64,000 nucleotides of DNA from Spirochaetota bacterium (GTDB lineage: Bacteria; Spirochaetota; Spirochaetia; Treponematales; UBA12059): NCBI GenBank assembly GCA_029547205.1, contig JAKPPT010000115.1, positions 1-64,000 of the forward strand, given 5' to 3'. The notes below the pieces were generated by a model. That model was given only the letters and a program-made list of their open reading frames with translations. It was not told the origin of the DNA and ran no database searches. Positions 1-64,000 of the stretch are shown here, in pieces. The stretch's first letter is position 1; every line of letters begins with the position of its first letter. Made by a program: the position numbers and the translations under genes.

Positions 1-43
1 TCAAGTAGCATTACTATACATAACTCTAACCACAGGAGGGACC

Positions 44-401
44 ATGTTTACGCTTAAGTATTATGAACTCTATCGTAACAGTAAAGACCCTGTACAGTAT
101 AGGGGGATGTTAGTGGAGTATGCTTTGAAGTATGGCATAAACCCCACAGCACGGGAATTCAAGACTACCCCCAAAACCGTGAGAAAGTGGGTAGAACGGT
201 ACAAAGCAGAAAAGAAGCCGGTTTTACAGATAGTATAAGTCGCAGTCCCCTGTCGTCCCTAAAACCAAAGTAAACTTGTAAATAATAAGTAATGTACTGA
301 GCGGTTTTTGAATCCCATGCATTCCCAGACTAGATGAAACCTTACTAGCAGTATACGATTTCGAATATCTCGTACAGAGGCTCAACCGCTACACACCGTA
401 A
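44..401 (+). pseudogene. decayed transposase fragment (HTH amino end plus carboxy-terminal debris)
   Basis: The intact part (44-238) encodes 64 residues with a good ribosome site (AGGAGG, 35-40). It reads like the helix-turn-helix start of an IS481/IS3-type transposase: an opening of the type YYELYRNSKDPVQYR followed by TTPKTVRKWVERYK, the recognition helix. After about position 210 the original reading continues in another frame (EAGFTDS, then SRSPLSS), and a further stretch at 333-398 reads LAVYDFEYLVQRLNRY, like the region before the last catalytic Glu of such enzymes. The DDE core is missing. I read this as an insertion sequence ruined by frameshift and deletion. The family assignment is from memory of similar proteins, not from a search. 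No inverted repeats are visible, and 402-533 shows nothing else recognisable. Confidence 0.5.
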
Positions 402-533
402 TGTCAGATGCTTATAGCCTGTTATTTTTAACAACCTCTATGGGAAGTACATAGATGTCTTTGGTTCCTTAGCTGCGGAATCCATGGGAATACCATCTTC
501 CTTTAGATTTCAAATGCCTATATTTCATATAAA

Positions 534-562
534 TTGACCTTTCTTACAATGATAGATATATT
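534..562 (+). promoter_or_regulatory. sigma70-type promoter of the ABC/LolA operon
   Basis: A -35 box TTGACC (534-539), a 17-base spacer and a -10 box TATATT (557-562) lie just upstream of the ribosome site AGGAGG (571-576) of the first operon gene. The expected transcription start near 569 would leave a very short leader of about 15 bases. Confidence 0.55.
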
Positions 563-584
563 TCTCTAACAGGAGGAAATACTC

Positions 585-1301
585 ATGCCTATTATTTCGC
601 TCGAAAATGTGAAAAAAACATATTATCTTGGCAAAGTGGAAGTCGAAGCCGTTAAAGGAGTTTCATTTTGCATCGAAAAAGGCGATTTTATTTCAATCGC
701 GGGGCCATCTGGCTCAGGGAAGACAACAATTCTCAATATGATCGGGCTTATTGATAAGCCGACATCAGGAGAAGTTATTATTGATGACAAACCGACATCA
801 AAGCTTTCTGATAGAGAGCTTACCAAAATGCGCCATCAGGTGCTCGGCTTTATTTTTCAATCATTCAATCTCATTCCTGTGCTCAATGTCTGGGAAAATA
901 TAGAGTTTCCGCTCCTCATAGGAGAAACCCGAATTGCTCCTCAAGAGAAAAAAGAGTGGATCGATCACCTCATAGAAGAGGTCGGTCTCACGGAGTGGAA
1001 AAAACATAAACCAAATGAGCTTTCCGGCGGACAGCGTCAGCGTGTTGCGATTGCTCGTGCGCTCGTAACGCGTCCCTATATTGTTCTTGCCGATGAGCCA
1101 ACTGCAAACCTGGATAGCAAAACGGGAGAGCAGATAATCGAATTGATGAAAAAAATCAATTCGGAACTCGATACAACGTTTATCTTTTCCACGCATGATG
1201 CAAAAATTGTTAGCATTGCAGACCATATCATCCGTCTTAAGGATGGTGAGGTTATTGAAAATGTACGGAAAGGTGAACCGCAGCCTGCAGAATGTAGATA
1301 G
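585..1301 (+). CDS. ABC transporter ATP-binding protein, LolD/MacB type
   Basis: This cytoplasmic ATPase (238 aa, normal size for the family) should power the two FtsX-like permeases encoded next. Visible motifs are Walker A GPSGSGKTT (40-48), Q-loop around FQSFNLIP (91-98), signature LSGGQRQRVAIARA (146-159), Walker B IVLADEPTANLD (166-177) and the H-loop His204. The phrase LNVWENIEFPL after the Q-loop is typical of the LolD/MacB/FtsE group, which moves lipoproteins or envelope substrates by a mechanical pull rather than through a channel. The start follows AGGAGG by 8 bases. It heads a five-gene operon that ends with a LolA-like carrier and a barrel protein, so transport of lipid-linked cargo toward the outer membrane is the likely job. 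That role is inference. Confidence 0.93.
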   Translation: MPIISLENVKKTYYLGKVEVEAVKGVSFCIEKGDFISIAGPSGSGKTTILNMIGLIDKPTSGEVIIDDKPTSKLSDRELTKMRHQVLGFIFQSFNLIPVLNVWENIEFPLLIGETRIAPQEKKEWIDHLIEEVGLTEWKKHKPNELSGGQRQRVAIARALVTRPYIVLADEPTANLDSKTGEQIIELMKKINSELDTTFIFSTHDAKIVSIADHIIRLKDGEVIENVRKGEPQPAECR

Positions 1302-1310
1302 GAGCAGCTT

Positions 1311-2819
1311 ATGAGAGGCTTATTACGCATAGCTTTCCGTAATTTGTTTGAACACCGGGCAAAATCAATAATAATAGGAATTTTGCTTTCATTGGGAGTT
1401 GTTATTCTTGTTTTAGGAAGCGCTGTCCATAATGGAATGGCTAATGGCATTGAGCGTTCGTTTACTAAAAACTATACAGCAGACATAATCATTACCGGTA
1501 TTGCAGAAGGACCCGTTTCGCTTTTCGGTGTTGCATCAGCTGGAGGCCTTGCAAAAACACCTACACTGCCCGAATATGAAAAAATTCTAACATACGCTTC
1601 TAGTATGAAACATGTTGCTGCAGTTACCGGTATGGCAAGTACTTTTGGTATTGCACAAAAAGAAGAACAAACAGCAAACGCAGAAAATCAAGAACAAACA
1701 GATGATACAATGGAGGGAAATCCATTTCAAATTTTTTACCTTTTTGGTGTTGATACGCTGCAGTATAGAAACGTTTTCCCTGACTTTTCACTTAGAGAAG
1801 GTAATTTTTTTGAACCTGGTATGCGGGGCATTATCCTCAACGCAAAACAAAAAGAGGGGCTTGAAAAGTATTTAAAGAAATCGCTTGCTATTGGTAATGA
1901 ACTTGTAATACAGGGTGCTTCTTCGGGAGGAGTAAAAATAGTACGCATTCCGATTATCGGCATATATGAAATAAAAGCCGAAGGATATACGCCTGACCAG
2001 CTTGCATACTGTGATATCGATACAGTACGCATTCTCGATAATATGACAATTGGCGCTAATATTGAAGTGCAGCTTTCAAGTGAACAAAAAGCAATATTTG
2101 AAACGACAAACTATGACGACCTTTTTTCAGACAGCAATACTTTTATAACAACCAATTCCAACACCGGCTCCGTCGATTATGAAAATATTCTTGGTGATAC
2201 GAGTCTCCGTGAAGAACTCAATAAAGTAGATACCGGAGCATGGCACTTTATTCTCATTAGAACCGATAAACCTGATGTCGCTCCAGCAGTAATAAAAGAA
2301 CTTAACACTTTTTTTAAAGATAACAATATCGCTGCACAGGCTGGCGACTGGAAAGCTGCTGCGGGAGAATTTGCACAATCTGTAGATATTTTCGGTACTG
2401 TATTGTTTGTCGGTATCATCATACTTGCATTTGTTGTTGTCGTTATTATTATGAATACGCTTGTAGTCTCTGTTATTGAGCGGACCACAGAAATCGGAAC
2501 TATCCGAGCGCTCGGTGCGAGCCGTAGTTTTGTCCGCCGTCTTTTTTTCACCGAGACACTACTTTTATCACTGATCTTTGGAAGCATCGGTATTGTGCTT
2601 TCATACATAGTAAATACAATTATACGTTCACTCAATATTAAAGCAGGAAATAGAATTCTCGAACTGCTTTTCGGCGGTCCAGTTTTAAGTCCTATCATTA
2701 CAGGCGGGACTGTTGCTACCGCACTCATAATAATTGTTCTTGTGGGCATCGTAGCACATTTTTATCCAGTATCTGTAGCGCTGCGGATTGAGCCCATACG
2801 TGCAATACAGACCGACTAG
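1311..2819 (+). CDS. FtsX-like ABC permease (LolC/LolE/MacB family), first copy
   Basis: This is an inner-membrane permease of 502 aa with the MacB layout: a membrane helix at about 18-40 (IIIGILLSLGVVILVLGSAV), a large periplasmic domain (about 45-355), and three helices near 360-385, 415-440 and 460-490. The cytoplasmic coupling phrase ERTTEIGTIRALGASR, just after the second helix, is diagnostic of FtsX-type permeases. The periplasmic domain carries a Gln/Glu/Asn-rich insertion (EEQTANAENQEQTDD, about residues 119-133). It begins 9 bases after the ATPase gene with AGGAGC as ribosome site and is followed after 9 bases by a second permease, so the transporter is probably a heterodimer of two permeases with two copies of the ATPase. 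Confidence 0.9.
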   Translation: MRGLLRIAFRNLFEHRAKSIIIGILLSLGVVILVLGSAVHNGMANGIERSFTKNYTADIIITGIAEGPVSLFGVASAGGLAKTPTLPEYEKILTYASSMKHVAAVTGMASTFGIAQKEEQTANAENQEQTDDTMEGNPFQIFYLFGVDTLQYRNVFPDFSLREGNFFEPGMRGIILNAKQKEGLEKYLKKSLAIGNELVIQGASSGGVKIVRIPIIGIYEIKAEGYTPDQLAYCDIDTVRILDNMTIGANIEVQLSSEQKAIFETTNYDDLFSDSNTFITTNSNTGSVDYENILGDTSLREELNKVDTGAWHFILIRTDKPDVAPAVIKELNTFFKDNNIAAQAGDWKAAAGEFAQSVDIFGTVLFVGIIILAFVVVVIIMNTLVVSVIERTTEIGTIRALGASRSFVRRLFFTETLLLSLIFGSIGIVLSYIVNTIIRSLNIKAGNRILELLFGGPVLSPIITGGTVATALIIIVLVGIVAHFYPVSVALRIEPIRAIQTD

Positions 2820-2828
2820 GAGTAAAAT

Positions 2829-4151
2829 ATGAAAACACATGTTACGATAGCGCTCCGAAATCTTACACGACAAAAAAAACGCACTGCTCTCCTTGCAATT
2901 GCAATTGCATTTTCAGTCATGATTGTTACTGTAATTTATGGACTCACCTCAGCAATATCTGTTAATATTGCAGAAAATTTTTCTGATATTCTTGGCGGTC
3001 ATATTTTTATAACAGGTTCAGAAAAACATGGTACATCAAAAGAAATTTCGAGAATTTCTAATGACCAGGCACTGCGTGATGCACTTAAAGCTTCTGGAAT
3101 CAACTATTCATATGTAAGTTCATACAGCAGCACGTTTGCAACAATTATTTTTGAAGGCAAAACAACTTCACTCCTCATCAATGGAATTAACATTAAAGAA
3201 AACGAAAATTTCAGAAAACGTCTCTCGTTAAAAAAGGGAGACTGGGAATCTATTCTTACAACACCTAATGCACTCATAGTACCAGAGAAAGTTGCTCAAA
3301 CTCTCAATGTAGAAATTGGAGATGTTGTTATTGCTAAAATTGAAACAGTATACGGACAAAATAATGTTGGTGAATTTCGCATTGCCGGCATTAACTATAA
3401 TGCTGACCTTGTTTCCCAACTATCCTCGTATACACATACAGCTCATCTCAATGAAATACTCGGATTGCTTCCAGGAGAATATCAGACTTTTGCAGTACGG
3501 CTTCCTTCACTCAAAGAAACTGATGCTGCAGCGATGAAATATTATGATGTGCTCAAGAATTATGTCCAGGTTTTTGATCGGAAGACGGAAGCTAATGGCG
3601 CACCGATGACCGGTTTTCAGGCTCTGCTTCGCAGCCAAAAAAAAGAAAGCTGGGAAGGTGTCAAATACAGGTTATTTACCATTAACGAGCAACTTGCACA
3701 GATTCAACAGTTTGTTTCAGCAGCGGATACAATTGGCACGACCGTACTTATCATTCTCTTTCTTATAACGATGGTAGGTATCAATAATACCTTCCGTATG
3801 ATTATGTACGAGCGGATTAAAGAAATTGGAACCATGCGCGCTATAGGATATCAGCAAAAAGATGTTAAGCGATTATTTTTGCTTGAAGCTTTCTTTCTTG
3901 GAATGATCGGCATGCTCGCAGGATTTTTACTTGCAGGTATACTCATGGCTATTGTTTCGAGTATCAACTTTGGTATGGAAAACGAATTTTTTATTCTTTT
4001 ACGCAACGGTCATATAACCTTTAATCTGCAATTTGCTAAAATTGCAACAATCTTTATTATAGTTTCTATATTAACACTGCTTGCTGTATCATTACCAGCA
4101 CGCAAAGCAGCAAAACTGTCCCCGGCACAGGCATTGGGTACAGAAAAATAA
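2829..4151 (+). CDS. FtsX-like ABC permease (LolC/LolE family), second copy
   Basis: This is the second inner-membrane permease (440 aa), partner of the preceding one. An amino-terminal helix (LLAIAIAFSVMIVTVIYGLT, about 20-39) is followed by a periplasmic domain and three carboxy-terminal helices. The coupling motif YERIKEIGTMRAIGYQQKDV follows TTVLIILFLITMVGINNTF. The end LAVSLPARKAAKLSPAQAL is the usual FtsX-domain ending. It differs clearly in sequence from the first permease, so the pair is LolC/LolE-like rather than a tandem duplication. The ribosome site GGAG (2819-2822) overlaps the end of the previous gene, consistent with translational coupling. Substrate identity cannot be read from sequence. 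Confidence 0.9.
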   Translation: MKTHVTIALRNLTRQKKRTALLAIAIAFSVMIVTVIYGLTSAISVNIAENFSDILGGHIFITGSEKHGTSKEISRISNDQALRDALKASGINYSYVSSYSSTFATIIFEGKTTSLLINGINIKENENFRKRLSLKKGDWESILTTPNALIVPEKVAQTLNVEIGDVVIAKIETVYGQNNVGEFRIAGINYNADLVSQLSSYTHTAHLNEILGLLPGEYQTFAVRLPSLKETDAAAMKYYDVLKNYVQVFDRKTEANGAPMTGFQALLRSQKKESWEGVKYRLFTINEQLAQIQQFVSAADTIGTTVLIILFLITMVGINNTFRMIMYERIKEIGTMRAIGYQQKDVKRLFLLEAFFLGMIGMLAGFLLAGILMAIVSSINFGMENEFFILLRNGHITFNLQFAKIATIFIIVSILTLLAVSLPARKAAKLSPAQALGTEK

Positions 4152-4161
4152 GGAGCTTTCT

Positions 4162-4905
4162 ATGAAACGAGTCCTGTTGGTTTTTATACTCTCTGTTTCT
4201 GTTATATCGTTGTTAAGTGCTCAAGATTTTACAAAAATTCTAAAAGAACTTGATAACCTAAATAATTTTGAAAAGTCTGATTTCACGGCTGTGTATACTA
4301 TCATTACACAAAAACCGGGAGAAAAAGATTCTGTACTTCAAGCACGAGTCTTTAGAAGAGACAGAGAAGATCTTTTTCTCATTCTTATTCTCCAACCAGA
4401 AGCAAACAAAGGACAGGGGTACCTTAAAGATAAAGACAACGTCTGGTTTTACGACCCTTCAAGCAGGCAGTTTACTTTTTCTTCACTCAAAGAAAACATT
4501 TCGAATTCAGAAGCAAAAAACTCTGATCTTACACGGGCAACATACTCTGACAGTTACACAATTGAAAAAACCGAAGAAGGCGTACTGGGAAAAATACCGG
4601 TCTGGATTATTTCCCTCAAAGCAAAAACAACCGATGCAGTGTACGACCGGCTTAAGATCTATGTCCGTAAAGACAGAACCATGCTCCTTAAAGAAGAAGC
4701 GTATTCCGTATCAGGAAGGCTCATGCGAACAACGCTCATTCCCAAATACGTAGAGCTCAATGGCAAACTGCTGCCATCGCAGATTATTATTGTCGATGAA
4801 CTTAATCCCGGTGAAAAATCGCAGATTACGCTCACAGAACAATCGGTTTCCCCAATTCCTGATTCTGTTTTCAAAAAAGATTTCCTTGAAAGGGTTAACA
4901 AATGA
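4162..4905 (+). CDS. LolA-like outer-membrane lipoprotein-sorting protein
   Basis: This is a predicted exported protein of 247 aa. The start at 4162 is chosen because AAGGAG lies just upstream (4150-4155) and the product then begins with a clear signal peptide (MKRVLLVFILSVSVISLLSAQ); a longer reading from 4081 would run inside the permease gene. The mature part resembles the LolA/DUF4292-like half-barrel carriers (COG2834): FTAVYTIIT near the start, QGYLKDKDNVWFYDPSSRQFTF, and the repeated basic/aromatic strand pattern. Such proteins bind acyl chains in a hydrophobic cup in the periplasm. Placed between the permeases and a barrel protein, it likely ferries the ABC transporter's lipidic substrate. 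It overlaps the next gene by 4 bases (ATGA). Confidence 0.85.
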   Translation: MKRVLLVFILSVSVISLLSAQDFTKILKELDNLNNFEKSDFTAVYTIITQKPGEKDSVLQARVFRRDREDLFLILILQPEANKGQGYLKDKDNVWFYDPSSRQFTFSSLKENISNSEAKNSDLTRATYSDSYTIEKTEEGVLGKIPVWIISLKAKTTDAVYDRLKIYVRKDRTMLLKEEAYSVSGRLMRTTLIPKYVELNGKLLPSQIIIVDELNPGEKSQITLTEQSVSPIPDSVFKKDFLERVNK

Positions 4906-6377
4906 TTACATTTAACCGTAAACGAACAAACAAAATCCTTATCGTATTTACACTCATGCTTATAGCTATCCTACCGTTATACGCACAGAGCGAGGACGAG
5001 CTTTTTAACGATGAAGAAATTGTCACTCAAGTAGAAAACGCTGATGCATCAAACGCGATAAATGCTTTTTTGGTAAGCGACAAAGTTAGAATTGGTGGCA
5101 CATTTTACGGTTCCGTTACTCTTGCTGAGCAAATCAATAATCCTTGGGAAAATGGCTTTACACTATTCACTCCAGACACACACAGTATGACAACGAATCT
5201 TCAGAGCCTCCTGTTTTTTGACGCACGCCCTGAAGCTAACCGCAGGTATTACCTCTCACTTAAAGTGCTCTGGCCATATTACACTGAAACAAAAGTGTTG
5301 ACCGATGCTCAGTATATACCAGCACAGCCCCCACTTGTACCAGATGGAGACATAAAGACTCAAAGTACATCCATTGCTATGCCACAGATAAAATTGTTTG
5401 AACTCTTTGCTGATTTTACCTATCAGGACATGCTTTTTTTCCGTTTTGGTAAACAAACAGTAACCTGGGGTGTAGGATATTTCTGGCGTCCTGCCGATGT
5501 TATCAACCTCGAGGCTATTGATCCTTTGAATCCCGAAGTGCAACGAGAAGGACCTGTCACAGTACGCGTCACATTCCCTGTTCCGGGAATACATAGCTCG
5601 GTTGTCGCATATGGAATAGTCACACCCAATCAGACGACATTCGAAGAAACCGCTGGCGCAGCCAGTGCCTCACTCTTACTCGGAAACTGGGAATTAACCA
5701 TTGGAGGATACTATCAGAAAGACAGACCGCTTCGTGGAATGATAACTGCTAAAGGTTCAATTGGTTCAATAGAGCTATTTGGAGAAGGCACACTCGCTCA
5801 TGGCTCTGAACGAACCTGGATAACGGATATCAGTCCAACGCTTGCATCTTCCGGGTTTATTGCTACTCGAGAAGATACAACATCTCCATTTTTCAAGGGT
5901 ACAGCAGGCTTTTTGTACCAAAACAGTGAATATAATATTTCCATAATCGGACAGTACCTCTTTGATGGTGAAGGTTACACTAACGATGAGCGTACTGCTT
6001 TAATTCAAAAAGCTCATGACAATGAATCTGCTATCAAAAATTTGCTTGCACTGTCTGGAGCGGATAGTGATGCTGTTTTCAGCAATCTCTTGAAAGCACT
6101 TATTTACAATTCGGGCATGCACTATGCTGCACTCTCCATTAACTTTAGTAAAATTGTTACCAATAGAATTGGATTTTCATTGTTCACACTTGCAAACCTC
6201 TCTGATTGGTCTGGCTTTATTCGCACTCAGCTTTCCTGGAATCCATTTTCCGGATTTACAATGAATGGTGGAGCACAGTTTATGTTTGGCAATGAAGACA
6301 GTGAATATATCGTACGCAATGATGGTCCGGCAGTAAAAATTTTCTTAACACTAACATTAGGAAGCGGTTCTTTTTAA
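4902..6377 (+). CDS. outer-membrane beta-barrel protein
   Basis: A 491-aa exported protein: basic start, hydrophobic stretch IVFTLMLIAILPLYAQ with cleavage expected after YAQ, then alternating aromatic/polar strands (for example RRYYLSLKVLWPYY, LFFRFGKQTVTWGVGYFW, AALSINFSKIVTNRIGFSLF) and a terminal Phe, the usual barrel-assembly signal. The GKQTVTWG.GYFWRPADVINLE block recalls DUF1302-type barrels that go with LolA-like proteins. It is translationally coupled (ATGA) to the LolA-like gene and ends the operon before a strong terminator. I suggest it is the outer-membrane acceptor or channel for the cargo of this system; no direct evidence for substrate is visible. Confidence 0.8.
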   Translation: MITFNRKRTNKILIVFTLMLIAILPLYAQSEDELFNDEEIVTQVENADASNAINAFLVSDKVRIGGTFYGSVTLAEQINNPWENGFTLFTPDTHSMTTNLQSLLFFDARPEANRRYYLSLKVLWPYYTETKVLTDAQYIPAQPPLVPDGDIKTQSTSIAMPQIKLFELFADFTYQDMLFFRFGKQTVTWGVGYFWRPADVINLEAIDPLNPEVQREGPVTVRVTFPVPGIHSSVVAYGIVTPNQTTFEETAGAASASLLLGNWELTIGGYYQKDRPLRGMITAKGSIGSIELFGEGTLAHGSERTWITDISPTLASSGFIATREDTTSPFFKGTAGFLYQNSEYNISIIGQYLFDGEGYTNDERTALIQKAHDNESAIKNLLALSGADSDAVFSNLLKALIYNSGMHYAALSINFSKIVTNRIGFSLFTLANLSDWSGFIRTQLSWNPFSGFTMNGGAQFMFGNEDSEYIVRNDGPAVKIFLTLTLGSGSF

Positions 6378-6395
6378 GCACTCCTCTGTAATAAT

Positions 6396-6430
6396 AAAGA
6401 GCTATCCATTCTGCATGGATAGCTCTTTTT
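6396..6430 (+). terminator. rho-independent terminator of the ABC/LolA/barrel operon
   Basis: A 14-bp perfect stem (AAAGAGCTATCCAT, loop TCTGC, ATGGATAGCTCTTT) followed by T residues lies 18 bases after the barrel gene stop. The A-rich left side could also let it act on the opposite strand. Confidence 0.85.
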
Positions 6431-6529
6431 GAATCGTATTAGAATATAAAATATAAAACAATTATTGTTTTACACTATCAATTCTCACTCTTGATATATT
6501 TCTAATGCATGCAGCGTGTGCTACTACAT

Positions 6530-7513
6530 CTATTGACCAGCCTGACTTGCAAGCACCCAGCCAACATATGGGCTCGATATGCGTACCCACTCAATACCGC
6601 CCACATCTGATTTTTCTTCAATTGTAAGTTGAGTTCCAGCTTCAATTGTTCCTACTACGATTGAATTAAAATCAGGGCTCTCATAGACTTCAATCTTTTC
6701 TTGAACAGTTTGAGTGGCAGCTGTACCCTTATTGCCTGACAATGTATTAATCTCTGCCTGAATAAGGTCTGCAAATACACCAAACGGATATTTTTTCATA
6801 GCTTCATTGAGAATTTCGAGTTTAGCACGTATAAGATTTTCCATTCGCTTCGGATCCTCTTTTGCTTTAGGATCACTCATGTTTTTTGCAATATAGTATA
6901 GGAGGTAACTCTGAACATCGGGTTCCTGTGTCGAAATATCCGAACGTTTAACATAGATATCGGAATACCAGTTGAGATTCTGTTTATCAGCTAAAAATTC
7001 AACTGAAACAGCGTATGCTCTGCAATAATCAGCAGTAAGATCTTCTTCGGGAATGGTAATCAGTGTGCCCCTCGGTAATGGTTTACCAGCAATAACACCG
7101 GTAATCTCAGGGCTCTTAAAACGCATTGCACCATCGGTTATGACTACAGCCAACGTATTAAACGTTCCAATGTAATACTTTGTAGCGTAACCTTCTTTGT
7201 CGCCATATCGTATACGGTACCATTCAAGCTCATTTATACCTTTTTTTATTTTTATTGGCTCAGTCTCAAGCAGTTCCACTTTTTTCCCTGCTGTCATTCC
7301 AAGCAGCCATGTCCACTGTTTATCAGGAACTTTTGTTTCGTCGTAGCTATACAATGATAATCCGTCTAAAAGTACATATCCGAAAGGTTTGCCGGGACGA
7401 ACAGTATCCGCAACCGGTGCAGGATTGGCCAATTCACCTGATTTCTTTGGACAGGCTGTCATACCAGCTAGAACAAGCAAAATACCAGTCAGTATTACAA
7501 TTTTTGTTTTCAT
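6530..7513 (-). CDS. SH3-domain lipoprotein
   Basis: A lipoprotein of 327 aa. The start at 7513 is chosen because GGAAGGGG precedes it and the product begins MKTKIVILTGILLVLAGMTAC, a signal peptide with a lipobox-like end and Cys21. Three SH3-like segments are visible: about 45-120 (PFGYVLLDGLSLYSYDE to EGYATKYYIG), about 125-190 (VVITDGAMRF to YVKRSDI) and the clear bacterial SH3 at the carboxy end (EKIEVYESPDFNSIVVGTI to PYVGWVLASQ). A helical stretch (about 200-260) joins them. Such domains usually bind peptidoglycan or other envelope proteins. It stands alone between terminators, with its own promoter. Exact function unknown. Confidence 0.75.
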   Translation of the reverse strand: MKTKIVILTGILLVLAGMTACPKKSGELANPAPVADTVRPGKPFGYVLLDGLSLYSYDETKVPDKQWTWLLGMTAGKKVELLETEPIKIKKGINELEWYRIRYGDKEGYATKYYIGTFNTLAVVITDGAMRFKSPEITGVIAGKPLPRGTLITIPEEDLTADYCRAYAVSVEFLADKQNLNWYSDIYVKRSDISTQEPDVQSYLLYYIAKNMSDPKAKEDPKRMENLIRAKLEILNEAMKKYPFGVFADLIQAEINTLSGNKGTAATQTVQEKIEVYESPDFNSIVVGTIEAGTQLTIEEKSDVGGIEWVRISSPYVGWVLASQAGQ

Positions 7514-7559
7514 GCTTACCCCTTCCTTAATTAATAAAATAACGTTACTAATTATAAGC

Positions 7560-7589
7560 AGTTTACTTGATAGAATAAACAACTGTCAA
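7560..7589 (-). promoter_or_regulatory. promoter of the SH3 lipoprotein gene
   Basis: On the minus strand TTGACA (7584-7589) is followed after 18 bases by TAAACT (7560-7565). The -35 box is perfect and the -10 box is moderate. The leader would be about 40 bases. Confidence 0.5.
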
Positions 7590-7753
7590 GTAAAATTGTC
7601 TATGTATCAGTGAAAGTATACTGCTCCTATAATAGTATACAGCGCTCACATAAAAGATGTAATTGTTTCCTGTATGTTATTATCAGTAAAATTTTTTACA
7701 TATAAATGCTATAATATATTAATACATATTAACAGCATGAGCATTAAATAAAT

Positions 7754-7784
7754 AATGCCACACAGCTTTACGCTGTATGGCATT
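7754..7784 (-). terminator. terminator downstream of the flavodiiron gene
   Basis: A 13-bp hairpin (AATGCCACACAGC, loop TTTAC, GCTGTATGGCATT; one G-T pair) begins 28 bases beyond the flavodiiron stop on the minus strand and is followed there by an A/T-rich run. Confidence 0.65.
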
Positions 7785-7811
7785 TCAATTGTATATAAAT
7801 CACCTCTTCAG

Positions 7812-9023
7812 TTACCCTTTTACTCTGCGAGCAAGCTCTCTCCCCCGTTCTCTGAGCAGTTTCCCTGTTGATTCATCAGGCTGTCCAGCCCATTCTAATG
7901 GTTCAACATGTTCCCATTTGAGTGGCGCAATTCGATTATCGTAATCTTTCTGTGCTCCACCTACCCAGCCGTAGCTTCCGATTCGGAGCGCTTTGCGGTT
8001 CCAAATATGCTTGCGCTCAAAAATATCGATAACGTATCCCATTGGCGGGAACATTTTATATTCATATGTTGGCATCGCCATAATGATACCTTCACATCGA
8101 TACGCTTCTGCAAGCACAAAGGATACATCTTCATTAGGAACGCGGAACATTGTATAAGGCACATGTTCATCCTCTAACCCTTTGAGCACATACTCAAGTC
8201 CATCGCGTGTATTCCCATACATCGAACCCCATACGACACAGACCTCTTTTTCTCGCGGGCCATCCATATAGTTTGCATATTTCAAGTAGCGATTAATAAT
8301 TACCGAAGGTTTCTCACGCCAGATGAGCCCATGACTGGGTGCGACAATTTTGATATCGAGCTTAGAAAGTTTTTCTATTGCACGTTTTACGAAAATTCCA
8401 AAACTTGCTACGATGTTAGCGTAATATCGGAGTGTTTCATCTTCAAAGTTTTTAAGATCTTCAGAGTAATACTCATCATCAAAAATACGGTTTGTTAATT
8501 TTCCAAAACTACCAAACGCATCACAGCTAAAAAGCGTACCAGATTCTGGTTCATAGGTAACCATTGTTTCGGGCCAATGTAAGTTTGGAGCTTCCTCAAA
8601 AACAAGGCGGATACCGCCTAAATCAAGCGTATCTCCAGTTTTTACTGCCCTCAAATTTTCTTCAATTTTATAAAAGGATTTTACAAGCTCGAGGGCCTTT
8701 GCTGTTGCAACTATAACTACTTTAGGATTAAGTTTTTTAAATTCAGCAAGCCATCCAGTATGATCGGGTTCCATATGGTTAAGAATAAGATAATTGACAT
8801 CCTCTATAGCAACATCAATTGAAGCAAGTTGTTTACAGAGTTCATCTGGAGCTTTACACCAATCTCTTACCAGATCTATGAGCGCACAGGATGTTTCGCC
8901 TTTAACAAGATATGAATTTAATGAAACACCATCAGGAATAGGCCAGATGCCCTCAAAAAGGTCTTCGGTTTCAATATCAGCATGGAGGGCATAGATTTTT
9001 TCAGTAACTTTACAAGCTCTCAT
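7812..9023 (-). CDS. flavodiiron protein (FprA-type NO/O2 reductase)
   Basis: A cytoplasmic oxygen or nitric oxide scavenger of strict anaerobes, 403 aa, the size of the two-domain class without a rubredoxin tail. The metallo-beta-lactamase-like domain keeps all di-iron ligands of the family: His83, Glu85, Asp87 and His88 (HMEPDH), His149 (NLHWPE), Asp168 (CDAFGSFG) and His231 (APSHGLIW). The flavodoxin domain starts near 261 with VVWGSMYGNTRDGLEYV, the FMN phosphate loop. The start at 9023 follows AAAGGA; a longer reading has no support. It needs an electron donor such as a rubredoxin, which is not encoded here. It lies 43 bases behind the DUF1361 gene and may be cotranscribed with thrS. Confidence 0.93.
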   Translation of the reverse strand: MRACKVTEKIYALHADIETEDLFEGIWPIPDGVSLNSYLVKGETSCALIDLVRDWCKAPDELCKQLASIDVAIEDVNYLILNHMEPDHTGWLAEFKKLNPKVVIVATAKALELVKSFYKIEENLRAVKTGDTLDLGGIRLVFEEAPNLHWPETMVTYEPESGTLFSCDAFGSFGKLTNRIFDDEYYSEDLKNFEDETLRYYANIVASFGIFVKRAIEKLSKLDIKIVAPSHGLIWREKPSVIINRYLKYANYMDGPREKEVCVVWGSMYGNTRDGLEYVLKGLEDEHVPYTMFRVPNEDVSFVLAEAYRCEGIIMAMPTYEYKMFPPMGYVIDIFERKHIWNRKALRIGSYGWVGGAQKDYDNRIAPLKWEHVEPLEWAGQPDESTGKLLRERGRELARRVKG

Positions 9024-9066
9024 GTTGTATCCTTTCTTTTTGGATTTTACATCGCGATTTACTGTA

Positions 9067-9798
9067 TCACGATGATTTACTCGAATTAGCTGTATGTGCA
9101 ACAGCCGTATCAGGTTTAATGACAATATAAAACATAATGTATGTTATTGCAATGAAAAAGGAAAATGCAAGTGAAAATAAAAGAGCAGAGGGTACCGTAA
9201 ATATCTTAAGTATTGCTTGAAACGTATCAATAGGATGAAATACCATATCCCATGAATTATATCGCGAAAATCTTCCTAGATGAATTCCAATACCTGATAA
9301 AACCACTGCAGGTAAAATCGCTACCCAGCTCACTGTTCTTCCGTATAACTTGCGGAGTGACACTTGCATGAAATACATGGATAATAGACCCATAAAATGA
9401 CCAACGAAAGCAAATGCTGCGTTGAGAATTATATCAAACCAGAGCAAATCGAGGCGCGAAAGCCATGGTGCAGCTACATAGCCCAAATTAGAACGATTAA
9501 TTACATGAATGAAATCTGTAAACACATATGGTGCATTGGGATAAAAAATTAACCACGCAAAAAAACCAGCTATATTGACTGCACCATGCCAGCCATTTTG
9601 TTCAAAATATTCTGTATGCTTGAGAATTGCCCAGGAAATTAAAGCAGGGACAATAGCAAGTATTAAATTCCACAGAAGATACCCCTGCATCAATTTCCCG
9701 GCAAGCATAAATCTAAGAATGAGCAGCATTACAAGCGAAGAAAATGACAACAGAATTAGCAAAAACAATCTTCCGCTCGTAGACCATATATTTTTCAT
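9067..9798 (-). CDS. DUF1361 family membrane protein
   Basis: A 243-aa integral membrane protein with about seven hydrophobic helices. The phrases WLIFYPNAPYVFTDFIH, WFDIILNAAFAFVGHFMGLLS and GIHLGRFSRYNSWD match the conserved blocks I associate with DUF1361 proteins, whose biochemical role is not established. Conserved Asp, His and Arg residues in or near the membrane could form a catalytic or transport site, which is speculation. It sits between thrS (55 bases upstream) and the flavodiiron gene (43 bases downstream) on the same strand, so it is probably transcribed with them although no shared function is evident. Confidence 0.8.
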   Translation of the reverse strand: MKNIWSTSGRLFLLILLSFSSLVMLLILRFMLAGKLMQGYLLWNLILAIVPALISWAILKHTEYFEQNGWHGAVNIAGFFAWLIFYPNAPYVFTDFIHVINRSNLGYVAAPWLSRLDLLWFDIILNAAFAFVGHFMGLLSMYFMQVSLRKLYGRTVSWVAILPAVVLSGIGIHLGRFSRYNSWDMVFHPIDTFQAILKIFTVPSALLFSLAFSFFIAITYIMFYIVIKPDTAVAHTANSSKSS

Positions 9799-9853
9799 GC
9801 GTACAATACCTTTGTTTCAAAGGTATATGGAAATTGCATTATTCCATACCTTG

Positions 9854-11584
9854 CTACAGATCAAGACTTCTCTGAGCTATTTTTTCCATAATATAGCTCA
9901 TAAAAGCTTCTGTACTCATCGTTCCCAGCTGTTTCCCGTCACGACAGCGAACTGACACTGCCTGTTCTTCTCGTTCTTTTGCGCCAACAACTGCCATATA
10001 AGGAATCTTTAACTGTTGTGCTCGACGTATTTTAGCATTCATGCGGTCTTCATCGAGCATTGCAATACTCCTCATACCGGAACTGCGCAGCTTATTGTTA
10101 AGCTCAACTGCATAATCATTAAAATCGGGACCAACAGGAATTACCGCTACCTGGTCTGGTGCAAGCCATACTGGGAATGCACCAGCGGTACTTTCTAGAT
10201 AAACTCCAAAGAAACGTTCAAGCGATCCCAGGAGAGCGCGGTGCACCATGTACGGTCGCTTTTTCTGGCCATCTGCATCGATATAGGTCATATCAAAACG
10301 ATCAGGCAGGTTAAAATCGAACTGGATCGTAGTCATCTGCCACTCGCGCCCAATAGCATCCTTTATTTTAAGATCAATCTTTGGACCATAAAATGCTCCG
10401 CCACCTTCATCAATTTCATACGCCAGCTTTTGCGTTTCTACAGCCTTGCGGAGCGATTCAAGCGCCTGATCCCAGCGAGCCGGATCGCCTACTGAATCTG
10501 CAGGACGTGTTGCAAGATATGCTTTTATTTCTGAGAAGCCAAGTGTTTTCCACATGTGCAGGCTAAAGCGCAGCACTTCTGCTATTTCATCCTCGATTTG
10601 TTCCGGTGTACAGATAATGTGCGCATCATCCTGCGTAAAACCCCGTACCCGCATAAGCCCATGCAGTACGCCCGAACGTTCATACCGATACACGGTTCCC
10701 AGCTCTGCCCAGCGAAGTGGCAAATCGCGGTATGACCGGAGCTGCGTTTTATAAATCATAATATGGAAGGGACAGTTCATCGGTTTGATGTAGTAATCGT
10801 CCTCATCGATTTTCATTGCAGCATACATGTTGCCCTTATAAAACCCAAGATGCCCTGAAGTTTCCCAGAGCCAGCTCTTGCCAACATGCGGTGTAAAGAG
10901 AATCTCGTAACCATTGCGGTAATGCTCAGAACGCCACCAGTTTTCCAGTTCCACTCTAAACCGACCAGCACGCGGATGCCAGTATACGAGACCTGGACCA
11001 GCCTCTTCATGTACCGAATAAAGATCGAGTTCTTTCCCAAGCCTACGGTTGTCACGCTTTTCTGCTTCTTCGAGCATTTTGAGATGTGCATCGAGTTCTT
11101 GTTTGTTTGCAAATGCATAAGCGTAAATGCGCGTTAACATCGAACGTTTTTCATCACCGCGCCAGTATGCACCTGCTATTGCTCTCAGCTTAAAAGCATC
11201 TGCAGGAAGATCTTTAGTCGATGCAACATGAGGTCCCCGACATAAATCAAAAAACGTGCCCTGCTCATAAATCGTGATAGTGCCCTCTTCGAGTTCATCG
11301 ATTAGTTCAAGTTTGAATGGCTCATCGGCAAAGAGTTTCTTAGCTTCCGCTTTTGAAACTTCTTTTCTTACAAACTCTGAACCTTGAGCAATAATTCTCC
11401 GCATTTCTTTTTCGATAGCGGGAAGATCTTCGGGTTGAATAGGTTTTGCAAACTGGAAGTCATAGTAAAACCCATCATCAATTGCTGGTCCAATTGCTAC
11501 TTTTGTTCCAGGAAACAGCTTGATGACTGCTTCTGCCATGACATGCGACAGTGAATGTCGCACTGTTTCGATAGGATACTTCAT
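9854..11584 (-). CDS. thrS: threonyl-tRNA synthetase lacking the TGS domain
   Basis: Charges tRNA-Thr. 576 aa, shorter than the usual ~640 because the amino-terminal TGS (N1) domain is absent; the protein starts directly with the N2 editing domain (RHSLSHVMAEAV, and CRGPHV with the metal-like Cys/His pair). Catalytic core: zinc-site Cys in PMNCPFHIM (about 270), motif 2 RYERSGVLHGLMRVRGFTQDD (about 300-320, zinc His follows), motif 3 HRALLGSLERFFGVYLE (about 450), then the anticodon-binding domain to the end. The start at 11584 follows AAGGAG. Absence of TGS fits spirochaetal enzymes as I remember them. A T-box leader precedes it, so expression should respond to uncharged tRNA-Thr. Confidence 0.96.
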   Translation of the reverse strand: MKYPIETVRHSLSHVMAEAVIKLFPGTKVAIGPAIDDGFYYDFQFAKPIQPEDLPAIEKEMRRIIAQGSEFVRKEVSKAEAKKLFADEPFKLELIDELEEGTITIYEQGTFFDLCRGPHVASTKDLPADAFKLRAIAGAYWRGDEKRSMLTRIYAYAFANKQELDAHLKMLEEAEKRDNRRLGKELDLYSVHEEAGPGLVYWHPRAGRFRVELENWWRSEHYRNGYEILFTPHVGKSWLWETSGHLGFYKGNMYAAMKIDEDDYYIKPMNCPFHIMIYKTQLRSYRDLPLRWAELGTVYRYERSGVLHGLMRVRGFTQDDAHIICTPEQIEDEIAEVLRFSLHMWKTLGFSEIKAYLATRPADSVGDPARWDQALESLRKAVETQKLAYEIDEGGGAFYGPKIDLKIKDAIGREWQMTTIQFDFNLPDRFDMTYIDADGQKKRPYMVHRALLGSLERFFGVYLESTAGAFPVWLAPDQVAVIPVGPDFNDYAVELNNKLRSSGMRSIAMLDEDRMNAKIRRAQQLKIPYMAVVGAKEREEQAVSVRCRDGKQLGTMSTEAFMSYIMEKIAQRSLDL

Positions 11585-11976
11585 AAAAGGTACTCCTTGC
11601 ACAGGATGCGCTTTTGTGCGCTATGCGTAAGGACGAAACAAGCAAAAGCCTCTCTTGCATAGAGTTCGATTGGCTTCTGCTGTCCTTGCCAACGGCCTTG
11701 ACAGCATACATGTTCCGCGGTACCACCTTACTTCGGCATTGAGGTTTGTGCTCGTCTGTCACAAACACCAGATGCCGCTCTCTACGCTCTATAACGGGAG
11801 CACCCGATACTGATTACTTACTACTTTGCTCAAGCACGTACACGGTAGCAGTATGAGCGTTCACCAGTACAGCTCCGGAGTGGTTTTCCGCTCTGCCGTT
11901 CCTCGCAGCCTCTCAGCCCAGGGGCATGCTTCTCTCATAGGCTTGCAGGGCATACTCGTCTCCATCAGCGCTTTGC
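11585..11976 (-). ncRNA. T-box leader (tRNA-sensing riboswitch) of thrS
   Basis: On the minus strand the leader contains the T-box sequence AAGGTGGTACCGCGG (11715-11729), essentially the consensus bulge that pairs with the CCA end of uncharged tRNA. About 110-250 bases upstream lies a Stem-I-like region: GAGAGAAGCA (specifier-loop-like), a GNTGNGA-type distal loop (GCTGAGA), and TATGAG pairing with CTCATA. A Thr codon (ACG, 11858-11860) sits next to CTCATA and is a candidate specifier, not a proven one. No U-tract terminator is seen after the T-box. Instead CCTT at 11629-11632 can pair with AAGG of the thrS ribosome site (11595-11598) around a GCGC stem, suggesting control of translation. The fold is hand-drawn. 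Confidence 0.85.
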
Positions 11977-11981
11977 ACCTT

Positions 11982-12010
11982 ACTATGCACTGGAACAAAA
12001 AATGAGTCAA
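11982..12010 (-). promoter_or_regulatory. promoter of the thrS T-box transcript
   Basis: On the minus strand TTGACT (12005-12010), a 17-base spacer and CATAGT (11982-11987) precede the leader; transcription would start near 11976. Confidence 0.5.
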
Positions 12011-12267
12011 GGCAGAAAATATTGCAAAACCATGCATGCATGAATATTAGCAACGATGAATAATAGCGTACAAGGGTGCCCTGAAATCGGTCTTAAAATT
12101 GAACAGATCGGCGGCGACAATACTCTTTCAACATTATGTATTAGCCAAAGATAATCGTTCAATGTAACGATCGAGCTATAGCCATAGCGCTATGCAGATG
12201 AGAAAGCTGTCAGCTTTCTTAGACTATTCATAATACAGTGGTTGTATAAAGCCACAAGGAGAACCAT
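12011..12267. other. intergenic region upstream of ssb
   Basis: No gene is recognisable in this stretch. It holds a 12-bp palindrome CATAGCGCTATG (12183-12194) and a short hairpin AGAAAGC/GCTTTCT (12202-12220) upstream of ssb; either could be a regulatory site. A -10-like TATAAA lies at about 12245, without a convincing -35 box. Confidence 0.3.
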
Positions 12268-12651
12268 ATGCTGAGTAATATGAATTCAGTCATAATAGAG
12301 GGGAATCTTGTTGAAGATCCGGAAATAAAAACAACACCAAATGGCACTGCAGTCTGTCAATTTGCTATTGCTTCAAACCGGTACTACAAAGCGAACAATG
12401 ACACGGAAAAAGAAACGTCGTTCCTCAGTGTTGAAACATGGGCTAAACTGGCTGAGAATTGTGCATCGTTTTTAAAAAAAGGAAAGGGTGTTCGTGTTGT
12501 CGGGAGAATCAAACAGGATCGGTGGGTGGATCAGCACGGTAAGCATAATTCACGGGTAAAAATCGTCGCTGACCATATCGATTTTATGCCCGGGAAAAAA
12601 CAGAATATTGAAACAAAAAAAGAGGAGGACAAACACGATATAGTATTTTAA
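12268..12651 (+). CDS. ssb: single-stranded DNA-binding protein
   Basis: A 127-aa SSB. The OB fold covers about 1-105 with the family pattern MNSVIIEGNLVEDPEIKTTPNGTAVCQFAIASNR, an LSVETWAKLAENCASFLKKGKGVRVVGRI core, and strand KIVADHIDF. The tail is short and charged and ends EEDKHDIVF, an acidic tip with a hydrophobic end, comparable to the partner-binding tip of other SSBs though not the canonical DDDIPF. The start follows AAGGAG by 6 bases. The gene is monocistronic, facing a convergent regulator gene. Many SSBs sit between ribosomal protein genes; that is not the case here, so this may be a second, specialised copy. Confidence 0.9.
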   Translation: MLSNMNSVIIEGNLVEDPEIKTTPNGTAVCQFAIASNRYYKANNDTEKETSFLSVETWAKLAENCASFLKKGKGVRVVGRIKQDRWVDQHGKHNSRVKIVADHIDFMPGKKQNIETKKEEDKHDIVF

Positions 12652-12675
12652 GTTAATTCCATTCTTTCTGCTTAC

Positions 12676-12707
12676 ACAACCCGGAACCGCAAGCTTTTCC
12701 GGGTTGT
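12676..12707. terminator. stem-loop between ssb and the convergent IclR gene
   Basis: An 11-bp perfect stem (ACAACCCGGAA / TTCCGGGTTGT) with a 10-base loop lies 25 bases after ssb and 60 bases beyond the end of the opposing gene. It lacks a good T-run on either strand, so it may be a weak bidirectional terminator or an RNA-stabilising hairpin. Confidence 0.5.
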
Positions 12708-12767
12708 ACTACAAGCTTACTGAACGGCCGAGCAATACATTACTGCAAACGCGTTCACCTTACCGGT

Positions 12768-13598
12768 TTATTCAAATGTTTCGCTGCCCGGACGGTGCCA
12801 ATCACTGCTCTTAAAGCCACCCCTGCCCGGAGCAAAGAGGGCTGGTTTACCATTTTCTTCTTCACTGCCATTAATTTCATTATGGAGACAGGTGACAGTC
12901 CAGCGAAGTGCGGCAAGGATTTTGTTTCTGCCATGCTGCATACGGCTTGCTGGACCAGAAACACTCACAGCTCCTAAAAACCCAAATCTCGGAAATTCAA
13001 TAGGAAGCGCAAAACAAATGAGCCCCTGTTCAAACTCCTCATCATCAATAGCCCAGCCTCGCTTAATAGTCTCATCAATTTCATTGGAAAGCCGAACTGG
13101 ATCGGTTATGGTATGTGGTGTGTATGCGATTAGTTTTGCTTCTGCAATATACTGCGTTCTAAGCGCCTGAATCATTCTCGATAGCACTGCCTTACCGCCT
13201 GCAGTGCAGTATAATGGTAGGCGGTCACCAGGGTTGGAACGTAGTCGTAAAGAACGACCCCCTTCTGCCCTAGCAACATACATTATTTCAAAACCTGTTA
13301 ATGCTGAAAGGTTTGCCGTTTCTCCTGTACTACGAGCAAGCTCAACCAGGATTGGTTCAGCACGAGAGGCAATATTTGAACTCACGGGGACACGGCTTGC
13401 CAGTTCTACCAGGGCTAACCCAAGCGTCCAATCACCATTACGGCGTTCTACTACACCTTTTTTCTCCATTGCAGTAAGATACCGTAAAGCTGTCGCTTTA
13501 TCCCAACCCGTTTCGCGAGCGAGTTTTGCGAGTGATGAGTCGCCAGACCGTGCTAAATGAAACAGTAATTCAAATGCTTTTAGTGCAGATTCACTCAT
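12768..13598 (-). CDS. IclR family transcriptional regulator
   Basis: A 276-aa regulator. The winged helix is at the start (ALKAFELLFHLARSGDSSLAKLARETGWDKATALRYLTAMEKKGVVER, about 5-52) followed by the IclR effector domain: RAEPILVELARSTGETANLSALTG, LPLYCTAGGKAVLSRM and EFEQGLICFALPI with FGFLGAVSVSGPASRM. These are the conserved effector-pocket blocks. The last ~30 residues beyond the domain are variable. IclR proteins usually control catabolic genes divergently transcribed from them; here the divergent gene (13804, + strand) is a HAD phosphatase, and a repeat terminus lies between. Ligand and targets are unknown. Confidence 0.88.
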   Translation of the reverse strand: MSESALKAFELLFHLARSGDSSLAKLARETGWDKATALRYLTAMEKKGVVERRNGDWTLGLALVELASRVPVSSNIASRAEPILVELARSTGETANLSALTGFEIMYVARAEGGRSLRLRSNPGDRLPLYCTAGGKAVLSRMIQALRTQYIAEAKLIAYTPHTITDPVRLSNEIDETIKRGWAIDDEEFEQGLICFALPIEFPRFGFLGAVSVSGPASRMQHGRNKILAALRWTVTCLHNEINGSEEENGKPALFAPGRGGFKSSDWHRPGSETFE

Positions 13599-13692
13599 TG
13601 CTACTTCCTATTTCTATAAACAAAATTATATTGCAATATTCAAAACGTTTAAAGATTTTTATAGCTATTTTTTACCCTTCTGTCAATACATC

Positions 13693-13718
13693 TTTAGTGT
13701 CACGAAAACTGTGAAAAA
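13693..13718 (-). repeat. dispersed repeat terminus (TTAGTGTCACGAAAA type)
   Basis: Reads TTTAGTGTCACGAAAACTGT..., the reverse orientation of the 3' end of the dispersed element family described at 46965-47128. It stands alone between the IclR and HAD genes; no partner end is seen. Confidence 0.6.
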
Positions 13719-13765
13719 TTATTTGTAGGTGGCGCCTGCAAATAGACAAGTTAGCAGTGAATTAG

Positions 13766-13794
13766 TTGTATTTTTTCCAGCATCATGGTATGAA
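13766..13794 (+). promoter_or_regulatory. promoter of the HAD hydrolase gene
   Basis: TTGTAT (13766-13771), 17 bases, TATGAA (13789-13794). The start codon at 13804 lies only ~10 bases beyond the -10 box and has no ribosome site, implying a leaderless or nearly leaderless message. Confidence 0.4.
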
Positions 13795-13803
13795 TAATTA
13801 CAC

Positions 13804-14430
13804 ATGATTACCACACTGCTATTCGATCTCGATAATACGCTCTATAGCCCTCGCTATGGTTTAGAAGAGGAAGTTGTTGCGCGGATGAATACTTTCGTTA
13901 CACAAGTCCTACAAAAACCACTCGATGAATGCAAAAAGATTCGCGCAGAACGCCTGCCACTATATGGAACAACACTCGAATGGCTCATGGCTGAACATGG
14001 CGTAACTGATTATGAAGCATATTTTAAATTTGTACACCCCGAGGGAGAAGAATCTGCACTCGAACCTGACCCTGTTTTAAAACAATTCCTCAATGAACTC
14101 CCATACTCAAAATATATTTTAACTAATGCACCTATTGAACATGCAGAACGTATTCTTGCAAAGCTCGACTGCACGGATTGCTTTGCGGGTATTTTTGATA
14201 TTCGCTTTAACAACCTTAAAGGGAAACCACACCATGAAGCATACCAACATGTCGCAGACACACTGCAAGTGTCGATACAGGATATTTTGTTTATTGATGA
14301 TATTCCCCGCTATGTACAGGGGTTTACCAATTTAGGTGGCAAAGGATTGCTTATCGATCAGCTCAATAAACACCAGCAGTATCCCTTTGCCAAAATCACG
14401 CAGCTACAGGAATTAGTGCATTATTTATAA
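13804..14430 (+). CDS. HAD-superfamily hydrolase, pyrimidine 5'-nucleotidase (SDT1-like) group
   Basis: A soluble phosphatase of 208 aa. HAD motif I is LFDLDNTLY with nucleophile Asp8 and acid/base Asp10; motif II is YILTNAP; motif III Lys lies in LKGKPHHEAY; motif IV is FIDDIPR. The cap sits between motifs I and II (about 15-85) and holds YGTTLEWLMAEHG, the pattern of the yeast SDT1/PHM8 pyrimidine 5'-nucleotidase branch, so a nucleoside monophosphate is a likely substrate. No Shine-Dalgarno sequence precedes the ATG. The following membrane-protein gene starts 35 bases after the stop and may be cotranscribed. Confidence 0.85.
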   Translation: MITTLLFDLDNTLYSPRYGLEEEVVARMNTFVTQVLQKPLDECKKIRAERLPLYGTTLEWLMAEHGVTDYEAYFKFVHPEGEESALEPDPVLKQFLNELPYSKYILTNAPIEHAERILAKLDCTDCFAGIFDIRFNNLKGKPHHEAYQHVADTLQVSIQDILFIDDIPRYVQGFTNLGGKGLLIDQLNKHQQYPFAKITQLQELVHYL

Positions 14431-14465
14431 GGAAGATACAAAACTTCTATAGTAAGGTGGATTCT

Positions 14466-14993
14466 ATGTTTAAGAACTATTGGTTATATGATTTTTCCAA
14501 AATTACTGATGATTACGCCGTACTGCGCTTCCCCTGGTGGATTCGCGTTTTCTGGATACTTTCAATTCCGGTTGCAATAACTGTGGTACAAACGTGGATA
14601 GAAGCGCTCATGCCGCTTGCATGGGCATACGCTGTGTTTGCTGGCATGGTAGCGCTTACCGAAGACAGCTGGCGATTTAATAAAAAAGCCGACACCGTAA
14701 GCCGCTCTGCTGGTTTATTATTTTTGGCAAAACGATGGAGTTTCCCATTACAGGAAATTCAAAACGTAACCTGTGCTCTAACAGCTTCGACTCTGCTCCT
14801 CCCTGAGGATCCATACAGTAAAACGCTCCTGCTCGATAATCCAGCAATAAGCGCATATGCGCTCCAGCTCTATGATGGCCGCTATCTCATTATCTGTACG
14901 ATTCCGCGACGCCGCTATGCAGCATTATACAAACAGGCAGAGCGCCTTGCTGCATTTCTTGGCTGTGCATGTAAAGAAGTAAATGCTACATAA
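14466..14993 (+). CDS. small membrane protein, unknown function (PH-like carboxy half?)
   Basis: A 175-aa protein I do not recognise. The start at 14466 is preferred over a GTG at 14457 because the ribosome site AAGGTGG (14454-14460) would overlap the GTG. Two hydrophobic helices (about 23-39 and 46-65: WIRVFWILSIPVAITVV, LAWAYAVFAGMVAL) form a hairpin, followed by a soluble part with alternating strands (SWRFNKKADTVSRSAGLLF, KRWSFPLQEIQNVTC, AYALQLYDGRYLIIC) and a final helix. The arrangement resembles bacterial PH-domain (YdbS/DUF304-like) proteins, where a membrane hairpin precedes a PH fold, but this is only a topology impression. Confidence 0.65.
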   Translation: MFKNYWLYDFSKITDDYAVLRFPWWIRVFWILSIPVAITVVQTWIEALMPLAWAYAVFAGMVALTEDSWRFNKKADTVSRSAGLLFLAKRWSFPLQEIQNVTCALTASTLLLPEDPYSKTLLLDNPAISAYALQLYDGRYLIICTIPRRRYAALYKQAERLAAFLGCACKEVNAT

Positions 14994-15297
14994 TATATGA
15001 TTAACAGATCCTAAAACAGATTTAACTACGATGCTAGATTAAATCGCTGCTTCTAGCTATAAAATGATACTACCAGAAAGCATTACTCAAAGTAGTTGAT
15101 TTGACATGCTAGAGGGAATTTAGGATGATTACAGATGCTTTGGCATCTATCATACTTGCATGGGTATTACAATATACAATCTTCGTGACACTAGTGAAAT
15201 AATCAACCGAATTTAATTGTATCCGACATGATTTACGGTAAGGAATATGTGATAAAGCATTCCACTACACAAATTTGCAATAACTACATATTGATAA
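14994..15297. other. gene-free stretch between a membrane-protein gene and tRNA-Leu
   Basis: No coding region is convincing here. It contains a lone repeat terminus CTTCGTGACACTA (15181-15193) of the dispersed family and a small hairpin around GATGC-TTTG-GCATC (15133-15148). Otherwise I see nothing in it. Confidence 0.4.
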
Positions 15298-15322
15298 AAA
15301 GAGCCCCTAAAAGGGGCTCTTT
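15298..15322 (-). terminator. terminator of tRNA-Leu
   Basis: Immediately downstream of the tRNA on the minus strand: AAAGAGCCCC, short loop, GGGGCTCTTTTT. A strong rho-independent terminator. Confidence 0.85.
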
Positions 15323-15323
15323 G

Positions 15324-15405
15324 TGCGGTGAAGAGGACTTGAACCTCCATGCCTCTCGGCACTAGCACCTCAAGCTAGCGTGTCTGCCAATTCCACCATC
15401 ACCGC
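15324..15405 (-). tRNA. tRNA-Leu (GAG)
   Basis: Class II tRNA with a long variable arm. The acceptor stem GCGGTGA pairs with TCACCGC plus discriminator A. The anticodon arm is CTAGC-TTGAGGT-GCTAG, giving anticodon GAG (reads CUC/CUU). The variable arm TGCCGAGAGGCA and T-loop GGTTCAAGTCC are present. CCA is not encoded. It has its own promoter and terminator. Confidence 0.95.
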
Positions 15406-15415
15406 AGGCAAAATA

Positions 15416-15444
15416 TATTTACACTATTTGCATTATTTCGTCAA
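15416..15444 (-). promoter_or_regulatory. promoter of tRNA-Leu
   Basis: On the minus strand TTGACG (15439-15444), a 17-base spacer and TAAATA (15416-15421), about ten bases upstream of the mature tRNA 5' end. Confidence 0.6.
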
Positions 15445-15476
15445 GTAGTCGCTTAATCATGTAGTAATTAAAAGTA

Positions 15477-15502
15477 TCGTTTTCACAATTTCCATGACAC
15501 CA
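15477..15502 (+). repeat. dispersed repeat terminus (TTTTCACAA...TGACACCA type)
   Basis: Reads TCGTTTTCACAATTTCCATG then ACACCAGG, the 3'-type end of the dispersed family. It lies between the tRNA promoter and the end of the aldose epimerase gene. Confidence 0.6.
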
Positions 15503-15567
15503 GGCATGATATATTGACAATTTAGTAAACAGCATACTGGTTAATCCATGATTCTATTCCAGGTTAG

Positions 15568-16536
15568 TTACTGCTTATTATTAAAAGTTTGAATGCGAAT
15601 CCAGCCGGATTTTGATGCATCTGCGCTAAGAACAGTAAGCCCTAAATGTGGCATAATAAAAGCTGCCCCTGCAGCAGTTACCGGTTCCAGGGCAATAGAA
15701 TCTCGCTCTGGCGGAATAAATAGATGTATCTTATTAAAAAACTTTCTATCTATTTCTAATGAAATACCAGTATGAGTCTGCACATGCTCTAATTGAACAA
15801 AACTGGGAAATGCCAGACAGGTATCAAGGCTTGTGTGAACAAGTGGTCTGCCCTTCCTAAAATCATACTCAGTCCCTCCTACACTCAGCAGGGCACCCGT
15901 TGGGAGGAGCTTGTTCGTCGTAGGATAGTATAAATCAGCATCAATGGTTGCTATCCAGTCTGAAATTTTGCCGGGAAGTTTAAAATACGGATGCCAACCC
16001 ATCGTGAGCGGTAGGTCTTCTGATCCCATGTTTGCAGCTGTAACTGTAATACAAAAACCCTGTGCATCGAGCGTATAGGTTATGATAATCTGGAGAGTAA
16101 AGGGATATCCAGGGTCATCCTGTGAGCTAATTATATGATGCAGCCGTAACTCTGCTTTTGATTCATCAGCACAGCTCGATAAAGTCTGCATTTCCATTCG
16201 GTAAAAAAAACCATGGAGCGCATTATTTTCTGCAGGCATATTGATAGGAAGCTTGTAAAGCCGCCCGTTGAATCGGTATATTCCTTCCGGGATTCTGCCG
16301 CAAAATGGCGCCATAAATCTTCCGCGGTAATATGGATTAGTCGAAAGCTCTTCCAGCGAATCACTTCGTAACACCGACTGGTACTCCGCGAGCACACCAT
16401 CGGCTGATAATACCGGAAGAATAAGCTCATGAACCATTCCACCGAGCTCCCGCACTATTACCGCTTGTGCGCCTCGCTCATCGGTCAGGACGATTGCTTT
16501 ATACGATCCGAGTAGTTTATGCGCTATATTGAACAT
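15568..16536 (-). CDS. aldose 1-epimerase family protein
   Basis: A cytoplasmic mutarotase-type enzyme, 322 aa, a normal length. Family signatures are NPYYRGRFMAPFCGRIPEG (substrate-binding Arg), AENNALHGFFYR with the first catalytic-site His, and TMGWHPYFKLP (about 181-191) with the second conserved His of GalM-type proteins; FGRIP-like and ALEPVTAAGAAF blocks follow. It interconverts alpha and beta anomers of a sugar; the exact sugar is not evident and some members act on hexose 6-phosphates. The ribosome site is weak (GAGG about 15 bases upstream). The RluA-type gene upstream ends 38 bases away on the same strand, so the two may share a message. Confidence 0.85.
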   Translation of the reverse strand: MFNIAHKLLGSYKAIVLTDERGAQAVIVRELGGMVHELILPVLSADGVLAEYQSVLRSDSLEELSTNPYYRGRFMAPFCGRIPEGIYRFNGRLYKLPINMPAENNALHGFFYRMEMQTLSSCADESKAELRLHHIISSQDDPGYPFTLQIIITYTLDAQGFCITVTAANMGSEDLPLTMGWHPYFKLPGKISDWIATIDADLYYPTTNKLLPTGALLSVGGTEYDFRKGRPLVHTSLDTCLAFPSFVQLEHVQTHTGISLEIDRKFFNKIHLFIPPERDSIALEPVTAAGAAFIMPHLGLTVLSADASKSGWIRIQTFNNKQ

Positions 16537-16574
16537 AACATTTTTAGACTACCTCACTCATGTTTGAATAAGGT

Positions 16575-17288
16575 CTAGAGTTTATCGAGCTGCTTAATTA
16601 CTGCACCAAAATCTTTAGGATACTCCGCCTCGATACTGATTGTATCACCGCTATTGGGATATGTAAATGAGATAAATGCAGCATGCAGTGCAGTGCGGGA
16701 AATAAGCGGGCGCTCTTCCCACGTATCACCTTTATAGTTACGTTTTAAATCTGAAAGAAATACCGGTTTCCCATCGCCATAAAGGGGATCACAGAGCAGC
16801 GCATAGCCTACTGCGGAAGCATGAACACGTACTTGATGTGTCCTTCCTGTGGCTGGTTTAGCCTCGATGAGGGATATTCTATTCCACCGCTTAAGTACGG
16901 AAAAATGTGTCAGGCTTTCTTTTCCTGAACCATCTATTATGGTTCGGTGATCTGCATCGCCATCTGGACGTAATGGAAGATCGCAGTCAATTTTGTCCCA
17001 CGAGGGTCGTCCCCATACCAATGCATGGTATATTTTAGTAACAGCACCAGTTTCAAATAACCTTGATAGCATGCGATGTGTTTCCTGATTTTTAGCAATA
17101 ATCATTGATCCGCTCGTATCTTTATCGAGACGGTGTACTATAAAGTATTGACCTGTAATTTGAGGAAGAAAATCGGTAACTACCGGTGCGTTTTTATCGT
17201 ATCGATCTGCTATTGAAAGCACGCCAGCAGGCTTATTGATTGCAATGATAGCATTGTCTTCATAGATAATTTGTATCTTTTGCTTCAT
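16575..17288 (-). CDS. RluA-family RNA pseudouridine synthase
   Basis: A 237-aa pseudouridine synthase consisting of the catalytic domain alone, with no S4 RNA-binding domain. The catalytic motif HRLDKDTSG (52-60) carries the nucleophile Asp55. Other RluA-family blocks are IIYEDNAIIAINKPAGVLS (8-25), the KIYHALVWG strand, and KPATGRTHQVRVHASAVGYALLCDPLYG. The RNA target (rRNA or tRNA position) cannot be told from sequence; the short S4-less form recalls RluA/TruC-like enzymes. It is transcribed away from a dispersed repeat element that fills the upstream spacer. Confidence 0.9.
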   Translation of the reverse strand: MKQKIQIIYEDNAIIAINKPAGVLSIADRYDKNAPVVTDFLPQITGQYFIVHRLDKDTSGSMIIAKNQETHRMLSRLFETGAVTKIYHALVWGRPSWDKIDCDLPLRPDGDADHRTIIDGSGKESLTHFSVLKRWNRISLIEAKPATGRTHQVRVHASAVGYALLCDPLYGDGKPVFLSDLKRNYKGDTWEERPLISRTALHAAFISFTYPNSGDTISIEAEYPKDFGAVIKQLDKL

Positions 17289-17335
17289 AGATACTTACTG
17301 TATCAGAATGTATAAAAGTTATAAAGCCCATTGGA

Positions 17336-17472
17336 TAGTATCAGGAAGCTTGTAAAAAAGTATCTGCACACTATCGTGTTGGGTATATTTTTACTATACT
17401 ATCAATTTGATATTTTCTACAAAAAATCAAGCAGCAATCAAAAATAGTATTTTCACAATTTTCCTGACACCA
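17336..17472 (+). repeat. dispersed MITE-like element, divergent copy
   Basis: Left end TAGTATCAGGAAGCTTGT (17336-17353) and right end TTTTCACAATTTTCCTGACA (from 17450) correspond to the two ends of the element at 46965-47128, about 137 bases apart. The interior is A/T-rich and does not code. It lies in the spacer between divergent genes (RluA-type and REC-GGDEF-EAL). Confidence 0.6.
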
Positions 17473-17507
17473 TTACATATGAGCAATAATGAAAAATTTT
17501 AATAAAC

Positions 17508-17535
17508 TTGCAAATTGCCTAGAATATTGTATTAT
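17508..17535 (+). promoter_or_regulatory. promoter of the REC-PAS-GGDEF-EAL gene
   Basis: TTGCAA (17508-17513), 16 bases, TATTAT (17530-17535); about 85 bases upstream of the start codon. Confidence 0.4.
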
Positions 17536-17620
17536 AAATATATCGATTTGCAGTACATATAAAAATCTGATTTAAGACAACTGTTTGCTGTAATATGAAA
17601 CGTATGAAGGAGCAAGATAG

Positions 17621-19666
17621 ATGAATAATAATAAAATACTGATCCTTGAAGATGAAAAAATCATTGCTATCGATCTACAGCGTAAGCTGGAACGGTTTGG
17701 TTACTTTGTTGTCGGCATGACCGAACAAGCAGAACAAGCAATCGAATTAGCAAAAGAGCTCAACCCAGACTTGCTCCTCTCTGATATTATGCTCCAGGGA
17801 GATGCTGATGGTATTACTGCAGCACAGTATTGCTATGAGAACCTGGATATTCCAACTGTATTCCTCACCGCATTTTCAGACTCACAGACACTTGAGCGAG
17901 CAAAAACTGCACATCCCTATGGCTACATTCTAAAACCTTTTAAGGACAAGGATATTCTTAATACTATTGAAATAGCAATTTACAAACACAAAATTGAACG
18001 GGAATTGGCAAAACAGCAAAAATTGTTTAGCGCCATATTAACATCAATCAATGATGGAATCATTGCGACAGACACCGATTTTATAATCCAATTTATGAAT
18101 CCCATTGCATGTGATATCCTGGAAACAACAGAAGAGAAAGCACGGGGCAAACATTTCTCGGAATTTTTTAATGCAATGAATGCAGATACCCAGCAAGACT
18201 TTTTTACGCTTATAAAGAACAGCACAGAAACTCCTATCTATTTAAGCGAAATACTGTATAAAATAAAAAGTGGAGCCATCATATTTTTATCCTGTACCGT
18301 CACAAGACTCGAATTTACAAATAAAAAACTGAGCGGTTTTGTAATCAATCTGCATGACATAACAGAAATAAAAAAACTCTCTGAACGTATTACCTATCAA
18401 TCGAACCATGATATTCTCACTGGACTTTCAAACCGTGATGAATTTTCTTACAAGCTCAACGAATACATAAAAAATGTAAAAAAAACCAATCTGAGCCATG
18501 CACTGCTCATGCTCGATATTGACAGGTTTAAGGTAATTAATGATACCTGTGGAGCTATTGCTGGTGATGAGCTCTTGAGACAGGTAGCATCATTCTTACA
18601 GGCAGTTATACAGCGCAATGATGTTTGTGCTCGTATGGGGGGAGACGAATTTGCCATCCTCCTTTTAAATTGCACTCCGCGTGACGCAGTTTCTGTTGCA
18701 AACCGCATACATGAACTCAGCCGAAAACAAAATTTTTTATGGAACAACACGGTTTTTCCACTCAGCATGTCCATAGGAATTGCTACAATCGATAAAGACA
18801 GCGGGGACGTTCACTACATGCTTGCATGTGCAGATGATGCTTTGCACCTTGCCAAAGAAGAGGGCGGTGGTAAAACTATCCTCTACAACCCGCATGACGA
18901 ACAGTTTACCAGACGCAGAGGAGAAATGGAGTGGATCAGCAAGCTTACAGCAGCCCTTGAAGAAAATAGATTCCGTTTGTTCTACCAGCCAATAGTCCCA
19001 TTGAATGATCACAAAAAACCAAAAGCAGAAATTCTTATCCGCATGATCGATGAGGATGGCTCAGTAATATCACCCATTGCATTTATTCCAGCTGCTGAAC
19101 GCTACAACCTCATGCCTAAAATTGATACATGGGTAATAGAGAATGCCTTTAGAATTTACCGCCTCTTAAAAGATACTAATTCATCGCTTGCTAACTACAT
19201 GTATTCAATTAACCTCTCAGGAGCATCTGTCATTTACGAGGAACTCATCAGCACGATTTTATTTAATACCGAAAAATATGGTCTCTCCGCTTCTAACTTT
19301 TGTTTTGAAATTACAGAAACCAGCGCAATTCAAAACATTTCATATGCAAGCTATTTTATCCAACAGCTTAAAAATGCTGGATTTACCTTTGCACTCGATG
19401 ATTTTGGTACCGGTTTTTCTTCATTTGGATATTTACGGAATCTTTCAATCGACTATATTAAAATTGATGGTTCGTATATCCAGACACTGGAATCCAATTC
19501 CATTAACGCAACCATAGTTAAATCTATCAATGAAATTGCTCACTCAATGGGCCTTGAAACGATAGCGGAATTTGTAAAGTCTGAATCTATCCGTAATATT
19601 GCTGCTCAGTTGGGTATAGATTACGGTCAGGGTTACGTATTTTCAGAACCCAAACCGCTCATGTAG
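17621..19666 (+). CDS. response regulator with PAS, GGDEF and EAL domains
   Basis: A 681-aa c-di-GMP turnover protein. The receiver domain (1-125) has EDE at 10-12, phospho-acceptor Asp55 and Lys105. A PAS domain covers about 135-250. The GGDEF domain has GGDEF intact at 340-344, while the upstream inhibitory site reads QRND instead of RxxD, so product inhibition may be lost. In the EAL domain the signature is EIL (470-472) but the catalytic acids remain: SINLSG Asn, EITET Glu, DDFGTGFSSFGYL, IKIDGSY and TIAEFV. Both activities are therefore possible. The start follows AAGGAGC. No histidine kinase gene is adjacent, so the phosphodonor is unknown. Confidence 0.93.
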   Translation: MNNNKILILEDEKIIAIDLQRKLERFGYFVVGMTEQAEQAIELAKELNPDLLLSDIMLQGDADGITAAQYCYENLDIPTVFLTAFSDSQTLERAKTAHPYGYILKPFKDKDILNTIEIAIYKHKIERELAKQQKLFSAILTSINDGIIATDTDFIIQFMNPIACDILETTEEKARGKHFSEFFNAMNADTQQDFFTLIKNSTETPIYLSEILYKIKSGAIIFLSCTVTRLEFTNKKLSGFVINLHDITEIKKLSERITYQSNHDILTGLSNRDEFSYKLNEYIKNVKKTNLSHALLMLDIDRFKVINDTCGAIAGDELLRQVASFLQAVIQRNDVCARMGGDEFAILLLNCTPRDAVSVANRIHELSRKQNFLWNNTVFPLSMSIGIATIDKDSGDVHYMLACADDALHLAKEEGGGKTILYNPHDEQFTRRRGEMEWISKLTAALEENRFRLFYQPIVPLNDHKKPKAEILIRMIDEDGSVISPIAFIPAAERYNLMPKIDTWVIENAFRIYRLLKDTNSSLANYMYSINLSGASVIYEELISTILFNTEKYGLSASNFCFEITETSAIQNISYASYFIQQLKNAGFTFALDDFGTGFSSFGYLRNLSIDYIKIDGSYIQTLESNSINATIVKSINEIAHSMGLETIAEFVKSESIRNIAAQLGIDYGQGYVFSEPKPLM

Positions 19667-19669
19667 TTG

Positions 19670-19689
19670 TTAGTGTCACGAAACTTGTT
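19670..19689 (+). repeat. dispersed repeat terminus directly after the GGDEF-EAL gene
   Basis: TTAGTGTCACGAAACTTGTT begins 3 bases after the stop codon and matches the left end of the dispersed family (TTAGTGTCACGAAGCTTGTG). No matching right end is seen before the opposing gene at 19710. Confidence 0.55.
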
Positions 19690-19709
19690 ACTGTCTTTCA
19701 AAGCATTGT

Positions 19710-20159
19710 TCAGTCACCGCGTAGTAATGACACTACCTCACCAGGTGTTTTTGCCTGTATCAGTGCTGTACACAGTGCTTTAGATCGGGATAATTTTGCT
19801 ATTTCTGCCAGTGCCTCTATATGAGGACCTGCTTTATCTGGTGGAGCTGCAATAAGAAAAAAAAGTTTTGATGGTTCACCATCAGCTGATTCAAAATTAA
19901 CGCCCTGAGGAGCAATACCGATTGCAATTGCAAGATCTTTTACTCCGGAAGTTTTTCCGTGGGGCACTGCAAAACCATCTTCGAGCCCGGTACTTCCCAG
20001 TTTTTCCCGTGACATAACTGCTTGAAATAGTGCATCAGGATCATCAACTTTGCCAGCTTGTGAGAGCACATCGACTAATTCCCGTATTATCCCTTCTTTA
20101 TCAAATGAAACAAGCGGTATTTTTACGATTTTTTCTTCAAGTAGTTCTATGAGTGCCAT
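19710..20159 (-). CDS. PTS fructose-type EIIA / EIIA-Ntr (PtsN-like) protein
   Basis: A 149-aa phosphocarrier domain. The start at 20159 is chosen because AAGGTGG lies just upstream. Conserved blocks are REKLGSTGLEDGFAVPHGK with phospho-His67, FLIAAPPDKAGPHIEALAEIA, and LSRSKALCTALIQAKTPGEVVSLL at the end. No EIIB or EIIC genes accompany it, so a regulatory role like that of PtsN (nitrogen/potassium or stress signalling through HPr) is more likely than sugar uptake. HPr and EI are not in the window. It lies downstream of the universal stress gene on the same strand, separated by a repeat element. Confidence 0.88.
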   Translation of the reverse strand: MALIELLEEKIVKIPLVSFDKEGIIRELVDVLSQAGKVDDPDALFQAVMSREKLGSTGLEDGFAVPHGKTSGVKDLAIAIGIAPQGVNFESADGEPSKLFFLIAAPPDKAGPHIEALAEIAKLSRSKALCTALIQAKTPGEVVSLLRGD

Positions 20160-20242
20160 TACAGCCACCTTTCTATACACGATCCGTGTATTTGTTTACT
20201 TACTATACAGAACTCTTGTAATTTAGAAAAGTAAGAGCCTGC

Positions 20243-20344
20243 TTAGTGCAATGAAGCTTGTGCATATAACTATCTCCACAATATATACTAAAAATCAAAC
20301 AGGCTGTGAACAAAATCAGCATTTTCACATTGTTCATAACACTA
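20243..20344 (+). repeat. dispersed MITE-like element, 102-bp copy
   Basis: Left end TTAGTGCAATGAAGCTTGTG (20243-20262) and right end TTTTCACATTGTTCATAACA... (from 20322). The interior CTCCACAATATATACTA is shared with the copy at 46965-47128 (CTCCACAATATATAGTA), which shows that the two are copies of one element and not chance matches at the ends. Confidence 0.7.
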
Positions 20345-20383
20345 TCCTCGTTGTTTTTAACACTCATCACATTGTCCATTGCA

Positions 20384-20872
20384 TTAAATAAGCTGTTCAT
20401 ACAGTTCCTCAATTCGCTCTTCATCACGAGCAATGAGCACAGAGCAATCTACGGTACGCATTGCCATCTCTACTTCATCATAGAGAGCGTCACGTCTGCT
20501 CCTAATTCGCGGAGGCGGTCCCATAACAAGGAGATCAATATGCAATTCTGCCACTTTTTCTTTGATTGCAGCGGAAATTGAACCGCTTGCATTCTGTTTA
20601 ATTACCGTTACTCCTTTACGTTTTCCCATTTCCACCGCATGATTGAGATACCGTGCACCGTCTTCCGCCAGTTCACGGCGATATTCTTCCTGTTCCGATT
20701 CGATAAAAATATGTGCTTGAACCAACTCTGAAAGCGCTCGCGTGTTGAGTACAGAAAGTGCATGCAGCTCGGCATCGAACTCTGCTGCAAGCACTATCGC
20801 GAGGCGTGCTGCAAGTATTGAACCTTCTGAACCATCATCATATACCATCATTCTCTCTATTGGTTTTTTCAT
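20384..20872 (-). CDS. universal stress protein (UspA fold) at the end of the V-ATPase operon
   Basis: A 162-aa UspA-like protein: RMMVYDDGSEGSILAARLAIVLAAEFDAELHALSVL at the start, then a coiled stretch, and IDLLVMGPPP with CSVLIARDEE at the end. The usual nucleotide loop of ATP-binding Usp proteins (GxxG then nine residues and GS/T) is replaced by GPPPRIRSRRDALYDE, so it probably does not bind ATP in the standard way. It overlaps atpD by 4 bases (20869-20872), so it is translated with the V-ATPase genes. The operon position suggests a regulatory or stress link to the ATPase; this is inference. Confidence 0.85.
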   Translation of the reverse strand: MKKPIERMMVYDDGSEGSILAARLAIVLAAEFDAELHALSVLNTRALSELVQAHIFIESEQEEYRRELAEDGARYLNHAVEMGKRKGVTVIKQNASGSISAAIKEKVAELHIDLLVMGPPPRIRSRRDALYDEVEMAMRTVDCSVLIARDEERIEELYEQLI

Positions 20873-21501
20873 GAAGGTTGAGCCTCCTCTGGTTTCATGC
20901 GGTTTTTTACTGTTTTCATGAGAATGAACATATCCCGCTCATTTTCTTCCAATCGGTTTTGTATATGACGAATTGTTTCCTGCAATTCTGGAATTGCTAT
21001 TTTCTCAAGTGCATTGACTTTGCGAATCGTTCTTTTAACTTCCGCTGCGAGCCGCATAATTGAAACTTTTAGTTCAGCAAAATGTCCCATGAGGTTGAGT
21101 ACATCTCTAAATGCTTTTACTGCAATATCAATTCTAAAGTCTACACCAAGTGCGCTGTAGTACGGTGCATTATCGGTAAATTTTGTAGTCACTACCGGGA
21201 GTGAGACTCCCATAATTTTTCTCGTACTGAGATTGATTGAAGCATCGATGGTAATGGCTCCCGAAAGTGATAAAACTTTGAGCTTTCCCATAGCGAGTGA
21301 AGCATCTTCTAATGCATCATAAGCCTTTGCAAGTATGTCTTCCACCTGTTTTTCATATGCAGCTGCCTGATCTACAAGCGTCATGAGTTCTGCTACGAGG
21401 ATACTCCGTTTTTGATCGAGCAACTCGTGTCCTAAATCAGCAAAGGCAAGTTCTTCTTTTAACTTGAGCAGATTGGTCTTTGTAGGAGGAACATTTCTCA
21501 C
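20869..21501 (-). CDS. atpD: V-type ATP synthase subunit D (central stalk)
   Basis: Central rotor stalk subunit, 210 aa. I choose a GTG start at 21501 because GTG overlaps the TGA of atpB (GTGA), it follows a GGAGAAGG site, and the product then begins [32 protein letters not shown], matching the family start; an ATG 24 bases upstream would add eight unrelated residues. The protein is two long helices with a short globular middle. It turns with F and the K ring during ATP synthesis or hydrolysis. Confidence 0.92.
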
Positions 21502-22922
21502 AAGTTTCCTTCTCCCATGTACCATGTTTCAAGTTCTTCATCGGTTACTCTATGCAGTTCTTCAGGCGGTAGCTTTCTCAAGGCTTCCCAGCCAAGGTTC
21601 AGAGTATCTTCGATACTGCGATCCTCATCCGTTCGCTGATTCACAAATTGACGCTCAAAAAACTCTCCAAACTCAAGGTATTGCTTATCAAGCGGAGTGA
21701 GTTCTTCTTCACCGATAACAGATGCAAGATTCTTTACATCCTTAACATAACTATAAGCGGCAAATAGCTGGCTTGCAAGGTGCGGATGATCTTCTCGTGT
21801 CATATCTTTACCAATGCCATCCTTCATAAGCCGTGAAAGCGATGGCAACCCTGCTACGGGAGGATATATTCCCCTGCCGTGCATATCTCTGTCAAACACA
21901 ATTTGCCCTTCTGTGATATAACCTGTCAGATCCGGTATCGGATGCGAAATATCATCATTGGGCATTGTCAGAATTGGGAGCTGGGTAATAGAACCTGGCA
22001 AGCCTCGTATCATACCAGATCGCTCATAGAGCTCTGCGAGATCTGAGTAAAGGTAACCTGGATACCCTTTACGTGAAGGTATTTCACCGCGTAATGTTGA
22101 TATTTCCCGCAGAGATTCACAATAGTTTGCCATATCCGTCATGATAACGAGTACATGCATCCCTTTTGTGTATGCGAGGTACTCAGCGAGCGTTAGAGCT
22201 GCCCGCGGGGTGATAATTCTTTCGATTGAGGGATCATCAGCGAGCGATAAAAATAGTGCAACATTATCGAGTGAATTAGTTTCTTCAAAGGAGCGAATAA
22301 AAAATCGTGCCACATCGTGTTTGACACCCATTGCAGCAAACACAACCGCGAAATCGGTTTTGCCTCCTTTTATTTTAGCCTGTCGCGCTATTTGCGCTGC
22401 AAGTTCATTATGCGGAAGTCCGTTTCCGGAAAATATCGGGAGCTTTTGTCCGCGAATGAGCGTATTCATTCCATCAATAACGGATATTCCTGTTTGAATA
22501 AAATCACGCGGATACTCACGCGCCACCGGATTAACAGGGAGTCCATTAACATCAAGCTGCTCTCTTGCACGTGGCTTTGGTCCGCCATCGATGGGGCGTC
22601 CAAGTCCATCGAACACCCTTCCAAGCATTGCTTCTGACACACCCAGTGTCAGCGGTTCGCCGCGAAACCTAAGTCGTGTCTCAGGCATCGTAAGCCCATG
22701 AGTTCCTTCAAAAATTTGTACAACAACAGCTTCATCGGAAGTATCCAGAACCATACCGAGCCTGACGTTTCCTGCTGCATCGGTACATTCAACAAGTTCA
22801 CGATAGCCAATCGAATGTGTTTTTTTGACAACAACAAGGGGTCCGTCAATTTTTGAGACACCCTGGTACTCTCTGCAAACTTGTAATTTTTTTATTACAT
22901 CAATTGTATTTGCTTCATGCAT
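21498..22922 (-). CDS. atpB: V-type ATP synthase subunit B
   Basis: Non-catalytic nucleotide-site subunit of the V1 head, 474 aa. The start at 22922 overlaps the end of atpA by 8 bases and follows GGAG; a start 42 bases upstream would add residues not seen in the family. Blocks: [70 protein letters not shown] (degenerate P-loop, as expected for B), [41 protein letters not shown]. It alternates with subunit A in the hexamer. Confidence 0.96.
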
Positions 22923-24684
22923 ACATTGACTCCAGGCGTTCAATTCCGCGTTCAAGAGCTGCAATTAGTTTTGTAAATTCTTGAGGATTATCATCTTTAA
23001 TTGTATATTTCATTTTAATAATCTCCTGCACCACTTTCATTCGTTTTAGTTCAACAAGCGATACTCCGCGTTTTATTGCAGAAGAACCTCTTTGCCAGTA
23101 AGTCAGTATAACTTTAAGCATATTGTACTGCTTTTGTGGTGTACTATAACGATCGATATCATCAAAAGCATTCTGCTGGAGAAATGCAGTTTTGAACAAA
23201 TCGCATACATCAAGAATAAAACGCTGCGAGTCAGGTAGTGCATCAGGGCCGACCAATTTTACAACCTGCAAAAGACGTGTTTCTCTTCGGAGCAAATCCA
23301 TTATTTCGCGTCTATCATCTGCCCAGCTTTCTGCAACCGAGTTTTTCCACCAGGCACTGATATCCTCAAGGTATTCACTGTAGCTATCGAGCCAGGAAAT
23401 AGCAGGATAGTGACGAGCATTTGCAAGATTGCGATCGAGTCCCCAGAAGCATCGCACAAAGCGCCGGGTATGCTGCGTAACTGGTTCGGAAAAATCGCCT
23501 CCAGGCGGGCTTACGGCACCAATAATAGAGACAGAACCCTCTGTTCCTGATAGTGTATCCATGTAACCAGCACGTTCGTAAAATTCTGCTATGCGAGTTG
23601 CAAGATATGCGGGGAATCCCTCCTCCGCCGGCATTTCTTCCATCCGCCCTGATAACTCTCTGAGTGCTTCTGCCCACCGTGATGTTGAATCTGCCATTAC
23701 TGCAACATGGTATCCCTGATCTCTAAAGTACTCAGCCATAGTCACACCAGTATAGATGCTGGCTTCACGCGCTGATACAGGCATGTTTGACGTATTGGCA
23801 ATAAGGATTGTTCGCTCCATGAGGCTTTTCCCGCTTCGAGGATCTACAAGTTTTGGGAACTCAGTTAGCACATCGGTCATTTCATTACCGCGCTCTCCGC
23901 ATCCTATGTACACAATGATATCGGCATCGCACCATTTAGCAATTGCATGCTGTGTCATTGTCTTTCCTGTACCAAAGCCGCCCGGTATAGCAACCGTCCC
24001 GCCTTTTGCAAGTGGGAAAAGTGTATCGATAACCCGCTGACCTGTAATGAGGGGAATTTCCAGTGCCCGTCTCGCTCTAACTGGCCTCGGTATACGAATT
24101 GGCCAATACTGTGTCATGGTTATTTCTTTTTTTTGCTGTGAGTTTTCTATAACTGCAATTGGTTCTTCAACCGAATAATCACCTTCCGGCACTATTGATA
24201 GAAGCCTTCCCGATATATCAGGAGATACTATAATTTTATGCACTATCCTGCTCGTTTCCTGAACCGTCCCGATAATTGCGCCTCCATGCAGGTCAATTCC
24301 CTTCTGCACTGCAGGCACAAAGTGCCACTTTTTATCGGAAGCTAATGCTTTTGCAGCAATACCGCGCTTTATAAAATGTCCGGAATATGCACGTAGAACC
24401 TCAAGCGGACGCTGTATGCCATCATATATTGAACCAATAAGACCTGGACCAAGTGCAAGCGAAAGGGGCATACCGCTCCCATATATCGGCGAACCTGGTT
24501 TTAATCCAGTAGTATCTTCATATACCTGTATGACAGCAGATGAACCTGATAATTTTATAACTTCGCCAACAAGCAAATCATCGCTTACATAGACAAGCTC
24601 AAACATGCGTGCATCAGTAATGCCACTGGCAGTAATGACTGGCCCATTGATACGCTGAATTGTTCCAATTATCCTTTTATCCAT
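22915..24684 (-). CDS. atpA: V-type ATP synthase subunit A (catalytic)
   Basis: Catalytic subunit of V1, 589 aa, normal length. The P-loop is [11 protein letters not shown] (about 233-243), followed by [16 protein letters not shown] with the catalytic Glu, [20 protein letters not shown] and [29 protein letters not shown]. The A-specific insertion between the barrel and P-loop (about 120-200) is present and includes [13 protein letters not shown]. The start follows the atpE stop by 12 bases. Together with B it forms the ATP-hydrolysing or -synthesising head on the cytoplasmic side. Confidence 0.97.
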
Positions 24685-24696
24685 GGCTCAGTTCCT

Positions 24697-25371
24697 TTAT
24701 ATGCTGATATAGTCTTGAATTTTTTGTAATGCGACATTCAGTTCTTTATATAGGGCTTCATACATTGCTGATTCTTTTCGCAAAAATCGCGCAGTAAAAG
24801 TATTATCAAAAACCATATGTCCATCTGGAGATTTACCTCGTATACCACATATTGGAAGCACTTCAGAACTGATGATTATTTCCGGGACTTTGTTAAGATA
24901 GTGTGAAATCTTTTCTTTTACTTTTTTTATGAATGAGTCGGTTATGATTTCTTTTTCAATATCACCAACCTCTAAAATTACCTCATCAGTACCAATACCC
25001 ATAATACATTCGCATGTCCATGTGAGTAAAATATCACAGTAAGTATCGGTTTTACGAATAGCATTAAATCTATCTAATGCTTTTTTGGTTATATCTCGTA
25101 TTATCTTTGATTCAAATTCTAGAATGCTTTTGATTTTCTCTCTGGCCAATTTCGCTTCTGCACTACTCATGATTTCTCGAGTGTGTTGTTCTGCTTCTTT
25201 GAGTGTGCGTTCAAGAATTTGCTTAGCCTGAGATTCTGCAGATGCAATCATTCGTTGAGCATACTGATCAGCTTCATTCTCAATATCTTTTGCCTTAGCT
25301 TGAGCTTCTTCCAGAATTCCTCTAATGAGTGTTTCTGAATTTTCTTCTTCCGTATTTATTTCCTTACTCAT
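24697..25371 (-). CDS. atpE: V-type ATP synthase subunit E (peripheral stalk)
   Basis: A 224-aa peripheral stalk subunit. The first ~110 residues form a long charged helix (ILEEAQAKAKDIENEADQYA, QAKQILERTLKEAEQHTREI) that pairs with the G/H subunit; the rest is a small alpha/beta head ending in LNVALQKIQDY. It overlaps atpF by 4 bases (25368-25371). It links the V1 head to subunits C and I and keeps the head from turning. Confidence 0.88.
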   Translation of the reverse strand: MSKEINTEEENSETLIRGILEEAQAKAKDIENEADQYAQRMIASAESQAKQILERTLKEAEQHTREIMSSAEAKLAREKIKSILEFESKIIRDITKKALDRFNAIRKTDTYCDILLTWTCECIMGIGTDEVILEVGDIEKEIITDSFIKKVKEKISHYLNKVPEIIISSEVLPICGIRGKSPDGHMVFDNTFTARFLRKESAMYEALYKELNVALQKIQDYISI

Positions 25372-25673
25372 AGCTTTATACCTATTGTCTTAGCTGCCAG
25401 TTCACGAACTCCAGGTTTCCCGGGCAAATGTCCATTTCGGTCAGGAATCTCAACAATCAAAGGGAATTGCTCAGAAAACACAAAAGCATCTACTTCCTTA
25501 CGAATCATAGCAGCAATTTTTTCAGTTATGATTATTATTCCTATTTCGCCATTCGAAAGCAATTCATGAAAGATCCTGGATGCTTCTTCGCTATCCTGTA
25601 CAATTTTTCCTTTAACACCGGAAAGTCCAAAACCGAGAACAGTATCTTCATCTCCAAGTACAAAATACTTCAT
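25368..25673 (-). CDS. atpF: V-type ATP synthase subunit F
   Basis: A 101-aa stalk subunit with the family layout: MKYFVLGDEDTVLGFGLSGVKG at the start, IGIIIITEKIAAMIRKEVD in the middle and LIVEIPDRNG near the end. The Rossmann-like fold binds subunit D in the central shaft and tunes ATPase activity. It is tightly packed between atpK and atpE, with coupled translation to atpE. Confidence 0.92.
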   Translation of the reverse strand: MKYFVLGDEDTVLGFGLSGVKGKIVQDSEEASRIFHELLSNGEIGIIIITEKIAAMIRKEVDAFVFSEQFPLIVEIPDRNGHLPGKPGVRELAAKTIGIKL

Positions 25674-25682
25674 GACAGCTTA

Positions 25683-26096
25683 CTATATTTTACCAAGTAT
25701 CATAAGTGCTGTAATAAAACCAAAGACCACAAGACCTTCTGCGAGTGCAATAAATATAAGAGCCTGACCGGCAATCTCAGGTTTTTCGCCAATAGCACCC
25801 ATTGCTGCTGATCCAACGTTAGCAATTGCTATACCTGCACCAATCGCACCAAGGCCAAATGCAGCTGCAGCAGCAATAAGACCAAATTTTTGCACATCGG
25901 CTTTCTCTCTAGTTAAAATCTGAGCCTGCTGCATTTGTTCCTGTGATAGAGTTGTTGTCTGCGCATTAGTCTCAGCAGACTGACCAAACAAATTGCCTGC
26001 AGCAAACATTGCCAGCGCAACAGCCATAATAAGTGATAATGAATTAACACCAATTAAATTAACCTTAAAATTTCTTTTTTGATCAGACGTGTTCAT
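25683..26096 (-). CDS. atpK: V-type ATP synthase subunit K (proteolipid) with amino-terminal extension
   Basis: The membrane rotor subunit. Residues 70-137 form one helical hairpin (FGLIAAAAAFGLGAIGAGIAI, loop GEKPE, ALIFIALAEGLVVFGFITAL) with the ion-carrying Glu120. Unusual is the first part: an extra hydrophobic stretch (about 19-36, LSLIMAVALAMFAAGNLF) followed by Gln/Thr-rich hydrophilic sequence (about 39-65), looking like a cleavable signal peptide and spacer, or an added membrane helix. At 137 aa it is neither the ~80-residue single hairpin nor the ~155-residue double-hairpin type. A ribosome site GGAG precedes the ATG, which supports the long start. Confidence 0.9.
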   Translation of the reverse strand: MNTSDQKRNFKVNLIGVNSLSLIMAVALAMFAAGNLFGQSAETNAQTTTLSQEQMQQAQILTREKADVQKFGLIAAAAAFGLGAIGAGIAIANVGSAAMGAIGEKPEIAGQALIFIALAEGLVVFGFITALMILGKI

Positions 26097-26121
26097 CTCT
26101 CTTCTCCTTTGCTGAAAAAAT

Positions 26122-28152
26122 CTATTTAGCCTTTATCGTGATCGGGCTGTATGCCCTTCCGGTGCCATTAAAATACTTTGAGAAAAATTCATAATAATTT
26201 AGACGGAGTGACTGTATACCAGCCGAAAGTCCTTCAAGCGCAATAACAAGCACATTGCCTACAATAAGAATTATCAATGATACAATGGAAAAACCATGAG
26301 TTGGGTTAACCATGTTTGCTATCTGGAAAAACGCTGTCATCAGGCTGACATGTGCAATACCAAGACCTGCAACACGCATAAAAGAAAGTGTGTTCGCCAG
26401 ATACCCTGAATATACTTCGAGAATGCTGACAATCCACTCCATAAAATAGTTCATATAGCGCATTGCTCGTGATTCATGTACATGAGATGCATGCTGTGAA
26501 CCATGCTTTTTTTCTGCAATATGTTCCAGTGGTGCTTTCAGCGCAAGTAAACATGTAGGTACTATCAGCAAAAACAGCAGGCTGCTCACCGGCGGCAGCG
26601 CTTTATAGTTATGATTCACAAAATAAAATGCAACCCATGCTCCTGCTGCATATATCCAGCCACCTACAAGACCAGCTTTATCAAATACAAGCGTTATCCA
26701 ATTCTTTTTTCGCGCAAGATTTATCCAGTTTAGTATGAGACCAGTACCGAGCACAATCATGCCAAACTTAATCGTTATCCCTAAAATGTCATATACCGAT
26801 CTCACTCCTCCTACAGTTACCGGTTCTCCATTGATAATGCGGTGATAGGGAAACCAGAGCGGTGGCAACAGTGCATAGCCAAAGATAGAGCCAAAGAGCA
26901 ACCCCGATATAATTGCTGATATACCACAGTACACAATAAGTAGTCCGAGCGTTGTGCTGCTGTTATTTTTTTTTGATCGTAAAAACCACAATAAGCCTGC
27001 GATACATAAAACTAAACCATGACCTGCATCACCAAACATGAGCCCAAACATGGTAAGATATGAAATTGCAACAAAGGCAGTCGGATCAATCGCACCATAC
27101 TGCGGTACTCCGTAGTTAGTAACGAGTGTTTGAAACGGAGCGAGTACATGTGGATTTTTTATTTCAGTAGGAGGTTTTAGCCCCTGCTTTTCAGCATCTT
27201 CCACAGTAAGCCACTCAATATAGCAGCAATTATTGCTTGCTGTTCGTATGCCCTTTTCCACACGATCCATGTCTTTTTCAGGTATCCATCCAGTTATTAA
27301 TGCAGTACTTGCAGTTTTTGCAAATGAAGACCGTATTGCACCAGAAAGTTCAGCTGCGCGTAGTTTTGACCAGATTTCTGCAAGCTCAGATCCATGGTCT
27401 TCAAATAATCTGTTAAAACTCTGGGCACATTCATCAAGTGTTGCTGTGAGTTTTTTCCGCTTATTCTCTAAATCTGCAAGCGAATTAGCTGTTGCGGTGG
27501 TATCGATGGCCTGTTTTATTTGTTCACTCCAGCCATATTTTTGCAATAATGCAATAACACGGCTTTCATCACGTTTGAGCATTACCACCACAATAAATCT
27601 GGTATTGTTCAGTGCTTGTTCTCCAGGGATGATAACAACGGGAAGCGACGAGAGTGCTTTTTCTACCGCTGTCCATGAACTCTCGTTCACTGTACCACTC
27701 TTAACGGTTAAAAATGCGGAGTTTGCAAAGATTTCAGTGCCCCCAGCTTTATATAGCTCTATCTGGCGGCGTATCTCATCCAGTTTTAAGATTTGTTCTT
27801 GAATTTCTTTTTGTCGTTCACGAATACCAGTAATCTGAGACGCGAATGTATCAAATTGCTTCTCAATATCCTTACTGCTGGGCACAGGAGTTCCAACATA
27901 GACAGACGGATCAGGTCGTGCTATCCGCATAGGTGCTAGCTGCAAAAAACCTTCAACCCGTCGCCTCAATTCTTTTATGGTATCCAGCTCTGGATCCTGC
28001 TCCTGTGCTTTTAGCTTTGTCCCTATTTCAGAGAGCTCCCGTACTGATACTGCATCAAGTACACCGAGCTTTAAAAGTTCATCGGAAACTGTTTGCACGT
28101 CCTTTGCCAGTATTGCAGCATAAAGCAGCTTCATCGGTACCGTAAAAATCAT
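26122..28152 (-). CDS. atpI: V-type ATP synthase subunit I (a-type stator)
   Basis: A large membrane stator, 676 aa, with the two-part layout of the family: a cytoplasmic half (about 1-340, coiled coil around QFDTFASQITGIRERQKEIQEQ) and a membrane half with seven or eight helices. The conserved blocks FVAISYLTMFGLMFGDAGHGLVL, FGSIFGYALLPPLWFP and YSGYLANTLSFMRVAGLGIAHVSLM are visible; the essential Arg of the ion half-channels lies in the NTLSFMRVAG block. It passes ions past the K ring. It begins by a 4-base overlap with atpC. Confidence 0.94.
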   Translation of the reverse strand: MIFTVPMKLLYAAILAKDVQTVSDELLKLGVLDAVSVRELSEIGTKLKAQEQDPELDTIKELRRRVEGFLQLAPMRIARPDPSVYVGTPVPSSKDIEKQFDTFASQITGIRERQKEIQEQILKLDEIRRQIELYKAGGTEIFANSAFLTVKSGTVNESSWTAVEKALSSLPVVIIPGEQALNNTRFIVVVMLKRDESRVIALLQKYGWSEQIKQAIDTTATANSLADLENKRKKLTATLDECAQSFNRLFEDHGSELAEIWSKLRAAELSGAIRSSFAKTASTALITGWIPEKDMDRVEKGIRTASNNCCYIEWLTVEDAEKQGLKPPTEIKNPHVLAPFQTLVTNYGVPQYGAIDPTAFVAISYLTMFGLMFGDAGHGLVLCIAGLLWFLRSKKNNSSTTLGLLIVYCGISAIISGLLFGSIFGYALLPPLWFPYHRIINGEPVTVGGVRSVYDILGITIKFGMIVLGTGLILNWINLARKKNWITLVFDKAGLVGGWIYAAGAWVAFYFVNHNYKALPPVSSLLFLLIVPTCLLALKAPLEHIAEKKHGSQHASHVHESRAMRYMNYFMEWIVSILEVYSGYLANTLSFMRVAGLGIAHVSLMTAFFQIANMVNPTHGFSIVSLIILIVGNVLVIALEGLSAGIQSLRLNYYEFFSKYFNGTGRAYSPITIKAK

Positions 28153-29210
28153 ACAATACTCCGTATCCGTTCTTCAGATAGCCCATAATACTTGGCGTTA
28201 AGAATAGTTCTCACAGAAACAATTTCATCACCAAGTAGAATAAAGTATGCAATAATTATTCCTATTGAGAATGGATTCCCAGCCAGCAATTTTCTCGCTT
28301 CCATGTTACGCATTTCTCGCAGCACTCGTTCTAGAGTAGCAAGTTTTGAACTCAAATCTCCCCTGCTCCACAATGACGCAAGTCCTGCATATTTTTTGCC
28401 AAGAAGCACCAGCGCAGCTGCTGGGATATTTTCACTTGCATAGAGTGTTTTGAGTGATTTAACACTTACAGCATCTTCATACTGTATGAGATATTTTTCA
28501 ATATCAGTATTACAAAGTCCTAAAAAGGTGTTGAGCCGGACAAGACTGGCAATATTTTCTATATCTACATCAAGTGCAATAAACTTTTGCGCAATGCTAA
28601 TATCGCTGCGAGGAAGATTTTTGCAGGCTTGCTCTAGTAAAGCATAGTAAAGCTTATCAAGAGCTGTTTCCAGCTCAAAAAGTGTTCCAAGTTTCACAAC
28701 GTTTGGTAAACACTCTTTAATGACAGCAAAATAGCTGGTATTTAAAAATTCCTGTATTACTTCATCTGTATTATTGGCGCTTAAGATTTTGTTGATATTG
28801 AAACTATCGATGGTCGGACCACGATAGCAATAGACTGTTCTATCATCAATCGATCTACCGCGCACATGCGCATCAAACCATAGCCTGATAGTATTCTTAA
28901 CATGTTCAATCTCAGGCCCTCTCGCAAGCGCACGCACAAATGATGTTAACGGTTCTTCTACTAACGATATAACTTCTAAATACGCATTGAGTTCCATGGC
29001 AAAAAGCTCTGCTTCTGCCATTTTAAGATCTCCAGTCGAGGAATAGATTTTTTCTAAAATTTCAAAGGGAGTACTACGCAGCGGAAGAAAGCTTTCGATA
29101 AGTGTTTTTGCTTGAATAGCATTATTCAAGTTTTCTTTTTTAATAAATAAATCGAGCCGAGTTTTGAGTTTAGCATTGATGTAACTGTATAGTTCCAGAC
29201 TCGATTTCAT
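28149..29210 (-). CDS. atpC: V-type ATP synthase subunit C (AC39/d-like)
   Basis: A 353-aa helical funnel subunit that joins the central stalk to the K ring. Segments such as LYSYINAKLKTRLDLFIKK at the start, IRLWFDAHVRGR, and RNMEARKLLAGNPFSIGIIIAYFILLGDEIVSVRTILNAKYYGLSEERIRSIV at the end fit the V-ATPase C/AC39 family (the last block is the best conserved). It overlaps both neighbours by 4 bases. Its place before atpI, instead of after the E gene as in common archaeal operons, is notable. Confidence 0.88.
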   Translation of the reverse strand: MKSSLELYSYINAKLKTRLDLFIKKENLNNAIQAKTLIESFLPLRSTPFEILEKIYSSTGDLKMAEAELFAMELNAYLEVISLVEEPLTSFVRALARGPEIEHVKNTIRLWFDAHVRGRSIDDRTVYCYRGPTIDSFNINKILSANNTDEVIQEFLNTSYFAVIKECLPNVVKLGTLFELETALDKLYYALLEQACKNLPRSDISIAQKFIALDVDIENIASLVRLNTFLGLCNTDIEKYLIQYEDAVSVKSLKTLYASENIPAAALVLLGKKYAGLASLWSRGDLSSKLATLERVLREMRNMEARKLLAGNPFSIGIIIAYFILLGDEIVSVRTILNAKYYGLSEERIRSIV

Positions 29211-29536
29211 GATTCATTGTCCAGCACAGAAGCTGATACAATCATGACAGCTGTTTGCACCGCTTGCTCAATGACCGGCTCAAGCTGCTTATACTGTTCT
29301 GTAAATATGCTTTCGCGTTTCAGTCTGGTCTTTTCTATAAACTGTGCTGATTGCTGTTTTGCTTCATCAATTTTTTGTCTGGCAATCAGTGTGGCCTGTT
29401 CTTTTGCCCGTTGCAGGATACTGTCAGCATCAGCCTCTGCTTGAGCCTTTTTTTGTGCTGCATTTTTTTGAGCTTGCTCAATACGTGTTTTTGCTTCCTG
29501 TTCGGCTGTAAGTATAGAATCAATTAGCTGCTTCAT
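29207..29536 (-). CDS. V-type ATP synthase subunit G/H-like peripheral stalk protein
   Basis: A 109-aa, almost entirely helical, charged protein (EAKTRIEQAQKNAAQKKAQA, ARQKIDEAKQQSAQFIEKTR), which fits the G/H (AhaH, NtpF-like) peripheral stalk partner of subunit E. Start 29536 chosen because AAAGGA precedes it. It is the first gene of the operon and overlaps atpC by 4 bases. The assignment rests on composition and context; helical proteins of this kind have little specific sequence. Confidence 0.8.
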   Translation of the reverse strand: MKQLIDSILTAEQEAKTRIEQAQKNAAQKKAQAEADADSILQRAKEQATLIARQKIDEAKQQSAQFIEKTRLKRESIFTEQYKQLEPVIEQAVQTAVMIVSASVLDNES

Positions 29537-29601
29537 ACAGTGATTCCTTTCGCTCAAACAAACACCTATGTGCTGTGCGCTCTGGACGCCCATCACGGTT
29601 T

Positions 29602-29630
29602 AGTATATCCAATTTGCTCGTATGTGTCTA
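29602..29630 (-). promoter_or_regulatory. promoter of the V-ATPase operon
   Basis: On the minus strand TAGACA (29625-29630), 17 bases, TATACT (29602-29607): five of six bases match the consensus in each box. The leader is about 60 bases. Confidence 0.6.
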
Positions 29631-29724
29631 GTGTTTCAAGTGATTTATTTCAAAAAGTAAATTAATTACAAACAATATTTTTCACTTTTCTTTTTTAATA
29701 ATTGTGCTATGATACTGGTACGTT

Positions 29725-30432
29725 ATGAAACAACTACTAATAATGCTCGCATGCTTTTTATCGTTATTTATGTCTGGATGCTCATCATCAGTAGAGACAG
29801 CCATCAGTGCTACAGGTGCCATCTCGATATTTATTAAAACCGATGTCTACCCTTCGCTCGAATCGAAGATAAGACCCTTTAGCACTGCAAAGGATGGGCC
29901 AGTAATCAATGCTGCTGATGTATTTCACATATCGCTCCCAAAAGGATTAACGCTGCTCAGCTCTAAAAATCCTTCTCTGCTCTCGTACGAAGGAACATTT
30001 AGAATCGATAATCTGGAAGAGTTTTTAGCTATGAATCCAGAAATCAAAGAATCTGGTGCCATTATCAGTACTAAAACAGCATCATGGGAAGAATTGACAC
30101 TTACTTTTTCACGTAAAACAGCCAGATTATTTGTAAACATATTCCCATTTCTCAATAACGATCTCCTTGATGCACTGGCGCCTCCTGCTCTATACGAGGG
30201 AGAAAGCACACCAGAGGAATATAAAAAAATGCTCAGTTCCCTATTTGGTAAAAAAGCCATGCAGGATATTGAAACTGCTGTTCTGCGCTTGAATATAAAA
30301 ACTCCAGCACCGATACTTGAATTAGAAGGCTGCAGTAAAACAGGAAATGCTCTTGCAACCCTAACAGTGCCTCTTTTGACCTGTATTATACTAGAACAGC
30401 CAATAACGATACGATTACGCTGGCAGCGCTGA
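29725..30432 (+). CDS. lipoprotein of unknown function
   Basis: A 235-aa protein starting MKQLLIMLACFLSLFMSGC, a signal peptide with lipobox (Cys19). The mature protein (HISLPKGLTLLSSKNPSLLSYEGTF, WEELTLTFSRKTARLFVNIF, ILELEGCSKTGNALATLTVP) looks like a mixed alpha/beta envelope domain that I do not recognise. No Shine-Dalgarno sequence is evident; a -10-like TATGAT (about 29708) lies close to the start. It is followed after 24 bases by the phosphatase genes, so it is probably the first gene of that signalling operon and might act in the same envelope-related response. Confidence 0.7.
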   Translation: MKQLLIMLACFLSLFMSGCSSSVETAISATGAISIFIKTDVYPSLESKIRPFSTAKDGPVINAADVFHISLPKGLTLLSSKNPSLLSYEGTFRIDNLEEFLAMNPEIKESGAIISTKTASWEELTLTFSRKTARLFVNIFPFLNNDLLDALAPPALYEGESTPEEYKKMLSSLFGKKAMQDIETAVLRLNIKTPAPILELEGCSKTGNALATLTVPLLTCIILEQPITIRLRWQR

Positions 30433-30456
30433 TACTGTCAAAAAAAGGAGTCTGGT

Positions 30457-31848
30457 TTGGAATTTTGGACATTGCAAAGTCTCATCCGTAACCTGGTATG
30501 GATTGTCGGTACAGTGCTTTATGGTGTTATTACGTATTTTGTTACCGATGGATTTTCCTTTACCGCATCCTGGTTTATGAGTGCGTTACTGTTTTTTGTC
30601 TGGCTGCTATTTCTGGAAAATTTCCAATCAAGACTCGAGAACAGTGCCTATCAAAAAATCAAAGCCAGAAAAGCCAATGCATTATTAACGCAATTTATAG
30701 AGCGCATCGGTACCTGCTTTACATTCCAGGAATTTGCTTCTGCGATTCGTGAAGAACTCGAAATGCAGTTTGACGCTACAGTACTTTTAATACGCAGCAG
30801 CACATGGGAAATTATCTATAACAGTACAACTACAATTGGGAATCAAGAATCAACAAAAGAAATATTAAAAAAGAACTTTTTTGAACTATCCGAGGGGTTT
30901 GGATTTCTTGACGATAATCTCAATCTGACCAGTATCAAAACTGATTCACGAGGATTTTTTATTTACTGTAAAGGCTACTATATTTTTTGTATAACACGAA
31001 TGGCGGAACGCGTTGATTCTGATATATACCGCATCTTATATGCTGAACTCCTTTTGTTTTTTGATCGTGTGCTAACTGTTTCAAGGCTATTTGAAATCGC
31101 AGCACTTTCTAAAGAATGGCATCTCATTGCAGAAACACAACGCTCATTCCTGCCAAGAGAGCTTCCTGAACACCCGCTCATGAAAATGGCAACTTACTTC
31201 CGACCGCTCATTAACGTTTCTGGTGATTTTTATGATGTGATAAAAATTGACAATGACCGTATGCTCGTTGTGTTAGGTGATGTGTCCGGTAAAGGACTTG
31301 GTGCTGCAATGGTAATGGGTATTGTAATCAATGCAATTCGTACAGCGTCTAACAAAACCAATCTTCCTGCAATTATTACAAAATGTGATGCTGCTATTCA
31401 TGAAATGGGATTTGATGATAAATATACTGTGCTTTTCATTGGCCTCATTGATTTTACAGTAAAAAAGCTATTTTATGTTAACGCGGCAATGCCCGATCAG
31501 TTTCAGATTGTGCAAACCATTAAAGGCCCCGTCATTAAGCGTCTTGAATCCAACGCCAGTCTTATTGGACTTGTACCGCTCGACCAAATTCCTGTATCAG
31601 AAACTGAAATTCGTTCCAACGATGTAATCATTCTCACGACTGATGGACTTCTGGAATTAGAAAATGAAGAAGGAAAGCTTTTTGAACAGCATCCCGACAC
31701 GCTAAAATTGCTCTATAAGAGTATTGAAATGAATATCGAAGACACTGTTGATCAGCTTGCTACTCTGGGCGAAGTTTATGCTGGTAAAAAACAGCTCCGT
31801 GACGATATTACTATACTGGGAATTAAAATGGAGCGTTTATGGGATTAA
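30457..31848 (+). CDS. SpoIIE/RsbU-type PP2C phosphatase with membrane anchor
   Basis: A 463-aa protein. It starts with TTG at 30457, 6 bases after AAGGAG. Two hydrophobic helices (about 10-50) anchor it; a GAF-like middle (about 70-200) probably senses a signal; the PP2C domain (about 220-463) is complete: FRPLINVSGDFYDVIKI, VVLGDVSGKGLGAAMVMG, FYVNAAMPDQF, IILTTDGLLELEN and RDDITILGI supply the metal-binding Asp residues. Such enzymes dephosphorylate an anti-sigma-factor antagonist of the STAS type; one is encoded two genes downstream. The end overlaps the next gene by 10 bases. Confidence 0.9.
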   Translation: MEFWTLQSLIRNLVWIVGTVLYGVITYFVTDGFSFTASWFMSALLFFVWLLFLENFQSRLENSAYQKIKARKANALLTQFIERIGTCFTFQEFASAIREELEMQFDATVLLIRSSTWEIIYNSTTTIGNQESTKEILKKNFFELSEGFGFLDDNLNLTSIKTDSRGFFIYCKGYYIFCITRMAERVDSDIYRILYAELLLFFDRVLTVSRLFEIAALSKEWHLIAETQRSFLPRELPEHPLMKMATYFRPLINVSGDFYDVIKIDNDRMLVVLGDVSGKGLGAAMVMGIVINAIRTASNKTNLPAIITKCDAAIHEMGFDDKYTVLFIGLIDFTVKKLFYVNAAMPDQFQIVQTIKGPVIKRLESNASLIGLVPLDQIPVSETEIRSNDVIILTTDGLLELENEEGKLFEQHPDTLKLLYKSIEMNIEDTVDQLATLGEVYAGKKQLRDDITILGIKMERLWD

Positions 31849-33971
31849 TTATTGTATCAATTCTCGTAAGTATCATTGCCACCTTGTACATACTGCATGC
31901 AGTTAGATATTTCCATAATACAACATCGTTTTTCTTAAAACTTTCAACCGTTGCAATTTTCTTCTATGCACTATTGCTATCTCTGGGATACCTCATTGCA
32001 GAATCTAATTCGGAACTTGCGACCACCTTTGTAAAGACATCGGGAGCACTGGCATTCTCTACCTTTATCTTTCTTTTTAGAATAATACTATTTTTCCCTT
32101 ATCAAAAAAAATTAACACTGCTCAATTTTTTTGTTCTTGCAGTTTCTGCATTCTTTGTCTGGAGAATAATTGGAACAAACGATTATGTCGAATCTGTCCG
32201 CCGTGTACAATTTGAATTCATCAGGTTTAATGGTCCATTGCACAACATTTATGCACTCATCGGAGTTGGTATCGGCATTGTCTGCATTATCATCTGTATC
32301 ATTCGAGCGCTTACAATCTCAAGCAAAATTTATCGTCAGCAGCTACTGCTCATTGCTTCTGGTTATATACTGCACACTATATTTGGATATGTTTTTGCTA
32401 TCTATCTTCCAGAACATGGCTTTGCATACCTGTATCCTGTATCAACAATTCCATCATTCCTGAGCATTGCAAGTATTGCTTTTGCCATGAATGCAACACG
32501 TCTTTTTCACCTACCCACAGTAATAAAATCAGTTACAACACGAATCCTGATATTTCTCCTTTTTGGCATTCCCGTCGGATTTATTGTTGCTTCTGCATAT
32601 CTTTTACGGCTGGAATCTCCATGGGTCGCGCTCGGAGTAAGTATTTTCATTTTCCTTCCCGGGTTTAAATTAGCTAATAGCTTTTATGAAAAATACTTTG
32701 TAACTATTCAGAATGAAAGCACCCGTGAAGCTCTGGAAGCAGCCATTGCACATATCAATCTGGCAAGTGGCCGTGATGCTGTGCTCAATGAATTGCTTGG
32801 AATATTGCAAAACAGTTTTAACTGTAATGCAATTCAAATTCTAGTTGAGACAGAGCAAGGGAGAATTGAACAAGCCTGGCCGGAAACCAATCGCCCTATT
32901 ATACTGGAGCGAACCGATCCATACATTGAACTATTATCAAACATTAAAGAAAAAGTCATACTTAAAACTGATATCATCTCATCACCAGCATTTCATGAGT
33001 ATAAAGATTCATTGCTTGCATTATTTGAAAAATTATCTGCTGAAGCGATCGTTGTTTCAAAAGAAGGTCAAAGGATAATAGGTATCTTTATTTTTGGAGC
33101 AAAGCTGAGCGGTGCAGACTACAATACTAATGACTACCTTGCATTGAATGCTATACAGGGAAAACTATTTGTAATTGCATACTATGCACGCCATGTTGAG
33201 CGTGAAGCTCTGCTTATCACTGTTCAAAAGCAAATTGGTCTTGCAGACCAGATTATTCATTCTGTACAGGAGCATATTGATCCGATTGTATATCCTGGAG
33301 TGGATACTGCTTATAAGACCTTCTCAACAAGAAAACTTGGGGGCGACCTATTTGATTCGGTAAAAATCTCAGAACATCGCTGGTTTTTTATTCTTGGCGA
33401 CATTTCAGGCAAAGGCCTCAATGCTGCTATGTCAATGGTTATCTTAAAAGCGATGATACGAAATCTATTGCATGAAGAGTCAGATTTTTTACAGCTTATT
33501 GCAAAACTCAATGAATTTATAAAAGATCACCTACCGCGCGGAACTTTTTTTGCAGGAGTACTTGGATTTCTGGCACTTGATAAACGGTCAATATATTTTG
33601 TTAACTGTGGCATTCCTGCAATGATGCTTCGCAGTCCAAGTTTTGATACTGTTATCGAAGTACAGGGAGAAGGCCGCATGCTTGGAATTGTGCGGAATAT
33701 TATACCCTATCTTAAGCCTAAGAAACTTCCGCTCCCTCATGGTTCCACTCTTGTGATTACTACCGATGGCATTCTCGAAGCTGCTAACATACGGGGTGAA
33801 CAGTATGGCAAAGAGCGTCTTACCAGAATTATCAATGAAAATAAAAACAAATCTGCTTCAGAAATAATCGACGCAGTACTTGCCAGTGCCAATGCTTTTA
33901 CTGACAAAAAGCTTGATGATGATATCACAATACTTGCAATAAATCTTTATGATACAAGGAGCTCACAATGA
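31839..33971 (+). CDS. multispanning membrane protein with GAF and SpoIIE-type PP2C domains
   Basis: A 710-aa second phosphatase. Residues 1-~260 contain about eight hydrophobic helices resembling 7TM or histidine-kinase-type sensor regions; residues about 285-445 form a GAF-like domain (ALEAAIAHINLASGRDAVLNELLGILQN onward); about 465-706 is the PP2C domain with RKLGGDLFDSVKI, FFILGDISGKGLNAAMSM, YFVNCGIPAMML, LVITTDGILEAANI and LDDDITILAIN. All catalytic Asp positions are present. Two related phosphatases with different sensor parts next to one STAS protein suggest two inputs into one switch. It overlaps the STAS gene by 4 bases. Confidence 0.9.
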   Translation: MGLIIVSILVSIIATLYILHAVRYFHNTTSFFLKLSTVAIFFYALLLSLGYLIAESNSELATTFVKTSGALAFSTFIFLFRIILFFPYQKKLTLLNFFVLAVSAFFVWRIIGTNDYVESVRRVQFEFIRFNGPLHNIYALIGVGIGIVCIIICIIRALTISSKIYRQQLLLIASGYILHTIFGYVFAIYLPEHGFAYLYPVSTIPSFLSIASIAFAMNATRLFHLPTVIKSVTTRILIFLLFGIPVGFIVASAYLLRLESPWVALGVSIFIFLPGFKLANSFYEKYFVTIQNESTREALEAAIAHINLASGRDAVLNELLGILQNSFNCNAIQILVETEQGRIEQAWPETNRPIILERTDPYIELLSNIKEKVILKTDIISSPAFHEYKDSLLALFEKLSAEAIVVSKEGQRIIGIFIFGAKLSGADYNTNDYLALNAIQGKLFVIAYYARHVEREALLITVQKQIGLADQIIHSVQEHIDPIVYPGVDTAYKTFSTRKLGGDLFDSVKISEHRWFFILGDISGKGLNAAMSMVILKAMIRNLLHEESDFLQLIAKLNEFIKDHLPRGTFFAGVLGFLALDKRSIYFVNCGIPAMMLRSPSFDTVIEVQGEGRMLGIVRNIIPYLKPKKLPLPHGSTLVITTDGILEAANIRGEQYGKERLTRIINENKNKSASEIIDAVLASANAFTDKKLDDDITILAINLYDTRSSQ

Positions 33972-34294
33972 CAGGAATTAGCATTCAAGTCAGCGAAGAA
34001 AACGGTTTTACTATTTTAACAATTTCCGGACCAATCAACAGCTACACATTTACTGAATTGCAAGAAAAAATAAACAAATATGCCGGTAAGGTAAACCTTG
34101 CAATTCATCTCGGTGGCGTAACTACGATGACCTCAGCTGGAATTGGTGTAATACTTGCAGCAATTGAAGACACAGAAGCTGCTGGTAAAAAGATATTTAT
34201 TATTGCACCATCAGAAATAGCCAGACTTGCAATGGAATCTACCGGATTTATGGATTCATTTCCTATACTCAACAGCATAAAGGAATTGCAATAA
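33968..34294 (+). CDS. STAS-domain anti-sigma factor antagonist (SpoIIAA/RsbV-like)
   Basis: A 108-aa STAS protein: ENGFTILTISGPINSYTFTELQEKI at the start and LAIHLGGVTTMTSAGIGVILAAIEDTEAAGKKIFII. The phospho-acceptor position is Ser56 in MTSAGIG; the usual Asp just before it is Thr. Unphosphorylated STAS proteins bind the partner kinase and free its target; the two phosphatases upstream would reactivate this one. ATGA overlap with the upstream gene. It is the central switch of the module. Confidence 0.88.
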   Translation: MTGISIQVSEENGFTILTISGPINSYTFTELQEKINKYAGKVNLAIHLGGVTTMTSAGIGVILAAIEDTEAAGKKIFIIAPSEIARLAMESTGFMDSFPILNSIKELQ

Positions 34295-34310
34295 ATAAAT
34301 TTTACTACTT

Positions 34311-34736
34311 ATGAAAAAAATAGCTATCAGAATAATAAAACTACACAATGTTTCTAAGCGATTAGAATTGTTATGCAAAAAAGCAGTTTTTTGCAATGAA
34401 AACGAACGCAATAAAATACTCATCACTGCAAGCGAACTTATTGATAATCTCATCACACATGGAGAGATTGGCGTGCTCGGGGTTATCGTAACACTGAGAA
34501 TAGAAAAGCATCGCATTACCTGTGGCATATATGTTGAGACACATAATGCTTTTGCAGAGTTTTCAAAAAGAATGGAAACCTGCAAAGATAATCCCGATGC
34601 ACATAAGCCATGGTATGACATAAAAGAACACCGCTGGCATGGACTTGGGCTTCGCATGTGTGAAAATTTAGCTGATCGCGTTCGGTATCGTGCAGGTAAA
34701 AAACTAGATAGAATCTATTTTGAGATTTTTAGATAA
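34311..34736 (+). CDS. HATPase serine kinase / anti-sigma-like protein (RsbW/SpoIIAB type)
   Basis: A 141-aa GHKL-fold ATPase. The N box is TASELIDNLITHG (39-51: Glu42, Asn46, His50), the glycine box is WHGLGLRMCENLADRVRY, and the fold order matches RsbW-type kinases (HATPase_c_2). It should phosphorylate the STAS protein encoded 16 bases upstream and bind a partner when the STAS protein is phosphorylated. No sigma factor gene is near, so the output partner is unknown; in spirochaetes and others such modules may control diguanylate cyclases or transcription factors. Confidence 0.82.
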   Translation: MKKIAIRIIKLHNVSKRLELLCKKAVFCNENERNKILITASELIDNLITHGEIGVLGVIVTLRIEKHRITCGIYVETHNAFAEFSKRMETCKDNPDAHKPWYDIKEHRWHGLGLRMCENLADRVRYRAGKKLDRIYFEIFR

Positions 34737-34769
34737 CTACAGCACCGGGTATATGCACGGCGCTGTAGT
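34736..34769. terminator. stem-loop between convergent genes
   Basis: ACTACAGC and GCTGTAGT form an 8-bp stem, extended by CCG/CGG across one mismatch. It lies between the kinase gene and the opposing DHOD-like gene. There is no long T-run; it probably ends transcription weakly in both directions. Confidence 0.5.
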
Positions 34770-34803
34770 ACTTCATTGCTATTCACACCTATGTAACAAT
34801 TAT

Positions 34804-35781
34804 TCATTCATGACCAACAAAAGCTTTAACATATTGCAATCGATAATACGCATCACGTTCTTTTGCATTTTGCGCTGCAAGTCTTCCTTTTAATGATGCA
34901 ATCGATGCTATATTGTGCTTTTTAAGCAAGTTTATTAAACCATCGATGATGCTGCCTACAACTGTAAAACCTTTTGCATACAGCACTGAACAGAGCTCAA
35001 CAACAGATGCTCCAGCAGCAACCATCTTTAGAACTGTTTCTTCATCGTAAATACCACCTGATGCAGCAAAATCAACATCGATCTGTCCTTTAAGGAGGGC
35101 TATCCACCGCATACTTTCATGATACAACTCCGGACTGCTCTTTATTGGTCCAGATGTAAGCGCTAACGTATCGAGGTTTAAATCAAGCCGGTAGAATCGA
35201 TTAAAAAGCACAAGGCCTTTTGCCCCAACTTGAGCAATACGCTTTGCAAGGAGTCCCGGGTTTGTAAACTGTGAACCTATTTTAACTGCTATTGGCATTT
35301 TAGTGGATGCACAAACCTGTTCAACGATTGTAATGATGTTATTTTCTATTTCTACTGATGTTTCATCAATCGTTTTAGGAAGCCGCCCAATATTGAGTTC
35401 AAGAGCATCAGCACCAGCAAGCTCCACTTTTTTTGCAAAATCCTGCCACTGCCCGCTATGTGAACAATTGATACTCGCAATAATCGGTAAGCCGGTTTCC
35501 TTTTTGCTTTGTTCTATAAGCTTCAGATAATCGGAGGCAGATGCTTCCTTATTCATTGCTTCTATCCATGCTTGCGCACCGGGATCCCAAGCAAAAGCTT
35601 CTGTCATACTTCCAGTCTCTGCAGCTATTTGTTCTTCAAAAAGACTCTTAAGCACAATTGCTGAAACACCAGCAGATGCAAGTTTCTTAATGGAATCCAA
35701 CTTCCCGGTTAATCCTGATGAAGCCGCAATAAGCGGATGCTTCAATGTGAGACCTAAATACCGTGTTGTAAGATCAATCAT
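34804..35781 (-). CDS. dihydroorotate-dehydrogenase-like FMN protein
   Basis: A 325-aa TIM-barrel flavoprotein. The start MIDLTTRYLGLTLKHPLIAASSGLT, PIIASINCSHSGQW, ADALELNIG, MPIAVKIGSQFTN, GAKGLVLFNRFYR and DFAASGGIYDEETVLKMVAAGASVVELCSVLY correspond to strands of the DHOD fold that bind FMN and the substrate phosphate region. The orotate-specific active-site Ser/Cys loop reads NCSHSGQ. Proteins of this subgroup are often annotated dihydroorotate dehydrogenase-like; whether orotate is the substrate is open, and no other pyrimidine gene is near. The ribosome site AAGGAG is good. Confidence 0.85.
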   Translation of the reverse strand: MIDLTTRYLGLTLKHPLIAASSGLTGKLDSIKKLASAGVSAIVLKSLFEEQIAAETGSMTEAFAWDPGAQAWIEAMNKEASASDYLKLIEQSKKETGLPIIASINCSHSGQWQDFAKKVELAGADALELNIGRLPKTIDETSVEIENNIITIVEQVCASTKMPIAVKIGSQFTNPGLLAKRIAQVGAKGLVLFNRFYRLDLNLDTLALTSGPIKSSPELYHESMRWIALLKGQIDVDFAASGGIYDEETVLKMVAAGASVVELCSVLYAKGFTVVGSIIDGLINLLKKHNIASIASLKGRLAAQNAKERDAYYRLQYVKAFVGHE

Positions 35782-35892
35782 ACGTACTCCTTGTAATCAG
35801 CCTGTCATAACTGTTATAGCATTTTAAATATAAGATATCATAGAGTTGCTTTTTGTCAAAGAAAATCATATCAAAATAATTATTGATAACTG

Positions 35893-36291
35893 TTATACCG
35901 TTCCGGTTTTTTTGGCTAATTTTTCTTTAAATTTAGCAATATCAATAATAGCGCGAATATGTGTTCCCTCTCCTATTTTTTCTTTCTCATCATATGCTTC
36001 TACAGTAAAATGCAGCATTTTACCATCAATCTTAACAAGCTTTGCTTCGGCTCTCACCTTCATGCCCAGCGGTGTTGCGGCCAGATGTTTAACATCAAGA
36101 TGATACCCTACTGTTACCTGATTGGGACCAAGCAGATGATCAACCGCATTGAGTGCTGCTTCTTCCATAGCTAGTACCATCATCGGTGTTGCAAAAACTG
36201 GAACACCACCTGAACCAAGATGCTGAGCTGTGTGTTTTTCTTCAACTACCAATTCCCTCTTGCCAGTAAGCCCTTCGTGCAAATTTTCCAT
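35893..36291 (-). CDS. hotdog-fold thioesterase, FlK (fluoroacetyl-CoA thioesterase)-like
   Basis: A 132-aa hotdog thioesterase. Start 36291 chosen because AAAGGAG precedes it. The family triad can be read: Thr/Glu in VFATPMMVLAMEEAALN and His in VGYHLDVKHLAATPLG. The last strand includes GEGTHIRAIIDI. FlK-like proteins hydrolyse small acyl-CoAs; many genomes carry them without any fluoroacetate metabolism, so acyl-CoA clean-up is the sober call. It sits between a DHOD-like gene and a ferredoxin gene on the same strand (gaps 111 and 39 bases). Confidence 0.82.
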   Translation of the reverse strand: MENLHEGLTGKRELVVEEKHTAQHLGSGGVPVFATPMMVLAMEEAALNAVDHLLGPNQVTVGYHLDVKHLAATPLGMKVRAEAKLVKIDGKMLHFTVEAYDEKEKIGEGTHIRAIIDIAKFKEKLAKKTGTV

Positions 36292-36330
36292 AACGTTATC
36301 TCCTTTTTCCATTGTTTGATCAGAACTTAT

Positions 36331-36636
36331 TTATTTACGATTATAGTTAACCTGTACCTTGATTGGCGCCATTGGGAAAAGCTGGCATGCAAGCCGTTCA
36401 TCTGAATCCGCATTGATTTTTTCCAGCAATGACGCTTCACGAACTCCTTTAGGTGCTGCTTTTCCTGCAAGTACTTTGACACGACAAGTACCGCACTGAG
36501 CCTTGCCACCGCAATCATGACGTATGTATGCGGTATTACGCATTGCTGCAACCAGCAGTGAATTTTGTACTGTGATGCTAAAGGTTACTGTTGAACCGTC
36601 TGCATATACAAGCTGCACAGGAAAAGCTATTCCCAT
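36331..36636 (-). CDS. plant-type 2Fe-2S ferredoxin
   Basis: A 101-aa ferredoxin. The cluster ligands are Cys42, Cys48 and Cys51 (DCGGKAQCGTC) and Cys84 (RLACQLF), the standard C-x5-C-x2-C...C pattern of the beta-grasp ferredoxins. The start is inside the last 10 bases of the GGDEF gene (overlap 36627-36636), so translation is coupled. A redox partner is not obvious; the DHOD-like flavoprotein downstream is one candidate. Confidence 0.9.
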   Translation of the reverse strand: MGIAFPVQLVYADGSTVTFSITVQNSLLVAAMRNTAYIRHDCGGKAQCGTCRVKVLAGKAAPKGVREASLLEKINADSDERLACQLFPMAPIKVQVNYNRK

Positions 36637-37667
36637 ACGGAAACCCGGTTTTTCCCTTCCTGTTTAGAACGGTATAGTGCTTTATCTGCCCTATCAATGA
36701 GATATTTAGCAGAAATGTCTAAGTTCTGATCATAACAGGCAACACCGAGCGAAATAGTAACTGAAAGTTTAAAATTTTCATACTCAGTAACAGTACTTTC
36801 TACTTTGCTACGGATTCGCTCCGCAATCAATTTTGCCTGTTTGGGTGTAGTATTAGGCAGCATAATGCAAAACTCTTCGCCACCATACCGTGCCGCAATA
36901 TCAGTAGGTCGTATGAGCTGCTGAATGATTTGGGCAACCTCTTTTAATACAAGATCACCGCAGTTATGGCCATAGGTATCATTAAAATGCTTAAAATTAT
37001 CAATATCAGTCATGATTACACAGAGTGGTTGATTATTGAGCACGCTCTGTTCCATTTTTTCCATGAGTACTGTATAAAAATAATGCTTGAGCCTGAGTTT
37101 TGTCATCATGTCGGTAGTGGTCATTTCAAATAAAAACGCATTATTGATAGCTATCGCAGCAAGTGTAGCAATGTTAATAATGTATTCCTTTTCATAAGCA
37201 GTAAATTCAGTACCGAGGATTTGGTCACCCAATATAATCAATCCATTTATTACACCTTTTGTCTTTAAAGGAACCAGTAAACTTGGATTAAGTGTTACCA
37301 ATACATCAAGACCGCCATAATTCCCAAGAATATTTTTTACTTCTTGCAGTGTATAGCAATGGTAGTCTTTTGAAAACAATTTTATGGCAGGAATATCTTC
37401 CGGTAAGGAATAATCAAGACCTTGAACCAGCTCAAATCCTTTATAGTTCCTGTGCAGACTAAAACAGGTTGAATCTATTCCCTTTTTAGCATAGAGAGCA
37501 GCTTTTAATACCTTCATCTGCCCCATGATCGTATATAAAATCGAATCAATGAGTATGTGATAGTCTAATGTAGAATTAAGGCTTTTTGAAATTTCTAGAA
37601 GCTGTTTTAGATCAAAAATCTGCTTTTCTAATTCTTCTTGATAATTCTCTTTTTGTTGTTCAGCCAT
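36627..37667 (-). CDS. GAF-GGDEF diguanylate cyclase
   Basis: A 346-aa cytosolic c-di-GMP synthase. A coiled start (QEELEKQIFDLKQLLEI) leads into a GAF domain (about 30-175), then the cyclase domain (about 180-346). The active site is GGEEF (about 258-262) and the inhibitory I-site RPTD lies at the correct distance upstream, so product inhibition should work here, in contrast with the REC-PAS-GGDEF-EAL protein at 17621. There is no membrane segment. Its ligand is unknown. It heads the four-gene minus-strand cluster ending at 34804. Confidence 0.9.
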   Translation of the reverse strand: MAEQQKENYQEELEKQIFDLKQLLEISKSLNSTLDYHILIDSILYTIMGQMKVLKAALYAKKGIDSTCFSLHRNYKGFELVQGLDYSLPEDIPAIKLFSKDYHCYTLQEVKNILGNYGGLDVLVTLNPSLLVPLKTKGVINGLIILGDQILGTEFTAYEKEYIINIATLAAIAINNAFLFEMTTTDMMTKLRLKHYFYTVLMEKMEQSVLNNQPLCVIMTDIDNFKHFNDTYGHNCGDLVLKEVAQIIQQLIRPTDIAARYGGEEFCIMLPNTTPKQAKLIAERIRSKVESTVTEYENFKLSVTISLGVACYDQNLDISAKYLIDRADKALYRSKQEGKNRVSVWE

Positions 37668-37839
37668 GGTCTGTAATACTTACTCCATTCCAACAGTATA
37701 CATATATTATAACACATACTGCTATGATTATAATAGTCGGAATAAAATCAACCCGATATAAATAGAAGTAGTTTTTTAATTATATCGTTATTATGTTGAA
37801 AATTCAAATAAATTGAAAAATTGTTTTGAACAGCGAAGG

Positions 37840-38010
37840 GAGATGGTCGAGCACCCAAAGGTTAACCTGCAGGGACATGGCCACGCACCCAGGGATTAAG
37901 TAGACAAGGACATGGCCACGCACCCAGGGATTAAGTAGACAGGGACATGGCCACGCACCCAGGGATTAAACTGCAGTGACATGGCCGATCCCCCGGGGAT
38001 TAAACTGCGA
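37840..38010. repeat. 34-35 bp tandem repeat array, five units
   Basis: The block CATGGCCACGCACCCAGGGA recurs with starts at 37876, 37911 and 37946 (period exactly 35), flanked by diverged units at 37842 and 37980 (spacing 34). The two central units are identical; outer units are degraded. Each unit contains ATGGCCAC..., opening a mini-frame of 8-13 codons ending in TAG or TGA. The array is G/C-rich against an A/T-rich background and lies 210-380 bases upstream of the SDR gene. Confidence 0.9.
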
Positions 38011-38135
38011 TATATCTCATGATATCTTTGTACCGATTATAGTGCTGAGTGCTTCAATAAACCAGATACTGAGCTGCTTTTATTAAAAATTGTTCCGGTG
38101 ACAAGCTCTGTGCACTGTTCAAAAAATCGATAAAA

Positions 38136-38169
38136 ACTACTTGTTTTATGCCAGAACAAGTAGTATACT
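38136..38169 (+). promoter_or_regulatory. promoter of the SDR gene, overlapping an inverted repeat
   Basis: TTGTTT (38141-38146), a 17-base spacer and TATACT (38164-38169). The same stretch holds a 10-bp perfect inverted repeat ACTACTTGTT / AACAAGTAGT (38136-38145 and 38155-38164, loop 9), which could be a second regulator site over the -35 box. Confidence 0.6.
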
Positions 38170-38173
38170 AATA

Positions 38174-38191
38174 AATGAACGAACGTTCATT
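38174..38191 (+). promoter_or_regulatory. TetR-type operator at the SDR transcription start
   Basis: AATGAACGAACGTTCATT: two perfect 8-base arms around AA. GAACG/CGTTC palindromes of this size are typical TetR-family operators. It covers the expected transcription start just behind the -10 box, the position for repression. A TetR gene lies 3.5 kb away (41669-42256). Confidence 0.65.
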
Positions 38192-38220
38192 TTATATATA
38201 ATTGTATAGAGGAGGTTTTT

Positions 38221-39360
38221 ATGTGTCAAAAGAATCAAAAGGGACAGACCTCAGGAATAACTTCAAAAACCGTAGCAGGGACTAAAGCTATATGCACACC
38301 CCAACAAACCAGTACTGCAACTACCGTATTGGTCACAGGGGCATTTGGCAATGTCGGGCAAAGTGTGCTGGCCGCGCTCAATGAACCTAAAACATGGCAA
38401 ATTGATACAATACCAGCAGCGATGCGCGCAAAACTTACTGAAGAGGGACTTACTATTCGAGTTCTCGATGTACCAAATACAAAAAATCGAAAACTCGCAC
38501 GAAAATTACAAAAAAAGATCCCCATGGAAATCATTTGGGGAAGCATAAACGATGAACAAACAGTACAGCAGGCACTCTCCGGTGTCAGTGTTGTTATTCA
38601 TCTTGCAGCTATAATTCCACCACTTTCAAACGCTATGCCTGAACTTGCCTATACAATAAACGTAGAGGGGACAGACCTGCTAATCAAGCTCATGCAGGCT
38701 CAAACTAATCCACCCAAACTCGTTTTTTCGTCTTCTGTGGCTGTATATGGTGACCGGGTTGATAACTTTTACATTCGCACAGATGATCCGCTTGCTCCCT
38801 GCGATGATGATGCATACGCCCACCACAAGGTAGCCTGTGAGTCGATGATTCGCACAAGCAGCTTATCATGGGTAATCTGCCGGCTCTCATATATCGTATG
38901 GAGAAAAAAGCTTTTCATGGACCCGCTCATGTTTCGAATGCCTCTTGAAACACATCTGGAAGTATGTCACACCCTGGATACTGGACTCGCTCTCGCTCGA
39001 GCGGGTTTTGTTCCAGAAGCAGAGGGACAGACCTTAAACCTGGGCGGCGGGGTTTCATGCAGAACCACCTATGGTGAATATCTTGATAAAATGTTTAAAC
39101 TGTTTGGTTTAGGAGGCGCAGGATTTCTACCGCGTGAGGCTTTTTCTAAAAAAGGATACCATTGCGGTTTTATGGATACTGAAAAAGCGGAAGCCCTGCT
39201 TCAATTTCAGCACCATACTCTCGAGGATTACTATGCTGAGGTTCGAGAAGAAACACGCATGAAAAGGTTCTGGGTAGCTCTCGCGCGAAAGAGCGCACAA
39301 GCATGGCTCATTGCGCAATCACCTTTCTTAAGAGCACGGAAGCTGGTACCAAATTTGTAA
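38221..39360 (+). CDS. extended SDR family NAD(P)-dependent epimerase/dehydratase-like protein
   Basis: A 379-aa Rossmann enzyme with a polar 35-residue extension at the start (MCQKNQKGQTSGITSKTVAG...). The nucleotide motif is VLVTGAFGNVGQSV (about 37-50), followed by VVIHLAAIIPP, FSSSVAVYGD, the catalytic YAHHK (YxxxK) and WVICRLSYIV. The carboxy end (about 290-379) carries GYHCGFMDTEKAEALL and a basic tail. The ligand is unknown. GAGGAGG is the ribosome site. Three copies of GGGACAGACCT lie within the gene in different reading frames (38241, 38668, 39024), an oddity. The operator at 38174 suggests substrate-induced expression. Confidence 0.85.
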   Translation: MCQKNQKGQTSGITSKTVAGTKAICTPQQTSTATTVLVTGAFGNVGQSVLAALNEPKTWQIDTIPAAMRAKLTEEGLTIRVLDVPNTKNRKLARKLQKKIPMEIIWGSINDEQTVQQALSGVSVVIHLAAIIPPLSNAMPELAYTINVEGTDLLIKLMQAQTNPPKLVFSSSVAVYGDRVDNFYIRTDDPLAPCDDDAYAHHKVACESMIRTSSLSWVICRLSYIVWRKKLFMDPLMFRMPLETHLEVCHTLDTGLALARAGFVPEAEGQTLNLGGGVSCRTTYGEYLDKMFKLFGLGGAGFLPREAFSKKGYHCGFMDTEKAEALLQFQHHTLEDYYAEVREETRMKRFWVALARKSAQAWLIAQSPFLRARKLVPNL

Positions 39361-39454
39361 ATGTAACGACAGCATAAATGCTCACAATAGCCAGCGGTAC
39401 CGTAACACAGAGCGAGTAGTGCTCCGTGTACAGTACACTACGATTATGGGTTAA

Positions 39455-40471
39455 TCAAAACTTAAAAACAGTATGGACTATTTGTTTAGTTTCAATATTA
39501 AAGTAAGAAATGGACCACCTAGCAGGATCTACATAATAATCATAGCTAATAAACCAATAGTAGTTTTTATACAATCCGACAGGTACATAAACTCCATAGA
39601 CATTATTATATGTTTTTTGAATTGCTGCGACCGTATCCTTTGCCTGAATCGTTGCTAAAATAGTTTCTTTCCCATCATATGCAGGAATATACAGACTGTT
39701 ATCAAAATAGAAACCCGAACCATACCAGCAGACTGGAAGGCTTGCTGAATTCAAGGATAGAGTAATTGCAGGCTTATAGTTATTCTTTTCATAAGGGACA
39801 TAGTATATATCGAGCCGATGTTTGGCTTTTGTTTGTGCGCTTTCATAAATATACGCTCCAGCACCTGCAACGATTATTTTAAGAAAAGATTTTTCTTTGC
39901 TTACTTGCAATAGTAATTGCGGCTTTTGCCCTGGAACGCACCAATACACATAATTAAACCTATCATCTTTGCTGCCACCAGCAAGTAATACTCCAGATGA
40001 AGTAATGAGGCAATCTGAAATGAAGAGATCTATTTTCCATGATGCCAAACCAAAAAGATTATATTTATTCTTAATTTGATATAAAGAATAAGTAAAACCA
40101 TTTTCCCAGTTTCGCGATACTCCAAGAACCACGTCAGCATGAACCCATACTGACGATCCCGGCATTGGAAATTCCTTAATGACATCCAGGTTTTTATCAA
40201 CAATAAATAATTTTTGCTTTACGCTATCCCAATAAATAAACTCTGTGCTCTTTGAGCCTGGGAGAACACCAAAGGCTCGCTGGTTTACCGTGCACGGAAG
40301 AACACCAATAGGCATAATCGATTCAGTTACTATAAACAATTTATTCTGAATCACAGCATATAGTGGTACTGTTTGCTCTGAAGCATTTTGGGCTAAACAC
40401 TGTAAACTATTTACCCATAAAAAAACGATTGTAAATATCAAAGTTAAAAGTACAATTAATGGCTTTTTCAA
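39455..40471 (-). CDS. exported protein of unknown function, beta-propeller-like
   Basis: A 338-aa protein with a signal peptide (MKKPLIVLLTLIFTIVFLWVNSLQCLAQ, cleavage after LAQ). The mature part repeats a pattern of short strands with Tyr/Trp (LYAVIQNKLFIVTES, FIYWDSVKQKLFIVDKN, NYVYWCVPGQKPQLLLQ, LDIYYVPYEKNNYKPAITL), as in beta-propeller or WD-like sensors. No catalytic motif and no family I recognise. It follows the papain-like lipoprotein gene on the same strand, with a hairpin between them. Confidence 0.65.
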   Translation of the reverse strand: MKKPLIVLLTLIFTIVFLWVNSLQCLAQNASEQTVPLYAVIQNKLFIVTESIMPIGVLPCTVNQRAFGVLPGSKSTEFIYWDSVKQKLFIVDKNLDVIKEFPMPGSSVWVHADVVLGVSRNWENGFTYSLYQIKNKYNLFGLASWKIDLFISDCLITSSGVLLAGGSKDDRFNYVYWCVPGQKPQLLLQVSKEKSFLKIIVAGAGAYIYESAQTKAKHRLDIYYVPYEKNNYKPAITLSLNSASLPVCWYGSGFYFDNSLYIPAYDGKETILATIQAKDTVAAIQKTYNNVYGVYVPVGLYKNYYWFISYDYYVDPARWSISYFNIETKQIVHTVFKF

Positions 40472-40510
40472 ACTTCAGTTCCTATACTAGGCGCTATTAA
40501 ACTAAATCGA

Positions 40511-40537
40511 GGGGCAGATTGCTAAAACTTCTGCCCC
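40511..40537 (-). terminator. hairpin downstream of the papain-like lipoprotein gene
   Basis: GGGGCAGA / TCTGCCCC form an 8-bp stem with an 11-base loop, 63 bases beyond the gene stop on the minus strand. The T-run after it is poor. Confidence 0.45.
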
Positions 40538-40599
40538 CCATGTTTGCTGTTTGCAAAATTTTTGTAACCGAAAAATTAGGTTTTGTGCCCTGTCAATAA

Positions 40600-41514
40600 T
40601 TATTCACGAATAGCTTCGAATACTTTTCTGAGATAAGGTGAAAGCATAATTTCTTCTGCCATAACAATCTTGCTGCGAGCATCATTAATATAAGCGTTTA
40701 CAGCTGCATTGACTTTAGAACTGTTAAAGAAATAGCGAACATTGTAATAGGCTTTAACAAGGCTATAGAGACCTGAAGTTGTAAAATCGACACGTGTATC
40801 ATTTGAATCAATATCGATACCATAGGTTTTATACATATACCAGACAACTTTTGTACAATACCACCAGTACGTATCCTCTTTTGTAACTACATTGAAAATA
40901 TCAACATAATTTTTAAAAAATCCATACTTTTGCTGATCTCCAGGCAGATCGCAGTAGTATGCAGCAGCCTGCTGAGCAGTATTTAATTTTTGCTGATTTA
41001 CAGAAAAGGTGGGTACAAATACAGCTGCATTTACTTTTTGCATCCAATCTTGAGCACTCTCCCAGCCTGCGCCTTTTGCCACTGCAGTTTCCAATGCCGG
41101 TGCACTGAGATTGTTTGGATCAAACTTGTCCAGATCGAGGACTGCACCATGATAGTATCCGCCAGGGAAATTTTTGGGTGCCACCCATGAAATAACAGAA
41201 CTTACAACACCATCAGTACCGCCAGAAAGATACACTGCCCCATCGCAGTTAAAAGGCATATTACTCAGGAGCGGATAGCTGCTCCCTCCTCCAAGCCTGC
41301 TCTGTGCTGGCTGCTGACTCAAATAGTCTTGTGCTAATGTGGTACCATATTTATTATCAAATGCTTCCATTGCACTCAAGGCGTTTTCAGTACCAAGGGC
41401 TTCAAGTACTTTTGCAAAATCAGCATCAAGATTTTGAGGTGCTGCAGGTTCCGGATTGATAGCACAACCAGCAATAAGCAGCACCACAACCAGCATGCTT
41501 GCTATGTATTTCAT
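40600..41514 (-). CDS. lipoprotein with YiiX-like (permuted NlpC/P60, papain-like) cysteine hydrolase fold
   Basis: A 304-aa lipoprotein: start at 41514 gives MKYIASMLVVVLLIAGC with a lipobox and Cys17. The enzymatic part resembles permuted NlpC/P60 proteins (YiiX/YebB group): a His block GGYYHGAVLDLDKF comes first and a Cys block YWWYCTKVVWYMYKTYGIDID comes later, the reverse of ordinary NlpC/P60 order. Such enzymes cut amide or ester bonds in the cell envelope or in lipids. The assignment rests on the block around CTKVVWYMYK..GID, which I recognise from that group. No partner genes. Confidence 0.7.
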   Translation of the reverse strand: MKYIASMLVVVLLIAGCAINPEPAAPQNLDADFAKVLEALGTENALSAMEAFDNKYGTTLAQDYLSQQPAQSRLGGGSSYPLLSNMPFNCDGAVYLSGGTDGVVSSVISWVAPKNFPGGYYHGAVLDLDKFDPNNLSAPALETAVAKGAGWESAQDWMQKVNAAVFVPTFSVNQQKLNTAQQAAAYYCDLPGDQQKYGFFKNYVDIFNVVTKEDTYWWYCTKVVWYMYKTYGIDIDSNDTRVDFTTSGLYSLVKAYYNVRYFFNSSKVNAAVNAYINDARSKIVMAEEIMLSPYLRKVFEAIRE

Positions 41515-41668
41515 GGGCTTACTCCTGTAATAGATAAAATTGCAGTGATTAACACCAACCACTTTAGCATTAATTTTACTACCAATTTATAAGCTGTTAA
41601 TAAAAAGCTGTCAATAAAATATTATTAAAATTCGGTGAAGCACGATATTATTTTCAAAGCGAAAAATA

Positions 41669-42256
41669 TTAAAGTGTAATATTGAAACCAGACTGTATCA
41701 TGAGTTTAATAAAATTAATAACATCACTTTCCTTGAGTGGAACAATGTCTTTTTGAATGAGTCGGACAGTATCGATAGTACCAAGAAAGAAGATAGTAAG
41801 AGCTGCCATTGTATCTTTAGGTGCCAGCACCGCACGGGAACCATGTTTTTGAGCGATATCAGCAAGAATATTTGCTATAAAATATGAAAGTCTATTCAAT
41901 TTATCTGCCAGATTGATAAACCTGATTCCATCAGTAAGAATCAGCGTAATAAGCTCTGTATCATTAAAGAGTTCTGGTAAAAAAATAGTAACTATTATTT
42001 CAAGTTTTTTCTCAGGATCTGTTACGTTTGCACAGGCATCTTCGAGCCTGTTCATAAAATCTTCCCAGCCTTCCTCAATCGCAGCAATAAGAATGTGATC
42101 TTTGCTCTTAAAATAGGTATAAATAGTACCAGCTGGTATATCAAGTTCCTTGATTATATCGGAAATGCTCGTGCCATGGTACCCTTTTTCTGCAAACAAT
42201 TTTTTTGAAGTCTCAAGGATTGCTGTGCGTTTTGTCTCATCACGTTCTCGAGCCAT
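41669..42256 (-). CDS. TetR family transcriptional regulator
   Basis: A 195-aa regulator. The helix-turn-helix is at the start: RTAILETSKKLFAEKGYHGTSISDIIKELDIPAGTIYTYFKSKDHIL (about 10-56). The ligand domain is all-helical and has no family I can name. It overlaps the asparaginase-domain gene by one base (TAATG), so the two are coupled. A candidate operator, AATGAACG-AA-CGTTCATT, lies at the SDR promoter (38174); no similar site is seen upstream of its own operon. Confidence 0.9.
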   Translation of the reverse strand: MARERDETKRTAILETSKKLFAEKGYHGTSISDIIKELDIPAGTIYTYFKSKDHILIAAIEEGWEDFMNRLEDACANVTDPEKKLEIIVTIFLPELFNDTELITLILTDGIRFINLADKLNRLSYFIANILADIAQKHGSRAVLAPKDTMAALTIFFLGTIDTVRLIQKDIVPLKESDVINFIKLMIQSGFNITL

Positions 42257-42759
42257 TAAGATTCCTTTAGCGGGCGGAATACACCGCGATCGTAATCTTT
42301 GCGAACATTATCCCACAAAAAAACTCTGCCATTCATAGCAACATACACACCATGCGGCAGAAGTCTCACGGAACCAAATGCGGTACCAAGATTAAACAGT
42401 GCATCAGAACCAGTTATTTTATATGGAATCATAGCACCGGTGAGTACAACTGTTTTTGGCAGGTTAAGCGGCCCAAGATATTTTGCTGTTTCTGCCATAC
42501 GATCAGTCCCATGAGTAATGATTATCCGTTCCTCTGGAGCAGCTTCAATTGCTTTTTGAATAACCTCTCGATGCTGATCAGTCATTTCAAGACTGTCAAT
42601 GAGCTGCAGCTGAGTAATAGCAACGGGACTCACAATGCGTACAAGCTTAAGAATTTCAGGAAGATGTGTTTCCCGAAAGGTGAGCATACCTTTTAATTCA
42701 TCATAGTATTTATCAAACGTTCCACCAGTGACAATTATGCGTATCGGATCATCATTCAT
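42256..42759 (-). CDS. small asparaginase-domain protein (amino-terminal domain only)
   Basis: A 167-aa protein matching only the first domain of L-asparaginases (usual length ~320-350). The two Thr motifs are present: IIVTGGTFDK (residues 8-17) and IIITHGTDRMAETAKYL (about 79-95), with KTVVLTGAMIPY following. The second domain, which completes the active site in ordinary enzymes, is absent, not frameshifted: the stop is clean and the TetR gene follows. Short asparaginase-domain proteins are known as a separate group with unclear activity; a ligand-sensing or weak amidase role is possible. Confidence 0.8.
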   Translation of the reverse strand: MNDDPIRIIVTGGTFDKYYDELKGMLTFRETHLPEILKLVRIVSPVAITQLQLIDSLEMTDQHREVIQKAIEAAPEERIIITHGTDRMAETAKYLGPLNLPKTVVLTGAMIPYKITGSDALFNLGTAFGSVRLLPHGVYVAMNGRVFLWDNVRKDYDRGVFRPLKES

Positions 42760-42830
42760 AGATCTTCCTCACTCAACAATGTTTTGTACTACAAGTATAC
42801 TATAAGTAAAACAGTGATGTCATCATCTAC

Positions 42831-42860
42831 TTGATAACGCTGTTTCAACAACAGTATAGT
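42831..42860 (+). promoter_or_regulatory. promoter of the gamma-carbonic-anhydrase-like gene
   Basis: TTGATA (42831-42836), 18 bases, TATAGT (42855-42860). Confidence 0.45.
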
Positions 42861-42907
42861 ACATTGTAGTATTAACCAGTCTGCATAAAAATATAGGAGC
42901 AGTGAAT

Positions 42908-43435
42908 ATGATTCATGAAATTGCTGGTAAACGGCCTACTGTTGGTAACAATGTTTTTATAGCATGGAATGCTGAGGTAGCAGGAAAAGTTACACTCTCT
43001 GACAATGCATCAGTCTGGTTTGGTGCAGTTTTGCGTGGTGATGTTGATGAAATAAGTATCGGTGAAGGCTCAAATATACAGGATGGCACAGTAATACACG
43101 TCGATGAAGGTGTACCGTGCAGAATTGGAAACCATGTAACCGTAGGTCACCGCGCCGTACTCCATGGCTGCACTGTGGAAGACGGTTGTCTCATCGGTAT
43201 GGGTGCAATTGTCTTAGACAAAGCAGTGATAGGTGCCGGATCGGTGGTTGGAGCAGGAGCGCTTGTTACTCAGGGCAAGCAGTTCCCACCGCATTCGCTC
43301 ATTATTGGAAGCCCGGCTCGCGTCGTTCGTACACTTACTGATGAAGATGTGCAGGCTATACAAAAAGGAGCACTCCACTATATCGAAAATGCGCAAAAAG
43401 CAATGCACTGGCGACGCATCGATGAGCAGCATTAA
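42908..43435 (+). CDS. gamma-carbonic-anhydrase-like hexapeptide-repeat protein
   Basis: A 175-aa left-handed beta-helix protein. The ATG at 42908 lies 8 bases after AGGAG; the GTG at 42902 is too close. Hexapeptide turns (IGEGSNIQDGTVIHV, VEDGCLIGMGAIVLDKAVIGAGSVVGAGALVTQG) form the helix. The three zinc/metal His of the gamma-CA family are present: His64 (TVIHVD), His81 and His86 (VGHRAVLHGC). Such proteins (YrdA, PaaY group) form trimers; carbonic anhydrase activity is possible but other roles (thioesterase) are reported in the group. It meets the opposing regulator gene end to end, overlapping by 4 bases. Confidence 0.9.
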   Translation: MIHEIAGKRPTVGNNVFIAWNAEVAGKVTLSDNASVWFGAVLRGDVDEISIGEGSNIQDGTVIHVDEGVPCRIGNHVTVGHRAVLHGCTVEDGCLIGMGAIVLDKAVIGAGSVVGAGALVTQGKQFPPHSLIIGSPARVVRTLTDEDVQAIQKGALHYIENAQKAMHWRRIDEQH

Positions 43436-43992
43436 GTTTCTATCAGTATTGTTTCGATGCGAATCCATGATTCGTTATTTGGTATTTTATTTTTAGGAAA
43501 TGCTTCACCGATTAAAATGCGGGTTCCTTTGTCTAAAGCAAATTTTTCCGCCTGCGACTCATTGGTTGTATGAACAAGCAAAATATTGTGACGTTCACAG
43601 GCATACTCAAAAAGAAAATCAACATCCGAGATTCCTAACAGTATAATGCGCACGAGGCCCTTTTGTTTCTCCTGCACAATAAAGCTTTCAATACGCTCTT
43701 TATAGAGATTAGCAAGCCTGGCGGTTCTGCGAAAATATCGGTACGTACGCCGTGCAATCTCATTTATGCCATCGGGAGTAAGCGCATAGACAATGGTTCG
43801 TGCATTGAGCTTTTTAAGCATGAGCCAGCCTTTTTCAGAAAATCGTTTGAGTAAGGCATTGGTCATTCCTAGCGAGAGCCCGCCTGCTTCAGCGAGTTCC
43901 CGCTGCGTTATAGGAATATTCCGCCGCTCCGAAGCCTGAATCGTTTCGAGAATAATAAGCTCTGCATCATCAGTGACCTGAGTTTCGTTCAT
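43432..43992 (-). CDS. winged-helix (MarR-like) transcriptional regulator
   Basis: A 186-aa protein. A winged helix covers about 10-75: LIILETIQASERRNIPITQRELAEAGGLSLGMTNALLKRFSEKGWLMLKKLNARTIVYALTPDG. The carboxy part (about 90-186) has IILLGISDVDFLFEYACERHNILLVH and FALDKGTRILIGEAF, a small alpha/beta fold resembling a ligand or nucleotide-type domain, which I cannot name. Spirochaete genomes often carry such MarR-type wHTH regulators. Targets unknown. Its gene is convergent with the gamma-CA gene. Confidence 0.75.
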   Translation of the reverse strand: MNETQVTDDAELIILETIQASERRNIPITQRELAEAGGLSLGMTNALLKRFSEKGWLMLKKLNARTIVYALTPDGINEIARRTYRYFRRTARLANLYKERIESFIVQEKQKGLVRIILLGISDVDFLFEYACERHNILLVHTTNESQAEKFALDKGTRILIGEAFPKNKIPNNESWIRIETILIET

Positions 43993-44050
43993 CGTTTGTT
44001 CAATTTATGAACATTATAGCGCAATACTTACAGCAGTTCAATTACTCGCT

Positions 44051-44070
44051 GGTGTCAGGAAAATTGTATG
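44051..44070 (-). repeat. dispersed repeat terminus (GGTGTCAGGAAAATTGT type)
   Basis: GGTGTCAGGAAAATTGTATG, close to the reverse of the right end of the dispersed element family (compare the right end at 17450). It lies between the winged-helix regulator start and the mgsA stop. Confidence 0.5.
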
Positions 44071-44080
44071 TATTGCCCGT

Positions 44081-44548
44081 TTAAACGTTTCGGTTCAAAT
44101 ATTCAGAATAATCTGTCAGTATTGGCTCATATGGCTCGTTAAGGAGCGGGCTGGAAATTAAAAAATCTGCCGTAGAACGATTACAGGCAATCGGAACATT
44201 GTAAAGCACTGCAATTCGTAACAATGCTTTAACATCAACATCATGAGGATGTGGAGACATAGGATCCCAGAAAAAAATGATGAGGTCTATTTTTCCTTCT
44301 GCAATAAGTGCACCGAGCTGCTGGTCACCACCAAGTGGTCCTGATTTGAGTTTGGTTATTGAAAACTCTGACTTAATGCCAGTTTCCTGCATTTTTGCTT
44401 GAATGGTTTCTTCAACTAATTTGCCAGTCGTGCCGGTACACACCATAGAATGCTTGAGCAGTGTCTGCCAGTTATACTGTACCCACTCAACAAGGTGCTT
44501 TTTGCGGTTATCGTGAGCAACGAGCGCTATATTTTTTTGCTTTTTCAT
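44081..44548 (-). CDS. mgsA: methylglyoxal synthase
   Basis: Converts dihydroxyacetone phosphate to methylglyoxal and phosphate, a bypass of lower glycolysis under phosphate shortage. 155 aa, normal length. Family signatures: IALVAHDNRK (start, with HDNKK-type motif), TGTTGKLVEE (phosphate loop), LKSGPLGGDQQLGA with the catalytic Asp, and FFWDPMSPHPHDVDVKALLRIA. The ribosome site lies in a perfect palindrome AGGAGTACTCCT directly before the ATG, which could fold on itself and damp translation. Confidence 0.96.
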   Translation of the reverse strand: MKKQKNIALVAHDNRKKHLVEWVQYNWQTLLKHSMVCTGTTGKLVEETIQAKMQETGIKSEFSITKLKSGPLGGDQQLGALIAEGKIDLIIFFWDPMSPHPHDVDVKALLRIAVLYNVPIACNRSTADFLISSPLLNEPYEPILTDYSEYLNRNV

Positions 44549-44672
44549 AGGAGTACTCCTTGTACTGTAGTAAGATACCTAAATTATATAGCATCTGGCA
44601 AGTAACTGTATTCTGGCAGAAGGTTTATACATTAAAGAATCCACAATCATTTAATTACAGTTTTGCATTGCG

Positions 44673-46865
44673 CTATTGATTGGTAAAGCATATTCCAAAT
44701 GCCATGAGTCGCCGCTCATAGATTTCAAGAATCTTCCATTCAACAATTGGTATGTTTGTGATAGCCTCTGCAGGTATTCGTGATGCAAACAGGTCAGTTT
44801 GTGCTATACATGAAGTCATTGTTGCAGTTTTAAGCAAAACCGCTTCTTCTCCAAACACGCCTCCTGCCCGGATTGTCTCAATTTCCACCGTATCAAAAAA
44901 CACTCTGGCTTCTCCCTGTTCAATAACAACTAGTTCTGCACCATTGAGCTGCACATATTCACCTGCTTTAACCGTAAAGTGTTTCATTGAACGAGCAATC
45001 TTGCTAATTACTGTTGATGGAATCATATCACCAAACAGAGGTGATGCTCTGAGGGCAGCAATCTTTTTCTGAAAAGATATTTCTTCATCTACAGAGAAGT
45101 TCTTTGCAATGAAACGAAGATAGAGTTCTGCTGGAATACTCAGAGCCTTTACATAGCTGGCAGCTCTAAACGTACTATCAGCGAGCTTCCCGGTAAGTAC
45201 ACTCTGCTCCCCTATCAGTGTCCCTGCCGATGCAAGTAGATGTTTTTGCGAGTGCGTATCAATAATAGCTACTACACCATTGAGGAGCAAGAATATTTTT
45301 TTTGTTGGTTCACCTCGTTTTATGAGAATCTCTCCCGCATTGTAGGAAGCCACCGGGCAGTTAAGCAGGGCTGCTCGTTCAGAATCTGTAGAGCCGGGGA
45401 AATACATTGCAAGAAATTGAGCAGCGTTTCTCATGCTGTAGTCCTGAGTTGCTGGTATTAAAACATCCTGAGAACCGAATACAGCATCAGAACCAATTTC
45501 GCGCTCTTTATCGGTAAGGGGTTCCGATTTATGCGCAATGAGAATTTTCGTTGAATCATCCTGCTCAAAATCCAGCACCGAACCATGTATCATGCCGCCA
45601 CCAGCATCAATTTTTTTAACATCGGCAAACATGAGATAGCTGCTTTTCGTCTGCTCATAGAGCGATGTATCCAGCTTGCCTGATGATTTATTTATGAGAT
45701 CCTGTAAGGTATCGAGTGCTATGATATCAGCAAGGTGTGCATATGTCTTATATCCGCCTTCCCAGAACACTCGAAAATAAAAAGCTGTTGTCTCAATAGG
45801 ATGAGGAGAAGGTATAGGCATAACCTCAAGACCATCAATGTCGTTCCATACACCTGTATTGAGATCAATCGGATCAAAATAGCTTTCAAATTGCTGGAGC
45901 GATACACCCATGAGCGCTGAAGCTTTTTTCATTATTGATGCGCGCACAATAGGTGTAGCAAAAAATTTAATTTTATGATCAGCACGGGCTAATGATGGTA
46001 TTCCAGCAAAATGGTCATCATGAGCATGTGTCTGGAAAACGCCTTCGATTTCGCTGATACTGATGCCGAGCGCAGTAAGACTCTTTAAAATATTTGGTCC
46101 AGCATCTATTAAGTATAATTTACCCTGATATGAGATCATACTGCCCATACATGGCCGATATGGATCCCAACCATCACCTTCACCAACGTGTATAACAGAA
46201 AAATATTCCCGTTCAATGCTATGATAATCAAGATGTACAGCCGAGTCATATGTACTGAGATGAGGTAAGTTAAGATTAACTTCTTCCTTTTCGTGTCCAT
46301 AACTAATTTCAAAAATATTTAATTCTTTACGCGCAATAGTAACTTTTTCCTGAATTGTAACTGGTTCTTTTTCAATAATTACTGTGTCAATAAGATTAGT
46401 AATTGGCTCAATTTTGCCAAACGCAAACCGAATTTTTAGATTCAATAGTTCATTGGCTTCTTTTTCGTTAAGATAGAGTTTTAACTCTTTGGGATCAACA
46501 ATACCGTATTTGCCTATATCGATATACTCAAGCTGTGCATTAATTTGTAATGCACTGCCCATGAGTATAGGTTTTTGCCCTTTGTTGTTTGGGTGACCAG
46601 GAATAATAAGCCCCTGACGGTAAAACATTTGAAGGATGGGGAACTCTGCCAGGTTGCAGAATTCGCCATTTTGCGAGGGTGTATCGGCTAAGAGTATTGC
46701 GTTCGGACCGGTTTCATATGAAAATTTACCGGTTTCCCGCTTTGCAATGAGCCCCATGCGCATGAGATGTTTAACAACATCAGCTGGTGAACCGCACAGT
46801 ATTCGTAAATCAGCCTGTGGAATTGCAATCCAGTAAACACCTTCAGTGATTTTTATTTTTTCCAT
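44673..46865 (-). CDS. metallo-beta-lactamase fold protein with two cyclic-nucleotide-binding domains
   Basis: A 730-aa fusion. Residues 1-~200 form a domain I do not recognise. The hydrolase part (about 215-470) has the metal motif THAHDDHFAG (HxHxDH, about 279-288), preceded by GQLYLIDAGPN-like strand KLYLIDAGPN, and later HGSVLDFE. Two cNMP-binding-type beta-barrels follow (about 495-605: NAGEILIKRGEPTKKIFLLLNGVVAII, SAGTLIGEQSVLTG; and about 615-720: VKAGEYVQLNGAELVVIEQGEARVFF, RAGGVFGEEAVLL). The second barrel is truncated in its phosphate cassette. A hydrolase controlled by a cyclic nucleotide is plausible; substrate unknown. Monocistronic. Confidence 0.88.
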   Translation of the reverse strand: MEKIKITEGVYWIAIPQADLRILCGSPADVVKHLMRMGLIAKRETGKFSYETGPNAILLADTPSQNGEFCNLAEFPILQMFYRQGLIIPGHPNNKGQKPILMGSALQINAQLEYIDIGKYGIVDPKELKLYLNEKEANELLNLKIRFAFGKIEPITNLIDTVIIEKEPVTIQEKVTIARKELNIFEISYGHEKEEVNLNLPHLSTYDSAVHLDYHSIEREYFSVIHVGEGDGWDPYRPCMGSMISYQGKLYLIDAGPNILKSLTALGISISEIEGVFQTHAHDDHFAGIPSLARADHKIKFFATPIVRASIMKKASALMGVSLQQFESYFDPIDLNTGVWNDIDGLEVMPIPSPHPIETTAFYFRVFWEGGYKTYAHLADIIALDTLQDLINKSSGKLDTSLYEQTKSSYLMFADVKKIDAGGGMIHGSVLDFEQDDSTKILIAHKSEPLTDKEREIGSDAVFGSQDVLIPATQDYSMRNAAQFLAMYFPGSTDSERAALLNCPVASYNAGEILIKRGEPTKKIFLLLNGVVAIIDTHSQKHLLASAGTLIGEQSVLTGKLADSTFRAASYVKALSIPAELYLRFIAKNFSVDEEISFQKKIAALRASPLFGDMIPSTVISKIARSMKHFTVKAGEYVQLNGAELVVIEQGEARVFFDTVEIETIRAGGVFGEEAVLLKTATMTSCIAQTDLFASRIPAEAITNIPIVEWKILEIYERRLMAFGICFTNQ

Positions 46866-46964
46866 GAAACAGTATACCTCATTATGTTTATCGGCATTTT
46901 GCTTATTTCCTCTCTGTTTCAGTGTACAATGATGCAGGAACGATGTACAGATAGAGTTGGATTG

Positions 46965-47128
46965 TTAGTGTCATGAAGCTTGTGGCTAGTGTCATGAAGC
47001 TTGTGTATACTGCTACCTCCACAATATATAGTAGACCTAGTTTTATGCGATACTATATATTTGACAGTTCATAAAAACCCTTACAAGTAATAATTACAAC
47101 AGTGTTTTCACAATTTTCGTGACACTAA
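46965..47128 (+). repeat. dispersed MITE-like element, best-preserved copy
   Basis: A 164-bp element. Left end TTAGTGTCATGAAGCTTGTG at 46965-46984 with a second copy of the same 19 bases at 46987-47005; right end CACAATTTTCGTGACACTAA (47109-47128), so TTAGTGTCA and TGACACTAA form terminal inverted repeats. The interior has no reading frame and shares CTCCACAATATATA with the 20243-20344 copy. It lies in the 369-base spacer between the MBL/cNMP gene and the pmbA-like gene; the rest of that spacer holds only the terminator. Confidence 0.75.
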
Positions 47129-47143
47129 GTACCGAGAGCCCGG

Positions 47144-47175
47144 TTAAAAAAAGGCTGCCCCACAAGAGGGCAGCC
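47144..47175 (-). terminator. terminator of the tldD-pmbA operon
   Basis: On the minus strand GGCTGCCC, 7-base loop, GGGCAGCC, then seven T residues; 60 bases beyond the operon's last stop. A textbook rho-independent terminator. Confidence 0.9.
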
Positions 47176-47234
47176 AGAACATGTACATGTAGTGTCCAGT
47201 GCACTTGATTTTTACATATAGGTTATATACATCA

Positions 47235-48575
47235 TTAGAGCGTAAACTTAAAATTCTTAACGAGGAAACCGGGAATCAGAGAACCGCCTAATGAGCGCCC
47301 CTCATACGTTTCACTATTTACAATGAGATGCTGTTCTTTTGTAACAGCTTCAAGCTCTGCTCCCAGGAAATTATATATGGATTCATCAAATCGCATATCT
47401 TTTATTGGACCAACAATGGTACCATTTTCAACCCACAAACAGGCGAACCGGGTCATACCGGTAATGCGAGCAGCCTGTGGATCACTCCAGTTCAAATAGT
47501 GAAAGTTCGAAACATAAATACCAGTGCCGAGAGCCTTGAGTGCATCTGCTTCTGGCAGCGTTCCGCCCGCTATGACAGGAGAGCGAAGCGATTCACCCTG
47601 TGGTGCAGCGTTGGATGGTGTCCCATATTCCTTACTGGAACGAGAGCTTACAAGCGTATTAACCAGTTTTCCTTTTTCTATGAGCGTAAGCTTGAGTGGC
47701 GCAAGCTCTCCAAACTCATTAAAGCGAGGCTCTACACCGAGAGAAAAATCCTGCGTTAAGGTGAAAAGCGGTGACAATGACTCTCTACCTTCCTTGAGAG
47801 CAAGGTAAGCACTCTCTCCTGTATGGAAACCCTGTTCGCCAAGACCGTTCCATGAGAAAAATGTAATGACTTCTGTAAACGCATCAGGTGTAATAAAAAC
47901 GCGATATGAACCGGGCTCCAGCGTAACAGCATCACGGGTAAGATAATTTATAATTGTTTTACTTTCTTCCAGCTTTGCTTTGTATGCTTTATCGTCCCAC
48001 TGAGTACCAGCATACGAAGACTTTACACCGCGGCCATTCGGAAGCCACACAGAATAATCAACCAGGAAAGTTTCGGTTGCAAACCAATGGCGTGCACCCT
48101 TTGTATTCATAGTTCCTTCGCAAACAGTTCCCTGAGAATACAATCCGGTAAAATCCATACCCTTTGCAGGCTCAAGAATAGTACGAGGAATATCGGCTTC
48201 GGGTATCAGTTTACCAGTAAACACCGACTCACTTGTCTCATTTGAATCGGGAATAACCTGATAGGGATCTTCGGGGAGCATGACTATTTCTGCCCTCGCA
48301 CGATTGAGCGCTTGCGCGAGGAGCTCTGTATCATCATGCTCATTACCAGTCAACATAAGTCCATGATTCCAGGTACGCTTGTTACTGCAGAATATCATAT
48401 TTAACCGTACCTGCTCGACAGTACCAGCCTGACGCACCATTGCATTATTGAAACGCATAAAATATGAAGACTCTGCTTCCATAGTAAAAACAATATCTTC
48501 ACCAGGCTGAGCCTCATTTTCAATAAACTGCGCTACATAGGTAAATATTTTTTTATAGTCATTTGCCGATCTCAT
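47235..48575 (-). CDS. TldD/PmbA family protein (PmbA/TldE-like partner)
   Basis: A 446-aa protein encoded after the TldD-like gene; the start at 48575 overlaps the upstream stop (ATGA) and follows GGAGGTGG. It has the PmbA carboxy-terminal features (VSNFHYLNWSDPQAARITGMTRFACLWVENGTIVGPIKDMRFDESIYNFLGAELEAVT) but lacks the HExxxH metal motif, as expected for the non-catalytic partner. TldD/TldE form a heterodimeric protease that trims unfolded or ribosomally made peptides, such as microcin precursors or antitoxins in E. coli. The substrate here is not evident. Confidence 0.87.
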   Translation of the reverse strand: MRSANDYKKIFTYVAQFIENEAQPGEDIVFTMEAESSYFMRFNNAMVRQAGTVEQVRLNMIFCSNKRTWNHGLMLTGNEHDDTELLAQALNRARAEIVMLPEDPYQVIPDSNETSESVFTGKLIPEADIPRTILEPAKGMDFTGLYSQGTVCEGTMNTKGARHWFATETFLVDYSVWLPNGRGVKSSYAGTQWDDKAYKAKLEESKTIINYLTRDAVTLEPGSYRVFITPDAFTEVITFFSWNGLGEQGFHTGESAYLALKEGRESLSPLFTLTQDFSLGVEPRFNEFGELAPLKLTLIEKGKLVNTLVSSRSSKEYGTPSNAAPQGESLRSPVIAGGTLPEADALKALGTGIYVSNFHYLNWSDPQAARITGMTRFACLWVENGTIVGPIKDMRFDESIYNFLGAELEAVTKEQHLIVNSETYEGRSLGGSLIPGFLVKNFKFTL

Positions 48576-50017
48576 TTTCCACCTCCAAAAACCGCTACAT
48601 CTTTGAATGCACAAACAGGACTGCCATGTCCAACATACATTACCTGATTTGGTTCACCCTTACCGCAATTTGGTGTTCCAAAAAATTCAAACGTGTCTCT
48701 ATTTCCTACAGCAACAAGATTGCGCCAGAAATTACTTGATATGCCTCGATAGTTTGGATCGCGTACCGTTTTGGTCAGTTTTCCATTTTCAATCAACTTA
48801 GCATATTCACAGCCGAACTGGAATTTATTGCGGTAATCATCGATGGACCATGATCGGTTAGCCATCATGTACACACCTTTTTCAATAGAACCGATAATTT
48901 CATCAAATGTTGAATTTCCTGGCTCTAAATTGATGTTTGCCATTCTATCAATTGGCGGGCGGTTCCAGCTTGTTGCACGCTGGTTTGCGACACCCGGTAC
49001 ATTAGCGCGCTTCTGACTTTCAAGACTTCCTAGCGCTCGTACTAAAATACCGTCCTTTACGATAAATTCTTTTGTTGCAGGATTGCCAATTTCATCGACT
49101 TTGTACGATGCAAGTTCACCAGGCACAGTTGGATCAAATGTAATGTTCATGAGCTTTGAACCATACTGGAACGTTCCAATATCAGAAAGCTTTATAAAGC
49201 TTGAACCTGCATAGTTACGTTCATCTCCAAGAATGCGGTCAATTTCGAGCGGATGTCCGACACTTTCGTGAATCTGAAGCATCATCTGATCCGGAGCAAG
49301 CACTAGTGTACGGGTATCTTCCGGACAGGGAGGCGCACTGAGTAACTCGAGTGCCTCCTCACCGATTTTTTTGGCTGTTTGTATAGCTCTTTCTGGCTGC
49401 ACCAGTTCAATGCCGCCCTGATAGCAGTAAGCCCAGGGTCCTTTATCTGTTCTGCGCTGCACAACTGGACCATCCATAGCAATCGCTTCCATAATGAGCG
49501 ATTGATAGTATATTGTCTGCTCAATCTCGGCACCATTGCTCGTAACAATTTCATAGATAAGCTTGCCACTCTGATTAGCTGCCAGAGTCTGCACAATTTT
49601 GTCACTGCATTTCATGGTGTTACAAACATCAATGAGCATTGGCACGATGCTCGCTGCGGTTCGGCTCGACTTGATTTTTCGCGGACTTTCGTACTGCGCT
49701 TTCGTGGCAGGTCTAACCGAGGTATCAAATTTGTAGATTGCCCATGGCGATGCTGACTGAGCAACGAGCAATGCTTTTTTTGCAGCTGATTGAATTGATT
49801 CCAAACTCATATCAGAAGTTGCCGCATAGCCAAATTGACCTTTATACAAAACTTCCACCATGCAGCCCACATTTAAGCCTGTCCCCGATTGTTCTATATG
49901 GCCATCCCGCACAAAGTACATGGTTTCTTCTGTGCTTCGTTTTCTAAGTCCAACCCACTCTGCTTCTGGTACTGCTTTAATAGCAATTTCTAGAAGCCGT
50001 TTAAGATCATTTGACAT
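48572..50017 (-). CDS. TldD-like metalloprotease subunit
   Basis: The catalytic partner, 481 aa. The metal motif is HESVGHPLEIDR (about 249-260; HExxxH form of the family), with IGNPATKEFIVKDGIL and GRFQYGSK-like GTFQYGSKLM strands, and FQFGCEYAKLIENGKLTKTVRDPNYRG near the end. It lies directly upstream of, and coupled to, the PmbA-like gene. No peptide-precursor gene for a ribosomal natural product is visible close by, so general peptide turnover is the cautious call. Confidence 0.88.
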   Translation of the reverse strand: MSNDLKRLLEIAIKAVPEAEWVGLRKRSTEETMYFVRDGHIEQSGTGLNVGCMVEVLYKGQFGYAATSDMSLESIQSAAKKALLVAQSASPWAIYKFDTSVRPATKAQYESPRKIKSSRTAASIVPMLIDVCNTMKCSDKIVQTLAANQSGKLIYEIVTSNGAEIEQTIYYQSLIMEAIAMDGPVVQRRTDKGPWAYCYQGGIELVQPERAIQTAKKIGEEALELLSAPPCPEDTRTLVLAPDQMMLQIHESVGHPLEIDRILGDERNYAGSSFIKLSDIGTFQYGSKLMNITFDPTVPGELASYKVDEIGNPATKEFIVKDGILVRALGSLESQKRANVPGVANQRATSWNRPPIDRMANINLEPGNSTFDEIIGSIEKGVYMMANRSWSIDDYRNKFQFGCEYAKLIENGKLTKTVRDPNYRGISSNFWRNLVAVGNRDTFEFFGTPNCGKGEPNQVMYVGHGSPVCAFKDVAVFGGGK

Positions 50018-50239
50018 CTATTTCCCCCTTTATTGGTATGCGGTACCCCGATACGTACCATGCCTTATGATAACGTTCAAATTACTTGAACGTCAAGTGT
50101 TTCTTTGCTAGAGCAATATTCGCGGTAGCGATTTTTTAAAAGATAGGGCATCACGAAGTCTGTCCCCTTTCCTTTTCGTTTCCGTCCCTACAATACCGAT
50201 ACCGGTGGCTGTAGATCTGTTGTAGTGTGATTGTGCTTT

Positions 50240-50346
50240 TTTTCTGATTACCGTTTTTGCGACGCTAAACACACAAGCTTCGTGACACTAAGATTGTTCT
50301 GATTACCACACGAGAGAACTTAAACACACAAGCTTCGTGACACTAA
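50240..50346 (-). repeat. two tandem copies of the dispersed repeat end
   Basis: CACAAGCTTCGTGACACTAA occurs at 50272-50291 and 50327-50346 (spacing 55), each preceded by TCTGATTACC, so a ~55-base unit is duplicated. The reverse complement is TTAGTGTCACGAAGCTTGTG, the left end of the dispersed family. The second copy ends 4 bases before the purK stop region. The remaining spacer up to 50017 shows nothing more than a GTCTGTCCCC stretch (about 50158). Confidence 0.7.
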
Positions 50347-50350
50347 TTTT

Positions 50351-51577
50351 TTACTCTGAGAGTATCTTTATTTTTTCTCGTGCAAGTTCGGCCCGTCGTA
50401 TCGCTTCTTCCACGGTTGGTGCGATTGCTGTGAGGTGTCCCATTTTACGGAATGGCTTAACTTCTGTTTTACCATAGAGATGGAGGGACACACCTGGTAC
50501 ACGGAGCGCTTCCTCTATACCGACATACCGTGGAGTTCCAGAAGCACCTGGTTCACCTAAAAGATTGATCATCATTCCCGGACACACCATTTCTGTAGAA
50601 CCAAGTGAGTATCCTGCAAGAATGCGGTAGTACTGCATGAACTGGCTCGTAACACAATTTTCTATGGTCACATGCCCGCTGTTATGCGGCCTCGGTGCAA
50701 TCTCGTTGACCAGAATGGAACCATCTTTTGCGAGAAACATCTCTACTGCAAATATTCCAGCAAAGACAGGAGTATAGTTCGCATGGGTTTGCATTAGCTG
50801 ATTTTTATGATCAGCCAGAAGTAATCGCAATGCTTCGATTGTTCTCCGGGCAATTGCTACTGCTTCATCATGCTGTTTCTCTGTAATTCGTGCTGGCATC
50901 AGTACCGAATCACAGAGATTTGCGCGAGCATCAAAAACCATTTCGACGCATGGGTACACTGCAGTGTTGCCAAAAGTATCCACTGCACAGAGTACTGCAA
51001 GCTCTTTATCGATTTCTATTTTTTTTTCTACAAATGATGGTACGAGCAGCAGCTTATCGTCCAGCGAGTTAAGTACCGCAACTCCTCTGCCATCATAGCC
51101 ACCCCTTCTCGCTTTTTGCACCACAGGAAAACCACCAAGTGCCTGTACTGATTTTAGCACAGCATTGCGGACCGTATTACTGGATCCTGTGGTATATGCT
51201 TCCGGCATGAGTTCTATGGGTATCCAGGGAGCACTCGGTATGCCAGCTTGTTCAAGCATGGTTTTCTGGAGCTGTTTATCTTTTATAACAGTGAGAATAT
51301 ATGAGGGAGGTATTACCGTCTTTCCGGAAAGCTCAAGATCATGGAGCGCATCTGTATTTACATGCTCAATTTCATACGAGAGAATATCTGTTTCATCGGC
51401 AAGCTCCATAATTGCATTGTAGTCTTCAAGCTCACCTACATATACTTCATCTGCGAGCACACCCGCAGGAGAAGGATAATCAGGTGAAAGCACGCTGATA
51501 TGTCCCAGCAGGGGACGGCATGCTTCAATGGTCATTCTGCCAAGCTGTCCAGCGCCAATAAGTCCTATTCGTTTCAC
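50351..51577 (-). CDS. purK: N5-carboxyaminoimidazole ribonucleotide synthase
   Basis: ATP-dependent carboxylation of AIR in purine synthesis; cytoplasmic ATP-grasp enzyme of 408 aa, slightly longer than the usual 350-390. Family features: MKRIGLIGAGQLGRM at the start, DILSYEIEHVNTDAL, KARRGGYDGRGVAVL (ATP-binding), EMFLAKDGSILVNEIAPRPHNSGHVTIE, and QFMQYYRILAGYSLG. The usual partner purE is not in the window. It starts 24 bases behind ftsK and is probably cotranscribed with it. Confidence 0.94.
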   Translation of the reverse strand: MKRIGLIGAGQLGRMTIEACRPLLGHISVLSPDYPSPAGVLADEVYVGELEDYNAIMELADETDILSYEIEHVNTDALHDLELSGKTVIPPSYILTVIKDKQLQKTMLEQAGIPSAPWIPIELMPEAYTTGSSNTVRNAVLKSVQALGGFPVVQKARRGGYDGRGVAVLNSLDDKLLLVPSFVEKKIEIDKELAVLCAVDTFGNTAVYPCVEMVFDARANLCDSVLMPARITEKQHDEAVAIARRTIEALRLLLADHKNQLMQTHANYTPVFAGIFAVEMFLAKDGSILVNEIAPRPHNSGHVTIENCVTSQFMQYYRILAGYSLGSTEMVCPGMMINLLGEPGASGTPRYVGIEEALRVPGVSLHLYGKTEVKPFRKMGHLTAIAPTVEEAIRRAELAREKIKILSE

Positions 51578-51601
51578 ATATCACCTCTTTGCTATCATAA
51601 T

Positions 51602-54397
51602 TTAGTTATCTTCATCTGAAACTGATATCGAAGCACTTGCATGCTCAATTCCAATAACATTAGGATTACGCATTACATCACGCGGCTTTGATCCCTGCGC
51701 GGGACCGACAATACCTTTTTCTTCCATAAGCTCAACGAGACGTGCAGCACGATTATAGCCTATCTTTAATTTTCTCTGAAGAAATGATGCGCTCGCTTTA
51801 CCCTGTGAAAGCACTATCTGAAGTGCTTTTTCAAACAGCGGGTCATCATCTTCATCATCAAATAGCGTTGCAGCACCTTCTTCCTCTTCATCTTCAATAA
51901 ATATTTCTTCATCGATATATTCTGGTTCACCAAGTGTTTTTACATACGACACCACATCCTCTACTTCTGCGTCAGAAACAAAAGCCCCCTGCATTCGAAT
52001 GGGGAAAGCGTCCCATGCGCTCGAAAACAGCATATCGCCTTTACCGAGCAGCTTTTCTGCGCCTATAGAATCAATAATGATGCGCGAATCAAATTTACTT
52101 GCTACCATAAACGCAATACGGCTTGGGATATTAGCTTTAATTAACCCTGTTATAACATCGATACTAGGGCGCTGCGTAGCAAGCACGAGATGAATGCCAA
52201 CTGCGCGCGACATTGCAGCAAGTCGCGCAAGCGTTGATTCCAATTCTTTTCCTGTCGTAGCCATGAGGTCTGCAAATTCATCAATAATGACCACAATATA
52301 TGGCATTTTTTGCGCAGCAATATTTTTTTCGACTATTTTTTTATTATACGATTTAATATCTCGAACACCCATAGAATCAAGCAGGCTGTATCGTTTTTCC
52401 ATTTCACAGATTGCATACTGTAAAGCCTGAAATGCCTTTTTAGGCTCAGTGATTACTGGAGTTAGAAGATGAGGAACATTATTATACAGTTTTAACTCAA
52501 CTATTTTTGGATCAATTAGAATTAACTTTACATCTTCAAAGCTTTTTCGGCACAATATAGAAAGAATAAGCGCATTAACACAAACCGATTTTCCAGAACC
52601 AGTCGCACCTGCAATAAGGAGGTGCGGAGTTTGAGTAAGGTCTATTACCTGAACATCACCGCTTATATCCTTTCCAAGAGCTACGGGAAGTTCATACTTT
52701 GCTGAAGTAAACGCGGGGCTTTCAACTATTTCCTTAAATGACACAATTGAGCGTTTTTCATTGGGAACTTCTATGCCAACAGCATGTTTGCCAGGTATTG
52801 GCGCAACAATACGAACGCTCGAAGCTGCAAGCCGCAAAGCAATGTTATCAGAAAGGTTTGCTATTTTAGAAAGACGCACACCAGGAGCAGGCAGTATTTC
52901 AAACATGGTAATAACGGGACCTTTACGTATACCCGTTACCTCTGCATCGATATTAAATTCTTTTAACGTTTCTCTGAGAATTTCTGCAGAACGTTTTGTT
53001 TTTTCATCGATAACCCAATACTGACCGTCGGGATAGCTTTTTAAGAGATTTGCTATTGGAAGCTCGTATGGTTTTAATTTTTTCCGTGCTTCAGGACGTT
53101 TCTGGATAACAGAATCGCTTAAGCCTTTTGGTGTACTGGCGGTATGCTGCTTCTCAGCATCATGCACGGTTACACTATCGTTTTTTTTTTCGTCTATGTC
53201 GTTCGTCCAGTAATCGAGTGAAAGTGCTGGGTCTTCCGAAATTTTTTTATTGCTTTCAGCTCTATCCTTTCTGTTAAACATGAGCGGGATAGGTGCCTCG
53301 TCCTCAACGAGAATATCAGAAAGAGGTTCTGGAGGACTGATAAAATCTAAAACACTCGCACTATTCACATCCTGTTCATCATTTACTGGTTGAGTTGTCG
53401 AATCATATGCTTCTACCGGTATCTCGATATGTGGTTCTTCTGTTGTTAGAATTTCACATACTGGTTCTGGCGGTGCCAGCATGTCCATTGCCTGTGTTGA
53501 CTGCTTACCAGCATTGGACGCTTCAAGATCAATATCGATTATTCCAGCGTCTGCGTTTTCTGGCTTACTATTTTGAGCTACATCCTGAACATCCTGAAAC
53601 TGTTCTTTGTTTGCTGGAGCAATTTCATCTGAAGAATTTGAAACATCGCTCGCTTCTCCTGAAAACTCATCGGTAATATCTTCCAGTTCAAGCGATTGTG
53701 TTACAACCGACTTCAGGCTGATTGGTGGTGGCAGAGCAGAGAGTGACTCGGCGCCATTATGTGCTATAAAAACATCTTCTGGAACTGACGGTACCTCGAT
53801 AGGTTTTTCAGTATCTTTTGTATCGAGCGATGCTGTATCCTCAATCGATGCATTTTCTCCATCACAAGACTGAACCCAATTGGACAATTCAGAACTTCCA
53901 TCGGTTTGTTTAATAACAGGAACTGTTGCACGGTCTAATACGAGCAGCTTATCACGAGCAAGAAATACGAGCGCTGTAGTAACAGCTGTTAGGCCCAATC
54001 CTAACAGCAGAACGCCAGAAACTCCCAACGTTTTTAATAGAGGAAAACGATCAAACCAGTACTCAGAATTGTTCCAGAAATTAAGTATAAACACAAGACA
54101 GGAAAATGGGAGCAGAGAACCAATGTATAAGAACAAAGCAGGAACAATGTGCTCATAGTTCACAAAAACCAGTAAACCTGCGATCATGAGATAGACAGGA
54201 ACAGCATATGCAAGCCAGGAAAAAGCATCGAGCAGCACTTCTGCAAAAGCTGAAGAAAATCCTTCAACACCGGAATGAGTCATCACTAAAAAAAACGCCA
54301 GCATCATTCCAGCAGCAAAAAATACTATACATGTGATGATTTCAAAGCTTGATAATTTTTTCCCCTGCATAGGTACCCGATGTTCTCCATTCTCCAA
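51602..54397 (-). CDS. ftsK: FtsK/SpoIIIE DNA translocase
   Basis: A 931-aa division-site DNA pump. Four membrane helices lie in the first ~165 residues, then a long acidic linker (about 170-430, rich in Glu/Asp/Ser/Pro), then the motor: Walker A LIAGATGSGKSVCVN (about 590-605), YIVVIIDEFADLM (Walker B, about 695-707), ATQRPSIDVITGLIKANIPSRIAF. The gamma winged helix FEKALQIVLSQGKASASFLQRKLKIGYNRAARLVE ends the protein. GGAG is only 1 base from the ATG chosen; the next ATG (54370) is an alternative start. It lies between uppP and purK on one strand. Confidence 0.95.
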   Translation of the reverse strand: MENGEHRVPMQGKKLSSFEIITCIVFFAAGMMLAFFLVMTHSGVEGFSSAFAEVLLDAFSWLAYAVPVYLMIAGLLVFVNYEHIVPALFLYIGSLLPFSCLVFILNFWNNSEYWFDRFPLLKTLGVSGVLLLGLGLTAVTTALVFLARDKLLVLDRATVPVIKQTDGSSELSNWVQSCDGENASIEDTASLDTKDTEKPIEVPSVPEDVFIAHNGAESLSALPPPISLKSVVTQSLELEDITDEFSGEASDVSNSSDEIAPANKEQFQDVQDVAQNSKPENADAGIIDIDLEASNAGKQSTQAMDMLAPPEPVCEILTTEEPHIEIPVEAYDSTTQPVNDEQDVNSASVLDFISPPEPLSDILVEDEAPIPLMFNRKDRAESNKKISEDPALSLDYWTNDIDEKKNDSVTVHDAEKQHTASTPKGLSDSVIQKRPEARKKLKPYELPIANLLKSYPDGQYWVIDEKTKRSAEILRETLKEFNIDAEVTGIRKGPVITMFEILPAPGVRLSKIANLSDNIALRLAASSVRIVAPIPGKHAVGIEVPNEKRSIVSFKEIVESPAFTSAKYELPVALGKDISGDVQVIDLTQTPHLLIAGATGSGKSVCVNALILSILCRKSFEDVKLILIDPKIVELKLYNNVPHLLTPVITEPKKAFQALQYAICEMEKRYSLLDSMGVRDIKSYNKKIVEKNIAAQKMPYIVVIIDEFADLMATTGKELESTLARLAAMSRAVGIHLVLATQRPSIDVITGLIKANIPSRIAFMVASKFDSRIIIDSIGAEKLLGKGDMLFSSAWDAFPIRMQGAFVSDAEVEDVVSYVKTLGEPEYIDEEIFIEDEEEEGAATLFDDEDDDPLFEKALQIVLSQGKASASFLQRKLKIGYNRAARLVELMEEKGIVGPAQGSKPRDVMRNPNVIGIEHASASISVSDEDN

Positions 54398-54437
54398 TGC
54401 TCAAACTCTCTTTTTTTATCGACAGGATACGGTTATT

Positions 54438-55229
54438 CTAAAGCAAAATAAGACCCACGATGCCCAGTGGAATGAGATAAACCGCAAACCAGTACAATTT
54501 TCCCTTTTTAACAATTGGCATGAGGATTTTGAGTGCCAAAATTCCAACTAAAAACGAAGCTGCAAAACCAATCATGAGCGCTGGTAGACTTACCACAGCG
54601 GTCATCGAACCGAGATCTTTAAGCTCCAGTACAAATGCACCGAGAATTGCGGGAATGGCCAATAAGAATGCAAATTCACCAGCATACTCACGCTCCAAAC
54701 CGCTAGCAAGCCCGCCAGCAATCGTAATGCCAGAACGGCTAATACCCGGCAGTGTCCCCAAACCTTGTGCTATTCCAATAATTACTCCATGGTGAATCTT
54801 CATTGTCTTATACGTTTTTTCTCCCTTAAAAAACGACACACCAATGAGCAGTAAACCTGTAATAATCCAGAGTACTGCTACCATGCGCGGTGTTAACGCT
54901 ACATTCATTTTTGCTACTGTAAAACCAATAATAGCAGTAATAAATGTAGCAATGAGAGCCGGAATGACAATCGGGAGATAGTCTTTGTCTTGATCGGTTG
55001 TTTTCCTTATAATCCAGCGAATAATTGCGCCTACAATGTTTACAATTGGTTTCCAAAACATAAGCACAACTGCTGAGAGCGTTCCGAGATGGAGGATAAT
55101 ATCAAAAAGCTGGGGAGCTTCTATCCCCAAAAAATGTTTTACAATGACAAGATGACCACTCGATGAAACGGGGAGAAACTCAGTCAAGCCCTGGAGTATT
55201 CCCAAAAGTAACGATTGAACTAAGCTCAT
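54438..55229 (-). CDS. uppP: undecaprenyl-diphosphatase (UppP/BacA)
   Basis: A membrane enzyme recycling undecaprenyl pyrophosphate in cell-wall synthesis and conferring bacitracin tolerance. 263 aa, normal. Start 55229 chosen because AGGAG precedes it. Motifs: LGILQGLTEFLPVSSSGHLVI (first catalytic motif with Glu and Ser), and PGISRSGITIAGGLASGL (second motif with the key Arg); about eight helices. First gene of a probable uppP-ftsK-purK operon (gaps 40 and 24 bases). Confidence 0.95.
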   Translation of the reverse strand: MSLVQSLLLGILQGLTEFLPVSSSGHLVIVKHFLGIEAPQLFDIILHLGTLSAVVLMFWKPIVNIVGAIIRWIIRKTTDQDKDYLPIVIPALIATFITAIIGFTVAKMNVALTPRMVAVLWIITGLLLIGVSFFKGEKTYKTMKIHHGVIIGIAQGLGTLPGISRSGITIAGGLASGLEREYAGEFAFLLAIPAILGAFVLELKDLGSMTAVVSLPALMIGFAASFLVGILALKILMPIVKKGKLYWFAVYLIPLGIVGLILL

Positions 55230-55436
55230 ACAAAACTCCTCTCTAATATAGGAGCACATGGTAGTAAATCAGAGTAACAATAGCAAGTAGTAAACATTAT
55301 GAATGGTGTTGTAGAAGCATCGCCAGCATTGATGTCTCTAAATCGCTTGCTGCTTGCTCCCTTGGGACAACCAGCTTCTTTCGACGCCCCAATTACATGT
55401 ACGATTTACTTTTACACAGTTTCACCGTACAATTGA

Positions 55437-56825
<1,389 letters not shown>

Positions 56826-56985
56826 AAGATTACCTTCAAGTGCTTGAATTTTGGCATGAATAGTAGTATTTTGTGCAGAGAGAATTTCCCGGCTATTGTA
56901 ATTGGATTCTTGTATTCCTGGCTGTACCTACTCCAATACACAGTAATGAGGATTCCTCTTTATATTATTTCAAGGAAGGTCGTAC

Positions 56986-57510
56986 ATGATGACTGTTCAA
57001 AAAGACCGTGTTGTATCCATTGAGTATGAGCTCAAGGATCCTTCCGGCACAATTATCGATAGTTCCAAAGGAGCTCCCGATCTCGTTTATATCCATGGTA
57101 ATGGGTATCTCATTCCTGGTCTCGAAAAGGAACTAGAGGGTAAAAAAGTAAACGATGTAATCAATTGCGTTGTTCAGCCCGCAGAAGCATATGGCGAACG
57201 CGATGAAGAACTCGTTTTTTCTGTTCCCCGCTCACAATTTGGTGATGCTGAAAAAATTGAACCAGGCATGCAATTTCAAGCAGAACAGGAAGATGGCATT
57301 CACATTGTGACCGTTGTCAGCGCTGACAGCGAAAATGTTACTATTGATGCAAATCATCCGCTTGCCGGTATACCGCTCCATTTCAGTGTAAAAATTAATG
57401 ATATTCGCGAAGCTACTCCCGAAGAACTTGAACATGGTCATGTTCATGGCTCAGGCTGTGGCGATGAATGCGGAGATGACTGCGGCTGTGGCTGTGGATG
57501 CGGAGACTAA
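56986..57510 (+). CDS. slyD: SlyD-type FKBP peptidyl-prolyl isomerase
   Basis: A 174-aa folding helper. The FKBP part (1-~150) has the insert-in-flap layout: KDRVVSIEYELKDPSGTIIDSS, GNGYLIPGLEKELEGKKVND, VVQPAEAYGERDEELVFSVPRSQF, IDANHPLAGIPLHFSVKINDIREAT. The end (155-174) is a Cys/Asp/Gly/His-rich metal-binding tail (HGHVHGSGCGDECGDDCG...), used by SlyD to hold Ni or Zn for hydrogenase or other metal enzymes. The tail codons are reused by the following gene, which starts inside them in another frame. Confidence 0.93.
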   Translation: MMTVQKDRVVSIEYELKDPSGTIIDSSKGAPDLVYIHGNGYLIPGLEKELEGKKVNDVINCVVQPAEAYGERDEELVFSVPRSQFGDAEKIEPGMQFQAEQEDGIHIVTVVSADSENVTIDANHPLAGIPLHFSVKINDIREATPEELEHGHVHGSGCGDECGDDCGCGCGCGD

Positions 57511-57910
57511 TAGGCAACATGCTTTCCCTATTCGGGAGTTTCCTACCCAAATACGCTGGGCTGATTTTGCAATTCTTGTCCTGGTAGTCGGAGCTGCACT
57601 GTTTAGTATCATTCCGATTACAGGACAGGGAAAATCAGCCCTTGTTTCTATTAAAACACCTGATGGAATCTTTTTGTACCCACTGTATGAAAACAAGGTT
57701 ATTACTGTACATGGCACAATTGGAGATACAGTAGTTATTATAGAAAACGACACTGTTCGCGTAACTGATTCCCCATGCAGAGACAAGCTCTGTATACTTG
57801 CTGGAACCTTATCAAAACCAGGACAGTGGACTGCGTGTCTGCCTAATGGTATTTATGTACAAATTATCAATGATGCACAAGAACAGGAAATCGATGCAGT
57901 TGTCAAATAA
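57476..57910 (+). CDS. NusG domain II-containing membrane-anchored protein
   Basis: A 144-aa protein with one membrane helix (about 31-49, FAILVLVVGAALFSIIPIT) and an outer NusG-II-type beta domain (ALVSIKTPDGIFLYPLYENK, GTIGDTVVIIENDTVRVTDSPCRDKLCILAG, WTACLPNGIYVQII). The conserved SPCRDKLC pair of Cys and the CLPN block are diagnostic. The start is uncertain: ATG 57476, ATG 57464 or GTG 57494 all lie inside slyD; I chose 57476. It overlaps the next gene by 17 bases. These proteins are usually found next to Gx-transporter genes and linked to electron transport or quinone biology; function unproven. Confidence 0.8.
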   Translation: MTAAVAVDAETNRQHAFPIREFPTQIRWADFAILVLVVGAALFSIIPITGQGKSALVSIKTPDGIFLYPLYENKVITVHGTIGDTVVIIENDTVRVTDSPCRDKLCILAGTLSKPGQWTACLPNGIYVQIINDAQEQEIDAVVK

Positions 57911-59009
57911 CCGCGAACTATCGTATACAGTACTGTTTCTTGCTGCTTTATCTCTCGTTCTTGCTACTATTGATGCATCTATCCCCAAGCCAATACCATT
58001 TTTACGAATTGGACTTGCAAATCTGCCTATCCTCATAGCTCTCATGATGCTTCCAGCGGAGGATTATTTTACACTGGTACTCATTAAATCACTCGGAATG
58101 AGCATTATTGCAGGGACACTCTTTAGCTATGTAGCGCTATTTTCTCTTGCTGGTTCTTTTGCGAGCGCAATTATCATGTGGGTTCTCTATAAGATTTTTA
58201 CAAAACACATCGGTTTTTTAGGACTCGCACTTGCAGGAGCTCTTGCAAGCAACAGTACACAGCTCATTCTTGCCCGATATTTTGTGTTTGGTTCAAGTGT
58301 ACGTTTCATGATTCCACTGTTTCTGTTTGCTGGACTGGGTAGTGGCATCCTGCTTGGGATTTTTGCTCTGCAATTTGCAAAACAATCACAGTGGCTTAAG
58401 AGATTCTCGGAACAACATATTCAGCGTACACAATCTCCGCAAACAATCACGAATATCTCAACCATTCTTCAAGAACAACCAGGCAAACCCCTATCAGTCC
58501 TGCAAATACTGTCTCTTATCATTATGGCAGCAGTCATTCTAGGTAATACTTTGCCTCTTGCAATGGGTGGATTTATAGCTGCATGGACCATTGCACTCAT
58601 TAAAACAAAAAGAGAGCAAAAAAGAACGCCGTCACTAATTATGCCGGTACTTGTGATTACAGGTATTACACTGGCACATATTCTTGTACCACGAGGGCGA
58701 ATACTCATGAATATCATCGGCATACCTATTACAGAACAAGCATTAATTGCAGGCCTTAAAAGTGGCTTTTTCCTTGAGGCGCTCATTATTCTTTCTAAAA
58801 ACACTATTGATTCAAATTTGAAATTTCCAGGCCGCTTAGGTAACACACTTGCGCAAATAATCAATCTTTATAAACTCTTTTTTTCTATTAAACCATCCAT
58901 AAAAAGTAAAGCAATTATTGCAAGTATTGATGAATATCTTTTAACTATTGAAACACACTATGAGCCACATTCTTTGACACATTATACCGATAATTATATA
59001 ATACGATAA
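57894..59009 (+). CDS. Gx transporter / heptaprenyl diphosphate synthase component I-like membrane protein
   Basis: A 371-aa polytopic membrane protein. Start 57894 follows AGGAAA closely and gives [19 protein letters not shown]. The blocks [41 protein letters not shown] and [16 protein letters not shown] are typical of Gx-family (HepI-like, ECF-S-type fold) proteins. A second set of helices (about 195-280) is followed by a soluble end. The usual partner is the NusG-II gene upstream, coupled here by overlap. Substrate unknown; an isoprenoid- or vitamin-like compound has been suggested for the family. Confidence 0.82.
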
Positions 59010-59029
59010 CTAACAACAAGGAGTTATGC

Positions 59030-61156
59030 ATGCTATTTTCGCTCCGAAATAAATTACTCATACTAATGATTATTCCGCTCATTGCATTTCTTGTTGTATC
59101 TATTTTGTTTGTTATACAATCAGCTCAGGGCATTAAAACTGCAAAACAAGCAGAAGTTCGAATGAACGTTATCAATAATCTCAGTAATTTAATTACTGCA
59201 GTACAAAAAGAACGCGGAGCAAGCGTATCAAGTGCGTTAGGATTAGAAACTAGTGACATTCTGGAAGCATCACGCAGCAATACCGATAAAGTATGGGAAT
59301 CTGCAAGAGAGCTATTCTCTTCAAGTATTGATGATACAAATTTTGCAACAATCGAAAGCCTCATAAGCGGTCTTGCTGCATTACGGTCAAATGTTGATAA
59401 CAGTACCTATGACAATTTAACCATACTGAGAGATTATTCAAGCACTATCGATACACTTCTCGAAATTTTCGACCTAGTTGCAACAGCAAGTGATGCGAAA
59501 ATCCAGCAAATATTTTCTTACATCTCCAATTTTGAATATGCAAAAAACAATCTCAGCCTGGCATCAATCCTTATAACTACTTATGCGGCTACTAATGAAC
59601 CAATATACGAGTCGGATGTTATCAATCTATCTAAGACATTTTCAGCAATAGAAATATTTCTTAACTACAGTAAAACTCAACACAATTCAGAAACTAAAAG
59701 TAAAATTACATCTCTTACATCGAGTGCTGAATGGACAGTACTTAAAAACTCATTTATTGTAATTGTTGGCAATGCATCTACAGGCAATTACGACAGAGAT
59801 GCTGGCTTTATCTATCAAAAAACGCAACAGCTTATAGATATCGTTCAAGCGCTTATTAACAGCAACCTCAATTTTAGTATTCAAGAAGTTCAGCTCGTAC
59901 AAAACAATCAAACACGATTTTTACTTGGAGAACTTTCAATCATCACTGCGATTTTTATTGTAATATTGATTCTTTCCATTTTGATAGTTAGCAATGTATC
60001 TAAACGTATCAGACTGGTATCTAACCGTATGAAACTTGTTGCAACAGGGGAAGCAGATCTTACGCAGCGCATAGTTCCTGGTGTTCCTGATGAACTGGGA
60101 AAACTGGCTTCACACTTTAATGATTTTATTGCTATGCTTCAAAATCTTATTACCAGTATTAAACAGCAAATTTCCGATTTTAAGAATCTCATAAGCCAGC
60201 TATCCTGCAACACAGAAGAGACTGCCAGTGCCATACGTGAAATTGCTGCAAACATTGATCACCTCAGACAGGAAACAAGCGCTCAAAGTGCATCTGTTAA
60301 TGATTCTTCAGCTACTATGGAACAGATGACTGCCAGTATTAACAATTTACATGAACTCATAGAAAAACAGGCAGAAAGCGTTTCCTCATCATCTAGCTCT
60401 ATTGAAGAGATGGTTGCAAACATTCAATCCGTAACTGGTAATATCGAACGGATAGGAACGTATTATGAAAAATTGATCCAGCGATCCGATGCTGGCAAAA
60501 ACGCTATTGATATTGTTGTTAAGCAAATTCATGATATTGATATGCAGTCTGGAGCACTTCAAGAAGCTAACAATTTAATTGCTGGTATTGCAGCAGAAAC
60601 CAATCTCTTAGCAATGAATGCAGCAATAGAAGCTGCTCATGCTGGAGATGCTGGAAGGGGATTTTCTGTTGTTGCTGATGAAATACGAAAACTTGCGGAA
60701 AATGCTTCAAGACAATCCAAGACTATTGCTCAAAACATCAAATCAATTCGAAATGTCATTGGCGCTGTAGTAAACAGCTCAAACACAAGCGCTCATACGT
60801 TTGAAGATATTGTTGATCAAATTAAGCAGCTTTCAAACCTTGAAGAAGAGATAAAATATGCTATGAAAGAACAGAGTGCGGGTTCTAAGATGATCCTTAC
60901 ATCACTGGCTGATATAAACAGCATTACCAGTCAGGTACGAAAAGCAGCATCAGAAATGCAGTTGGGAACAACTGCACTCATCAATGAAATTGAACAAATC
61001 AAACAACTTGCAGCTGAAATCGAAAACGGTATGAATGAAATGCTCATTGGAACGCAAGAAATCCAAGGTGCAGCTCAGGATAACAGCAATCTTGCTGTTG
61101 CTGCTGACACCGGTATTAAAAAACTTGCAGAAATGACGGATAAATTTATAACCTAA
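59030..61156 (+). CDS. methyl-accepting chemotaxis protein with NIT sensor domain
   Basis: A 708-aa chemoreceptor. Membrane helix at 8-30, then a periplasmic NIT-type helical sensor (about 40-295; [17 protein letters not shown] is the family's start motif), second helix about 302-325, HAMP about 326-380, then the long signalling coiled coil with hairpin tip [35 protein letters not shown] (about 520-555). NIT domains often sense nitrate or nitrite, but the ligand is unproven here. No CheB/CheR tether motif is seen at the end. AAGGAG ribosome site. Confidence 0.94.
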
Positions 61157-61228
61157 ACGGATAATGCATGAATATACATACCTGGCTATGTGTAACTGAT
61201 CTGTAATTTTTTAGGCTGTATTGATAAC

Positions 61229-61267
61229 AATAACAAAAGGAGCGCTTCACGCGCTCCTTTTGTTATT
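61229..61267. terminator. bidirectional terminator between the chemoreceptor gene and leuS
   Basis: A 17-bp perfect stem (AATAACAAAAGGAGCGC / GCGCTCCTTTTGTTATT, 5-base loop) with A-run on one side and T-run on the other. The leuS stop codon (61263-61265) lies inside its arm. Confidence 0.9.
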
Positions 61268-63689
61268 GTATTACAAAATTAACAAGCTTATCGGGCACCA
61301 CAATTGTTTTTACTACAGTTTTACCAGCAAGATACCCTTGAATTTTGGGAAGTGATCGTGCTCTTTCTTCCAGCATCGATTTATCAGTTCCTTTTTCTGC
61401 AGTAAAATCATCACGCACTTTACCGTTAATCTGCACCACTACGGTAACCTCATCGATCTCACAGAGAGCAGGATCGTAGGTTGGCCATGATTCATATGCG
61501 AGTGTTGTGGTATGTCCTGCCAGTTCCCAAATTTCTTCTGCCAGATGCGGAGCATAAGGCGCAACAAGCAGCACGAATGGTTCCCAGAGTTTTCGCGGTA
61601 TAACATCAAGCTTGTTAAGTTCCGACGAATAAGTCATCATTGCTGCAATAGCTGTATTAAAATTGAGCGTCGCAGTATCTTCAGTTACTTTTTTTATTGT
61701 TTTATGTAGCTCGCGAATGAGATTTGTATCACCGGAATCTTCGGAAAGCGGTTTTTGCGCGATAGCATAGAGCCTGTCGAGAAAACGAGTTATACCATTG
61801 AGTCCAGCGGTATTCCATGGTTTGCTTACTTCGAGCGGCCCCATAAACATTTCATAGACGCGCAATGTATCGGCACCATAGTCCCTGATAATATCATCAG
61901 GATTGATAACATTACCGCGGCTTTTAGACATTTTCTGTCCATCTTCGCCTAAAATCATTCCTTGATTCACAAGCTTTTGGAATGGTTCTCTGGTAGAAAC
62001 CAGTCCCAGATCATAGAGTACCTTATGCCAGAATCGCGCATACAGGAGGTGCAATACCGCATGTTCCGTACCTCCTACGTATAGTTTTACAGGAAGCCAA
62101 TAATTAAGTTTTTCCCTATCAGCAAATGCCAAAGCATTATGCGGATCGATGTACCTGAGATAGTACCAGCAGGAGCCAGCCCACTGCGGCATGGTATTAG
62201 TTTCTCGTTTTGCTTTACCTCCGCACTGCGGACAGGTTGTATGTACCCATGAATCAATTCGTACGAGCGGTGATTCTCCTGTACCACTCGGGGCATAACT
62301 TTCAACATCAGGAAGCACTACCGGCAATTCGGATTCTGGCACCGGCACTATGCCGCAGTGTTCACAGTGCACGACGGGAATTGGTTCGCCCCAGTAACGC
62401 TGTCTTGAAAAGAGCCAGTCACGCAGCTTATAGCTCACCGCATACTTACCTAAGCCATGAGCTTCGAGCCATGCTGTGATTTTCTTTTTAAACTCAGCTG
62501 TAGGAATTCCATTAAACTCGCCAGAATTAACTGCAATACCATCACCGGAAAAACAGCCATCTTTCTCGGTACAGTAATCGGGTTTATCTACAGGCTTAAC
62601 AACATCAATTATAGGAAGCCCGAATTTTTTAGCAAACTCATAATCGCGCTCATCATGTGCAGGGACTGCCATAATTGCACCGGTTCCATAGCTGATGAGT
62701 ACGTAATCGGAAATCCAGATAGGTATTTCTTTTCCATTAACAGGATTTATTGCATAGGCACCTGTCCACACCCCGGTCTTTGTTTTAGCAAGATCCGTGC
62801 GTTCAAGATCGCTCTTGTGAGATGCCTCATCAATATAGCGCTCGACAGCTGTGCGCTGCGAATCTGCAGTAATCTTTTGTACCAGAGCATGTTCCGGTGC
62901 AAGTACCATGTATGTAGCACCAAACAGGGTATCCGGTCGGGTTGTAAACACGGTTATCGTATCATTAGTTCCCTTAACCTTGAAATGCACATGCGCGCCT
63001 TCGGATTTACCAATCCAGTTTCTCTGCATTGCTTTAACTGGTTCTGGCCAATCAAGATCTTCGAGGTCTTCAAGGAGCCGATCGGCATAGGCAGTTATTT
63101 TTAATACCCATTGGCGTATACGCTTTCGTACAACTTTAGTACCACACCGATCGCAGAGGCCTTCTTTTACCTCTTCATTTGCTAGTCCGGTTTTACATGA
63201 AGGACAAAAATTAATAGGTTCATCAGACTCATACGCAAGTCCTTTTTTGAAAAGCTGAAGAAAAATCCACTGCGTCCATTTGTAGTACTCAGGATCGCAG
63301 GTTGAAATTTCTCTATCCCAATCATACGAAAAACCAAAGCTCTTTATCTGTTCTCTAAAGCGTTTAATATTGGCCTGTGTGGTGATAGCGGGATGTGTTC
63401 CTGTTTGAATTGCATAGTTTTCAGCAGGAAGTCCAAATGCATCAAACCCCATAGGATGGAGCACATTGTACCCGCGCATTCTCAAAAAACGACAAAAAAT
63501 ATCGGTAGCGGTATAACCCTCGGGGTGTCCAACATGGAGTCCTGCTCCAGACGGATAGGGAAACATATCAAGCACGTAATATCGCCTGTCTTCGGGGAAT
63601 TGTGCATCTTCCGAACACTTAAACGTTTTATGCTCTTCCCAGTACTTCTGCCACTTTTTCTCTATTTCAGTATACGCATATCGAGCCAT
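61263..63689 (-). CDS. leuS: leucyl-tRNA synthetase
   Basis: Charges tRNA-Leu. 808 aa, a normal bacterial length. Start 63689 chosen because GAGGT precedes it and [23 protein letters not shown] is the usual start. HIGH motif is in [14 protein letters not shown] (about 45-58); zinc site CPSCKTG..CDRCG (about 160-185); CP1 editing domain about 220-410 with [13 protein letters not shown]; second zinc-type Cys pairs CEHCG and CPQCGG; KMSKS in [11 protein letters not shown] (about 583-593). Anticodon-binding and C-terminal domains are complete. No T-box precedes it, unlike thrS. Next upstream comes the CRISPR-like repeat cluster. Confidence 0.97.
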
Positions 63690-63734
63690 GATAAACCTCA
63701 CTTGTGCATAGGAGCATAACAAAAATAGAAATGG

Positions 63735-63893
63735 GTTTCAAGGCAAGCATGGTGAATTATAGATTTTACAAGGCGCGCTGGTGAGCGCTCAGGCTCTCCG
63801 TTTCAAGGCAATCATGGTGAATTAAAGCTTCATTTCCTCCGCTATTCAGGCGGCGTGCTCCTCCATTTCAAGGCAATCATGGTGAATTAAAGC
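63735..63893 (-). CRISPR. CRISPR-like cluster: three repeats, two 36-base spacers
   Basis: A 29-base repeat starting GTTTCAAGGCAATCATGGTG (+ strand) occurs at 63735, 63800 and 63865, exactly 65 bases apart. The middle and right copies differ at one base; the left copy differs at three, as terminal repeats often do. The reverse complement ends CTTGAAAC, the usual CRISPR 3' end, so transcription would be on the minus strand. The two spacers (63764-63799, 63829-63864) differ from each other and are richer in G/C than the flanks. No leader or cas gene is seen; a 65-bp tandem repeat of another kind is the alternative. Confidence 0.6.
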
Positions 63894-63898
63894 TTATT

Positions 63899-64000
63899 TT
63901 ATTGCCCTGTTACCTGAGCTGGAATTCTCTGCCGGGCAATTGGTATAAAACCCTTGCCAATCTGATAGAAATCCTGTGCTACCAGTATCGTTCGCATTGA
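63899..64000 (-). CDS. carboxy-terminal end of a gene running off the window
   Basis: An open frame on the minus strand runs from the window edge to a TAA at 63899-63901, with 33 sense codons ending ...ILVAQDFYQIGKGF, then ...PAQVTGQ. Codon use looks coding and the frame is open to the edge, but the fragment is too short to identify. Its stop lies 5 bases from the first CRISPR-like repeat. Confidence 0.4.
   Translation of the reverse strand, partial: SMRTILVAQDFYQIGKGFIPIARQRIPAQVTGQ

Follow-up and report, generated by a model that had tools for sequence, protein, structure and literature searches.

T-box riboswitches have been reported almost exclusively from Firmicutes, Actinobacteria, Chloroflexi, Deinococcus-Thermus and Geobacter (PMC3766115), and none was found in six spirochaete genomes (PMC2494555). 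The G-U pair that closes their helix A2 is a known aminoacyl sensor, and translational T-boxes have been noted to carry inserts in this helix frequently (PMC7583486). Pairing between the base N of the UGGN bulge and the discriminator base of the tRNA is usual, not defining: it is seen in the majority of cases, with exceptions noted in TBDB (PMC7778990).

Our analysis of the window, i.e., the whole stretch of 64,000 nucleotides studied here, concerned the leader of thrS, which the first-pass annotation had described as a T-box in a spirochaete-like genome. Both parts of this description held. The Rfam covariance model RF00230 matches the minus strand from end to end (window positions 11977-11689, model positions 1-219 of 219) with E 2.7e-16, a strong match, though its 76.9 bits fall under the curated gathering cut-off of 93; just two of the five control genomes with RF00230 matches score above this cut-off, as do some of the matches in other genomes of the order. 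The T-box consensus AAGGTGGTACCGCGG is located at 11729-11715, and the same element occurs upstream of thrS in relatives. When the whole genome was searched, the leader before thrS was the single RF00230 match. The closest named relatives of ThrS are from the spirochaete metagenome-assembled genomes HGW-Spirochaetae-3, LacPavin and UBA6076. It is near certain that the thrS leader is a T-box with threonine specificity. The features of the locus, all on the minus strand, are as follows.

11982-12010, minus strand: promoter-like pair TTGACT-17-CATAGT, which would put the transcript start near the foot of Stem I; the pair with the 17-base spacing claimed earlier is present, but is weak and near chance (1 found, 0.6 expected)
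11871-11973, minus strand: Stem I, with K-turn (UGAUGGAGA/CUCCGGAGC), specifier loop AGUA/GAA, AGAGA bulge and distal loop GCUGAGA (double T-loop motif); from the RF00230 alignment, the family alignment and covariation
11882-11884, minus strand: specifier codon ACC (Thr), complementary to the tRNA-Thr anticodon GGU; from the RF00230 alignment, a cross-check of the frame and the tRNA in the genome
11807-11870, minus strand: Stem II with S-turn (GUGAA/AGUAA); from the RF00230 and family alignments, 9 of 15 pairs showing compensatory changes
11791-11806, minus strand: Stem IIA/B pseudoknot element (CGGGUGCUCCCGUUA); from the RF00230 alignment
11734-11777, minus strand: Stem III, with purines on its flanks; from the RF00230 alignment and RNAalifold
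11715-11729, minus strand: T-box sequence AAGGUGGUACCGCGG, comprising the A1 5' strand AAGG (11729-11726), the bulge UGGUACC (11725-11719) and the start of helix A2; from the RF00230 alignment and the sequence
11633-11718, minus strand: helix A2, GCGGAACA (11718-11711) with UGUUUCGU (11640-11633), from the canonical G-U pair outwards; from folding
11629-11632, minus strand: CCUU, the shared switch strand, whose predicted partner is the T-box AAGG (ON, helix A1) or the Shine-Dalgarno AAGG (OFF); from folding
11594-11633, minus strand: predicted sequestrator hairpin UCCUU-CGCA-GCGC-loop-GCGC-UGUG-AAGGA; minimum free energy -15.2 kcal/mol when folded by itself, z only -0.9
11593-11598, minus strand: thrS Shine-Dalgarno AAGGAG; from the sequence
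11589-11593, minus strand: Shine-Dalgarno spacer GUACC, complementary to the T-box bulge GGUAC (11724-11720) and proposed to form a helix with it in the OFF state; from complementarity, conservation and folding
9854-11584, minus strand: thrS, threonine--tRNA ligase (TIGR00418, E 1.7e-208, above its cut-off); start codon ATG at 11584-11582

The match of ThrS to TIGR00418 begins at the ninth residue, which leaves no space for the usual N-terminal TGS domain. The sole tRNA gene within the window is that of tRNA-Leu(GAG) (15323-15405, minus strand).

Stem I is about 100 nt long including the AGAGA bulge and the distal loop; the short Stem I without a double T-loop motif that is characteristic of classes III/IV was not found in this leader. 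Among the Stem I motifs listed by the first-pass annotation, the distal loop GCTGAGA has its place in Stem I of both the RF00230 and the family alignments, but the supposed TATGAG/CTCATA pairing had to be discarded, TATGAG lying on the AG-bulge side of Stem I and CTCATA in Stem II. In an alignment of 15 leaders, the RNAalifold consensus contains 50 pairs in Stems I, II and III, 22 of which show compensatory changes, and the K-turn, AGUA/GAA, AGAGA, the distal loop and the T-box sequence are conserved. The antisequestrator is canonical: UGG, complementary to the tRNA CCA end, lies in the 7-nt bulge that separates helix A1 from helix A2 (AAGG[UGGUACC]GCGGAACA...UGUUUCGU CCUU), and helix A2 is closed by a G-U pair. 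This helix carries an insert of about 70 nt, predicted to fold as two hairpins, because of which the RF00230 alignment chose a wrong 3' antiterminator strand (GGCCGUUGG). It was replaced by CGUCCUU further on, which forms the better pairing and hardly varies among close relatives; CGUCCUUACG, at the switch strand, is likewise near-invariant among them.

The specifier loop is aligned as GAA-A-ACC-A-CTCC-GGAG, giving a frame of specifier, one base, four bases and NGAG. Read in this frame, other leaders give GAC before aspS, UGG before trpB as well as trpX, and UAC upstream of a gene of the tryptophanase/tyrosine phenol-lyase family; as these codons fit their genes, the frame is right and the ACG codon initially taken for the specifier is wrong. 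That a threonine codon occupies the aligned position was correct, but the codon is ACC (11884-11882), and the ACG of GACGAGTA belongs to the other strand of the specifier loop. A wide regular expression for the specifier gave many false matches and was dropped. The genome encodes tRNA-Thr(GGT), matching the ACC specifier. The discriminator base of tRNA-Thr(GGU) is U73 in all 28 spirochaete genomes where this tRNA was readable, so in the window bulge UGGU the fourth pair would be U.U (N=U vs U73), and pairing of N with the discriminator base was not found for this T-box. The same U.U is seen across the window's family (f1), its sister family f5 and most of the f4 genomes tested. A tRNA-Thr with A73 that would fit N=U was looked for and not found, tRNA-Thr(GGU) and tRNA-Thr(UGU) both having U73. 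Most terminator-type relatives in family f13 (probably Sphaerochaetaceae) carry UGGA or UGGG, which are able to pair with U73, and all of the seven Chloroflexi-related thrS T-boxes carry UGGA (N=A), most of them with obvious terminator-like hairpins. For these reasons N=U looks derived within the order.

We consider, with good confidence, that thrS is controlled, most likely at the level of translation initiation, by a class I (long Stem I) T-box responsive to tRNA-Thr. The ACC specifier in Stem I would be read by uncharged tRNA-Thr(GGU), whose CCA end would pair with UGG of the T-box bulge; with this tRNA bound, helix A1 (AAGG:CCUU) would be held and the Shine-Dalgarno sequence left free (ON). 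When the tRNA is charged or absent, A1 would open and helix A2 would stay, CCUU could then take the Shine-Dalgarno AAGG as its partner, the bulge GGUAC, now vacant, could pair with the GUACC that follows the AAGG, and the resulting three-way junction would bury the ribosome-binding site (OFF). Folded with RNAfold under constraints, the OFF and ON states have -52.4 and -50.1 kcal/mol, respectively, a difference of 2.3 kcal/mol in minimum free energy calculations that ignore the tRNA, tertiary contacts and co-transcriptional order. In the ON fold as constrained, A1 and A2 are formed and UGGU is free; in the OFF fold A2 persists, and both CCUU:AAGG and GGUAC:GUACC are formed, including the previously suggested pairing of the Shine-Dalgarno AAGG with CCTT (11629-11632) around a GCGC hairpin. 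The sequestrator hairpin alone was no stronger than its shuffled versions (z -0.92). Several f5 leaders are predicted to form the same three-way junction, and burial of the Shine-Dalgarno sequence is predicted in relatives with varying partners: the partner is CCUU in only a few f1 relatives (clearly L001 and L087), and other strands bury it in the remaining f1 leaders.

Elsewhere the T-box bulge just reads the tRNA end. In the window's order it might have a second role, as GGUAC or GUACC, counted within 16 nt before the start codon, is present in 19 of 19 leaders of the window's family and in 21 of 26 leaders of f5 (N=U), vs 0 of 28 in the mostly terminator-type f13 and 12 of 415 other genes (2.9%). 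The motif is found only with N=U (49 of 81 leaders vs 0 of 42 for other N); one N=U leader (L193) has the wobble form GGUGCC in the spacer. Treponematales leaders with N=A have instead GGUU(C/U) at the spacer in 4 of 11 cases, vs 0 of 81 for N=U (Fisher p 1.2e-4, a value which, since the leaders are related, overstates their independence), and GUAC was found in the spacer of none of the 33 leaders with N=A. In the f5 alignment, the bulge:spacer helix is paired in 91.7% of cells (94.4% for the whole structure), and sliding of the partner strand by 1-3 columns reduces this to 29-57%. The predicted probability of the bulge:spacer pairing is 0.74 in f1 and 0.73 in f5, vs 0.42 and 0.49 with the interior shuffled, and 15 of 19 and 18 of 21 leaders, respectively, exceed their own shuffled control. 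A bulge:spacer helix in the OFF state is, by these comparisons and folds, probable. With somewhat greater reserve, we lean towards the reading that in one spirochaete order the T-box bulge doubles as the strand locking the ribosome-binding site; the tRNA and the start site would then compete for the same nucleotides, and N would co-vary with the Shine-Dalgarno spacer, not with the discriminator base. Neither the pairing of the bulge with the spacer nor the departure from the discriminator-base rule had been noted in the first-pass annotation. No description of a bulge pairing with the Shine-Dalgarno spacer was found in the T-box literature consulted, and one may exist for other species.

It could be argued, on the other hand, that only the sequestration of the Shine-Dalgarno sequence by the leader matters, GUACC being a general spacer preference of these genomes and N=U a drift to the common T-box consensus. 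In favor of this are AAGGAGUAC, which was also found before two other genes of the window, and the 32 of 81 leaders that have N=U without GUACC. Two clades of leaders with terminators or U-rich tails, L101-L111 (g17 of f4) and L210, L211, L217, L221 and L222 (g90 of f13), have N=U and lack GUACC, so that not every N=U can be put down to the spacer. Moreover, a test of independent pairs on the ThrS tree for N vs spacer was not significant, with one to four informative supported pairs and none contrary. However, a preference of this kind agrees poorly with the rarity of the motif before other genes compared with its frequency in f1 and f5, with a spacer that changes along with N (to GGUUC or GGUUU for N=A), and with the absence of the motif from most thrS genes without a detected T-box (L019 is an exception); we regard it as possible, though doubtful.

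An ordinary transcriptional T-box, with premature termination of the leader and an incidental complementarity to the Shine-Dalgarno sequence, would be in line with the clear terminators that follow the same T-box in many relatives (f13, f20 and g17 of f4) and in most of the Chloroflexi ones. In the window leader no convincing terminator was found. The earlier statement that there is none was essentially correct, although a single weak terminator-like hairpin is present at 11658-11642 (7 pairs, 3 G-C), at chance level (0.5 expected); it lies inside the helix A2 insert and therefore is no competitor of the antiterminator. Besides, 16 of the 19 leaders in the window's family lack a hairpin with a U-run, as do f5 platforms of 55-70 nt, a length often seen in f5, and transcriptional control of thrS here seems improbable. 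Two leaders, L183 and L192, have a strong hairpin and U-run together with GGAGUACC, possibly reflecting double control or an intermediate between the platforms. Even less probable, to a degree that makes it remote, is a T-box in decay that has lost the ability to sense tRNA-Thr, its N (U) being unable to pair with U73. The U.U at N:N73 in the window and its relatives should weaken tRNA sensing and counts against the explanation that we prefer; however, the rest of the aptamer retains invariant motifs and compensatory changes, the specifier remains ACC and the UGG:CCA pairing is intact. Translational control of thrS, as proposed in the first-pass annotation, is favored by the lack of a terminator combined with a Shine-Dalgarno hairpin that shares the antisequestrator strand, and by the family-wide lack of terminators combined with the conserved bulge:spacer complementarity, and it is likely that the switch acts at this level. 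What the computations show is the aptamer with its covariation, the threonine specifier, a matching tRNA, the lack of terminators in most family members and complementarities that are conserved; from these we infer that translation rather than transcription is switched and that the leader alternates between the two folds in vivo.

T-box elements are found across the class Spirochaetia. Of the 23 genomes in the window's family, 19 carry one, as do 65 of 197 (89 of 394) genomes of the order, nearly always directly upstream of thrS; in a sample across the phylum the count is 72 of 393 genomes, and as a rule there is one element per genome. About 145 elements were examined, 123 of them parsable as thrS leaders. 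T-boxes are common in Spirochaetia, mostly on thrS, as opposed to the range given by the earlier survey. Because the Rfam model scores some of the leaders above its cut-off, RF00230 matches in spirochaetes may already be present in databases, unremarked. The non-thrS targets include aspS, trpB, trpX, the tryptophanase/tyrosine phenol-lyase-family gene and acyl-CoA ligases. T-boxes with a Val (GUC), Ile (AUC) or Tyr (UAC) specifier (L130 1501-1738, L218, L226 and L229 in f13; L123 and L202-L204 in f10) precede genes of AMP-forming acyl-CoA ligases where the downstream gene is readable, and the N-terminus of the ligases in L130, L218 and L226 looks like a helix-turn-helix plus cupin. To our knowledge, AMP-forming acyl-CoA ligases have not been reported as T-box targets. 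The Anaerolineae/Chloroflexi thrS genes L044, L048, L052, L056, L065, L066 and L030 are among the closest non-spirochaete relatives. Comparison of the leaders suggests either a common transcriptional ancestor of the Chloroflexi-related and spirochaete thrS T-boxes or a transfer. With one gene and one aptamer, transcriptional and translational platforms occur side by side in related genomes, which makes it possible to trace and test how a riboswitch changes its output. A bulge:spacer helix, if real, would show in what way the N:N73 rule may be abandoned.

In comparison with known systems, the window leader shares with the class I T-boxes of RF00230 (e.g., those of Bacillus subtilis thrS and tyrS) the long Stem I with double T-loop motif, K-turn, specifier loop and AGAGA/distal loop, the Stem II S-turn, Stem IIA/B, Stem III, the T-box sequence and A1/A2 with the closing G-U, as well as control of thrS through a Thr specifier; it differs from them in the host phylum, the lack of a convincing terminator, N=U mismatched to U73 of tRNA-Thr and the 70-nt two-hairpin insert in A2. 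With the translational ileS T-boxes of Actinobacteria (Seliverstov 2005, PMC1262725; classes III/IV, PMC10482949) it has in common a hairpin sequestering the Shine-Dalgarno sequence in place of the terminator, and insertions in helix A2 (PMC7583486); unlike them, it has a long, not short, Stem I, precedes thrS, not ileS, and has a T-box bulge that is itself proposed to pair with the Shine-Dalgarno spacer. The thrS T-boxes of f13 and Chloroflexi have the same aptamer and the same gene, but mostly with terminators, mostly with N=A or G, which can pair with U73, and with no GUACC after the Shine-Dalgarno sequence.
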